DNA of 41,237 nt from a virus. The first letter of the stretch is position 1, and each line of letters opens with the position of its first letter. Positions 1 through 41,237 of the stretch are shown piece after piece. Both the position numbers and the translations under genes were made by a program. The notes beneath the pieces were generated by a model. The model saw only the letters and a list, made by a program, of their open reading frames with translations. It did no database searches and was not told where the DNA came from. The DNA lies in IMG/VR virus record IMGVR_UViG_3300042112_000276, positions 1-41,237 of that record; one strand, given 5' to 3'.

Positions 1-54
1 GCTTGTATTGATGAGACTATCAAAAACAATAAAAAGGTTGATCTTTCAATCTAA
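1..54 (+). CDS. 3' end of a truncated unknown gene
   Basis: Reading frame 1 is open from the left edge to a TAA at 52-54 and encodes a short polar tail ending in KKVDLSI. An intrinsic terminator follows at 128-161, which fits the end of a + strand transcription unit. Only 17 residues are visible, so no function can be assigned, and a chance open frame cannot be excluded. Confidence 0.35.
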   Translation, partial: ACIDETIKNNKKVDLSI

Positions 55-127
55 TTATTAACTTGTTTTTTTGTGTTTTTTGTTTGTTTTTTCTTTACCT
101 AAAATCCTATTCTCTGCCCTATTTTTT

Positions 128-161
128 CCCCTATGGATCGTTTCCATGGGGGATTTTTTTT
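128..161 (+). terminator. Intrinsic terminator after the left-edge gene
   Basis: CCCCTATGGA (128-137) pairs with TCCATGGGG (143-151) around a TCGTT loop, with one T-G wobble. It is followed by A and eight T residues (154-161). This is a standard rho-independent terminator for + strand transcription entering from the left edge. Confidence 0.8.
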
Positions 162-241
162 GGATTTTTTTTCGTCCCCCCCCCCCTGCCTAATCTTTGC
201 GCCACGATTAACCGCCACTGACTGACAGCCCACGATTGCTA

Positions 242-261
242 TTTGCTCTGTACAGAGTAAA
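242..261 (+). repeat. 20-bp near-palindrome, copy 1
   Basis: TTTGCTCTGTACAGAGTAAA with the perfect core CTCTGTACAGAG at 246-257. The only asymmetry is G245 opposite T258, a pair allowed in RNA but not in a symmetric DNA operator. Unlike copies 2, 4, 5 and 6, it is not next to a ribosome binding site. It lies about 90 bases before the -35 of P1. Confidence 0.85.
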
Positions 262-348
262 ACCTACCATTAAGTATTTTGCGCAAGCGCATTGCGCCAC
301 GCATGCGGGGAAAGCTGTTTGATGGTCGTCACAAAACCTCCACGATAC

Positions 349-377
349 TTGACACTAGGGATATATTGTGTTACAAT
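349..377 (+). promoter_or_regulatory. Promoter P1 (sigma70 type) with overlapping dyad
   Basis: TTGACA (349-354), a 17-base spacer and TACAAT (372-377) match the sigma70 consensus at 11 of 12 positions. A perfect dyad, TATATTGT-GTT-ACAATATA (362-380), overlaps the -10 element and looks like a repressor operator. The start site should be near 384, giving a leader of about 100 bases before the csrA-like gene. The ten bases TACTTGACAC are shared with promoter P2. Confidence 0.85.
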
Positions 378-411
378 ATACTCTAATGGTTAATAAGTAG
401 TTGATTGTTGA

Positions 412-432
412 TTGCCACGGCGTTGGTGGCAG
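412..432 (+). promoter_or_regulatory. Leader hairpin with GGCGUUG loop
   Basis: TTGCCAC (412-418) pairs with GTGGCAG (426-432) around the 7-base loop GGCGTTG (419-425), with one wobble at the base. It lies in the P1 leader 14 bases before near-palindrome copy 2. The loop resembles those of hairpins at 1572-1586 and 4903-4927. Confidence 0.6.
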
Positions 433-446
433 CTTGTTAATCATTG

Positions 447-466
447 GTTACTCTGTACAGAGTAAA
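447..466 (+). repeat. 20-bp near-palindrome, copy 2 (csrA leader)
   Basis: Core CTCTGTACAGAG at 451-462, with arms extending to TTA/TAA. As RNA it forms a 7-bp stem capped by a GUAC loop. The Shine-Dalgarno sequence GAAAGGA starts three bases after it. Confidence 0.85.
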
Positions 467-485
467 CGAGAAAGGAATTCTCATT

Positions 486-656
486 ATGTTAGTCGTAACT
501 GTAGATCCCAAGTCGGAACGCCTTGAAATCAACCTGCCTGACGGCCAAAAGATTGTCGTCATGGTTGAACAAAAAGTCCGTGTGGGAGTGATTGCTCCCA
601 AGGCTATCGGGATCAAGCGGGTCAAGCACAATGCCGACCCGGTCAACTCTATATAG
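486..656 (+). CDS. csrA: CsrA/RsmA-like RNA-binding regulator
   Basis: The 56-aa product resembles CsrA, a homodimeric protein that binds GGA motifs in mRNA leaders to control translation and mRNA stability. The C-terminal half has VRVGVIAPKAIGIKR, matching the CsrA signature VRIG(I/V)xAPKxVxVHR. The start ML-V-T and the length also fit the family (about 60 aa). The N-terminal half is divergent, with DPKSE in place of the usual R-x-GE. ATG 486 is chosen because GAAAGGA lies 9-15 bases upstream; a longer frame from 444 would run through the near-palindrome. It is the first gene after promoter P1. Its TAG stop lies inside a variant near-palindrome (643-662). Early phage mRNAs with AAAGGA binding sites are plausible targets, but this is inferred. 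Confidence 0.75.
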   Translation: MLVVTVDPKSERLEINLPDGQKIVVMVEQKVRVGVIAPKAIGIKRVKHNADPVNSI

Positions 657-662
657 AGTAAA
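643..662 (+). repeat. Near-palindrome, copy 3 (variant core)
   Basis: Core CTCTATATAGAG at 647-658: the GTAC centre of the other copies is replaced by ATAT, and the left arm (TCAA) no longer pairs fully. It overlaps the stop codon of the csrA-like gene and lies 74 bases before the next start codon, so its placement also differs. Confidence 0.75.
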
Positions 663-678
663 CGGTGGAAGTCGAACG

Positions 679-723
679 CCACGCTGTAGTGTCCAGCGTG
701 GTTGTTTTATTGTGTGACACTGC
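679..723 (+). promoter_or_regulatory. Hairpin with possible pseudoknot before the next gene
   Basis: CCACGCTG (679-686) pairs perfectly with CAGCGTGG (694-701) and is followed by TTGTTTTATT, so it may terminate transcription. Its whole 7-base loop TAGTGTC (687-693) can also pair with GACACTG (716-722), just before the Shine-Dalgarno sequence GAAAGGA (724-730). This could be a pseudoknot that controls ribosome access. The terminator and pseudoknot readings are alternatives. Confidence 0.5.
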
Positions 724-736
724 GAAAGGAATGTAT

Positions 737-1111
737 ATGAAGAAAAAGAAAAAGTTGTTCTTGGAAGAATTAAAAACTCCAAGCAAGAAAACGCAAGCAG
801 CATGCTTGCGTATTGTAAAAGAAAACCATGCAAGGGAAATGGCCAAAAAACCAACTCCTGTAAAAACACCAATGAATTGGTGTTATGCGCTTGTCAAAAC
901 AGGCGACAAAGATAACCCTTACTATGCGCTTGTCAAAACAGGCGACAAAGATAACCATTACTACATGGTAAAAGAAATTTACCATGTTCAAGGGCAAATA
1001 GTAAGTTATTGTGATTCACCAGTTATTCTTGGGGCTGAAGATCCCAAGGATGTTGTTAAACTATTAAGGCGAATCATCAAGTACATAAAGGGTAGCCCCT
1101 TTGTCTCTTGA
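737..1111 (+). CDS. Small hypothetical phage protein with internal duplication
   Basis: The 124-aa product has a Lys-rich N-terminus (MKKKKKLF). A 13-residue segment, YALVKTGDKDNPY, is repeated almost exactly, from a 39-bp tandem duplication. The C-terminal part (YMVKEIYHVQGQIVSYCDSP, then a helix-like acidic and basic stretch) resembles small phage proteins with an 'I-EVYYD-G-I-S-PV-GES-EEL' pattern, whose function is unknown. ATG 737 is chosen over ATG 731 because GAAAGGA ends at 730, which leaves a workable spacing only for 737. It lies between the csrA-like gene and another small unknown gene, with structured RNA on both sides. Confidence 0.7.
   Translation: MKKKKKLFLEELKTPSKKTQAACLRIVKENHAREMAKKPTPVKTPMNWCYALVKTGDKDNPYYALVKTGDKDNHYYMVKEIYHVQGQIVSYCDSPVILGAEDPKDVVKLLRRIIKYIKGSPFVS
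884..961 (+). repeat. 39-bp tandem duplication inside the small gene
   Basis: Copies at 884-922 and 923-961 differ at one base (C versus A), changing Pro to His in the repeated 13-residue segment. The near identity indicates a recent in-frame duplication. Confidence 0.9.
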
Positions 1112-1126
1112 TGACCGCCACCGTAT

Positions 1127-1187
1127 CCCCACCCTATCTTGCTGGCACTCGTTGTGACCAGCATCTGTCCGAGATTATAGGGTGGGG
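1127..1187 (+). ncRNA. Three-way-junction structured RNA element
   Basis: An 11-bp perfect outer stem joins CCCCACCCTAT (1127-1137) to ATAGGGTGGGG (1177-1187). It encloses two hairpins: GCTGGCAC with GTG-A-CCAGC (1141-1162, loop TCGTT), and ATCT with AGAT (1163-1175, loop GTCCG). TGTTTTATT follows, then the Shine-Dalgarno sequence of the next gene. It could be an attenuator, an mRNA-stabilising element or an unknown structured RNA. I do not recognise a known riboswitch or ribozyme core. Confidence 0.6.
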
Positions 1188-1213
1188 TGTTTTATTGATT
1201 GAAAGGAAACGCC

Positions 1214-1513
1214 ATGACCAAAGTGGCAAACTGCCGGGCCTCTTGGCATATTAAGGGGCTGAAAGAGTTTTCAAACCATACGGGAACCCTGTATGGAAAG
1301 AAAGTTGGCCTTCATGGGTACGCTGTGTACTCGTACGGGCCACATTTTCCCTTAGCTTTTCATAACGGAAAGTTTTGGTTATTAAATACCGAAAGGTATT
1401 CGCAAACAACTAGCAAGCAGTCCGGCATATGCCGGGAGGCTTGCGTCAATTGGATTGGCTGTGACAACGCGTTTATCATAAACGCTATCGCCACGGCCGA
1501 AAATCAGCAGTAG
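1214..1513 (+). CDS. Small hypothetical phage protein
   Basis: The 99-aa product contains YGKKVGLHGYAVYSYGPHFP, a stretch around 'NGKFWLLN', then RYSQTTSKQS. This resembles small phage proteins with a 'YSYG-HFP-A ... D-YS-TTS-HQ' pattern, seen in many phages but with unknown function. Four Cys residues lie in the second half and at the N-terminus. ATG 1214 has GAAAGGAA five bases upstream; an alternative TTG at 1199 lacks a site. Promoter P2 follows its stop after a short gap. Confidence 0.65.
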   Translation: MTKVANCRASWHIKGLKEFSNHTGTLYGKKVGLHGYAVYSYGPHFPLAFHNGKFWLLNTERYSQTTSKQSGICREACVNWIGCDNAFIINAIATAENQQ

Positions 1514-1527
1514 ATAGCATATTTTAC

Positions 1528-1556
1528 TTGACACCAGACGCACAATCTGGTATAAT
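1528..1556 (+). promoter_or_regulatory. Promoter P2 (consensus sigma70) before the moxR-like gene
   Basis: TTGACA (1528-1533), a 17-base spacer and TATAAT (1551-1556) match the sigma70 consensus exactly. The spacer contains the dyad ACCAGA (1533-1538) and TCTGGT (1546-1551), suggesting an operator. The dyad differs from the one at P1, so the two promoters may answer to different repressors. Confidence 0.9.
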
Positions 1557-1564
1557 GGTAATCT

Positions 1565-1593
1565 GTCAGTTGAAATGCGTTGTTTCTTCTGAC
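1565..1593 (+). promoter_or_regulatory. 5' leader hairpin with UGCGUUG loop
   Basis: GTCAG (1565-1569) pairs with CTGAC (1589-1593), and GAAA (1572-1575) with TTTC (1583-1586), separated by opposed TT pairs, around the loop TGCGTTG (1576-1582). The P2 start site should be near 1563, so the hairpin would sit at the 5' end of the transcript, where such structures protect mRNA. The loop is identical to the one at 4912-4918. Confidence 0.55.
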
Positions 1594-1619
1594 TGTCGGT
1601 TGTCGGTTAGAAAGGAATG

Positions 1620-1639
1620 TTTGCTCTGTACAGAGTAAA
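1620..1639 (+). repeat. 20-bp near-palindrome, copy 4 (moxR leader)
   Basis: TTTGCTCTGTACAGAGTAAA, identical to copy 1, core at 1624-1635. The single asymmetry (G1623 opposite T1636) is a G-U pair in RNA. An extra GAAAGGA plus ATG lies directly before it (1610-1619), and that ATG is in frame with the ATPase gene. The real binding site is downstream at 1653-1659. Confidence 0.85.
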
Positions 1640-1667
1640 CGACATATCTCTCGAAAGGAGAACAGTC

Positions 1668-2666
1668 ATGTTGATTAGCAAACTTAGTTCATTCGTTAGC
1701 AAGTGTTGGGACGCTCAAGTAGTCCCAATGGTTTCCGGGTCACCCGGATTGGCAAAGTCGTCTGTCGTGCGTCAACTATGCGATGCGAAAGGGTATCGCA
1801 TGGTGGACATCAGGTGTTCCATGCTGGAACCCACAGACTTTCGTGGGCTTCCGTTTGTGCAGGACGGCAATGTCTGTTGGGGTAAGCCATCACAGCTTCC
1901 CCCGGATGACGGAACCACCACGGTGTTATTTTTAGATGAGTTTACCCAAGCCAACAAGCAGGTTCAGGCAGCATGCTTGCAACTTGTGCTTGACCGTTCG
2001 TTCGGTGATTTCAAGCTTCCAGAAAGCACACTTATTGTGCTGGCTGGAAACAAGTCCAGCGATAGGGCTGGTTGCACTGGCCTGATTAGCCCGATGGCTA
2101 ATCGTTTGTGTATCGTGGAGGTTGAAATGGATCTCGACAGCTGGATGCCGTGGGCATACGCCAATGGCATCCGCAAGGAGGTCACTGGGTTCATTGAGAT
2201 GTGTCCACAGCACTTATCGCCCGGCGTGCCAAAGGTCGATGGCACTCCGTTTCCAACGCCACGATCTTGGGAGATGCTCAGCCGGTTCGCAGAACCGGAC
2301 TACGATATTATCAACGGCCTGATAGGGCCGGGGGTGGCCCCATCATATTGGGCGTGGTTATCCGTGTTCGGAAAATTCGATTTGCCAGCGATGCTGGCGA
2401 ACCCCACGACATGCGAGATCCCGGATGGGAACGACATCCGGTATGCCATCACTGCCGGGCTTAGCGAGCGTTCGATGAACGCCACGGAAGCACAGCTTGA
2501 CAGCTGTGTGACACTGGCGACACGGATGACCCCGGAGTTCGCTGCCATGTACTTCAAGTCTATCTTTGCGAAAGACCCCAAGTCCTTCGTGAAAAAGATG
2601 CTTAAGATCCCAGCTTATGTCCGGTGGTCTAAGGATCACCAAGACATGCTACGCCTAATGGCGTAG
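1668..2666 (+). CDS. MoxR-type AAA+ ATPase
   Basis: The 332-aa product is a MoxR/dynein-related AAA+ ATPase, a family of chaperone-like ATPases that usually work with a VWA-domain partner. Walker A is GSPGLAKS at residues 24-31, Walker B VLFLDE at 86-91, sensor 1 Asn at about 128, and a conserved Arg (NRL) at about 146. The lid region follows. ATG 1668 has GAAAGGAG upstream; the frame extends to 1617 through the near-palindrome but that start has no spacing for its site. The VWA metallopeptidase encoded at 3621-4889 is the likely partner. Its last codons form a small hairpin, and a hammerhead ribozyme starts two bases after the stop. Substrate and role are unknown. Confidence 0.9.
   Translation: MLISKLSSFVSKCWDAQVVPMVSGSPGLAKSSVVRQLCDAKGYRMVDIRCSMLEPTDFRGLPFVQDGNVCWGKPSQLPPDDGTTTVLFLDEFTQANKQVQAACLQLVLDRSFGDFKLPESTLIVLAGNKSSDRAGCTGLISPMANRLCIVEVEMDLDSWMPWAYANGIRKEVTGFIEMCPQHLSPGVPKVDGTPFPTPRSWEMLSRFAEPDYDIINGLIGPGVAPSYWAWLSVFGKFDLPAMLANPTTCEIPDGNDIRYAITAGLSERSMNATEAQLDSCVTLATRMTPEFAAMYFKSIFAKDPKSFVKKMLKIPAYVRWSKDHQDMLRLMA
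2651..2664 (+). promoter_or_regulatory. Hairpin over the moxR stop duplicating ribozyme stem III
   Basis: ACGCC (2651-2655) pairs with GGCGT (2660-2664) around TAAT and runs into the TAG stop. Both arms are identical to the arms of hammerhead stem III (2675-2679 and 2684-2688), so the arms could exchange partners and misfold or delay the ribozyme. Confidence 0.6.
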
Positions 2667-2667
2667 A

Positions 2668-2718
2668 GGACGAAACGCCTTCGGGCGTCCAGTGGTAATC
2701 GCCACTGCTGATGAGTCC
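2668..2718 (+). ncRNA. Type II hammerhead self-cleaving ribozyme
   Basis: All conserved hammerhead parts are present in order. Stem II 3' strand GGAC (2668-2671) is followed by core GAA (2672-2674). Stem III is ACGCC/GGCGT (2675-2679, 2684-2688) capped by a C(UUCG)G tetraloop, and the cleavage triplet is GUC (2687-2689). Stem I is CAGTGG/CCACTG (2690-2695, 2702-2707) with loop TAATCG. Core CUGAUGA (2708-2714) is followed by stem II 5' strand GTCC (2715-2718). Stems I and III are closed by loops and stem II is open, which defines type II. Cleavage is predicted between C2689 and C2690. This would separate the ATPase mRNA from the DUF6744-like/VWA mRNA, leaving a 2',3'-cyclic phosphate upstream and a 5'-OH hairpin end downstream. 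Confidence 0.93.
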
Positions 2719-2733
2719 CAGACGGACGACATG
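2715..2733 (+). promoter_or_regulatory. Alternative stem II hairpin competing with the ribozyme
   Basis: GTCC (2715-2718), which forms stem II with the upstream GGAC, can instead pair with a downstream GGAC (2724-2727) across loop CAGAC. The following GAC mimics the upstream GAA core but lacks the needed A. The two pairings are mutually exclusive, so this may switch the ribozyme off or take over after cleavage. Confidence 0.5.
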
Positions 2734-2753
2734 TTTACTCTGTACAGAGTAGA
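2734..2753 (+). repeat. 20-bp near-palindrome, copy 5
   Basis: TTTACTCTGTACAGAGTAGA, core at 2738-2749. The only asymmetry, T2735 opposite G2752, is a U-G pair in RNA. The right arm runs into the binding site AGAAAGG, ten bases from the start at 2765. Confidence 0.85.
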
Positions 2754-2764
2754 AAGGTAGTGCA

Positions 2765-3592
2765 ATGAATACTATTCATGGTAGGGGTGTGGTTGTACTG
2801 TGGAACGCTGTGGAAGCTGACCACAGCGTGTTAGCTTCGGGGCTGTTGCCAATTGGTTTTAAGCAGTTTATTCCCAATCCACGAACGCCACTTGCTTCTC
2901 TTCTGCATGCGCTGAAGCAAGTGTACACCGGGCAAAGCTGGCTGATCAGGCCATTGAAAGGCAAGAATGGTTACGCCGTAGTGCGTGAAACCAAGGGAGA
3001 AGAGGAAAACGACCTCAACCATGAGAGGTCGTTCATCATGTTTCCTGACCAAACGATGACTGTCAGTCCTTTCGACCAGTCGTTGGTCGATCAGGTCACA
3101 ACAGAGTATAGAAAAGCAGCTGGCCGTGTTTCAGCCATCGAGCTGACTGATGCCCTCAGGAGGCTGCTAACAAGCAGCACATCGGGGTTCAATGGCGTCC
3201 CCCTAAAGGATTCCGGGGCCGTCTATTGGATTCCCGAATCGGTCAAGCCATTGCTTGACCAAGTAGAGAGTGTCATACAAGGCGCCACTGGTGGCAGCTT
3301 CCGGTTTTCAATCTTTCGGCATGAGCTGAATGACGAGGAGCGAGCAAGCGTTCTCTCCGCTGCCATCCAAGACCTCAACCGCAAGTGCGGGTTGGTCTAC
3401 GAAGATGTGTCAAGCGGTGACCTAAGGGGTCAGGCGCTTCTCAACAGAGAGAAGGAGGCTGCCAATCTGATTGAGAAAGCCAAGTTCTTTCAGACTGCCT
3501 TACAGACTGACTTGTCGTCAGTCATCAAAGCCCTTGACGATGTCAAGGTGGCTGCGTCAACCGCAGCTATACTCGCAGGTTCGGCTAACTAG
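2765..3592 (+). CDS. DUF6744-like phage protein
   Basis: The 275-aa product resembles the uncharacterised DUF6744 proteins that occur in phages near MoxR and VWA genes. The best match is the central SGAVYWIPES followed by a helical LLDQVESV stretch; family members have a GGVYWVP-type motif before a helical part. The C-terminal third is predicted helical (charged, then Ala/Val-rich, ending AAILAGSAN). No catalytic motif is visible. ATG 2765 has GAAAGGTAG upstream, and the gene is preceded by the hammerhead ribozyme and near-palindrome. It is probably co-transcribed with the VWA gene 28 bases downstream. A structural or adaptor role in an ATPase/VWA complex is plausible but inferred. Confidence 0.6.
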   Translation: MNTIHGRGVVVLWNAVEADHSVLASGLLPIGFKQFIPNPRTPLASLLHALKQVYTGQSWLIRPLKGKNGYAVVRETKGEEENDLNHERSFIMFPDQTMTVSPFDQSLVDQVTTEYRKAAGRVSAIELTDALRRLLTSSTSGFNGVPLKDSGAVYWIPESVKPLLDQVESVIQGATGGSFRFSIFRHELNDEERASVLSAAIQDLNRKCGLVYEDVSSGDLRGQALLNREKEAANLIEKAKFFQTALQTDLSSVIKALDDVKVAASTAAILAGSAN

Positions 3593-3620
3593 GTTTTACT
3601 TTTAAGAAAGGAAGTGCGTT

Positions 3621-4889
3621 ATGGATAATTTCAACGAGATGGAAAGGAAGTACAAGTCAGCGCTCGTTGCGCTGATGCTTGGTCGGTTCGGTAACCGTGG
3701 GGCTGGCGCTTTTTACAGCGCCGTTGCCATGCGGTTGCCGGGCAGGTGTTCTCCTGAGGTCGAAACCTTTGCCACAAATGGCAAGGAGATCATATACAAC
3801 CCTGAGTTTATTGCCACGCTTTCCGAGCGGGAGATAGTGGGTGTCATTGCCCATGAAGTACTGCATGTTGCAGTGTTGCATCACTGTCGCAAGGGTACAA
3901 GGAATCACCAGCGCTGGAACATCGCATGCGATCTTGCGATCAATTCGATTGTTTTAGAATCCGGCATGGCGCTGCCGTCAGGCGCCGTGGTCGCAGGGTG
4001 CGGAGCGTACTCTAACATGCCATCTGGCAAGATGGCTGAGGAGTATTACACCATGTTGCCGGACATGCCTGAAAAGCCATGTCCCAATCCGGGCAGCAAG
4101 CCCGGAGACAAGGGCGATAAGCCCGGTCAAGGCGATCAACCGAGCGACCAGCCCGGTGGTCAGACCGGCGACCAGTCTGGCAATCAACCCGGAGGTGGCG
4201 GGCCTAAGCCACCCAAGAAACAGGGTGGTGGTGGCGGTTTTGGCGAGGTACTCGAGGCGCCACATCCCAAAGAGGCCGAGGCTGACGCCCGTGCCATGGT
4301 TGCAGTCGCAGCGGAGATGACCCGTGGCAATATGCCCGGATCAATCCGTGCTGCTATTGACGCCGTGCGACCATCGGTTGACTGGCGCCGTGTGCTGCAA
4401 GACCTTCTCACACGGAAGGTTCGTCAAGACTACTTGTACACAAGGCCATCACGCCGTGCTGCCAAGGGCGTGATACTCCCTGTTCTCAGTGGCAAGGCAT
4501 GCCCCAAGGTGGCAGTGTTGATTGACACATCAGGTTCTATCAACAATAAAACCTTGGCTGAGTTCGTTGCGGAGATTAAGTCGTTCCGCACCGAGGCCAA
4601 GTGCGAAATGGTGTTAGTCATGCACCATGTGCATGCCTACAGCGTGACTGAGTTTAACCCTGAGGACGAGTTTGTTATGCCTCAATCTGTGTCAGGTGGG
4701 ACATCCCACATTGACGCAATCCAGAAAGCGTTGGTTGCTGACGCTGAGATAATCGTCAGTCTTACTGACTGTCATTCCATATACCCGGATGACCCATGCG
4801 TTGATGTTATCTGGGTTCGGTACGACCAAGGCTGTGTACCCGGTGAGCCACCGGCATATGGAACGCTTGTGGATATTGTCGGCGAATAG
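3621..4889 (+). CDS. VWA-like metallopeptidase (DUF2201 type)
   Basis: The 422-aa product joins an N-terminal putative zinc metallopeptidase domain to a C-terminal VWA-like domain. The zinc motif is HEVLH at residues 78-82, followed by His87/His88 and a WNIACD motif at 99-104. A flexible linker rich in Gly, Pro, Gln and Asp spans about 151-207. The VWA metal-binding motif DTSGS is at about 302-306. This architecture (PF13203 plus PF09967) commonly accompanies MoxR ATPases, in bacteria and phages. The start ATG 3621 has AAGAAAGGAAG upstream. Its likely partner is the ATPase encoded at 1668-2666; the peptidase target is unknown. Confidence 0.9.
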   Translation: MDNFNEMERKYKSALVALMLGRFGNRGAGAFYSAVAMRLPGRCSPEVETFATNGKEIIYNPEFIATLSEREIVGVIAHEVLHVAVLHHCRKGTRNHQRWNIACDLAINSIVLESGMALPSGAVVAGCGAYSNMPSGKMAEEYYTMLPDMPEKPCPNPGSKPGDKGDKPGQGDQPSDQPGGQTGDQSGNQPGGGGPKPPKKQGGGGGFGEVLEAPHPKEAEADARAMVAVAAEMTRGNMPGSIRAAIDAVRPSVDWRRVLQDLLTRKVRQDYLYTRPSRRAAKGVILPVLSGKACPKVAVLIDTSGSINNKTLAEFVAEIKSFRTEAKCEMVLVMHHVHAYSVTEFNPEDEFVMPQSVSGGTSHIDAIQKALVADAEIIVSLTDCHSIYPDDPCVDVIWVRYDQGCVPGEPPAYGTLVDIVGE

Positions 4890-4896
4890 ATGACGG

Positions 4897-4938
4897 CATC
4901 GGGCTGGCTACTGCGTTGGTGGCCAGCTCGATCCGATG
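4897..4938 (+). promoter_or_regulatory. Intergenic double-stem hairpin with UGCGUUG loop
   Basis: An outer stem CATCGG/CCGATG (4897-4902, 4933-4938) encloses a 9-bp stem (4903-4911 with 4919-4927, one wobble) around the loop TGCGTTG (4912-4918), with TCGAT unpaired on the 3' side. TTGTTT follows, so it may terminate weakly or protect an mRNA end. It is related to the hairpins at 412-432 and 1141-1162, with stem changes that keep pairing. Confidence 0.65.
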
Positions 4939-4942
4939 GTTG

Positions 4943-4962
4943 TTTACTCTGTACAGAGTAGA
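4943..4962 (+). repeat. 20-bp near-palindrome, copy 6
   Basis: TTTACTCTGTACAGAGTAGA, identical to copy 5, core at 4947-4958, with the same U-G position (4944 opposite 4961). The following bases, GAAAGGTAGTGC, also match copy 5, so palindrome and ribosome binding site form one repeated unit of about 30 bases. Confidence 0.85.
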
Positions 4963-4975
4963 AAGGTAGTGCGTT

Positions 4976-7486
4976 ATGTGTAAGGTCAGGAAAGTTAAAG
5001 TGTGCGGAGTTGATTACACTCTTTATGGCATGGCTGAGCATGCCAAGCTAAACAAGATGACAATGCAAAGGGACAGTCACCCGTACTTCATCCCAACGGA
5101 TGAAGGCCACTATGTCAAAGCGAGGGATCAGCTGTGGTACCATGCAATGAAGTTTGCGCAGGGCGTAATGCGCAACGGGTTTGGCAGTTATTCAAATTAT
5201 CGAGTTGCAAACCAAGGCTACAAAGAATCTTCAAATCACCCAGCTGATGTGTTCTACGGCGAGATGAGATCTTTGTTTATGCGCAACCTTTTGCGTGATG
5301 ACGCAAGCTATCATCGCATACACAAGCACATAAAGTCTGCGCTGCGCAGATACTTTGCGTCAGCTCAGTCTAGGTGCAAAAGCCACAGCTATTTTATGAC
5401 TGACAAAGAACTAGGATTAGCAGCAGACTATACTCATCCTATCACAAACCACGACCTCAAACACTATCTTGGTTTCAGGAATTATGTGGTCTGCTATGTC
5501 GTTGGCTATTACCCGGCTTGGCCGTTTATATCCGAAGTTGCCACAAAATCAGCTGCCCGAAGCGCAGAAGACTCAAGGTGGCACGGCAACCTTACTGGTA
5601 TTGCGACTAAGCAGTACTACCCTGACAGCTATTACTCAAATCCTGTTAACGACAAGGTTGGCAGCGTGTTTCAAGACAACGAGCAATCCTTGCTCGAGAT
5701 ATTCAGCAGGCTTAAGCGCAAGACAACCAAGGTTGTCAACGGTTTACACAGTTTTCAAACTTACTCAAGCAGCGCCCGTGATGTGCTTAACAAGTACATC
5801 CCTGACGAAGTGGTTAGAATGGGTCTTAACATAATGGCTGACTATGTCGGTCACATGATGGCCCGTGTGTTCATGGGGTGCATTCGCATCACTAGAGAGG
5901 ACACCAAGAACGATGATCCGGCCAGCGTTTTTAATGATGAATGCGGATGGACATACGGCATCCTTAGCGTTGACATGGTTTTTGGAAGCAAGTCAACGCC
6001 GTCAGATCCCAGACTTGCTAGGCGCCAAAGCGACTACGAATCAGGGCTTGCTATAAATCCCATTCATTATAACTGCGATTGGAACGCCCACTTCCGCAAG
6101 CATCGTTACTGCATACAGTCACCAAAGAATCTTAGAACTGTCACCCGATGTCTGGTCAAGTCTAGGACTATGCACAATTACATGTACAACACTCACACTC
6201 CAAGCCAGCGCAACGCTATTGCGTCAGGCATGATGTGGTTCAAGGGTGTCGATGCCGGTTTCAAGTTTGAGTACCTGCTTGATGACATGTACTCCACCAA
6301 GATTGACAATGCAACCTTTGGTAAATCGTGCGTGTCAGTTTACCAAGAAGATAAGAAAGGTAGGCGTGGGTGGGACGATGCTCGAATGTCAAGTGGACTT
6401 TCATCTCCGCTGGATCGTGAAGTCAGTCACGCTTTGAATTTCATCGGCACCACTGCGTATGAGAAGCACCCATATATTTCAGGCACAAGATCTATCCGCA
6501 GTATGTTTGTGACGCCACGGTTCTTTGACCGTGTGTTTGCCCGTGGACTGACTTGGTCTGGCGGGATGACGACCCATGTTTACAGCAAGCCAAGGGATAT
6601 CGGCAGTGACATGATCGTGTACGAGGGGGTGCGTATTGATCACGGATGTGACATGAGTAACATGGGCGCAACCCAATTCCAGAAGTATGTTGATTCCAGT
6701 CGTGACACCGTTTCCCAGCATCAGCGTGTGTTCGTCAAGCACAAGCCAACCGGCGTAACCTTTGCCATCAAATGCGACACGATGAAGCCTGTCACTGTAG
6801 ACATGGTGAATGGCCGGAAAGTGTTCAGCAACCTGCCACGCTATGACGATGTGTGCCAGCATGAGGTGAGCAAGGAAATCACAGAGGCTTTCTCAAGCTT
6901 TCTCGCCGAGATGGAAACCATGGATTCCATGCGCATCTTCAGCACTGAGGGCAGACACATGCACGACAGCTTGGAGGAAGATCTTGGCACTAAGCAGGGG
7001 TTCAATCTGGTGAAGATGAAAACCAAGTATCTCAACATGGAATACGATCTTACTGACCCGATGATTGCCACCAATGCACGGGCGCTTGTCAAGAAATTGC
7101 ACAGGGAATCAGGCAACGCCATCGCCACGGCGCATGACTGTCGCAATCTGGCTGGGCATATCATCGCCCCGATGCTATTCAATCATGCAATCAATTGCTT
7201 CAACTCCATATTCATCCGATGCCATGACAACCTTTACATGTCACGCACTGGGCCGAAGGACAACAGCAAGTTTGACAATCACGCCAACGACACCTATCGC
7301 ATCGTGGTGGCTGACAGTCACGGAAGTGCAGTGACCGAGCATGTTTTCCCATGGTGCTACACGGTTGACAGGATGAAGAACGAGGACATGCAGCTGCGCA
7401 ACGATGTCATCGAGGTCGGCAAATCTTTCATAAGTTCCACAGACTTCCCAAGTGTAATCAGGAGTAAGACTATTTGTAATAAATAA
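4976..7486 (+). CDS. Large orphan protein (836 aa) of the MoxR/VWA module
   Basis: I do not recognise this protein. It is soluble-looking, with no signal peptide or clear membrane segment, and is rich in His, Tyr, Met, Ser and Asn. Cys residues are scattered through it, including near both ends. No Walker, nuclease, polymerase or protease motif is evident. ATG 4976 has AGAAAGGTAG upstream within the repeated palindrome/binding-site unit that also precedes the gene at 2765, which ties it to the ATPase and VWA genes in regulation. The long open frame and strong binding site leave little doubt that it is a gene. A role as substrate, scaffold or effector of the ATPase/VWA pair is a guess from position only. 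Confidence 0.8.
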   Translation: MCKVRKVKVCGVDYTLYGMAEHAKLNKMTMQRDSHPYFIPTDEGHYVKARDQLWYHAMKFAQGVMRNGFGSYSNYRVANQGYKESSNHPADVFYGEMRSLFMRNLLRDDASYHRIHKHIKSALRRYFASAQSRCKSHSYFMTDKELGLAADYTHPITNHDLKHYLGFRNYVVCYVVGYYPAWPFISEVATKSAARSAEDSRWHGNLTGIATKQYYPDSYYSNPVNDKVGSVFQDNEQSLLEIFSRLKRKTTKVVNGLHSFQTYSSSARDVLNKYIPDEVVRMGLNIMADYVGHMMARVFMGCIRITREDTKNDDPASVFNDECGWTYGILSVDMVFGSKSTPSDPRLARRQSDYESGLAINPIHYNCDWNAHFRKHRYCIQSPKNLRTVTRCLVKSRTMHNYMYNTHTPSQRNAIASGMMWFKGVDAGFKFEYLLDDMYSTKIDNATFGKSCVSVYQEDKKGRRGWDDARMSSGLSSPLDREVSHALNFIGTTAYEKHPYISGTRSIRSMFVTPRFFDRVFARGLTWSGGMTTHVYSKPRDIGSDMIVYEGVRIDHGCDMSNMGATQFQKYVDSSRDTVSQHQRVFVKHKPTGVTFAIKCDTMKPVTVDMVNGRKVFSNLPRYDDVCQHEVSKEITEAFSSFLAEMETMDSMRIFSTEGRHMHDSLEEDLGTKQGFNLVKMKTKYLNMEYDLTDPMIATNARALVKKLHRESGNAIATAHDCRNLAGHIIAPMLFNHAINCFNSIFIRCHDNLYMSRTGPKDNSKFDNHANDTYRIVVADSHGSAVTEHVFPWCYTVDRMKNEDMQLRNDVIEVGKSFISSTDFPSVIRSKTICNK

Positions 7487-7502
7487 AAATATTGGCATAG
7501 AC

Positions 7503-7534
7503 AAGTGGAGGTTATTTGTTTACAACTTCCACTT
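7503..7534 (+). promoter_or_regulatory. Long hairpin before the 7563 gene
   Basis: AAGTGGAGGTT (7503-7513) pairs with AACTTCCACTT (7524-7534), an 11-bp stem with one G-T wobble and a 10-base loop. No T run follows, so it is more likely an mRNA processing or stabilising hairpin than a terminator. Confidence 0.55.
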
Positions 7535-7562
7535 CACCACTACCATAACGAAAGGATACACA

Positions 7563-7916
7563 ATGGCTAGTCGAACAGAGCATGGGTTTAAAATCGTAAA
7601 GGACAAGGAAACCAAGCACAAGTATTTTGCCGAGCTTGTGCTATGCGAGGTGGCCGGTACACTGGACGGACAAGTCGCAATCGTGTGCGTTGGCGAGGTT
7701 AAGAAGCAGCGCACCTCAGGCAAGCCAATCGTAACATTCCCAATGTCATCAACTCCACAGGAAAAAGAAGCCCAGTGGCTTCTGGCCAAGGCTATTTGCG
7801 AATGGCTAAATCTTATCCTGCCTGATACCATGAGAACCATGGCTGTCGGTAGCCAAATACCTGACGGGTTTGGGGAGAAGTATGTAACAGTAAGAAGGGT
7901 CAGGGATGACGAATGA
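7563..7916 (+). CDS. Hypothetical protein (117 aa)
   Basis: I do not recognise this family. The product has a mixed, probably alpha/beta pattern: a basic N-terminus, then hydrophobic strands (YFAELVLCEVAG, QVAIVCVGEV), a helix with Trp and Leu (WLLAKAICEWLNLIL), and a charged end. ATG 7563 has CGAAAGGATA upstream. Its last bases overlap the start of the next gene (ATGA), so the two are translationally coupled. A conserved long hairpin precedes it. Confidence 0.7.
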   Translation: MASRTEHGFKIVKDKETKHKYFAELVLCEVAGTLDGQVAIVCVGEVKKQRTSGKPIVTFPMSSTPQEKEAQWLLAKAICEWLNLILPDTMRTMAVGSQIPDGFGEKYVTVRRVRDDE

Positions 7917-8452
7917 AAATCAACATGAACACAGACAAGACACTGAATTCGTGGTTCAGATGCTGCAAGAAAAAACTTCTCAGGCATAAGAACAATTACG
8001 GTTACAAGGTGGTAGTCAACATCAACATTACTGGAACACCTGACGAGCAGATTTGGAAATGCGTATTTGATGGGTACAACAAAAGCGTTGAGCATTGGAT
8101 AACGCTTGACAAAAGCTGCCTAGATGACGACACCGGGTCAAACAGTGCGCTGGACAAGTTGTCTAATGCAGTGCTAAACAAAAGAATAATTACGACCCAA
8201 TGGCTGGAGCATGACATAGATCGCAATGGTGCGTCAGGCGTCATAGGTTCGTGCGTTGAGAAGTATAGCAGCGTGTTTGATTTTATTTGCGAATATAACA
8301 ACATGAGGGAGACAATCGACAGCAAGTCGCAACTAGCATCAAACATAATTTACCGGACTGCAGGTGTTTATGGTGACGCTGTGATCATTGGTTTTAGTGA
8401 GAAGAATATCACTGAAAAGTTGGAGTTGGAAACTATAAAGTTATTCTCTTGA
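7913..8452 (+). CDS. Hypothetical protein (179 aa)
   Basis: I do not recognise this family. The product has a basic start with CCKKKLLRHK, a beta-like stretch (YKVVVNINITG), then mostly polar sequence with several Asp/Asn runs, and ends in a short helix. The start overlaps the stop of the preceding gene as ATGA, and the ribosome may simply continue, since no strong separate binding site is seen. The serine recombinase gene follows after 12 bases. Confidence 0.65.
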   Translation: MKINMNTDKTLNSWFRCCKKKLLRHKNNYGYKVVVNINITGTPDEQIWKCVFDGYNKSVEHWITLDKSCLDDDTGSNSALDKLSNAVLNKRIITTQWLEHDIDRNGASGVIGSCVEKYSSVFDFICEYNNMRETIDSKSQLASNIIYRTAGVYGDAVIIGFSEKNITEKLELETIKLFS

Positions 8453-8464
8453 AAGGAGATTACC

Positions 8465-9610
8465 ATGGGGAAAGTTTACGGATATGTCAGGGGTAGCACC
8501 AGCAAGCAGGAGCTTACACTGCTTGCGCAGACCGAGTGTCTGCAACGGTTCTATGATTACAAGTTTAAATCCACACATGAATTCGAGATCGTTGAGGACG
8601 CAGCAACCAGCGCAACCAAGTCGTTTGAGAACAGGACTGGCGGGGCTAGGATCCTCAGGATAACCAAGCCGGGTGACGCAGTGATAGTCACCAAGCTTGA
8701 CCGTGCGTTCCGCAATATGCGGGACATGGCGCACACCATGGAGATACTCAAGGAGCGTGGGGTCGCAGTGCATTTGTTGGACATCAATGTCTCCACGGAC
8801 TCAGATGTCGGCAAGCTTATGGCTGGAATCCTAGCGTCAGTCGCAGACTTTGAGAGGTCGCGGATTGTGACTAGGACAAGGGAAGTGCAAGGTGTCAGAA
8901 AGAAATATGTCGAGGAGTTTTTCGTAGGACAGAAACCTTTCAACACCGAGGCTTCTCTTGGGTATCGCAACACCCCATACTGCTGGAGATGGAGCAAGGA
9001 ACACAAGCGTGGGTTTGAGATGCCAGAAGAAAAAGCTATTGGGGAACACATCTTCAAGGTGTACCTCAGGACATTGGCGCAGGTCAAGGCTTCAGGGTAC
9101 GAGGGCAGGATGAAACGCCACCCTGCCCAGCGCCAAAAGAAACGCAATCTTCTTCAGCAGATTCGCAGGACTTTGCTTTCAAGAAGAATGAAGAAGTCAA
9201 AGGAGCTAGAGAGTATCAGGCAGATGGCTGGAACATGCGACCCAAAAATAATTGCCACCTGCCGTGTGACTGCGATCAACAAGATCAAGGAGGAGATCAG
9301 CAAGAAGATTGGTTACGCCAAGGATGTCAGGGTTGGGCCGTCACCTGAGAATGTCGCAACAGGAATGGTTGACAACCATCAGTACACCAAGAGAACACAC
9401 ATCACTTATCGCCTTGTACTTGAAGAGCTTGAACGCACCGGGTTCGAGCTTCCAGAAACTGTCGCCAATCAAAGGTGCTGGACTCACGGGCGAAAACAAA
9501 TCAGAAACGGCAAGTCAGGCTGGACTCTTAAGCTTGTAAGTTTGTATGTCAGGAATGAACTCAAACTTTTGAAGGGAGGTTCCAATGGCAAGGTTGCCAC
9601 AGCCCGATAG
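8465..9610 (+). CDS. Serine recombinase (resolvase/invertase family)
   Basis: The 381-aa product has the catalytic domain of serine recombinases, which cut and rejoin DNA through a covalent phosphoserine link. The N-terminus YGYVRGSTSKQ holds the catalytic Ser. TKLDRAFRN matches the KLDR motif, and GILASVADFERSRIVTRT matches the conserved E-helix of the family. After about residue 145 the protein is strongly basic, with an Arg/Lys-rich stretch around 215-245, and I see no Cys zinc ribbon typical of large integrases. ATG 8465 has GAAAGGAG upstream. It may be the phage integrase, or act in resolution or inversion; no attachment site can be named. The six near-palindromes are possible but unproven sites. 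Confidence 0.85.
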   Translation: MGKVYGYVRGSTSKQELTLLAQTECLQRFYDYKFKSTHEFEIVEDAATSATKSFENRTGGARILRITKPGDAVIVTKLDRAFRNMRDMAHTMEILKERGVAVHLLDINVSTDSDVGKLMAGILASVADFERSRIVTRTREVQGVRKKYVEEFFVGQKPFNTEASLGYRNTPYCWRWSKEHKRGFEMPEEKAIGEHIFKVYLRTLAQVKASGYEGRMKRHPAQRQKKRNLLQQIRRTLLSRRMKKSKELESIRQMAGTCDPKIIATCRVTAINKIKEEISKKIGYAKDVRVGPSPENVATGMVDNHQYTKRTHITYRLVLEELERTGFELPETVANQRCWTHGRKQIRNGKSGWTLKLVSLYVRNELKLLKGGSNGKVATAR

Positions 9611-9887
9611 GGTTCCGAGTGCGAACGAGGTTTTGTTTTGCGAGGTGATGAAGGTTTATGTCAAGGCCGGGTACACAAAGCCTATGGAAAAGCAAGCCCT
9701 TGAGCTGGCAAGAATTCTCCTGTTTCCAAAGCAATCCAACGCCTTTGCCATTGCCATGGAGTACGGGAACCACACGCTGCTTAGTGCAGCAAAGGTTTCC
9801 GTACTCATAAACCCCGGAAAGGAACCGCTTCCTGTGGCTGATGTCACACAGGCAAAGGATATTTACGAGGAGTATTTCGATGACTAA
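9585..9887 (+). CDS. Small hypothetical protein (100 aa)
   Basis: I do not recognise this family. The product is mostly helical in appearance, with 'MEKQALELARILL' and an acidic tail (YEEYFDD). The gene starts inside the end of the recombinase gene with GAAGGGAGG nine bases upstream, and its stop overlaps the following gene by 8 bases, so it belongs to a tightly packed operon. Confidence 0.65.
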   Translation: MARLPQPDRVPSANEVLFCEVMKVYVKAGYTKPMEKQALELARILLFPKQSNAFAIAMEYGNHTLLSAAKVSVLINPGKEPLPVADVTQAKDIYEEYFDD

Positions 9888-10170
9888 GAGCTTGTTTGGT
9901 CAGGTGTCAAAGACTATAAGGGAGCGTGGTAAATACTACGGGAAACCTGAGGACAACTATCGGAGGACTGCAGATCTGTGGTCTGAGATCCTAAAGACAA
10001 AGGTTAAACCTAAGGATGTGCTGCTGTGCATGGTGGCGACAAAACTGTGCAGGGAAATAGCTAGGCACAAGAGAGACAACATAGTGGACATGGCAGGATA
10101 CCTAACACTTTACATAAACATGGAGGACAAGTCGTGCAAAAGATTTACGAAACGGAAAAAAATAAAATAA
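9880..10170 (+). CDS. DUF6378-like small phage protein
   Basis: The 96-aa product matches the DUF6378 pattern of small phage proteins: a 'YGKPEDNY ... LWSEIL' start, 'KPKDVLLCMVATKLCR' in the middle and 'DNIVDMAGYLTLY' near the end. Their function is unknown, although they commonly sit among phage replication and recombination genes, as here. The start is taken at ATG 9880 rather than an upstream frame extension to 9841, because the family pattern begins soon after it. It ends inside the next gene. Confidence 0.7.
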   Translation: MTKSLFGQVSKTIRERGKYYGKPEDNYRRTADLWSEILKTKVKPKDVLLCMVATKLCREIARHKRDNIVDMAGYLTLYINMEDKSCKRFTKRKKIK

Positions 10171-10604
10171 ATGAGAAAACTATTGCTGCTCGCATCGAAC
10201 AATATATGGATTGCGAAATGATTGAGGCTCCACGCAAATGGGAGATTGACTACATCGCACGGCGTGGTGACAAGATTGCTGCGTGGGTTGAAATCAAACA
10301 AAGAAACTACACCATGGCAGAAATTAATATGTTCGGCGGTTACATGCTGTCACTTAAGAAGTGGATGTTCGCCAAGACTTTGTTTGACATGACAGGCGTG
10401 AAGTTTGCCTTGGCGATAGGAGCCAAGGACGGGATATACATAGGAAGCTTTGATTGTTTTTACAATCAAAACATAATCTTGGGAGGCAGAAAAGATCGCA
10501 ACGACATTGAGGATATTGAACCGTGCGTGTTGATACCTACTACTAAATTTTATAAGATCTCTGAAAGGATTAATTATGGACAGGAACGAGTGGCTCAAAG
10601 CTAG
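10134..10604 (+). CDS. PD-(D/E)XK nuclease-like protein
   Basis: The 156-aa product has a PD-(D/E)XK-like core: Asp in WEIDYIARRG, then a strand and the motif AWVEIK, followed by a helix rich in Met, Leu and Trp. This matches small phage proteins I take to be nuclease-fold members, and an endonuclease role in recombination would suit the neighbours. It starts at GTG 10134, supported by GGAGG seven bases upstream, inside the preceding gene. Its end overlaps the exonuclease gene. Activity is inferred from the motif only. Confidence 0.55.
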   Translation: MQKIYETEKNKINEKTIAARIEQYMDCEMIEAPRKWEIDYIARRGDKIAAWVEIKQRNYTMAEINMFGGYMLSLKKWMFAKTLFDMTGVKFALAIGAKDGIYIGSFDCFYNQNIILGGRKDRNDIEDIEPCVLIPTTKFYKISERINYGQERVAQS

Positions 10605-11460
10605 GAAGCGTGGGGTTGGTGCCAGTGACATGAGCGCATTGGCCGGAGTTAACCCATACAAGTCTGCGTTTGAAATTTATCTGGACAAGACATCGGACGA
10701 AGTCAACGAATTCTCCAACCAGTTTACCCATTGGGGGAACATCCTTGAGCCTGTGGTAGCTGACGAGTTCGCACGGGTGACCGGTGCTGTGGTCAAGGCT
10801 CCACCTCAGCAGATCATGCAGCTTGCCGAACATCCCCACATCATGGCGTCACTGGACAGGGTCGCTGTCATGCCTGACGGAGAGGAGGTTGTGGTTGAGA
10901 TCAAGACCACATCGTCACGCAACGCCAGCAAATGGGGCGAGCAAATGACAGACCAGATACCGATTCAGTATTTGGTGCAGGTGCATTACCAGATGGGTGT
11001 CAGCGGACACAAGACTGCGTATGTACCAGTGTTGATTGACACTTCAGATTTCAGGATATACAAAGTCGAAAGAGATGATGATGTCATCAAGAGCTTGCAG
11101 GATTTGGCCCATGAATTTTGGGACAGGGTGATCAACAAAAACCCGCCACCACCTGACACTACAAGTCCGGCTGGCAGGGAGTTAATAAAGAAATTCAAAG
11201 CAGTATCAGGCAAGAGCGTTGACTTGCCAGTAGAGAGCGTCACTTTGCTGCAGACTTACCTTGACAGCAAGGAGAAAGAGGCAGCAGCAAATGAGGAGAA
11301 GGAGAAGGCGCAAGCTGACATTATTCTCCTGATGGGTGACGCAGAGATCGGAAGGTTTCCAACAGGTGGCGTAATAGAAAGGCGGTTGGTAGAACGCAAG
11401 GAGTTTACAGTTAAGCCCGGTACATTTTACAAAACTACATTTAAATTGAAAGAGGATTAG
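10576..11460 (+). CDS. YqaJ/lambda-Exo family exonuclease
   Basis: The 294-aa product is a YqaJ viral recombinase-type nuclease, which resects double-stranded DNA ends and hands the strand to an annealase. It opens with RKRGVGASDMSALAGVNPY, the family signature. Catalytic residues fit Glu58 (GNILEP), Asp94 (SLDRVAV) and the EIK motif at 108-110. A C-terminal charged coiled-coil follows (about 225-250). The start has GAAAGGATT upstream and lies inside the preceding gene. The RecT gene follows two bases after its stop, and the two form a classic phage recombination pair. Confidence 0.92.
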   Translation: MDRNEWLKARKRGVGASDMSALAGVNPYKSAFEIYLDKTSDEVNEFSNQFTHWGNILEPVVADEFARVTGAVVKAPPQQIMQLAEHPHIMASLDRVAVMPDGEEVVVEIKTTSSRNASKWGEQMTDQIPIQYLVQVHYQMGVSGHKTAYVPVLIDTSDFRIYKVERDDDVIKSLQDLAHEFWDRVINKNPPPPDTTSPAGRELIKKFKAVSGKSVDLPVESVTLLQTYLDSKEKEAAANEEKEKAQADIILLMGDAEIGRFPTGGVIERRLVERKEFTVKPGTFYKTTFKLKED

Positions 11461-11462
11461 CC

Positions 11463-12317
11463 ATGAGTACAGAAATAGCAACTACATCAAACAAGACCAA
11501 GGAATTGAGGACATTCCTAAATGACCCTAGGGTCAAGGAACAGATATCCTTGGCATGCGCAGCCACTGTGAAGCCTGACAAGCTGATACGCACAGCCATG
11601 ACACTGGTGCAGACAACCCCTGACTTGATGGATTGCTCACAGGCCAGCATTCTAGCAGGGATAGTCAAGGCAGCTGAGCTGAACATCGAGTTGACTGGCG
11701 CCCTTGGACAAGCTTACCTAGTACCGTATCGTGGGAAGGGCGGGGCGGTGGCCAACTTCCAGATAGGATACCGGGGCTTGGTTGAGCTGGCGTACAGGTC
11801 GGACAAGATCCTCAGGTTTGACGCACGGGTAGTGTACTCAAAGGATAAGTTTAGCATCAGCTATTCAGACAACCCGTGCTTTAGTCATCAGCCGTATCTT
11901 GGCGGTGACCCCGGTGACATCATTGGGTTTTATAGCAGCGTGTTCTTCAAGAACAACGCCAGTGATCTTGAGTACATGAGCTTGGCCCAGATCATAGATC
12001 ACAAGGAAAGGTATTCCAAGGCTGGAGCGTTATCCCCATGGAACACGGCGTTCACGGAGATGGCCAAAAAGACTGTGATCAAAAAGCTGGCAAAGCGTTT
12101 GCCTTTATGCACTGAACTCCACAGTGCAATTGACGAGGACGAAAGACCATATCACGGCGTTGGCTTTTCGGTTCCACCAATGGAAATTCCTGTTGATATT
12201 AAAGCCATTAAACAGGATGATACACCTAGGCGAACCAAGACCAGCATGCTTAAAGAAACACTAAGCAAGCCGGATAGCTCTGAGATTCTGGAAGGCACGG
12301 AGGGCGATTCTAAATAG
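11463..12317 (+). CDS. recT: RecT family single-strand annealing protein
   Basis: The 284-aa product matches RecT: helical N-terminus, then 'IRTAMTLVQTTPDLMDCS', 'SILAGIVKAAELNIEL', 'LGQAYLVPYRGKGG', and 'NFQIGYRGLVELAYRS', all hallmark segments. Residues around 150-200 carry the conserved 'WNTAFTEMAKKTVIKKLAK' motif. It anneals complementary strands after end resection by the exonuclease encoded just upstream. The C-terminal 50 residues are polar and variable, as usual. ATG 11463 has GAAAGAGGA upstream. A strong terminator follows at 12349-12379. Confidence 0.95.
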   Translation: MSTEIATTSNKTKELRTFLNDPRVKEQISLACAATVKPDKLIRTAMTLVQTTPDLMDCSQASILAGIVKAAELNIELTGALGQAYLVPYRGKGGAVANFQIGYRGLVELAYRSDKILRFDARVVYSKDKFSISYSDNPCFSHQPYLGGDPGDIIGFYSSVFFKNNASDLEYMSLAQIIDHKERYSKAGALSPWNTAFTEMAKKTVIKKLAKRLPLCTELHSAIDEDERPYHGVGFSVPPMEIPVDIKAIKQDDTPRRTKTSMLKETLSKPDSSEILEGTEGDSK

Positions 12318-12348
12318 CGTGTTCAGGTTAAATGACATGCGACAAGCA

Positions 12349-12379
12349 CAGGGGTTACATAAGTGACCCCTGTTTTTTT
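12349..12379 (+). terminator. Intrinsic terminator after recT
   Basis: CAGGGGTTAC (12349-12358) pairs with GTGACCCCTG (12363-12372), one wobble, around loop ATAA, followed by seven T residues. It ends only 15 bases before the start codon at 12395, so it may act as an attenuator for the last two early genes. Confidence 0.9.
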
Positions 12380-12394
12380 AGACAGGAGTTATTA

Positions 12395-12760
12395 ATGGCA
12401 GACCTTCTTTACTTCAACAAACAAGACAAGTCAATTGACAAAGAGGAATGGTCTAATCTTATCAGGGATCCGTCTTACACTAACGAGGGATACTACAGCA
12501 AGCACGACCTAGAGCTGAACCTCAGCTGGATAGGCGTTTGCTGGGACGAGGAGAAGAATCCAAAGACTTGGTGTTTGAGTCTTGAGACAGTGGACGAGCT
12601 TGGCTATGTGCAGTCAATCAGGAATTTTGTGAACGGGAAAGACAAGGCTGTTAGCGAATTCATAAGAGTAAAGAAAATGATGGATGATGGCTCGATCTTT
12701 CAAGTCGGATTTAAGAAAGAGCGTGAGAAAAAAAAGCGGAAGAACAATGAAAAGAAATAA
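12395..12760 (+). CDS. Hypothetical protein with Lys-rich tail
   Basis: The 121-aa product is unknown to me. It has a central 'LELNLSWIGVCWDEEKNPKTW' stretch and ends in a strongly basic tail (KKEREKKKRKNN) typical of nucleic-acid contact. The frame is open from 12332 through the terminator, but ATG 12395 with GACAGGAG upstream is the better start. Its end overlaps the start of the DUF1064 gene. Confidence 0.7.
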   Translation: MADLLYFNKQDKSIDKEEWSNLIRDPSYTNEGYYSKHDLELNLSWIGVCWDEEKNPKTWCLSLETVDELGYVQSIRNFVNGKDKAVSEFIRVKKMMDDGSIFQVGFKKEREKKKRKNNEKK

Positions 12761-13064
12761 GTACAACAACCGTATTGTGGTGGTGAACGGAATCAAATTC
12801 CACTCACAGAAGGAGGGCAAACGGTATGCTGAACTTTTACTTCTTTTAAGAGGGGGGGTGATCTCAGATCTAGCGACACAGGTGCCGTATCTGATCACCG
12901 TCAACGGTAAAAAGATATGTCGATATGTCGCTGACTTCGTGTACCGTGACCTGCAAACTCACGGTACCGTAGTCGAAGATGTCAAGGGATACAGGACTGA
13001 GATTTATAAATTAAAAAAGAAATTGGTAGAAGCTATTTACGATTTTAAAATCACTGAGATATAG
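12747..13064 (+). CDS. DUF1064 nuclease-like protein
   Basis: The 105-aa product matches the phage family DUF1064 (PF06356). It begins with a basic KYNN stretch and 'NGIKFHSQKEGKRYAEL', then 'GVISDLATQVPYLI', 'CRYVADFVYRDL' and 'VVEDVKGYRTEIYKLKKKL'. The D-F ... E-D-V-K arrangement resembles a PD-(D/E)XK nuclease core, and the family is thought to act in phage recombination or DNA processing, though direct evidence is limited. The frame starts at 12684, but ATG 12747 fits the family start. It is the last early gene and overlaps the end of the convergent late operon by 14 bases. Confidence 0.8.
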   Translation: MKRNKYNNRIVVVNGIKFHSQKEGKRYAELLLLLRGGVISDLATQVPYLITVNGKKICRYVADFVYRDLQTHGTVVEDVKGYRTEIYKLKKKLVEAIYDFKITEI

Positions 13065-16000
13065 GTTTCTTATACAACTCTGGGTGCTTCTTCTTGTATA
13101 GCAGTGCGTTGTTTTCCATGTTGCGCTGAAGCCTAAGCAACTCTATCTGCTCCCTGTTTAGCTCATTGATTTTGTCAGGCCGTGCATAGATTTTTTCAAA
13201 TGTTCCTATGCCGTTGGTGCCAGTCAGCTGTTCTTTGATCAGCTCCTTGGCCCTGAGGTTCATCCACTTCTGCGTGTCCACATCGGTGAACCTTCCACCA
13301 AGAGTAAGGTTAAGCGCCTTAGTCAGCGGGTCTTTCCTTTCATCGACAAGCGTCTTGCCCATGCTTGCAATCCTCGACAGCGGGGAATTCATCAGCAGCT
13401 GATCCAGAATCCTGCTCCCTGTCGGACTGTAAAGGTCATCCAAGTTTCGATGCCCGAAGAATTGCCTGTTGGTAGCCAGCTCCAACGGGCCTTTAAACAA
13501 TGGATTGGTTGCTCCAAGAATACTTTCCAACCCTCGGAACGCTTGGTTCTGAGAGAACGGATTGCTTGCATACTGGGCGACAACATCCACCGGAAGATCA
13601 AGACCAGTAAAGAAAGTCCTAGTACCTTCAGGCTTGACACCACCTAGCATTTGGTTTAGCTCTGTAGTGTCGTACAACATCGAGCTTCCAAGGTGAGTGG
13701 GAAGCAGTGCGGTGTTCTCATCCTGACTACGCATCCTGCCAGCGGTCTTGGCGTACTGCGCCATCAAACCACCGGGATGTTCGGTGATATCCCGAACGAC
13801 AAACGGCGCCATGTTTTTGGTGAATGTGTAAAATGGTATCGCCCTTTTCATCACATTTTTTTCAAAGCTTGTGAGCGCAGAGTAATCCACATGGCTCTCG
13901 TTGACCATCCTAGCTGCTTGCTCCGGTGTGTACCCCTGCTTGAGAAACCCCAAGAAAGCACCGCCTCGGTTTGCCCCTTCAATTTTCTGGTTGACATCAC
14001 GCCCCCAAGTGAACGGCGCAAAGTTATCCATGTTGGATCTTAGCTGGCCGTTTTCAACAACCATTGGCAAAAGATTTTTGAAGTTTGTTTCTAAGTTTCC
14101 TGTCGCAGCATTTGGTTTTGCCACATCCCAGAATCCTTTAGCCAAGCTGGAAGCTGACCTCACTGGTACTTCACCCGGTATCTGCTTGGCAATTTTCTCT
14201 GCGAGCTGAGCTGGCTCGACAACTAAATCACTTGTTGTATGTGGAGATATGACTCCGTACTCATGCAGCAACTCGTTGAATCTTTTTGTTGCAGCAACAT
14301 CGTCATACAGTCCAAGCCCGTTCTTGGCTCTTTCGCTATTAATTTGTTTAAACAAAGGAAGATTAGTAATGCCTTCAATCACCCCTCCTGACGCAGCCTT
14401 GTCAGCTTGATAGGCGTTATTGACTACTTCCCATGGTCTTGTTCCTGCGCTTCCTGACGCTATGTTTGTGGTCAAACCTGATATAAGATTCCTTCCATGG
14501 AAGCCGGGAGCTATGATAGTAAGGCCACCCTTGGTAAGATTGGTATATTCATCGAACATTTTCATTATAGGGCCAAGAGGCTTAGGCAGTTTAAAGCTTA
14601 TAACCTCAGCGTTTATGTTGTTGACTGTTGATTGTGGAACCCTAAGGTCACTAAATACTTTCTTGAAAGCCAATTGATTGGCGTATCTTTGAAGCTGTTT
14701 GTCAGTCGGGCTAAGGTTTCCAAGTTCTTCAAAATCATCTAAAAGCGATTGCCTTCTGTTCACAAGCAAATCATCTGCGTGAGCCTGAATCTCAGCTCTA
14801 ACTGTGGCTGGCAAAGGATTGGTTGCAACATCAGCGAATCTGTTTGTGTCGTAATATCTGTCTGCATAACTCGCTATCGACCTGTCAGCGTTTATCCCTG
14901 TTGACTTTAGAGCATTGCCAAAAGTTGTTGTGCCTTGAACATCAGTGTTCTTAAGGCCAGTGTTAAGCAGCTCATCAAACACAGCCTTGGTTTTAGTTGC
15001 TCCTGTGTTTGAGGCAAGTATCCTGCTTTCGAGCGAGTCCAATATGTGTCCATAGAAAGGCGCACCTTTTGGAACATCCAACGCACTAGTCAATGATTTA
15101 CCAGCTGGCATAGTCACACCTGCTGGAAGATGAGCGACACTTTGCTTGGCCATTGTCTCAGCTATATTGGCAGCATTGTCTGCTGCTAAAATCTGAGATC
15201 TTGTTGTTGGATTAATTTCTGGAAGTGCAGATATAAGTTGATCTGAAGCATTGCTAAGTTTTTTAGACGACCTCAAGTTTAACGCCGGGTCAATCAATAG
15301 GTCAACTCTAGGGTCAGCATAGCCTGAAAAATATTTTGGAATGTTGTATCTAGCTGGATCTTTGAGCGCATCTTTAATAATAATGTTGCTTGGCGTATAC
15401 CTCTGAAGCCAATCGTCAGCTGTCAGCCCTACCTTTGCGCCTTCTTGTCTGGCTATTTCCTTGGTTACAGCATTGGCATCTTTGATTATGTCGTAGGTAT
15501 CTTTGCTTAAAACTCCAAGCCTGTTTTGTTTAAGGTCGTCAATGGCATTATCGCCAAACATTTTTTTAATTTCGTACAGATCATTCTTAGATCTAGCGTA
15601 AGTTGCAGCGTCAGGAAATTTTAAATAATTAAGTGCAATTTTTTCTGCTGACTTGTCGATGTCAGCTGCCACAGTTCTAGGATTGCTGGTGGTGTATAGC
15701 CCAGTTATCTCTGGATCCTTGGCCATTCTTTCTATGTCGGTTGCACCCTGCGGTAAACCTTTCAATGTTCTTTCAGTTGACAACGCAGCTTCGGTCGCAG
15801 CGCTTGCGTCAACTATTCTTGCTGGAGCTGTCAGCCTACCGTTTGAAACCGGATTGGCATACCTAGGGAAATACGGCTTTATTATTTCCGATCCGTCACC
15901 CATATGCACAACATCGTCAAGAGCGTAAGTGCCTGATCCACCAAGGCTGTACCTTAGACTGTCTGCGCTGGTCAATGCGTTTGATTGCTTAGCAGCATAG

Positions 16001-17229
16001 CTCGGCCTTGCAATCATTCCAATTCCGGTTGTTTCATCTGACACTTTGACAAACGGTTTGGCTTTGTTATAAATGTTTTCAGCTTTTAATAACAGCTGTG
16101 AATCGGTAAGCCCAGCCAAGTCTTGATGAGAACTCTTGATGTCTCTTAGCGCATCGTTCATTGACGCAGCAAGGCTGGTGTTAAGAGAAAGCATGGCAGG
16201 ATTTCTGTTGAAAGTTTTAATTTCCGGGCCACTTTCAACCGCCCAACGCAACAGCTCTGGGTATTTAACATCCGCACCAAGCTCATTCCTTAATAAATTT
16301 TTATCAATCCTTGACATGGCAAGGTTTGGCAACTCATCAGCCGTTGCCACTTTCATTATGCTCTGGCCTTCTGGAGTCACGGCGTTGTTGTATCTGCTAT
16401 TAAACATCCCTCCTAATCCACGACTAAGTACCCCGGCTTTTTCTCCAGTTGCCTTAACTATATCGCCAATCACTGGCAAACTTTTGGCGTAGCTGTACGC
16501 CCCGCTTGCAGCATCACCAACGCTTGCTGCTGCGTTGGCAAGCTTTTTGCCAGCCTCTCCGGTCAGCGCCCACCTATCTTTCATAAAAGGGATCTTTGCT
16601 CCAATTGGCCCACCCAATGGTTGGTTTAAAAACTGAGAAGCTATTTCAGCAGGGTCTTTTATTCCAGCCTCAGTCAGGTTTTTGTAAACATTGCCATTGT
16701 CCAGCCATTTTAATTCGTCTAGATTTTGTAAACCTTTGGTGGCTTGAATGACATTCTTTGCAGGATTGTAACCATACTTTGAAAGTTTTGCCCCGGCTTT
16801 GGTTAAAGCCGAACCGCCAAGCGTAAGGTAAGTTGTTGGATCTAGTAGTATCTCCGTACCTATACCGCCCAAGGTGGACATAAGGCCGTCATCAGAACCG
16901 CCAAAAAACTGCTTGTTTAATTGCTCACCTGACACTGCGTTTTCAGGTTTGGTTAATCCAGCCATATCAGAAAAGGGGATGATTGACAAAGCCTCCTCAG
17001 GCTTACCGCCAAGTATCCCCCTTACGGCTCTTGCTCCACTGTATTTGTCAAGGGTGCTACCCACCAACGCCAAACCTGACAATGCGTTTGCTCCAAGATT
17101 TCTAAGCGCAGAACCTTCGTCCTCCTGAGGTATAAGAGTCTTATACTCAGGAGTCGTGCCGTTCATGCGGTCACGCCTCCGCTTGTCTGGATCGTCATCG
17201 TCAAAGAATGAGTTGGTGAATATACCCAT
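13051..17229 (-). CDS. Large probable internal virion (ejection) protein
   Basis: This 1392-aa protein is the last gene of the late operon. It has a charged N-terminus (DDDDPDKRRRDR), an early hydrophobic/Gly-Ala part, long helical polar regions, and near residue 1150 a motif 'AIPFYTFTKNMAPF', preceded by 'HVDYSALTSFEKNVMKR'. I associate that motif with large phage internal or ejection proteins. Size and position at the end of the virion genes fit such a role, in which the protein is carried in the particle and enters the cell with DNA. No lysozyme or protease motif is obvious. Start ATG overlaps the upstream stop as TAATG, with AAGGAAA upstream. The assignment is tentative. Confidence 0.6.
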   Translation of the reverse strand: MGIFTNSFFDDDDPDKRRRDRMNGTTPEYKTLIPQEDEGSALRNLGANALSGLALVGSTLDKYSGARAVRGILGGKPEEALSIIPFSDMAGLTKPENAVSGEQLNKQFFGGSDDGLMSTLGGIGTEILLDPTTYLTLGGSALTKAGAKLSKYGYNPAKNVIQATKGLQNLDELKWLDNGNVYKNLTEAGIKDPAEIASQFLNQPLGGPIGAKIPFMKDRWALTGEAGKKLANAAASVGDAASGAYSYAKSLPVIGDIVKATGEKAGVLSRGLGGMFNSRYNNAVTPEGQSIMKVATADELPNLAMSRIDKNLLRNELGADVKYPELLRWAVESGPEIKTFNRNPAMLSLNTSLAASMNDALRDIKSSHQDLAGLTDSQLLLKAENIYNKAKPFVKVSDETTGIGMIARPSYAAKQSNALTSADSLRYSLGGSGTYALDDVVHMGDGSEIIKPYFPRYANPVSNGRLTAPARIVDASAATEAALSTERTLKGLPQGATDIERMAKDPEITGLYTTSNPRTVAADIDKSAEKIALNYLKFPDAATYARSKNDLYEIKKMFGDNAIDDLKQNRLGVLSKDTYDIIKDANAVTKEIARQEGAKVGLTADDWLQRYTPSNIIIKDALKDPARYNIPKYFSGYADPRVDLLIDPALNLRSSKKLSNASDQLISALPEINPTTRSQILAADNAANIAETMAKQSVAHLPAGVTMPAGKSLTSALDVPKGAPFYGHILDSLESRILASNTGATKTKAVFDELLNTGLKNTDVQGTTTFGNALKSTGINADRSIASYADRYYDTNRFADVATNPLPATVRAEIQAHADDLLVNRRQSLLDDFEELGNLSPTDKQLQRYANQLAFKKVFSDLRVPQSTVNNINAEVISFKLPKPLGPIMKMFDEYTNLTKGGLTIIAPGFHGRNLISGLTTNIASGSAGTRPWEVVNNAYQADKAASGGVIEGITNLPLFKQINSERAKNGLGLYDDVAATKRFNELLHEYGVISPHTTSDLVVEPAQLAEKIAKQIPGEVPVRSASSLAKGFWDVAKPNAATGNLETNFKNLLPMVVENGQLRSNMDNFAPFTWGRDVNQKIEGANRGGAFLGFLKQGYTPEQAARMVNESHVDYSALTSFEKNVMKRAIPFYTFTKNMAPFVVRDITEHPGGLMAQYAKTAGRMRSQDENTALLPTHLGSSMLYDTTELNQMLGGVKPEGTRTFFTGLDLPVDVVAQYASNPFSQNQAFRGLESILGATNPLFKGPLELATNRQFFGHRNLDDLYSPTGSRILDQLLMNSPLSRIASMGKTLVDERKDPLTKALNLTLGGRFTDVDTQKWMNLRAKELIKEQLTGTNGIGTFEKIYARPDKINELNREQIELLRLQRNMENNALLYKKKHPELYKKPISQ

Positions 17230-17837
17230 TACCGTTTCCTTCTGTCATTGCTTGGTGGAGCAGGAGGTGGTGGAGGAGGTGGAGCTTGCTGCTCAGGAGG
17301 TGCGCCCTGAGGTGGCATTGGTGGAGGAGGTGGCATCATTCCTCCCGGTGGCATCCCTTGCGGTGGCATTGGTGGCACAGGTGGAACCATCATGCTTGGA
17401 TCCATTAGCTGAGATGGGTATTGCTGCATCTGCTGCATCATCTGCTGCTGAATCATAGGCCCAAGCAACTGCTGCAAAAGCTCCATGTTTTCCTCCTGCT
17501 TTTCCGCAGCAGGAGATGTACCCATGGAGTTTGGCCCTTGTCCTTCGGATGTGTACATGGATGACAGAAGCTGATCAATCGCTTCCTGAGGAAGATTAAG
17601 CTGCTGCAACAGGCTCATTGCTTCACCGCTGTCGTAATCCCCTGTTGACTTAGGTTGCATCATGCTTGGATCTGCACCCATGGGTGGCTGCATCCCGCTG
17701 TCGTCATCAGTAGATTGATCAACCCCGGTGGCTGCGTCTATAGCATTGTCCTGTTCCGGGGTCATGCCATTTGACTGTTGAATCAAATCCATGATCTGGT
17801 CTGGGTTCATCTGTGGCATTGAGCTGGACTGTAGCAT
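17229..17837 (-). CDS. Met/Pro/Gln-rich low-complexity virion protein
   Basis: The 202-aa product is low complexity: Gln, Met, Asp and Ser in the first half, and runs of Pro with Gly and Met in the last 60 residues, ending RRKR. Such proteins are often internal or scaffold-like in phages, but no homology can be named. The start has AAGGAG seven bases upstream and its stop overlaps the next start, indicating coupled translation between the Ser-rich protein and the large internal protein. Confidence 0.65.
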   Translation of the reverse strand: MLQSSSMPQMNPDQIMDLIQQSNGMTPEQDNAIDAATGVDQSTDDDSGMQPPMGADPSMMQPKSTGDYDSGEAMSLLQQLNLPQEAIDQLLSSMYTSEGQGPNSMGTSPAAEKQEENMELLQQLLGPMIQQQMMQQMQQYPSQLMDPSMMVPPVPPMPPQGMPPGGMMPPPPPMPPQGAPPEQQAPPPPPPPAPPSNDRRKR

Positions 17838-17864
17838 ATAGATACTCCTTGGTTAGTGTGACTT

Positions 17865-20800
17865 TTAATAAGGTAATCTTCCGTGGCCCTTGTTTGAATA
17901 CCATGCCTCAAAATTCTTTGGGTCGGCCAAAGCGTTTAAAAGCTCGTACTGACGGGTTTTTGCTGCATCTCTCCAGATAGTTCCATATCCTCTGTTCGTG
18001 GAAAGATCAGCAACATGTTTTAAATAATCCGGGTGTTGATTTTTCTTGATCAACTCAAAAGCTATTGGGCCAAGATAAGATTTTGACGGATCATTGTGAA
18101 TAAGAGTAGCTATGTTCTCAATAAATGCTTCTGGTTTCATTAACGCTCTTGGCTCAGGCTTACCGTCAGGCAGGTTCTTTTGTGGCATGAACATCATGTT
18201 ATAGACCATGTCAGCGCCATTAAGAACTTTGGCTGCGTTATACTGTTGCACTGCTTTGCTTTGGTGAGCAGCTTTATTGTTGATTAGTTTTGCAATACCT
18301 TCGTTGTGGCCGTCATCTTTAAGAACATTGTATGCAAGATCTTTGGCTGACTCTAAACTTTGGATGCTATTTAAAAATTTTGCTGCGTTAATTCCATGCT
18401 GGTTATCAGCTGGATCCACTCCAAGGTTTCCGCTAAGTATGCTTTGTATTATAGGAAATTTTATTTGAGCCAAAGGTGTAAGACCGTCAACCGGATTGTT
18501 GGCTGCGTCTTTCCTGCTGTTTAAATAAGGCACAGATTTTTGCCAAGCATATTTGACATTAGGCTGCATGTTTTCAATGTGATTTACATAATCAGACAAA
18601 GAGTTGGACATGCTTGGATCAAGAGCTTTTGTTGCCAATTTGAAAGGAGCTGCATCTTTGGTTCCAATTGGAATCAAATCGTTATTGTCATTCTCTGCCT
18701 TGATGTTTTTAGCCATAAGGTCAGCTCTATCAAGGTATGGCTTTATTATGTCTTTGTATGAATTTTTTACAGCCCCAACTTTTTGTTCGTAATCAAGCAT
18801 CATATTATGGACTTGCTCACGGTCAGTGTCGCCAAGCGCTTTTAAAACTGCCATCCTGTTGTCTCTAGTTTCACTGCTACCTCCTTTAGTGTTTGCTACC
18901 GAATTAGAACTGCCTTCTGTTTGCGAAGCGTTTGACGATGAGCTTTTCCCACTTGATTCCCTAGAACCTTGAGACACTGTGTTTGAATTTGAATTGCCAA
19001 AATTCTGATTGAACCCCTGACTTGAACCTTGATCAGAAGATGAACCAAACCTAGAACTAGAGCCTGAATTTTTATCAGAATATCCAACAGAGGAATCATT
19101 ACCACTACGCATATTTGAGTTGTTCTGAAATCCAAAGCTTTGGTTTGAACCTGAAGTTGAGCTTTTTTCTGAAGATAAACTTTTATCTGCTGATTCAGAA
19201 GCAGATTTCCCTGACGATCTAGATAATGAATTTTCTCTTTTTACAGAATTAGACCAGCTTTCAACTTTATCTTTCAATGAATCCAAAGCGCCAGAATTAA
19301 GAAGGTCTGATCTCTCAGACAAATTTGCTATAAATGGCTGGAAGTTTGGCGTTGGTATTTTATTAATGTCGTCCATCATTTTTTCATTGATGGCTCGAAC
19401 AGAATTTTCTGCGTCAAGCGATGTTCTTATTTCTGAATATGGTTTAATTTCTTTAAACGCCAACTGCCCAGATGGATTTACAAATGGAATCCTATATCCT
19501 CCACTTGGCATGCTTATGATTGGGCTTGTAGTTTGGGGTTTGCTGTTTAAATCAACTCCAGCGTCTGCAGGAGTTGTGACATATGACCCACCGGGCCTTC
19601 TTGCCAACGCCTCTTTGACATGCCTGTTAACTTCTATGTTAAAAGGCCCAATCACTTCGCCACCTCCCGGCCTAAGCGCATCTCCGCTTTCTGGCAACAA
19701 CTTCACTTTCCTAGTCACAGTCTGCCCATTTTTAAGTCTTGCCATGTCAGCTTCTGTCAATGGCTGCAATCTTGATTCAAGCATGCTGTCTTGAATAGCT
19801 TGGTATTGTGCGCTACCCGGCTTAGAGTTTGTTATCCTGTCAAGCAGATTCTCTGTACTAAGATCTCCTTGTCCGGCCCTCTGCTCCAAAGGAGTTGGTT
19901 TTTTACTTGGGTCTTTGGCAGCTGCTATAGCGTCAAGTATTTTCTGCTCTTGCTCTACTGCAATCTGACTGTCAATATCGCTTTGCTTCTTTGCGTTTTT
20001 CTCAGCTTCATAAGACATAATTCTGGAATTTGCTAAATCAATATCAGATTGAAAAATACTCTTTGCTCCTAAGGGAGTTGCAAACCTGCTTTGATTTATA
20101 AGATCCAAATCTTTTTGATATTGATTGTCTTTTGCAAATTGAGCTTGCATCTCACGCCTTATCCTTTGCTCGACAGATTCTGCTGGAGCAAGAGGGTTTA
20201 CAGGCGCTGGCGCCGTGGAAGCTTGAGCTACCTGACTGGCTGGCGTTACTGAAGGAATTACTGAAGGCGCAGCTGCCTGAGTGTCAGCAACCAATTCGCT
20301 TGACGGGCTGGCACCGCCAGCTCCTGAGATCATCATAGCGTTTTTATTTGCTTTGTCTTTTTTATCTTCTGATGTTTTTGGTGAGCCAACAGCAAATGTT
20401 GCGTATTTAGAAATTGGAGCAGCTATACTTACTGGCGTTTCAGTAGATGGCTGAGCGTCAACAAATATAGGGTCAATCGAAGGTGTTTGCAAATCAGAAA
20501 TGTAGTTGTATTCTCCAAGTGACGAAGGTGCTTCTTGAAGTGCTGGCTTTAAATTATATGAAGCCAAATCTTTTGAAGGTTCTTGCAACCCTGATAAGTA
20601 ATCGTAGCTTCCAATGTCTTGGCCTGTCAATGGGCTAACACTGTCAATTGATGTTGGATTGCTGTCAGATACAATGGTAACGCTTGGAGTTGGCTCGGTG
20701 TATACGGATGGCTGCTCAGAAAACCTACCTTTTCTTCCAAACAGAAAGTCTCTCACCGGAGTCCTGACGCTTCCGTCCTGTCCACCACGCAATGGCGTTC

Positions 20801-21203
20801 TTCTGGCGTTTTCAAAATTTGATGTGCTTACTGTGGTTTCACCAGAGCTTGGGGCTACAGGCTCAGTCAAATAGTCGTTGCCAAATCCATAGTCATACCC
20901 GCTAAGATCTATTGGTTCGTTGCTGTAATAATCTGAAGTGTCAGTTACTAGCGATTGATCTGGCAAATCAAAGCTTATGGGAATAGAGCTGGTTCCAGAA
21001 AAATCGTCAGTGATAGAGCCACCCAAATTGCTTGATACTACCGGGCTATCTTGCACCGGAATATAACCGTCATCACTGTTGACATCGTTTTGCACGACAA
21101 CTACAGGAGCAGATTCGTGCTGAGGCTGAGCATTATCTTCAGCGCTGTAGTCAAATTCACCGTCATCGTATGGGTTGCCGTATTCATCGTATCGTATAGT
21201 CAT
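17865..21203 (-). CDS. Large disordered protein with Ser-rich segment
   Basis: This 1112-aa protein is unlike any I recognise. The first 280 residues are acidic and disordered in appearance, with repeated 'Y-Y' and 'SGYDYG', 'SYDYLSGLQ', 'EYNYISDLQTPS' segments. Residues about 300-655 are mixed Ala/Pro and helical. Residues about 655-780 are almost only Ser, Asn, Gly and charged residues (SSGKSASESADKS, SGSSSRFGSSSDQGSS). The last 330 residues are helical and Lys/Asp/Asn-rich. Start ATG has AAGGAAAAA upstream. It lies among genes for probable internal virion proteins. A role inside the particle is inferred from position. Confidence 0.65.
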   Translation of the reverse strand: MTIRYDEYGNPYDDGEFDYSAEDNAQPQHESAPVVVVQNDVNSDDGYIPVQDSPVVSSNLGGSITDDFSGTSSIPISFDLPDQSLVTDTSDYYSNEPIDLSGYDYGFGNDYLTEPVAPSSGETTVSTSNFENARRTPLRGGQDGSVRTPVRDFLFGRKGRFSEQPSVYTEPTPSVTIVSDSNPTSIDSVSPLTGQDIGSYDYLSGLQEPSKDLASYNLKPALQEAPSSLGEYNYISDLQTPSIDPIFVDAQPSTETPVSIAAPISKYATFAVGSPKTSEDKKDKANKNAMMISGAGGASPSSELVADTQAAAPSVIPSVTPASQVAQASTAPAPVNPLAPAESVEQRIRREMQAQFAKDNQYQKDLDLINQSRFATPLGAKSIFQSDIDLANSRIMSYEAEKNAKKQSDIDSQIAVEQEQKILDAIAAAKDPSKKPTPLEQRAGQGDLSTENLLDRITNSKPGSAQYQAIQDSMLESRLQPLTEADMARLKNGQTVTRKVKLLPESGDALRPGGGEVIGPFNIEVNRHVKEALARRPGGSYVTTPADAGVDLNSKPQTTSPIISMPSGGYRIPFVNPSGQLAFKEIKPYSEIRTSLDAENSVRAINEKMMDDINKIPTPNFQPFIANLSERSDLLNSGALDSLKDKVESWSNSVKRENSLSRSSGKSASESADKSLSSEKSSTSGSNQSFGFQNNSNMRSGNDSSVGYSDKNSGSSSRFGSSSDQGSSQGFNQNFGNSNSNTVSQGSRESSGKSSSSNASQTEGSSNSVANTKGGSSETRDNRMAVLKALGDTDREQVHNMMLDYEQKVGAVKNSYKDIIKPYLDRADLMAKNIKAENDNNDLIPIGTKDAAPFKLATKALDPSMSNSLSDYVNHIENMQPNVKYAWQKSVPYLNSRKDAANNPVDGLTPLAQIKFPIIQSILSGNLGVDPADNQHGINAAKFLNSIQSLESAKDLAYNVLKDDGHNEGIAKLINNKAAHQSKAVQQYNAAKVLNGADMVYNMMFMPQKNLPDGKPEPRALMKPEAFIENIATLIHNDPSKSYLGPIAFELIKKNQHPDYLKHVADLSTNRGYGTIWRDAAKTRQYELLNALADPKNFEAWYSNKGHGRLPY

Positions 21204-21212
21204 GGTTTTTCC

Positions 21213-22031
21213 TTATAGACCTTTGCCAAGTAGACCAAGCAGAGCGCTGTTGCCTTGCTGAGTGCTTGATTTTAAATCTGCCAGCGTACCAATCCTTGAA
21301 TTTAAAAGCTTGTTTGAATCCAATGCGTATTGCTGGTTATTTTGTTTTGTGTCAGTGTAATTTTTCTGAGCCGTGCCTTCCTGCATGGTTCTTGACAGGC
21401 CAGCCTGAGAGTCCATAAGACCTGAAAGAAGCGGACTGTCGGATGAATACCCTTGATCTTGATATTTTTTAGCAAGATTATCAGAAGCTCTTTGCAATGA
21501 TCTTGAATAGGTATTGCCAGCTACATTGTTCATGTTGGCTATTTGACTTCCTGAGTGCATCTGATCAGCAAGCCCAAGAGATGATCTTGTGACAGGCTTG
21601 TCTCCACCAAGGGCGTTGTACATGGCGTAGTTTTCGCCTGAGTCACTTATTGCCTGAAGTATCTTGGGGTTTATCTCGTTGTACTTGTCCTCCTTAAATT
21701 GAGGATCAAGCATTTTGCTTCTGGAATTAATACCAGCAATAGCAGCAGACTGTTGCGATCTGATGGCTGATATCTGAGCTTGCGTAGCAGCGTCAAGCTG
21801 AGCTTGTGCAGCTGCTGCCTCGGCTTTGATTTTGGCTATGTTCTGAGATTCAATGTAATTTTTGTTTTGCTGTTGATAAGAAAAATCTTTTGCTTGCTTT
21901 TGGTTGTTAAGTTCCCAGTTTTGTTTGTTAATTTTATAAGCTTGAGCAGCAGCAGCTGCCCTTCGATCTTGCTCAGCTTGCCAAGCTTGCATTAAATAAT
22001 TGTTTAAAGAGCTTGCGTTGTTTTTTCCCAT
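21213..22031 (-). CDS. Ala/Gln-rich virion protein, paralogue of the next gene
   Basis: The 272-aa product has a long Ala/Gln/Lys-rich helical region (RRAAAAAQAYKINKQ), then 'PVTRSSLGLAD', 'YSSDSPLLSGLMDSQ' and a polar C-terminus. The upstream gene product shares 'PITRESLGLGG' and 'ISYRSPLLDTLNG', in the same order, so the two are probably paralogues. The start ATG has AAGGACTAACC upstream. Coiled-coil-like proteins of this type occur among internal or head-tail proteins in short-tailed phages, but the role is inferred. Confidence 0.65.
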   Translation of the reverse strand: MGKNNASSLNNYLMQAWQAEQDRRAAAAAQAYKINKQNWELNNQKQAKDFSYQQQNKNYIESQNIAKIKAEAAAAQAQLDAATQAQISAIRSQQSAAIAGINSRSKMLDPQFKEDKYNEINPKILQAISDSGENYAMYNALGGDKPVTRSSLGLADQMHSGSQIANMNNVAGNTYSRSLQRASDNLAKKYQDQGYSSDSPLLSGLMDSQAGLSRTMQEGTAQKNYTDTKQNNQQYALDSNKLLNSRIGTLADLKSSTQQGNSALLGLLGKGL

Positions 22032-22040
22032 GGTTAGTCC

Positions 22041-22685
22041 TTAAATCAAATTAGCCAGCAGACTGGTATAATTGTTGACCGCATTTTGCCTAGCCTTTTC
22101 AGCTCCAGCAACACCTGCGACATTCTCCTCAACAGCTTGTTGCCCAGCCAGCTTGTACCCGGCGTTAGCTTGTTGCGCTGCAATTTTAGATCCGCTTGAC
22201 GCAAGGGCATTGGCGTTTGCTTGTTGCATATTGGTGACGCCATTTAGCGTGTCAAGCAGTGGGCTGCGATAGGATATCCCCCTGCTAGTTAAACCTGCTG
22301 CGTTCTGGTTTCTTTCGGTAGCAGCCCGTGTGCTGTTCTGCGCTATGGCCCTGTTTGCCTGAACCTGCCTGTCGCCTTCTGATATTGCGTCACCACCAAG
22401 ACCTAAAGATTCCCTAGTGATTGGGTTCTGTGCGTAGTAGTCAGCTTGGCTACGCATGTTTGGGTCGTTGTTAGGATTGTTTGCCAACAGGTTTTTGTAA
22501 GCGTTTCTGTACCTGCCTATGTTCATGTTGTTGATGTCAACATCAGTTTTGTACATTCTGTTGGCTGCGTTAATCGAATCCCGTGACGCAGCAGCAGCAG
22601 CAGCAAGCTGAGCTTGCGCTGCAACCTTGGCGTTATACAAAGCCATATCAGCCTGATACTTGGCCATGTCCTCGTTGTAACCCAT
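22041..22685 (-). CDS. Ala-rich virion protein, paralogue of the gene downstream
   Basis: The 214-aa product is mostly helical: an Ala-rich stretch near residue 25 (QAQLAAAAAASRD), then 'NPITRESLGLGGD', 'GISYRSPLLDTLNGV', and an Ala/Gln/Asn C-terminal half. It resembles the 272-aa product of the next gene. The frame is open from 22703, but the strong site GGAGGAG favours ATG at 22685, six codons in. It may act in the internal or head-tail part of the particle. Confidence 0.65.
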   Translation of the reverse strand: MGYNEDMAKYQADMALYNAKVAAQAQLAAAAAASRDSINAANRMYKTDVDINNMNIGRYRNAYKNLLANNPNNDPNMRSQADYYAQNPITRESLGLGGDAISEGDRQVQANRAIAQNSTRAATERNQNAAGLTSRGISYRSPLLDTLNGVTNMQQANANALASSGSKIAAQQANAGYKLAGQQAVEENVAGVAGAEKARQNAVNNYTSLLANLI

Positions 22686-22693
22686 ATCTCCTC

Positions 22694-23290
22694 CTACAAC
22701 CAAACAGGGAACAGAGCATAGGAACTAAGAAACACTATAGTCTCAGTCCCTACTGGCACCTTAAAACTTTCATTTCCATTTAAAACTTTTAAATTTTTAA
22801 GCACGGCTGACGATGTCGGGCTATAAATAACCTGAACATCCACTCTTCCCGGAACTGCATGGTCTGCGCCATCGCTAAGCACCACGGATCCATAAGCTAC
22901 GGCTGCATCAATCTTGACATCAATTGCTCCGCTACCTATACCGCCACCAACATTCCCGGATGGAACAGTTGTATTCATATTAAGCTTTTGTTTGACAGGA
23001 AGCGGTGGGACTTCAGGGTAGTTAGGGTCTGTCGGGTTTTTTAGGCCGTGAAAATTTACCCGGCTTGTGTTTTTAAATGATTCAACATTGCTTGGGTAAG
23101 ATGATTTAGGTTCTTTGTTTGCTTCAGGATACGATGGAGACACCAGCTTTGATGCTGTGCCGTACGCACTGCTAGAACCAGAGTTTGCCAGCAACGAATA
23201 CAACTCCTGCGACAACTCGGTAGGAGATGACCATTCCTTTTTGACAATTCTGGAGCTGGACGCAACTAATTCTTCAAAAGTTTTCGCCAT
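22694..23290 (-). CDS. Hypothetical structural protein (198 aa)
   Basis: The product starts with a polar helix (MAKTFEELVASSSRIV), then a Ser/Pro-rich middle, and a C-terminal part of beta-like strands (DVKIDAAVAYGSVVLSDGAD, GRVDVQVIYSP) suggesting a beta domain. No homologue is recognised. The start is set at ATG 23290 with AAGG nine bases upstream; a GTG at 23299 would add three residues. It is part of the late operon and probably a virion protein. Confidence 0.55.
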   Translation of the reverse strand: MAKTFEELVASSSRIVKKEWSSPTELSQELYSLLANSGSSSAYGTASKLVSPSYPEANKEPKSSYPSNVESFKNTSRVNFHGLKNPTDPNYPEVPPLPVKQKLNMNTTVPSGNVGGGIGSGAIDVKIDAAVAYGSVVLSDGADHAVPGRVDVQVIYSPTSSAVLKNLKVLNGNESFKVPVGTETIVFLSSYALFPVWL

Positions 23291-23334
23291 TTGCCCCACC
23301 TTCAGGCTGATGAATATTAACCTTTTACTGGTAA

Positions 23335-23649
23335 TTATTCAATGGAATAATCCGGGCAACCAAAGCATGAATGAAGGCTATCAGAATTAGGGCCAATGGT
23401 ACACTTGCCATGAATTTCACATTCGTGAACAAATTTAAATGGACAGTTGCAATTCCTGCGCTCTGTCACTTTGCCAAGATAAAAGCACGGACTTCTAGGC
23501 TTGTATTCTTTACCCATAGCTTCTTGAATTTCCAGCGAGTTTGGATGTTGTTTGTCATATATTGCTTTCATATGTGGGTAATCTGCATACACTGCACATA
23601 TTGGGCAAGTAGTAGGGGTCATTGGAACATGTCTGCATGGGGTAGCCAC
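23335..23649 (-). CDS. Cys-rich protein with CPDY end motif
   Basis: The 104-aa product has 12 Cys, arranged mostly in pairs: TTCPIC, SPCFYLG, NCNCPF, HECEIHGKC, then a final 'CFGCPDY'. The order 'C-LG ... C-C ... HG-CT ... C--CPDY' resembles a zinc-binding domain I associate with Planctomycetes, where it is found alone or fused to other enzymes. This supports a planctomycete host by inference. GTG 23649 overlaps the previous stop (TAGTG), with GGAGGG upstream; a later ATG would still keep most Cys pairs. The function is unknown. Confidence 0.6.
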   Translation of the reverse strand: MATPCRHVPMTPTTCPICAVYADYPHMKAIYDKQHPNSLEIQEAMGKEYKPRSPCFYLGKVTERRNCNCPFKFVHECEIHGKCTIGPNSDSLHSCFGCPDYSIE

Positions 23650-26588
23650 TACTCTTTGTACCCTCCGGCAACATCTGGCGTGTCAGTTTGCGGATCAGAA
23701 AATTCGTGCAATATAAAATCAGCCAACGACTTTTTGCTTGAAGCCATTGGTGTGTTTTCAAATGTGGTGTTATAGCAATTAAAAAAAACATTTGGCAAAT
23801 TCTTGGATGACTGTTTCATGGCTAGGCAATTAGTGCGCTGCAAAGAACTGGCGCTTGTGCTACTGTTTATCTCCGCATGGTCTTTGCCACTGTCCGGGTC
23901 ACTAGGGAAATGATGATATGAAACTGTGTTGTACCTGCTGGCGTATTTTTCCAGCAAAGCAAGATCCAAGGCAACCGATGTCATGTCTACGCCCCAGTCG
24001 TAATTGTCTTTAATTGGGTTATTGGAACCGTCCAGTTTCTGCGTCAGCTTCATGTAATCTACGCCAGCGTATGGATGACACTTAATGTGAAAATAAAAAT
24101 ACCTTCCACCTTGGAAATCTTCAGGTTTTACAAATTTGTTATATTGACTAGTTTTATCTGACAGCTCCTCTTTGATTCTTCGCATCCCTGAAACTTTTGT
24201 TTCTTTTATATCCTTTGCGTATTTTACTATTTCGTCTATGGTCGCTATGTTACTTGTGCTTAACTTTGACACACCTGATCCGGGAGCGCCATCTGCTTTA
24301 ATGTGCGCACATCCTGCTGGTTCAATCATCGGGACAACGCAGTAATACTGAAATCTACCATGATATTCTCGTCCGTTCCAATACCCTTCTTCTAGCTGAA
24401 TGCAACCCTTTTCGAGATTGTTTAAATCTTTGCTACGAATTTTTTTTGTGTAACCTTTAGGATATTCGATGCACCTACCATGATTAAACATGTATCCGTT
24501 GTCGCCAACTTTATCTGCATCATGTTCCATAAGATTATTAGGGTCATAAGTTAATCTAGTGTCGGCATAAGCTGCAGGTATTTGAAAATAAGTGTATGAC
24601 GGCACTGGTTCCTTGCTAGTTTTTTGTACGCTGCAAAAATGCAAATTAAAATGAGTGTTAAGCTTCCATGTGTAATCCGATATTGGGGCGTACGAATAAG
24701 AATAAATATCTGGGCTTGCAGTTTGAAATGAAAATTTGTCTGACCTAAGGACACCATAGGAAACATTTCTCCCGTTGTAAGCTATGTAGCTATGCCCAAA
24801 CGATGTTGGATTCGGAAACAGGCTGACATCCAGCATTGCCTCTCTGGTTCGTGATGTGTACGGACAAAATGTTGTTCGTTTACCAGTGATCGGGTCAAGC
24901 AATCCAAACACATAACTGTACAATGTTCCGTCAACCCACCATTGCGAATCTTCTTGAACCTGCGGGGAAAATCCAAAGTTGGTTATCGACATGGCCACAG
25001 TCAAAACAGATTCGCCCGTGGAAGGGTTTGTGCTTCTGGCCAAAGTGCATGGTATTTTTACATGCGTCATTTCTATTTGATCGTTTTGATTATTTTCATC
25101 CACAGATGGGCTGGCACAAGCCGGAAAAAATCCTTCGCATGGGAACGAACATATCTCCCTGTCGTATCCTGATTCATAATTCCTTATAATCACAGGAGCG
25201 ATTGACGCAACATAGCTGTGTATCCCAATGTCGCCAGTTATAGGCCACTCGCAATTAATTTTGTCCCTTCCTTCGGTTGATCCTATAAGCTGTTCTGGCC
25301 TGTTGTTCATGCACTCATATCTGTTTGGAGCGCACAGCATGATGTCAAGTTTCTCGTAAACTGCAATGCACTCAGGAGAAAGAAACCTAGCAAGTATTTT
25401 TGGGTTTTCAAATGACCTGCTTGCCAAAACATTGTAAGGCTTGGTCAACGAACCATGAATGGAACAATGCTGTTTTGGAAGGTAGTAGATAGTTGGAGAA
25501 TCATCCAAATCCAAAGGATAATAAAACGCACCAGCCGAGGAAAAGGTTGAGCTTATCGGATCAGGCGAATTGCTTTTTATGGCAGGGTTGTAAAGATCTA
25601 CCCCTGCACCGTTTGCTGCCTGACCTGTCCACTTGTATTTTTCGCCAAGTCTGGTTATATCCTCAAGGATCATTGGACTGCCAAGCTTTGGTGGCGCAGC
25701 CGTTGTCTTTGCTTTTGGCTCCTCATAAGAAAAATTTATTTTGATATCCTTTGCGTCATAAATACCTTTACCGGGGAACTTAGAGTTGGATGTAACCTTA
25801 AAATTTCCTTGCCCGGCAGATTTGACAGCTTCCTTTACATTAAATGTCTTGTCAGCCAGCAGCTCAGGCTTTACAGCAAATGTAAAATTATTAAGAAGCG
25901 CACCACCCTTGTAATCAAAACAAAAACTTTTTGACCCGGTGTAGACCAAGAATGACGGAATACTAATTATTTCAATCAATGCGGTGGATATAACCGGCCA
26001 TTTAGCGCAAGCAGCGTAAGACTTGTCGTCCATAGGGCTGACGCAAACTTGATATTCTTTGACATTGTATCCGCTTATGTCGATGTCTATTTCGGTTAAC
26101 GCATCTGAGCCTTCGCATTTTCTGACGCTAAGGTCAGCGTAGCATTTGTTTTGAACAAACTTGAAAGGAGCAGACAACACATCGGCGCCAAGGCCACTGA
26201 ATCTAACAGTATAAGTGACAGCGAGCGTATCAACATCGTCAGCTTTTGGCAAATATTTCCAGCTGTATCCCATCCCAAAAGTTACCACCCCTGAAACAAA
26301 CGCAGCGGTAACCGAAGTGACAACGCTGTTGTCCGGGAGTATGAACCTTCCACCACCATCCATGGATATAGTGCAGTCTCCTGAATAGTCCGTGTCCAAC
26401 TGTCCAAACATATTTAAAGCGTGAATTTCCCACCCATAAAACATGGTGCCGTCTATGTCAGGGTCAGGATCAGGATAGCTTTTTTGATACAAGACTTTGT
26501 GCGTGTCGCCTTCAGGCTGTAAAGGATCTATAATTACAGGCAAAACCCCGTATGTAGCTATATACATATGGTCTGCTGGGTAAGGCAT
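23649..26588 (-). CDS. Large Cys-containing virion or tail protein (979 aa)
   Basis: This 979-aa product is not recognised. It has beta-like alternating sequence throughout, many Tyr, Pro, Asp and about two dozen Cys, the latter in most of its length, which is unusual for a phage tail protein. There is no signal peptide. It follows the 756-aa tail hub-like gene, sharing its stop and start (TAATG, site AAAGGA), so both are probably tail or appendage components. A receptor-binding or tail-spike role is plausible from size and position but no catalytic motif is seen. Confidence 0.65.
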   Translation of the reverse strand: MPYPADHMYIATYGVLPVIIDPLQPEGDTHKVLYQKSYPDPDPDIDGTMFYGWEIHALNMFGQLDTDYSGDCTISMDGGGRFILPDNSVVTSVTAAFVSGVVTFGMGYSWKYLPKADDVDTLAVTYTVRFSGLGADVLSAPFKFVQNKCYADLSVRKCEGSDALTEIDIDISGYNVKEYQVCVSPMDDKSYAACAKWPVISTALIEIISIPSFLVYTGSKSFCFDYKGGALLNNFTFAVKPELLADKTFNVKEAVKSAGQGNFKVTSNSKFPGKGIYDAKDIKINFSYEEPKAKTTAAPPKLGSPMILEDITRLGEKYKWTGQAANGAGVDLYNPAIKSNSPDPISSTFSSAGAFYYPLDLDDSPTIYYLPKQHCSIHGSLTKPYNVLASRSFENPKILARFLSPECIAVYEKLDIMLCAPNRYECMNNRPEQLIGSTEGRDKINCEWPITGDIGIHSYVASIAPVIIRNYESGYDREICSFPCEGFFPACASPSVDENNQNDQIEMTHVKIPCTLARSTNPSTGESVLTVAMSITNFGFSPQVQEDSQWWVDGTLYSYVFGLLDPITGKRTTFCPYTSRTREAMLDVSLFPNPTSFGHSYIAYNGRNVSYGVLRSDKFSFQTASPDIYSYSYAPISDYTWKLNTHFNLHFCSVQKTSKEPVPSYTYFQIPAAYADTRLTYDPNNLMEHDADKVGDNGYMFNHGRCIEYPKGYTKKIRSKDLNNLEKGCIQLEEGYWNGREYHGRFQYYCVVPMIEPAGCAHIKADGAPGSGVSKLSTSNIATIDEIVKYAKDIKETKVSGMRRIKEELSDKTSQYNKFVKPEDFQGGRYFYFHIKCHPYAGVDYMKLTQKLDGSNNPIKDNYDWGVDMTSVALDLALLEKYASRYNTVSYHHFPSDPDSGKDHAEINSSTSASSLQRTNCLAMKQSSKNLPNVFFNCYNTTFENTPMASSKKSLADFILHEFSDPQTDTPDVAGGYKE

Positions 26589-28858
26589 TACTGATCCTTT
26601 GCGTCAACTGGTGCGTGAAACACCCCTTCGAGCCTGATTCCATATATGGTTTCTTCGCTGTCAGTTGTAAGCCCGTCAACCTCTATGGAAAGATACTTGA
26701 CGCCGTCAACTGATGACTCACGGTGAGTGTCAAACCTCTGCCGTAATGATCCAAGCTCTTTGTTGAAATTTCCAACAAGACTTAGGCCATCATCAGAGAC
26801 ATAAAACTCTTGATCAGACTGCTTCCTGTAAGGTTTCTTGAATGACAACTTCTGATTGCTCCTATCTCTGTAGAATTTCACATTAAACTGTGACGACAAA
26901 CTAGTAGGCTGAAAATCTACTTCCAAGTTTCTGACTATATTTTTGTCGTTGCCGTCCATCCTGTAATTACCTGTTCTAAATACCCATGGCATGGATCCAA
27001 GCGTGTATTCAGCAGCGCCGATTCTCTCAATGATTGGACGGTCAAGATAAATTCTAGAGCCAACAGCTTTCCTTACAATTCTGTAAATAGATTTTCCTGA
27101 TGCTGTCCTGATACCAACAGGATTGTTGACGCACTCTGCTTTTTCAAAATTTACAAGGCTATCTTCTATCCACATATGAGAGCTTGCCGTCACTGTTCCG
27201 CTTACAGAACTTAAAGACGAATCAAGTCCGTCAAGGTTTCCAAAAGGATAACGCAATACCCTATTGTTGTTGGTTCCAAGAAAACAGGTTGATGACGAAA
27301 CATTAAAATCTTGGCAAGACGACATGATTGGAGTGGAAAATTCTTCGACCCACCAAGCGTTAGTTTTATAGTTGTAGCAAAGTGCGTGTCTTGGGTACCT
27401 TCCTGCCCCCATTACCACAAACCATCTGATGGTGCTTTTAGAAGAGATATGAATCGCATGAAAAAATTCTGAATACGCCCAATTAATTGAATAGTATTTG
27501 TTTGTTCCTTCAAAGATTGAGTTGATTTGATAACTAAGCGCTTCTTCTTTTCCTTCGGAGTATGCGTATATCCCAAGACGATCAAGAGTAATTGCAGCAG
27601 ATCCACGGGTGACAATACACTTTTGATTGACTGATCCTCTGGTGTATGACGCAGGATAAATGCTTCCATCGGTGTCAGGCGAATTACCGAATGTCAACCT
27701 AAACAATTTGTTCTTGCAGAATATCAACAGAAAAGTGTCGAGGTTTGCAAGCCCAACTATCTCGTCCTGTTCCTCTTGAAGCACAAGTCCACTTGTAGTC
27801 CGTATTTTTTTTGGCTGTCCAACTTCAGAGTAATACAAAGCTTTCTTTTCAAGGTATGGCGGTGATATGGTGTATGCGCTGTACGAATTTGTTTTGCCAA
27901 CAAATGGCGAAGCTAAGGTTATAAGCTGGTTTCCTTCGTCAACCTCCGCAATGATACCCGGTTTGATAGAGTCGTTTGTAAAAAACCTTCGCCCTACAAA
28001 TGTTTTTTTCCAGTCGGTTCCAATCCCATAAACAAAAGCGTTCCCGTTTGACACCTTAGCCGAACCAACGGAATAAGATACGGATCCAGCGTAAAAAACC
28101 CTGTCATTTACTGAGGCAGCGTAAGGCTTCCAGTCAGGGATCTCCGGAAAACCATTGGCTATCTGATTCATGTTATCATCGTAAAGAGGAACATCCTCGT
28201 TGTCGCTCAAAACCTCATCGGTAAGTGTCGAGTAAAACACCGTAGATGTAAGGTTGGTTGTCTCCACATCCACAAAAAAAACTTCCGTCTGGCCGTTGGT
28301 GTTCCTGAGTATCTGTCGTTTGACAATCCTAGGATCAGTAGGAACCTGCACATTCGTGTAAACAATTCGTTGCACCCCGGCGTACCATGTGCCACCTCCG
28401 GTGTACGAATACCCTGAATCAGTGGACGATCCAACCAATATAAAAAAATCGCTGTCAATGACATCAACTGTAAAAATCCCATCAGCGTCAGGTATGCCAC
28501 CAACCCCGCTAATGCTAACCGTCTGGCCATTTGCCAAGCCATGAGCCGTACTTTCAATCACAATCGGTGTAGTTGACGCTGCGTCTTTGATGATGCCTGA
28601 TTTGGAGCTTACAGTCGTGGACAGGCTTAATGGGCTAAGGTTTGAAGGACTGCCATCAGCGTCCACAAACCTTACATAACAGTAATACTTGCCTGTCAAA
28701 AGTCCAACTCCTGCACCTTCAAGTGCAGGTCTGGCGGTTACTGATTCAACGCTGGCTGTAGCAGCCTGAGATTTAAGGCCATCCCAGCACAGAGCTTTAT
28801 CTATCCCGTTGAGGATGTACAGCTCGCCAGTAGATGTTTTTAAAAATGTGTCTGGCAT
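26588..28858 (-). CDS. Tail hub/DNA stabilisation-like beta-propeller protein
   Basis: The 756-aa product resembles phage proteins of the stabilisation/tail hub type (P22 gp10-like in style). It begins with 'GELYILNGIDKALCWDGL', has a fibronectin-like part (YVRFVDADGSPSNLSP), then an E1-FCCH-type beta module at about 92-160 (STAHGLANGQTVSISGV ... YTGGGTWY). Later it shows 'NDRVFYAGS', 'LDTFLLIFCKNKLFRLTF' and 'YPRHALCYNYKTNAWW', which fit blades of a propeller. The start has GGAAGG upstream. A 59-aa gene 1.4 kb upstream looks like the usual N-terminal part of such proteins. The role in tail assembly is inferred. Confidence 0.6.
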   Translation of the reverse strand: MPDTFLKTSTGELYILNGIDKALCWDGLKSQAATASVESVTARPALEGAGVGLLTGKYYCYVRFVDADGSPSNLSPLSLSTTVSSKSGIIKDAASTTPIVIESTAHGLANGQTVSISGVGGIPDADGIFTVDVIDSDFFILVGSSTDSGYSYTGGGTWYAGVQRIVYTNVQVPTDPRIVKRQILRNTNGQTEVFFVDVETTNLTSTVFYSTLTDEVLSDNEDVPLYDDNMNQIANGFPEIPDWKPYAASVNDRVFYAGSVSYSVGSAKVSNGNAFVYGIGTDWKKTFVGRRFFTNDSIKPGIIAEVDEGNQLITLASPFVGKTNSYSAYTISPPYLEKKALYYSEVGQPKKIRTTSGLVLQEEQDEIVGLANLDTFLLIFCKNKLFRLTFGNSPDTDGSIYPASYTRGSVNQKCIVTRGSAAITLDRLGIYAYSEGKEEALSYQINSIFEGTNKYYSINWAYSEFFHAIHISSKSTIRWFVVMGAGRYPRHALCYNYKTNAWWVEEFSTPIMSSCQDFNVSSSTCFLGTNNNRVLRYPFGNLDGLDSSLSSVSGTVTASSHMWIEDSLVNFEKAECVNNPVGIRTASGKSIYRIVRKAVGSRIYLDRPIIERIGAAEYTLGSMPWVFRTGNYRMDGNDKNIVRNLEVDFQPTSLSSQFNVKFYRDRSNQKLSFKKPYRKQSDQEFYVSDDGLSLVGNFNKELGSLRQRFDTHRESSVDGVKYLSIEVDGLTTDSEETIYGIRLEGVFHAPVDAKDQ

Positions 28859-28859
28859 G

Positions 28860-29078
28860 CTACCTTCCTGTCCTGCCTACATAAAGGTAATGTACTTGAG
28901 GATAACTGCTGTTTGCGTCACCATCATCGACAGTAGTCAAATAAAAGCTTGACCCTACACTGACATTGCTAACAAACGAATCAGCGCCAGCAACGGAAAA
29001 TGTGCTGCCAGCAAAACACTGGGTAAAAGCGCTAGGCCCAACCGTGAAATCAGATCCAATTGCTAGGTTGTTTTCCAT
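28860..29078 (-). CDS. Small beta-rich virion protein (72 aa)
   Basis: The product shows a repeated 'G-S-F-V-G' pattern (IGSDFTVGPS, AGSTFSVAGA, VGSSFYLT), suggesting a small beta structure. It is probably a minor tail or decoration component; no family is recognised. The start ATG has AGGAAAA upstream, and it ends just before the start of the 756-aa gene. Confidence 0.6.
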   Translation of the reverse strand: MENNLAIGSDFTVGPSAFTQCFAGSTFSVAGADSFVSNVSVGSSFYLTTVDDGDANSSYPQVHYLYVGRTGR

Positions 29079-29085
29079 TGTTTTC

Positions 29086-29586
29086 CTAGGTCAAGCTTGT
29101 CTGGTAAGTGATGCTGATGGTCTGGCCAGTTATCAGGTTTTGATCGCTGACAAAAACCCCAGTTGCCCACAAGGATCCTGAGGTTGCACCTTTCGCAGAA
29201 GCCGTTGACAGGAACGCACCCTTGATCGACATGGATGTGGAAGCCGTAAACACTATAGACGCACTGCTTGTGACAGTGGTTGTTCCGGCAGATGACACAG
29301 GGGAACCGGGGTTCCACTGGCGCCGGGTGGATTCATTGTAATCAGTCGCTTCAACCCAGCCACTGTGACTGGCTGCAGTATCCAAGGTTGACAAAGCGCT
29401 GAAAGATGTTGCGCTTATCAACCCTATGTACCAGTTTGCATTTTGTGTTCCTGACCTGAACACATTGTCAAGCGCAAGAGTCCTGCCCTGATCTGTGGTG
29501 CCATTGGAGAATGTTTCCTCCCAAGCCACAGAGCCATCAGGGTTTTTGCAAACCATTTTGAACAATCCTTTGCTAACGCTTTTCAT
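29086..29586 (-). CDS. Hypothetical structural protein (166 aa)
   Basis: The product contains 'NGTTDQGRTLALDNVF' followed by 'NWYIGLISATSFSAL' and a C-terminal beta-like Ser/Thr-rich part. This 'G-N-LL-F ... IGL' order occurs in virion proteins of several phages, usually without a known role. The start overlaps the previous gene by 14 bases, with AAGGGGTAGG upstream, so it belongs to the same translation unit. Confidence 0.6.
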   Translation of the reverse strand: MKSVSKGLFKMVCKNPDGSVAWEETFSNGTTDQGRTLALDNVFRSGTQNANWYIGLISATSFSALSTLDTAASHSGWVEATDYNESTRRQWNPGSPVSSAGTTTVTSSASIVFTASTSMSIKGAFLSTASAKGATSGSLWATGVFVSDQNLITGQTISITYQTSLT

Positions 29587-29995
29587 TTAACCTACCCCTT
29601 ATGATGGATCCAGAACTTAGTTGAGACACCACAAAATTTGCGTTTTCAAATTTGACGGCAATCATTGACACAGGATTGCCGTGACTGTCGCCAGTATCAT
29701 AAACATCAAAGTAAATTGCATAAATGTAAGAATCAGGGTTTTTGTCGTAGGCTATTATCGCCGTGTATTTCCCGGCAGACAAATTTGACTTGATAAAATA
29801 CTCAGCGCCAAAGTGATACGATTCAGTAATGTTACCTATCTTTGGCGCAGTGAATTGCTTTTCCAACAAACCAATCGAATTAAACAAAAGCACAATCGGA
29901 GCGTTGTCCGGGGAGATTTTATCCCCATTGCTTGCAGAGGTTATTATCGGAATAAAAACCTCGTCACCTTTTTGGTAATAACCTAGGTAGCTCAT
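29573..29995 (-). CDS. Hypothetical structural protein (140 aa)
   Basis: The product looks like a beta-sandwich: 'GDEVFIPIITSASNGDKISP' then 'KYTAIIAYDKNPDSYIYAIYFDVYD'. No family can be named. Its neighbours, the 97-aa and 219-aa products, have similar Ig-like layouts, so the group may be tail or head decoration proteins. The start overlaps the preceding stop (ATGA). Confidence 0.6.
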   Translation of the reverse strand: MSYLGYYQKGDEVFIPIITSASNGDKISPDNAPIVLLFNSIGLLEKQFTAPKIGNITESYHFGAEYFIKSNLSAGKYTAIIAYDKNPDSYIYAIYFDVYDTGDSHGNPVSMIAVKFENANFVVSQLSSGSIIRGRLNEKR

Positions 29996-30285
29996 ACCAC
30001 CCCAAAGGTAAAGTTGGATATCTTGCTATGACCATTGACCGTGTAAGTAACCACAATGTAATAAAACTTTCCTGCCTCATAAAGATTTACTGACGACACA
30101 GGGATGGAAGCCTTGTACACGCCTTGCACAATTAAAGTCGATGATCCTGAGGAGTTTGGCATAGTCTCACCTAAAGGGCCATAGACTACATAGGTTGATG
30201 ATGCGACAACAGGCTCGCCATAATCACCAGTCACCGGGTAAATAGCGGTAAATGTTGAGCCGTTGTTAACAAATCCCATAAACAT
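29992..30285 (-). CDS. Small Ig-like structural protein (97 aa)
   Basis: The product begins MFMGFVNNGSTFTAIYPV and has strands rich in Val, Tyr and Thr (YEAGKFYYIVVTYTV), as in small beta-sandwich virion proteins. The frame is open to a TTG at 30303, but AGGAG seven bases before ATG 30285 decides the start. It follows the 59-aa gene after four bases and overlaps the next gene. Confidence 0.6.
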   Translation of the reverse strand: MFMGFVNNGSTFTAIYPVTGDYGEPVVASSTYVVYGPLGETMPNSSGSSTLIVQGVYKASIPVSSVNLYEAGKFYYIVVTYTVNGHSKISNFTFGVV

Positions 30286-30289
30286 ATTA

Positions 30290-30469
30290 TTACTCCTCGT
30301 CAAACACCACTTTTTTGTATCCGTTGCGAACCTGTATTTGGTTCTTTTTTATGCACACAACATTGCGCTGGTCAACCATTGCCCCGGCTGGCAGCAAGTC
30401 AGGGTTCACGGAATCTATGACACCCATGAAATTTTCAATCAGCGTTATGTCCTTGAAATTCTCAGCCAA
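30290..30469 (-). CDS. 59-aa protein resembling the N-terminus of tail hub proteins
   Basis: A TTG-started gene with GGAGG five bases upstream, inside the end of the 413-aa gene, whose TGA stop overlaps it. The product reads 'NFMGVIDSVNPDLLPAGAMV' followed by 'DQRNVVCIKKNQIQVRNGYK'. This is the usual opening of phage stabilisation/tail hub proteins, whose remaining part is encoded separately at 26588-28858. Either the full gene was split by insertion of four small genes, or the two parts are ancestral partners. The frame has good codon sense and fills an otherwise empty 160-base gap, so I consider it real. Confidence 0.65.
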   Translation of the reverse strand: MAENFKDITLIENFMGVIDSVNPDLLPAGAMVDQRNVVCIKKNQIQVRNGYKKVVFDEE

Positions 30470-31703
30470 TGTTGCCTCCTAACGGGAACGATGCAAGCCT
30501 TGGCCTGATGTATGTATCCGGGCTTGCGTTCCTTCTCTGGATGATCTTGCTGTCAGCAGCCTGTGCGTTCCTGACTGAAGCCAAATAAAGCTGATAGAGA
30601 TCCTGTGCGTTGGATTTACTTCGTAGCAAGCTAACTTGGTACTCGCATCCACGCAGGAATGGGTCAAGCATCACGCCCTGCTCCACATCTATGGGATCGC
30701 TGATGGCGTACTTGCGAGCGCTGAATGTCGTATACAAAGGCTCATCGACAACCAGCTGTGTTGAGCTAATGACGCCAACGATCTGGCGCTCGTATTCGGC
30801 TATGTTGTCGCCGTCCAATCCTGTTGGGAAATCGGAGCTGTCAGGACTGATCCTTATGATTGATCCGGTAAGTGAGCTGGTGAAGTTTGCGCCTGTCGCC
30901 GTGATTGTGGTTGTTGGGCCATTGCTTGTGTCGGCTGCAACCGTTCCAGCCGTGTACAATTCGATGGCTATTGGCCTTGCGCCTCTTTGATACAGGTAAT
31001 CAAAAGACCTGTCTGTCGCAGGGTAAGGGTACACCCGGAAACTAAGTCTACCTTGAAGCGAGGAATGTCCAGTAATCGTGTACATGTATGGATCGGCTGA
31101 ATAGTTGTTGCCGTTTTCCACGCTGCTTAGCCATTCCCTAGGATGAACATAAGTAAGGTTTGTAAAGTTGCTTTTATTCAAGCCTTCGTCAGCAGACACG
31201 AAGTCAATAGGCAAAAGGTATTCGTCACAGAAAAGCCGATAGGTTGTGCCAGCAGGAAGATCTTGCCTAGGGCTTTGAGCTGAATCAAGAACAGCAAGGG
31301 TTGATGTCACAAGGTTGGCAATCTTGTAATTAGCATCTCCAAGCCTAATTGTTCCGTCAGAAGCCCAGCTTGGGAAAGTACCACCAGTCAAGGTCAGCAT
31401 CCTTTCATACGCACCACCAGTGTAATCGTAAGTAACAGTGCCTTGTTGATACACGCCATTGGTGTTGATTCGACCATGGTTGTAATAATAAGTCCAGCGG
31501 TGAATCCTTGGAAAAGTCCTGAGCGTATTTTGAATAGCTCGTCTTACTGTCCTTAAAGCTTCTGTTCCAACATCAGCTCCAAGATAATCCAGCAAATGAT
31601 TTATCGCATCTTGATAGGTGAACGCTATGCCACGAATGACAAACTGCTTTAGCGGTGCTGACGGAAGCGGTCTTGGATTGATATTGATGTTCGTGTTTGA
31701 CAT
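30462..31703 (-). CDS. Head-tail adaptor-like structural protein
   Basis: The 413-aa product begins with a helical part, 'YQDAINHLLDYLGAD ... RRAIQNTLRTFPRIHRWTYY', typical of phage head-tail adaptor or tail tubular proteins. Two beta-rich segments follow ('GGTFPSWASDGTIRLGDANY', 'GTVAADTSNGPTTTITATG'). The C-terminal part is again helical (CEYQVSLLRSKSNAQDLYQL). Its place just before the tail hub-like genes fits an adaptor. It starts two bases from the previous stop, with only a weak binding site, so re-initiation is likely. Assignment by pattern only. Confidence 0.55.
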   Translation of the reverse strand: MSNTNININPRPLPSAPLKQFVIRGIAFTYQDAINHLLDYLGADVGTEALRTVRRAIQNTLRTFPRIHRWTYYYNHGRINTNGVYQQGTVTYDYTGGAYERMLTLTGGTFPSWASDGTIRLGDANYKIANLVTSTLAVLDSAQSPRQDLPAGTTYRLFCDEYLLPIDFVSADEGLNKSNFTNLTYVHPREWLSSVENGNNYSADPYMYTITGHSSLQGRLSFRVYPYPATDRSFDYLYQRGARPIAIELYTAGTVAADTSNGPTTTITATGANFTSSLTGSIIRISPDSSDFPTGLDGDNIAEYERQIVGVISSTQLVVDEPLYTTFSARKYAISDPIDVEQGVMLDPFLRGCEYQVSLLRSKSNAQDLYQLYLASVRNAQAADSKIIQRRNASPDTYIRPRLASFPLGGNIG

Positions 31704-32363
31704 TTATGACACCGTTATGGTTGTAGGGTTGTTAGCCAAATAAGCTTCGTCAAGAACCCATAGATAATAAGTCCCAACATCCAACAGGAATACAGCTTGA
31801 CCAAAATTGTTTGTCCTGCCACTGGCAATCACATTGTCGCCAGCAAGATCAGTTGAAACCCATACGGCAGCAGCCACAACCGGCACATCTCCGGCTGTGC
31901 TATGAACAGTAACAGTGTGACTTTTTGCTCCAGCTCCAGCTGGATTTGTGAACGGCATGTCAAGGTGAACCAATACTTCTTCTTCAAGCGTACCGTTAAA
32001 GCTGACACTAACCAAAACATACAGTGCGCCAGAAAGAAAGGCTTGATTAGGAACATCGACCCGGTACAACCCACCGGCAACAGATTGATTTAATTCGATA
32101 AAGCCACCTGACACCCAAGAAGCAGCCGGTGACGCCAAGGAGACAAGGTTAAAACTTACAGGGTTAGCGCCTTCTCTAGTGTAACTAGCTGAAGCTCCCG
32201 GAGAATCAAATGACAGCCCCTTTTTAGACCTGCCAGTCAAGCCACGAATTTTCATCACCAACGATTTGCTGCTTGAATTAGGAGTGATTCTGTAAGCCAT
32301 CGGATCAGCCTCATCGTCTATAATAGTGGCCAGACTGCTGGTGTTCAGAAACGGAAAACTCAT
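31704..32363 (-). CDS. Structural protein with Cna-B/Ig-like C-terminal domain
   Basis: The 219-aa product has two parts. Residues 1-130 are beta-like with 'SFNLVSLASPAASWVSGGFI' and 'GLYRVDVPNQAFLSGALYVL'. Residues about 145-219 resemble a carboxypeptidase-regulatory/Cna-B-like fold: 'DVPVVAAAVWVSTDLAGDN', 'ASGRTNNFGQAVFLLDVGTY'. I associate this layout with planctomycete phages. The ribosome binding site is weak. It is probably a decoration or tail protein. Confidence 0.6.
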   Translation of the reverse strand: MSFPFLNTSSLATIIDDEADPMAYRITPNSSSKSLVMKIRGLTGRSKKGLSFDSPGASASYTREGANPVSFNLVSLASPAASWVSGGFIELNQSVAGGLYRVDVPNQAFLSGALYVLVSVSFNGTLEEEVLVHLDMPFTNPAGAGAKSHTVTVHSTAGDVPVVAAAVWVSTDLAGDNVIASGRTNNFGQAVFLLDVGTYYLWVLDEAYLANNPTTITVS

Positions 32364-32376
32364 AGCCTATGGTACC

Positions 32377-32703
32377 CTATTGCTCTATTTTTTCCACAGT
32401 TATATGGGGATCGGCGTTTAAAAGTTTTGATTCAATCATTCCTAGCTCTATCACTTCAAGGAATGAACCAATCGCCTTGGATATATCACGCCAGTCAACA
32501 GGCTTGCCATCTATGAACCAATCAATTATCTTGACCGCTATCTCGATGTTAGGCACATCCAGAGATGAAGTTCTTGGCACTAAATTAAAAAATATTTTTG
32601 AAATTAATTTGATAGCTTGAATCTTGTCTGCGTCACTTCGCAGCATATTTTCCCTGTAAAGCTCAACTAAAAACTTGCAATCATCCCTTGCTTTCCATAT
32701 CAT
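32377..32703 (-). CDS. Hypothetical protein next to the HNH gene
   Basis: The 108-aa product is helical and charged, beginning MIWKARDDCKFLVELYREN and ending in an acidic tail (HITVEKIEQ). No domain is recognised. AAAAGG lies seven bases before ATG 32703, which is inside the end of the HNH nuclease gene. The pair may have been inserted together among the virion genes, but it could also be a normal late gene. Confidence 0.6.
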   Translation of the reverse strand: MIWKARDDCKFLVELYRENMLRSDADKIQAIKLISKIFFNLVPRTSSLDVPNIEIAVKIIDWFIDGKPVDWRDISKAIGSFLEVIELGMIESKLLNADPHITVEKIEQ

Positions 32704-33019
32704 TTTTAAGCCTTTTGCTTATTTTTTCCAAGAAAGCTTTGGTGTCTTTAACGACATCCGGGTTCCAAGCTTTCCAGTCAAGCAAATGCCCCCATACAAA
32801 ATGGCAGTTACCTGAGTTTTCGCACAGCACTATCAGGTTGCTTTCCTCCAGTTCGAGGGAAGCGTCCACATGATACGGGATTATATGGTGGCACTCAAGC
32901 TTTTTAACATTACCACAGGCTGCACAAGACGGATTTTTTTTAAGGAAAGCACTCCTTACTTTTTTCCAAGACCCGGATCTTGGTGGCATACCTAAGGAAA
33001 GTTTCTTATTCCAATACAT
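32681..33019 (-). CDS. HNH endonuclease
   Basis: The 112-aa product is an HNH nuclease. A Cys pair (CAAC, residues 32-35) precedes the catalytic 'ECHHIIPYHVD' (His44-His45), then 'LELEESNLIVLCE' with Asn61 and a second zinc half site (C66, C72-H73). Such proteins act in packaging when next to terminase, or as homing-type nucleases. No terminase is nearby here, so the second is more likely. The start lies inside the end of the preceding gene and has GAGG about ten bases upstream. Confidence 0.88.
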   Translation of the reverse strand: MYWNKKLSLGMPPRSGSWKKVRSAFLKKNPSCAACGNVKKLECHHIIPYHVDASLELEESNLIVLCENSGNCHFVWGHLLDWKAWNPDVVKDTKAFLEKISKRLKNDMESKG

Positions 33020-33320
33020 TCTTTAGGATCCTCAAGGCTATCTCAATGATAATACCCCAAGGAACAATACCCTTAACAGGCTCATGGCTACCGCTTGCCA
33101 TGGCAAGCAGAGCTTCAAGCGTAAGCGCATCGTCATCATCTGTTCTAGCGTCCAAGTTTTTGACAACAGGCTTGTCAGACTTTGAAACTTGAGCTATGGC
33201 ATAACCAGCCAAATTCCAAGCAGCTTGATAAACCAAATTGTTATCAATTGTTTTTCCACGGATCTTGTCAATCAAGATCATCAATGCGTCTGTAGGTATG
33301 CTTTCAGGAAACTGGATCAT
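33006..33320 (-). CDS. Hypothetical late protein next to the holin-like gene
   Basis: The 104-aa product begins MIQFPESIPTDALMILIDKI and ends with a hydrophobic/amphipathic helix (GIVPWGIIIEIALRILKNVL) that could contact membrane. A strong AGGAGG site supports ATG 33320 rather than an earlier frame start at 33350. Its position beside a holin-like gene suggests a lysis or tail-accessory role, but this is not shown by motif. Confidence 0.6.
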   Translation of the reverse strand: MIQFPESIPTDALMILIDKIRGKTIDNNLVYQAAWNLAGYAIAQVSKSDKPVVKNLDARTDDDDALTLEALLAMASGSHEPVKGIVPWGIIIEIALRILKNVLE

Positions 33321-33582
33321 TTTTACCTCCTTTTTTAAGTTTTTCGTCAAAAAGTTTTTCGTTTATAAGTTGAACCTTAGTGTCAATTGCTCCTTGGACT
33401 GTGACTATTTTTCCAATCAAATCCTTTAGCTCGTCAATGAATGACATGTGCTTATCTTTTAGCGGAACAATTACATGGATTCCAAGCCAAACTACTATTT
33501 TGTAGAACCCAAAACCCATCCCAATCATCACGGAAACTGGTATCCCTAACTTGTCAATCAAAACAACCCATTCTGATGGCAT
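33304..33582 (-). CDS. Holin-like small membrane protein
   Basis: The 92-aa product has one long hydrophobic segment at about 12-40 (LGIPVSVMIGMGFGFYKIVV continuing to VIVPL), then a charged coiled-coil-like tail (DELKDLIGKIVTVQGAIDTK). This layout is seen in phage holins and spanin-like proteins with a single N-terminal segment. AGGAGG supports ATG 33582. It lies immediately downstream of the papain-like peptidase gene, so the two may form a lysis cassette. The assignment as holin is inferred from topology and position. Confidence 0.55.
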   Translation of the reverse strand: MPSEWVVLIDKLGIPVSVMIGMGFGFYKIVVWLGIHVIVPLKDKHMSFIDELKDLIGKIVTVQGAIDTKVQLINEKLFDEKLKKGGKNDPVS

Positions 33583-33598
33583 AGAAACCTCCTAGGAG

Positions 33599-33636
33599 CT
33601 TGTTATTTTGTAGCAAAATAGGGAATAATTAACAAG
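33599..33636. repeat. Overlapping dyads between peptidase and holin-like genes
   Basis: TATTTTG-TAG-CAAAATA (33604-33620) lies within an outer CTTGTTA ... TTAACAAG dyad (33599-33636). It may be a weak processing hairpin or terminator in the late transcript. The bases on the - strand also give a poor promoter match (TTGTTA, 17 bases, TACAAA). Confidence 0.4.
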
Positions 33637-33650
33637 AAAATATATTGAGC

Positions 33651-34643
33651 TTACATTCGCCAGCTTACATTTTGCGTAGGAAAACCGTTAAACTGCGAAT
33701 ACGCAAAACACTCGTCCCTGCATATCCAGTCCATGTCCGAATCGGTAATCCAGAACCCGCCGGGAGGCTCGCCGTAGCTTCCGCATGGTTCACCGTGAAC
33801 CTTGGTACCCCAGCTATTAAGGACATAATAGATCCAGCCAAGCTCAGGGTGCTTAACCACGCCAATTACGCACATTTGATGGCCCCAAGAATCAGTGCGT
33901 TTTGCCAACCTGACAGGAGGAGTTCCAACAATTTTTGGAACCAGCGGGCTAGTGCCAAACATGCTGGCAATTGTCAACGGATAATAATTAAGTAATGCTT
34001 GGCGAGCTTCAGTGGAATTTTTCATTTGAGCTGCGCTTTTAATAAGGTGTTTTCTACTTAGAGAAAGCCATTTTTCTTTGATGGCATCGCCGTCAGACCA
34101 CTCCATTTCAGCGTGAGATCCCCAAGTAAGCCCATCAGACGACACTGGCTGAGGAAGTTCTTGAATGTCGGCTTCGACAATTCCATCCACTCTCATAGCC
34201 TCAGCAATGGCGCTTCCAAACGACCCTTCTCCACGCCCGTGCATGCCAGCTATAGCTCTAGACCTTCCATATGGAAGCAGCCAGAATGGCGTCTTTACTA
34301 ATTCAGCATCGCCAAGCCTGATTGACTCTACAGCTTGAAGGTACCACATTGCTTGCCCAAGACCGTTGCCAACGCACGAACCAGTTTGCTGATAAAAAGT
34401 CTCAAAATGCTGGCCTTTATTAGCTTTTTTAGAAAAGTCCCAGAGAAAAGCTTGCTCTCTAGCATCGTCATTTTCACCAGCCAGCTTAAATTCAACAAAA
34501 TTAGCCTTAGCCATTTTGTCTATTTCTTTTTGTTTTTCATTCATATCCTCGGGAGCAATTCTTCCAAAATTCCAATTAGCTTCTTCTTGACCAAGAAATG
34601 GAATTTTTCCACCAACAGATTTAAAAAAAGATGCTTCGTTCAT
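33651..34643 (-). CDS. Papain-like (C1) cysteine peptidase
   Basis: The 330-aa product has the C1 peptidase triad: Cys90 in QQTGSCVGNG with the oxyanion Gln before it, His255 in SWGHQMCVIGV and Asn276 in LNSWG. There is no signal peptide. The start ATG 34643 with GAGGT upstream is chosen over a frame extension of six codons. It lies between a predicted lipoprotein and a holin-like gene. It could digest the host envelope during lysis or entry, or process virion proteins. Lysis by a peptidase would suit a host with a protein-rich wall, as proposed for some planctomycetes; this is inference. Confidence 0.85.
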   Translation of the reverse strand: MNEASFFKSVGGKIPFLGQEEANWNFGRIAPEDMNEKQKEIDKMAKANFVEFKLAGENDDAREQAFLWDFSKKANKGQHFETFYQQTGSCVGNGLGQAMWYLQAVESIRLGDAELVKTPFWLLPYGRSRAIAGMHGRGEGSFGSAIAEAMRVDGIVEADIQELPQPVSSDGLTWGSHAEMEWSDGDAIKEKWLSLSRKHLIKSAAQMKNSTEARQALLNYYPLTIASMFGTSPLVPKIVGTPPVRLAKRTDSWGHQMCVIGVVKHPELGWIYYVLNSWGTKVHGEPCGSYGEPPGGFWITDSDMDWICRDECFAYSQFNGFPTQNVSWRM

Positions 34644-34650
34644 ACTTACC

Positions 34651-35370
34651 TCATTTAGCAAGTTTAGCTAAAGTTTCAGATATCATTTTAAATTCTCGGT
34701 AAAACAAGTCCCGATCATTTTTATTTATAACTTTTTCTGTTGATGTTGGGGCCAACGCATTGAGATAACTTCCAATAAAATCCCTGACATCCTGTATGTC
34801 ATCAGGTGTCAAGGAAGCAAGCGAAAGCTTTATGCCATATTCGTACAAATCTTTGATGGTTTTGTACGATTCGTCCTGAGATGCCAAAGAAAGTTTTCCG
34901 TACACAGACGACAAAAGCTTTACGCAATCAATTTTCTTTGATTCTTGGTTTTTATCAATGATTGATTTTAGCTTGGATTCAAAAGCTGAAACAGGGTCAA
35001 CCGGAGTTGGAGGCACAGGCGCTGGCTGCTGGCCAGCTACAGTAACCAAGCACAGTTGAGGGTCTGTGGGAATGTCATTCATCGAAGTGTAGACAAACAC
35101 ACGGTAATCACCGGGTATTGTGGCACAAAATATGGCCCACAAACCACTGTCTGACACCACAAGGTCATTCTCGTCAGACGCCGAAAACCATTTAACTACT
35201 TTTCCATTGGTCTGCACTGACAATTTAACCAGTCTTCCCGGTTTAGCTTGAACCTTGTCGGCTATTTTTATATATGGTTCGTCTTTTACAACGGTTTTTT
35301 TTGAATCTTGAGCGTTGCAAGCAATACAAAACAAACACAAAAAAACAAATCCACTGAAAAACCTAATCAT
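34651..35370 (-). CDS. Predicted lipoprotein, planctomycete-like
   Basis: The 239-aa product begins with a signal sequence (MIRFFSGFVFLCLFCIACNA) with a likely lipobox Cys18 and a cleavage alternative after Ala20. The next part, 'VQAKPGRLVKLSVQTNGKVV' and 'IPGDYRVFVYTSMNDIPTDP', resembles a domain I associate with planctomycete proteins and phages (PGR-V-L ... YRV-AYT ... VPS-P). The C-terminal half is helical. Export to the envelope suggests a role in lysis or superinfection exclusion. GGAGG supports the start, which overlaps the preceding stop (ATGA). Confidence 0.7.
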   Translation of the reverse strand: MIRFFSGFVFLCLFCIACNAQDSKKTVVKDEPYIKIADKVQAKPGRLVKLSVQTNGKVVKWFSASDENDLVVSDSGLWAIFCATIPGDYRVFVYTSMNDIPTDPQLCLVTVAGQQPAPVPPTPVDPVSAFESKLKSIIDKNQESKKIDCVKLLSSVYGKLSLASQDESYKTIKDLYEYGIKLSLASLTPDDIQDVRDFIGSYLNALAPTSTEKVINKNDRDLFYREFKMISETLAKLAK

Positions 35371-35924
35371 TGGATTGCCTCCACTTCTTCGATAGTTGTG
35401 GCTTCATTTACTGCACGGCGTTTGGCAGCAAAGTCATCAGACATTTGCGACCTTGCTGCGCCATAGCGCAAAAGCAACAGTGTCATTTCTGATATGTCAT
35501 TGAAATTAACCACGGAATTATTCATGGCTATGATTGACGGCACAGGAAGGCTAGAAGCTACGGCTTCTTTGGCAAGCGTGTATGCTCCAACCAAAAGCGC
35601 CACATCAGCAGATGTTATCCCCAAGGAAAAACCTTGGCCTGAGTCCCATCCAGTTTGCTCCAATTTTATCCAATCATTATTTATTTTTAACAGTTTATAA
35701 GTTTTTGCTTGAGCTAAACTGTCGCCATCTGCTTCTGGTATATAATTATCTACTTGATTTATTATTGAAGTTAAATAGTTTCCTATTTCTGAAGAAACAG
35801 GCACTGGCATTGTTACATTTTTAGTTAAATTAAATTCGTTTTTTTTGTCTAATGTTAAATTATATATGTCTTCGTATTGATCATTTACAAGTCTTTTTGT
35901 TTTAAAAACAGCAAGGTGTATCAC
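35367..35924 (-). CDS. DUF4376-like tail-fibre-associated protein
   Basis: The 185-aa product has a polar N-terminal half, then 'SADVALLVGAYTLAKEAVAS' and 'MTLLLLRYGAARSQMSDDFA', ending 'RRAVNEATTIEEVEAIQ'. This C-terminal pattern (helical, with a final short 'eei-I' segment) occurs in DUF4376-like proteins next to tail fibre genes. It starts at GTG 35924 with AAAGGAGAA upstream. The 1271-aa fibre gene lies directly upstream. Confidence 0.55.
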   Translation of the reverse strand: MIHLAVFKTKRLVNDQYEDIYNLTLDKKNEFNLTKNVTMPVPVSSEIGNYLTSIINQVDNYIPEADGDSLAQAKTYKLLKINNDWIKLEQTGWDSGQGFSLGITSADVALLVGAYTLAKEAVASSLPVPSIIAMNNSVVNFNDISEMTLLLLRYGAARSQMSDDFAAKRRAVNEATTIEEVEAIQ

Positions 35925-35936
35925 AATTATTCTCCT

Positions 35937-38900
35937 TTATATTTTAATTATAAAATTAATAGAAATAGATGGCTGCATATTGTTAATGCTAGTGGGGCTA
36001 GAATTAGTGTAAGTATGCGTGTGTCCTGAGCTTGCAAATCCAGTTGAAAATGTATGTTTGTGATCTGAAGATATGTATCCAGTATACGAAGTAGAATAAT
36101 TATTTTGCCCACTTCCTACAATAAGAACACCGGCGTATCCTCCACCAAGACCACTAAACCCATACTGCGCTCTACCCATGTTTCCACTACCTACACCATC
36201 AGAAAAGTTCTGATGGTAATGGTTAACCGAAACTCCGTCAGTCGTCCCTGAATGAGTGTGATTAGCGCTTTCAGAACCTGTTGTTAGTGAAGGAATATTT
36301 GACGAGCTTAATGTAATTGATTCAACACCTGTGGTTGATGCAAGCGTACGATTAGTTAAACCTGCACCCTGACCAACTCCTATCGGGACTCTGCCTCGCA
36401 TATCTGGAAGTGCAAATGTAGTGCTACCATCTCCGGCCCCATAGGTTGTCCCAATAGCGGTAAACAGTGCGCTATATGTTGTTCTTGAAACAATGTCGCC
36501 ATTACACAGCAACCATCCAGAAGGAGCATTGGTAGTAACTACTCCACTGCTTGCAGATTGAGTTACAGAACCTGCATACATTTGCATGGAACCAGATGGA
36601 ATTGATGACCCTGAAGATGCCGTAGTCCAAGACAATGTGCCACTGCCGTTTGTAGTTAACACTTGCCCAGATGTTCCATCAGCGGATGGCAAAGTCCATA
36701 TGACATTAGCAGCTATGCTGTCTGGGCCTTTAAATCCAACATAGTTTGTTCCGTTGGCTGCAAGTTCTAAAAAACGCAATTGGTTTGTATTTCCAACACC
36801 GGAATTAGTTGGATTTAAAACTAATTGCCCACCATTTGAAATAGTTAGAGCTGGTCTAGTTGTTGATATAAAAGTAGTAGAATCTATATTTGTTATGTTT
36901 GCTCTGAAAAGATCATAAGATTGATTTTGAACACCGGATATTATTATCCCAACCCCATTAGATGTTCCCACATTTAATGCAGCAGGATTAGTTATAGTAA
37001 CATTAGATCCAGCAGCAGGTGGATTATCAATTGACACAGTCGAAGCGTTTGTGATTACACTAGCTCCAACAGCGCTATAAGTTGGAGGTTGTATTCTAAT
37101 TGCTCTTTGAGTAGTTAATGCGCCAGTTGCAAACTGTGCCGTTCTTGACAGATTTATATTTAAGTCATTGGATTCTGTAGAAGCTGTTAAGCCTGTATGA
37201 GCAGGAGCAGTAACAGTAACTGAAGGACTTGGGTTTCCTGTGCTTGCAACAGGAACAACAGCAAGATTTCTAGTAGTAACTTCACCAACTGTTGTAATGT
37301 TAGTACTACCAGCCCAAGTAGAAATAGCCGTGTTTTCTACATTTTCAAGACCAATGTCTGACGATGTCAAAGTATCCCAAACAGGAGCTGCGCCGTTTGT
37401 TCCAGTTCCTGTTTGGCGTAAAAATTTTTTAGTAGTAGTAGTATTAGGGCTTAGAAGAGTGGTTGTATTAACATCGCTTTGGTAAGGAATTGATCCTAAT
37501 AATGTAGTGCTGTTTCCACCACTCAAGCTTGCTATGTAGCTGCCCCAAAATAAAGTTCCTGAACCATTAGTCATAAGGTGCTGATTAGAGCTTCCAGCAG
37601 AAGTTGGTAAAGTTAGTGTGAAACTAGCTGCAAAAGTGGAAGGTCTTGCTAATGTAATTGTTCGGTTATTTGAGCTGTTTTTAAAAATAATATTGTTGCA
37701 GCCAATTATATCGTTTTGTAAAACACTAAATGCTCCAAAATTGTCAACAGTTATATAAGGAATTGTTTGTTGACTAGTTATTTCAAATATATTAGCAGAC
37801 ATGCTAGGTGGCGCATTAACAGAAAATGGCACCCGTGAAGTAGAAGTCCCATAAACTCTTATGTCTTCAGTTGCCGTAGCTTGATACTGTAAAGCGCTAG
37901 TTCCAGAAAATCCTCCAGATCCATTGTTGTATTGAAACTGTCCGCTGCTTCCTCCCGGAGATGCAGGTGTAAATCCAAGGGCGGTTGTTATATCAGAAGA
38001 ATTTAAACTTGCCCACGCAGGTGCTGCGGATACAGTTCCGGTTCCGGTCTGCGATAAAAACTGTTTTCCCGAAGTAGTGTTTCCTGCAAGCTTAGAAAGA
38101 ACATTGGTTGCAGAGCAGTAGAGGATGTCTCCTAGAGTATAGCTTGTTTGGCCAGTTCCACCCTTGGTGGCTGATACTGTTGCAAGAGTTACAGCAATGG
38201 AAGTTGTCCCTGATCCGCTTGCGTCACCTGACAAAGTAATAGATTGATTTCCGGTTAGGTAAGTTGCGGTATCCAGAGAAAAAGTGCCAGACGAAGTCAT
38301 CTTAACAAATGACGCAGAGGAATAAGTCAGCCCTGAAAGCGAAGTAAGGTTTGTTGATAACGGTTGACCCCCAAGCCCTGAAAGCGTGTAGGTCGGGACA
38401 TTTAAAGTGTTTGACACTAGTGTCGCAGACCCTGACGACCCAGTAGTGGTCAAGGATGAAATTCGATTGCTATATGCTGAGTCCCATTGAGTTTGACTGG
38501 CTGTCGTTGGTATGGAGTACCCAGCAGAAAATGTCACAGCTAATGTACCTGTTGAGGTGACAGGCGACCCGCTGACTGACAGCCCAGTCGGAACGCTCAT
38601 TCCTACAGATGTCACTGTACCAGTGTTGCTTGTATATCCATTTGGATTAGTGCTGTTGTATGGAGTAAAACCAAGTGCTGTTGTAATATTTGACGAAGTC
38701 AATGTAGACCAAACGGGAGCTGCACCATTGGTTCCAGTGCCAGTCTGCGACAAAAATTTTATAGTCGAGCTAGTGTTTGGGCTTAGCAAAGATGTGGTGT
38801 CAGTTCCTGATTGATACGGAATTGAGCCAAGCAAAGTAGTTCCATTACCGCCTACAAGGCTTGTAGCCAAACCAACTGTCAATGATGACGGATTAGTCCA

Positions 38901-39752
38901 AGTTGGTGAGGATGTTCCTCCACTGGCCAAAAGCTGGCCAACTGTTCCCGGTTGAGTTGAATAAGGATATGAAGCGCCACCATACAGGATCCCCCCTTGG
39001 TTGACGCCTCCGATATCCATCAGAGATAAACTAGACCATACTGGAGCTTTTCCGTTTGTGCCATCACCTGACTGTGAAAGAAACTTTGGCGCCCAGTTAA
39101 CATTTGGACTTAATAAGGAAGTAGTGTCAGTGTCAGATTGATACGGAATAGATCCAAGAAGGGTAGTCTTGTTCCCGCCAGTCAAATTGTTTGCTTTGGT
39201 CGCCGTGCCAGTCAAACTAGCCGTGATTGTGTTAGCAGAGAAATTTCCACTGGAATCACGAATAACTAATTTGGAGACGGTGTTTGCACTGGCTGCGTCT
39301 GCTGAAATTGTAAATGACGGATAAGTCCCAGAAGCCACTATCCCGGTTCCGGCAGTAAGCGAAACTATCTGGTCTGGTGAAGAATTCGTTATTGTAAAAT
39401 TTGGATAAGTTCCGCTAGTGGAAATCCCAGTACCTGCCGTCAATTTTACTGTTTGATCTGGGGAAGAATTAGTGATAACTCCAGTTGTGTTGTCATAACT
39501 AATCCCTGTCCCTGCTGATAAAGCCAAACGAGATCGTGAGTCAGTGTAAAAAAGATTGGTTCCTTCAGTAATGTTTGTCGTGGATCCATTTATGTCGCTT
39601 AACGACAGACTGGCAACCAAAACATTAGCACCAAGAGCAGAACCAATCCACACTTTGCCATCAGCAGCATTAATAGCTAATTCGCCAGCGGAAAGACCGC
39701 TGGGAACAGCTGATGTTGTGTACGACCTTTTTGGCTTTATTGTGTTTGACAC
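35937..39752 (-). CDS. Tail fibre with tail-collar C-terminal domain
   Basis: The 1271-aa product starts with a fibre N-terminal module (KPKRSYTTSAVPSGLSAGEL ... DGKVWIG). Its middle holds four copies of a module resembling 'TTLLGSIPYQSDTDTTSLLS' plus 'KFLSQTGTGTNGAAPVW', near residues 190, 295, 535 and 740. Residues from about 1050 form a phage tail-collar domain: 'APSGWLLCNGDIVSRTTYSA', 'GDGSTTFALPDMRGRVPIG', then His-rich 'ANHTHSGTTDG' loops. It is very likely the main receptor-binding fibre. It starts at GTG 39752 with only a weak binding site. Confidence 0.85.
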   Translation of the reverse strand: MSNTIKPKRSYTTSAVPSGLSAGELAINAADGKVWIGSALGANVLVASLSLSDINGSTTNITEGTNLFYTDSRSRLALSAGTGISYDNTTGVITNSSPDQTVKLTAGTGISTSGTYPNFTITNSSPDQIVSLTAGTGIVASGTYPSFTISADAASANTVSKLVIRDSSGNFSANTITASLTGTATKANNLTGGNKTTLLGSIPYQSDTDTTSLLSPNVNWAPKFLSQSGDGTNGKAPVWSSLSLMDIGGVNQGGILYGGASYPYSTQPGTVGQLLASGGTSSPTWTNPSSLTVGLATSLVGGNGTTLLGSIPYQSGTDTTSLLSPNTSSTIKFLSQTGTGTNGAAPVWSTLTSSNITTALGFTPYNSTNPNGYTSNTGTVTSVGMSVPTGLSVSGSPVTSTGTLAVTFSAGYSIPTTASQTQWDSAYSNRISSLTTTGSSGSATLVSNTLNVPTYTLSGLGGQPLSTNLTSLSGLTYSSASFVKMTSSGTFSLDTATYLTGNQSITLSGDASGSGTTSIAVTLATVSATKGGTGQTSYTLGDILYCSATNVLSKLAGNTTSGKQFLSQTGTGTVSAAPAWASLNSSDITTALGFTPASPGGSSGQFQYNNGSGGFSGTSALQYQATATEDIRVYGTSTSRVPFSVNAPPSMSANIFEITSQQTIPYITVDNFGAFSVLQNDIIGCNNIIFKNSSNNRTITLARPSTFAASFTLTLPTSAGSSNQHLMTNGSGTLFWGSYIASLSGGNSTTLLGSIPYQSDVNTTTLLSPNTTTTKKFLRQTGTGTNGAAPVWDTLTSSDIGLENVENTAISTWAGSTNITTVGEVTTRNLAVVPVASTGNPSPSVTVTAPAHTGLTASTESNDLNINLSRTAQFATGALTTQRAIRIQPPTYSAVGASVITNASTVSIDNPPAAGSNVTITNPAALNVGTSNGVGIIISGVQNQSYDLFRANITNIDSTTFISTTRPALTISNGGQLVLNPTNSGVGNTNQLRFLELAANGTNYVGFKGPDSIAANVIWTLPSADGTSGQVLTTNGSGTLSWTTASSGSSIPSGSMQMYAGSVTQSASSGVVTTNAPSGWLLCNGDIVSRTTYSALFTAIGTTYGAGDGSTTFALPDMRGRVPIGVGQGAGLTNRTLASTTGVESITLSSSNIPSLTTGSESANHTHSGTTDGVSVNHYHQNFSDGVGSGNMGRAQYGFSGLGGGYAGVLIVGSGQNNYSTSYTGYISSDHKHTFSTGFASSGHTHTYTNSSPTSINNMQPSISINFIIKI

Positions 39753-39755
39753 TTG

Positions 39756-40838
39756 CTAGAATGTTCCCCCGTCAATGGTGGAAGAATCATTCAGGTAATC
39801 AGTCCCTGCCGAAGCAGCTACAAAACCTGTGTTGTACTTTTTAAATATGGTTCCATTGGCTTCTGCGCTTAAATCAGCGCCAGTGCCACCGTAATCTAAA
39901 GCCACAATATCAGCTTCCCAAGTCCCAGTGCTAATGGTTCCAACAGTATTTATTGCTGATTGACCAGCCCAAGACGAATGTATTTCAATTTCGTTGGAAG
40001 CATTAATTGCAACGCTAGTGTTGTCAACATTTACATTAAGGGTAGTGCCTGAAAAACTTAAAGCAATTCCGGCAGTAATTGCCCCAAGGCTTGAAAACTG
40101 AGTAAATTCAAGTTCTGTCGTGCCAAGAGTTATTGGGTTTGGAGTAGTAAGAACATAACCACGACCTAGGTTGACTGTCCCTTCCTCAACAAAAATAAAC
40201 ATGCCAGAGTTAAACTCTAAGCTTGAGTCTGCATCAGCAGACCTTGACCAAGCCCCAGAAGCGACAATGTAAATACCGTTGTCAGCTCCAGCTGTTTGGT
40301 TTTTGACTAGAACCCTGTCGCCAGCAAGCAAAGAAACGCCGTCAATCGTCTGCGTTCCACTAAGAGTAATATTGGAAACAGTAGCTGCACGACATGACGC
40401 CTTAACATCAAGACCAGACCTTGCTGCGTCTACATACCCCTTGTTTGCTGCATCGTTGGCGTCAACCGGGTCAGCAAGATTAATTATCTTATGACTGTTA
40501 AGGTTGATGTTGTTTTCAGCTGGAGCAAGGACATCTAAAGGTATAGTGCCAAGGTAATCGTACAAACCATCGCCGGACACAGTCCCGGAAAATGTTACTT
40601 GATAACCTGAAGTAAAAACAGTGTTTGAATAAACTTCATTCCCTGCGATTGCGCTTAAATTAAAATATGCGCCTTGACCACCGATAGGTATCACATTGAT
40701 AGCTTGACCGCCATCACTACCTGATCCATAGTATAGGGTGTCTGACACCTCGTTATAGGCAAGCTCTCCATTTGCCAAAGTTGATGGGGCATCTGGACTT
40801 CCTGAAAGTCGCCTTTTGATTCGTACCGTGTTAGCCAT
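39756..40838 (-). CDS. Tail fibre protein with Mtd-N-like module
   Basis: The 360-aa product begins with the GEL module 'SGSPDAPSTLANGELAYNEV', as in the N-terminal domain of phage tropism determinants and fibres. A central part (about 130-250) matches a common fibre module: 'ANKGYVDAARSGLDVKASCR', 'LSGTQTIDGVSLLAGDRVLV', 'GADNGIYIVASGAWSRS'. The end IDGGTF resembles the end of the preceding protein (IDGGNF). ATG 40838 with AAGGA eight bases upstream is preferred over the ATG two codons earlier. Confidence 0.8.
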   Translation of the reverse strand: MANTVRIKRRLSGSPDAPSTLANGELAYNEVSDTLYYGSGSDGGQAINVIPIGGQGAYFNLSAIAGNEVYSNTVFTSGYQVTFSGTVSGDGLYDYLGTIPLDVLAPAENNINLNSHKIINLADPVDANDAANKGYVDAARSGLDVKASCRAATVSNITLSGTQTIDGVSLLAGDRVLVKNQTAGADNGIYIVASGAWSRSADADSSLEFNSGMFIFVEEGTVNLGRGYVLTTPNPITLGTTELEFTQFSSLGAITAGIALSFSGTTLNVNVDNTSVAINASNEIEIHSSWAGQSAINTVGTISTGTWEADIVALDYGGTGADLSAEANGTIFKKYNTGFVAASAGTDYLNDSSTIDGGTF

Positions 40839-40855
40839 GACCATATTCCTTAATG

Positions 40856-41143
40856 TTAAAAGTTTCCACCATCAATAAAACCGGAATTAATCCACTTTGA
40901 AGAACTTGAATTATATTTCAATAAATCATCGTTCTGGGCGCTAGTTATATTAACATCATCAATGTTTGACAAATTGGACATTTTGCTAACATCAATAACT
41001 TGACCAGCCTGATTCTTTGTATAAACCTTGGAATCCGTGTAATTGACTCCAAGCTCCCCAACATTTAACTGCGAGGCCAATGGCACATATCCTGCGCCAC
41101 TAAACCTTTTAATTAATATTTTTGGATTATGAATCAAATTCAT
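40856..41143 (-). CDS. Short fibre-related protein
   Basis: The 95-aa product consists almost only of the fibre N-terminal module: 'LIKRFSGAGYVPLASQLNVG' with ELGVNYTDSKVYTKN, and then a short polar tail ending FIDGGNF. It may be a short fibre, an adaptor for the longer ones or a remnant. The binding site is weak. Confidence 0.65.
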   Translation of the reverse strand: MNLIHNPKILIKRFSGAGYVPLASQLNVGELGVNYTDSKVYTKNQAGQVIDVSKMSNLSNIDDVNITSAQNDDLLKYNSSSSKWINSGFIDGGNF

Positions 41144-41147
41144 TTAT

Positions 41148-41237
41148 TTACACCATAGTCCAAAAAACTTTCATCCCTGAAAAAGTTGAATTAACATAAA
41201 CCTTAGAAACATCATCTACAGGTATTGTCAGACTTTC
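41148..41237 (-). CDS. 3' end of a late gene cut by the window edge
   Basis: Open from the right edge to a TAA at 41148-41150, four bases before the 95-aa gene start. The visible 29 residues (SLTIPVDDVSKVYVNSTFSG and a few more) look like a beta-rich virion protein end. Too little is present to name it. Confidence 0.55.
   Translation of the reverse strand, partial: ESLTIPVDDVSKVYVNSTFSGMKVFWTMV

Follow-up and report, generated by a model that had tools for sequence, protein, structure and literature searches.

Type II hammerhead ribozymes between phage genes have been known since 2011, and cleavage by prophage hammerheads is established in E. coli as well as in vitro (Perreault et al. 2011, PMC3088659). 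The type is recognized by its strand order, its core, closed stems I and III, an open stem II and an intergenic place in phages or prophages (RF02276; PMC3088659), often with a pseudoknot between loop I and the tail (RF02276), and a phage often carries several copies (PMC3088659). Natural strand order varies further, as the non-circularly permuted hammerheads demonstrate (Eckert et al. 2023, PMC10085705). In the haloviruses HF1 and HF2 a hammerhead variant lies just 5′ of a helicase gene, and a transcript end has been mapped close to where it would cleave (in PMC3088659). Our literature search found no phage for which a function of mRNA splitting has been demonstrated, and no text that connects hammerheads with DUF3150/MoxR-type modules.

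We analysed the 41,237-base IMG/VR virus record IMGVR_UViG_3300042112_000276, all of which is called the window here. It is well supported that its ribozyme is a fresh example of the type II kind common in phages, with which it shares strand order, core, closed stems I and III, open stem II and a place between genes. It differs in its short loop I and in having a third strand and a CAG tail where a pseudoknot, none being apparent here by eye, is common in that family. The window holds one copy where the type II family often has several, its core is normal whereas that of the HF1/HF2 element is a variant, and its order is the ordinary type II (GSC) one, for which no new permutation is needed.

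Structure of the element

Positions 2668–2718 of the plus strand are a complete, textbook type II hammerhead with an open stem II, closed stems I and III and the full core (Table 1). This confirms the preliminary description, which had claimed such an element here, with every part in its place; the base assignments C2689 and G2672 are likewise right on the sequence. The full string reads GGAC-GAA-ACGCC-UUCG-GGCGU-C^-CAGUGG-UAAUCG-CCACUG-CUGAUGA-GUCC (^, predicted cut), and a single base (A2667) separates its 5′ end from the ATPase stop codon. The strands run in the order stem II 5′, GAAA, stem III hairpin, UH, stem I hairpin, CUGANGA, stem II 3′, and the bases required of the core (C3U4G5A6N7G8A9, G12A13A14, A15.1-U16.1 and H17) are all present. 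By eye, no 4-bp pseudoknot is apparent between UAAUCG of loop I and the CAGAC tail.

Type III hammerheads (RF00008; in phages L141, L147, L153 and L155) have a stem I hairpin, CUGAUGA and GUCC-CAGnn-GGAC hairpin like those of the window. The type III order is nevertheless absent here, since GGAC at 2724–2727 is followed by GAC AUG and not by GAAA, while the GAAA strand and the stem III hairpin lie upstream.

Table 1. Features of the ribozyme locus and its gene neighbourhood (window coordinates)
Feature	Position	Strand	Basis
Candidate sigma-70-type promoter TTGACA-17-TATAAT, 5′ of ATPase	1528–1556	+	12/12 match; consensus match only
MoxR/AAA ATPase gene, N4 gp24 relative	1668–2666	+	AAA_5; phrog_1297 E 9e-78; tblastn to N4 gp24
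ATPase stop codon TAG	2664–2666	+	Sequence
Stem II 5′ strand GGAC, partner 2715–2718	2668–2671	+	Sequence; R1 match; GCAC/GUGC in relatives
Core GAA (G12 A13 A14)	2672–2674	+	Sequence; invariant in alignment of unrelated hammerheads
Stem III hairpin ACGCC-UUCG-GGCGU, including A15.1-U16.1 (A2675-U2688)	2675–2688	+	Sequence; relatives ACCCC-ACAC-GGGGU
Predicted cleavage site, 3′ of C17 = C2689; 5′-OH product from 2690	2689–2690	+	Inferred from hammerhead consensus
Stem I hairpin CAGUGG-UAAUCG-CCACUG	2690–2707	+	Sequence; relatives UAGGGG-UAUUG-CCCCUA
Core CUGAUGA	2708–2714	+	Sequence; invariant
Stem II 3′ strand GUCC	2715–2718	+	Sequence; R1 match
Tail CAGAC, loop of alternative hairpin II′	2719–2723	+	CAG also begins loop II in the type III hammerheads of other phages
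Third strand GGAC, repeating the stem II 5′ strand; alternative partner of 2715–2718	2724–2727	+	GCAC in relatives
Inverted repeat TACTCT-GTAC-AGAGTA, between ribozyme and ribosome-binding site	2736–2751	+	One of six early-region copies
275-aa gene downstream of ribozyme, distant DUF6744 relative	2765–3592	+	hhalign, tblastn via L021 protein
DUF2201/VWA metallopeptidase-like gene	3621–4889	+	PF13203 E 1.1e-42; PF09967 E 3.5e-13

Chance expectation and model coverage

A relaxed descriptor (three stems, each of at least 4 bp) gave 18 matches, both strands counted, in 783 Mb of sequence simulated with the dinucleotide make-up of the window; this corresponds to ~0.001 matches per 41-kb window. The hammerhead fold is also the minimum-energy fold, with a z-score of −2.8. 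A covariance model, R1, was built from 32 aligned hammerheads gathered by pattern from viral contigs, excluding the window's own family. In that alignment 99.8% of pair cells are paired, 12 of the 15 pairs have double changes, and covariation is 0.857 against 0.176 when shuffled. R1 scores the window ribozyme at 62 bits (E 3.7e-19). Run across the whole record it found no second hammerhead, so there is no tandem processing in this record. A dense array was seen elsewhere, on the minus strand of L120, where eleven R1 matches fall between phage genes within ~5 kb (174–5156).

The preliminary description had looked to the Rfam hammerhead II model (RF02276) as a check. The window gives no match to it, nor anything at the Rfam gathering thresholds, which means little because in eight control loci (L007, L009, L021, L024, L098, L114, L120 and L140) RF02276 finds five hammerheads and R1 finds 29, of which 24 are missed by Rfam. 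The window ribozyme belongs to a subclass with a short loop I (6 bp and a loop of 5–6 nt) that RF02276 scores below threshold; the short-loop type II hammerheads of phages are mostly overlooked by Rfam, and the subclass is largely unannotated. Rfam yielded no useful call at E-value thresholds either; RF00008 does give a weak match (22.7 bits, 2682–2737), reading the stem I, CUGAUGA and closed-hairpin half as type III.

Related contigs

Searches with each of three proteins (ATPase, 275-aa and VWA) returned the same few relatives (L007, L008, L009, L010 and L159), five contigs in three distinct sequence forms, each with a single hammerhead that follows the stop codon of the ATPase. A search of GTDB genomes with the ATPase gave no match. 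The relatives' ribozyme reads GCAC-GAA-ACCCC-ACAC-GGGGU-C-UAGGGG-UAUUG-CCCCUA-CUGAUGA-GUGC. Stems I, II and III all differ between window and relatives, yet all still pair through compensatory change, and the core is intact. Among L007–L009 the ribozyme is 98–100% identical, compared with 74–82% for the ATPase DNA and 71–78% for the downstream leader. These comparisons indicate that purifying selection acts strongly on an RNA whose catalytic core is intact.

Position in the operon

The left third of the record has plus-strand genes for the MoxR ATPase, the 275-aa protein, a DUF2201/VWA protein, a resolvase and RecE/RecT-type proteins, and the remainder has minus-strand genes, mostly structural. 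By consensus match no sigma-70-type promoter was found between 2600 and 2765. The label 'DUF6744-like', given earlier to the 275-aa protein, holds only as a distant relation: the protein has no direct Pfam match, but it can be aligned (hhalign E 6.5e-6; tblastn 2e-7) to an L021 protein that is itself DUF6744 (PF20529, E 1.1e-9). No named phage carrying the 275-aa protein was found.

Placement just after a stop codon is not peculiar to this family. Outside it, we considered the 194 type II hammerheads of unrelated phages that have an upstream gene; 142 of these start −1 to +5 nt from the upstream stop codon, and the next start codon lies a median of 24 nt downstream. Random placement in the same gaps would yield 83 such cases of stop-codon proximity against 131 counted. 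A position at the stop codon is what every functional model must explain. For the role of hammerheads in phages the window offers a clean, short and highly conserved case, flanked on either side by a single defined neighbour.

The same gene module recurs with hammerheads in L021 (IMGVR_UViG_3300048837_000975, a 125.7-kb contig), whose ATPase is only 26% identical to that of the window. Its hammerheads stand before and after the ATPase, after VWA and after DUF6744, that is, at each module boundary, which together with the window case makes mRNA segmentation directly testable. Nine type II hammerheads occupy 121263–125603 and 69–1163 of the contig, one block if the contig is circular and otherwise its two ends, with none in the other ~120 kb. 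In L150 an apparent type I hammerhead, its stems paired by eye without a model, lies just 5′ of the ATPase start codon. Hammerheads thus adjoin the ATPase module in at least three unrelated phages, a number too small for a claim of enrichment. Scans of the whole records of N4, nACB1, S-TIM61, G and 98PfluR60PP, which have a related ATPase, found no hammerheads. The suggestion that use between these gene families may be new stands as far as our literature search goes, which found no paper naming it, and is tempered by the hammerhead-studded module of the unrelated L021.

Proposed action and alternatives

We read the element as a cleaving type II hammerhead that splits an early phage operon transcript, and put the probability of this at roughly 0.87. 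The type II reading comes from anatomy, conservation, compensatory changes and the covariance model; the earlier proposal that the transcript is divided between an ATPase mRNA and a second mRNA downstream is well supported by the position and the recurrent stop-codon placement, with cleavage itself a prediction. Once the polymerase has passed 2718, GGAC at 2668–2671 would pair with GUCC at 2715–2718, the core would close, and the RNA would be cut after C2689. The 5′ product would be an ATPase mRNA whose 3′ end, shortly after the stop codon, is the stem III hairpin carrying a 2′,3′-cyclic phosphate; the 3′ product would be a DUF6744-like/VWA mRNA starting with a 5′-OH stem I hairpin. A cut at the stop codon would leave the upstream reading frame whole. 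Because both new ends would be hairpin-capped, the likeliest purpose is to give neighbouring mRNAs separate fates in stability and translation. After the cut, the strand at 2724–2727 would most likely take GUCC and close hairpin II′, releasing the 5′ product and preventing religation; for this takeover step alone our confidence falls somewhat short of even.

The element might instead be a conserved intergenic structured RNA or processing hairpin that has lost catalysis; 4 of 18 consensus-matching hammerheads assayed did not cleave in vitro (Perreault 2011, PMC3088659). In the window and in every relative, however, the core is intact although the stems vary, which is not expected from selection on a mere hairpin, and we regard this explanation as highly improbable.

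The stem II 5′ strand is repeated downstream in both the window (GUCC-CAGAC-GGAC) and the relatives (GUGC-CAGUUA-GCAC), so that the stem II 3′ strand has two possible partners, one upstream in the active ribozyme and one downstream in the closed hairpin. The third strand might be a functionless remnant of conversion between type III or I and type II, or a chance repeat, in an otherwise ordinary type II ribozyme. The type III phage hammerheads named above have the same closed stem II (GUCC-CAGnn-GGAC-GAAA), the RF00008 match covers the closed-hairpin half, and an unrelated type II lineage (L140/L146/L152) shares the three-strand layout, within the chance expectation of a large scan. A search made without selecting for a third strand found GUCC-CAG tails in four other lineages, among which only L140 has a strict third strand and L189 has one with a G-U pair; in GTDB genomes the GGAC/GUCC-CAG pattern had no match. 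Against a remnant, the third-strand segment is 100% kept among the three relatives L007–L009 despite diverged flanks, conservation ending where the segment ends, and where it departs from the window the two strands of stem II have changed along with it (GGAC/GUCC/GGAC versus GCAC/GUGC/GCAC). A remnant or chance repeat is a tentative alternative, at less than even odds.

The same three-strand co-change and conservation could instead mark a bistable ribozyme, in which the closed hairpin 2715–2727 turns the ribozyme off unless the cut comes before the pairing is altered by the polymerase or by a ribosome behind it; cleavage would then be timed or coupled to translation. The computed energies of the two stem II states are near equal (−19.5/−19.5 and −20.4/−20.6 kcal/mol), so the third strand could reduce rather than aid activity. 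The stop codon is 1 nt away, and a ribosome terminating there would sit on the 5′ strand of stem II. In prefix folding of the window, stem II prevails at 2720 (P 0.94) and hairpin II′ at 2735 (P 0.95), but the calculation is not specific: it predicts a like loss of stem II in 39 of 80 other type II hammerheads, almost none of which has a third strand, and no switch in L007 or L009. A timed switch derived from prefix folding was therefore rejected. So was the third strand as a general type II feature: closed hairpin II′ occurs in 7 of 225 hammerheads against 5.5 expected, which is chance level. We consider a bistable ribozyme unlikely.

We regard the third strand as a real but family-restricted feature that, most simply, may aid product separation after the predicted cut. 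We also entertain, as a doubtful proposition, a built-in strand exchange in which the duplicated stem II strand displaces the 5′ product after cleavage (before it, if the cut is late), making the reaction one-way or timed, within an operon module whose gene boundaries are ribozyme-marked in unrelated phages too.

Hairpins and repeats near the locus

A perfect hairpin, CTACGCC-TAAT-GGCGTAG (2649–2666), spans the ATPase stop codon, and its arms repeat the stem III sequence; as it is missing from the relatives it was left out of the interpretation. Near-perfect sigma-70 promoter matches occur at 349–377 and 1528–1556, TG preceding the second hexamer in both, and each is followed ~65–75 nt downstream by an inverted repeat copy. 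This 16-base repeat, TACTCT-NNNN-AGAGTA, is present at 244, 449, 645, 1622, 2736 and 4945 (0.03 expected), and several copies lie directly 5′ of early-gene ribosome-binding sites. It may serve as a hairpin in the leader RNA or else as an operator specific to each phage. The relatives have 6–7 copies with cores of their own (TGTA in L009; GCCC/CCAG in L007; AGCT/GGCC and others in L008), and the first and last bases of the core are complementary in all eight variants.
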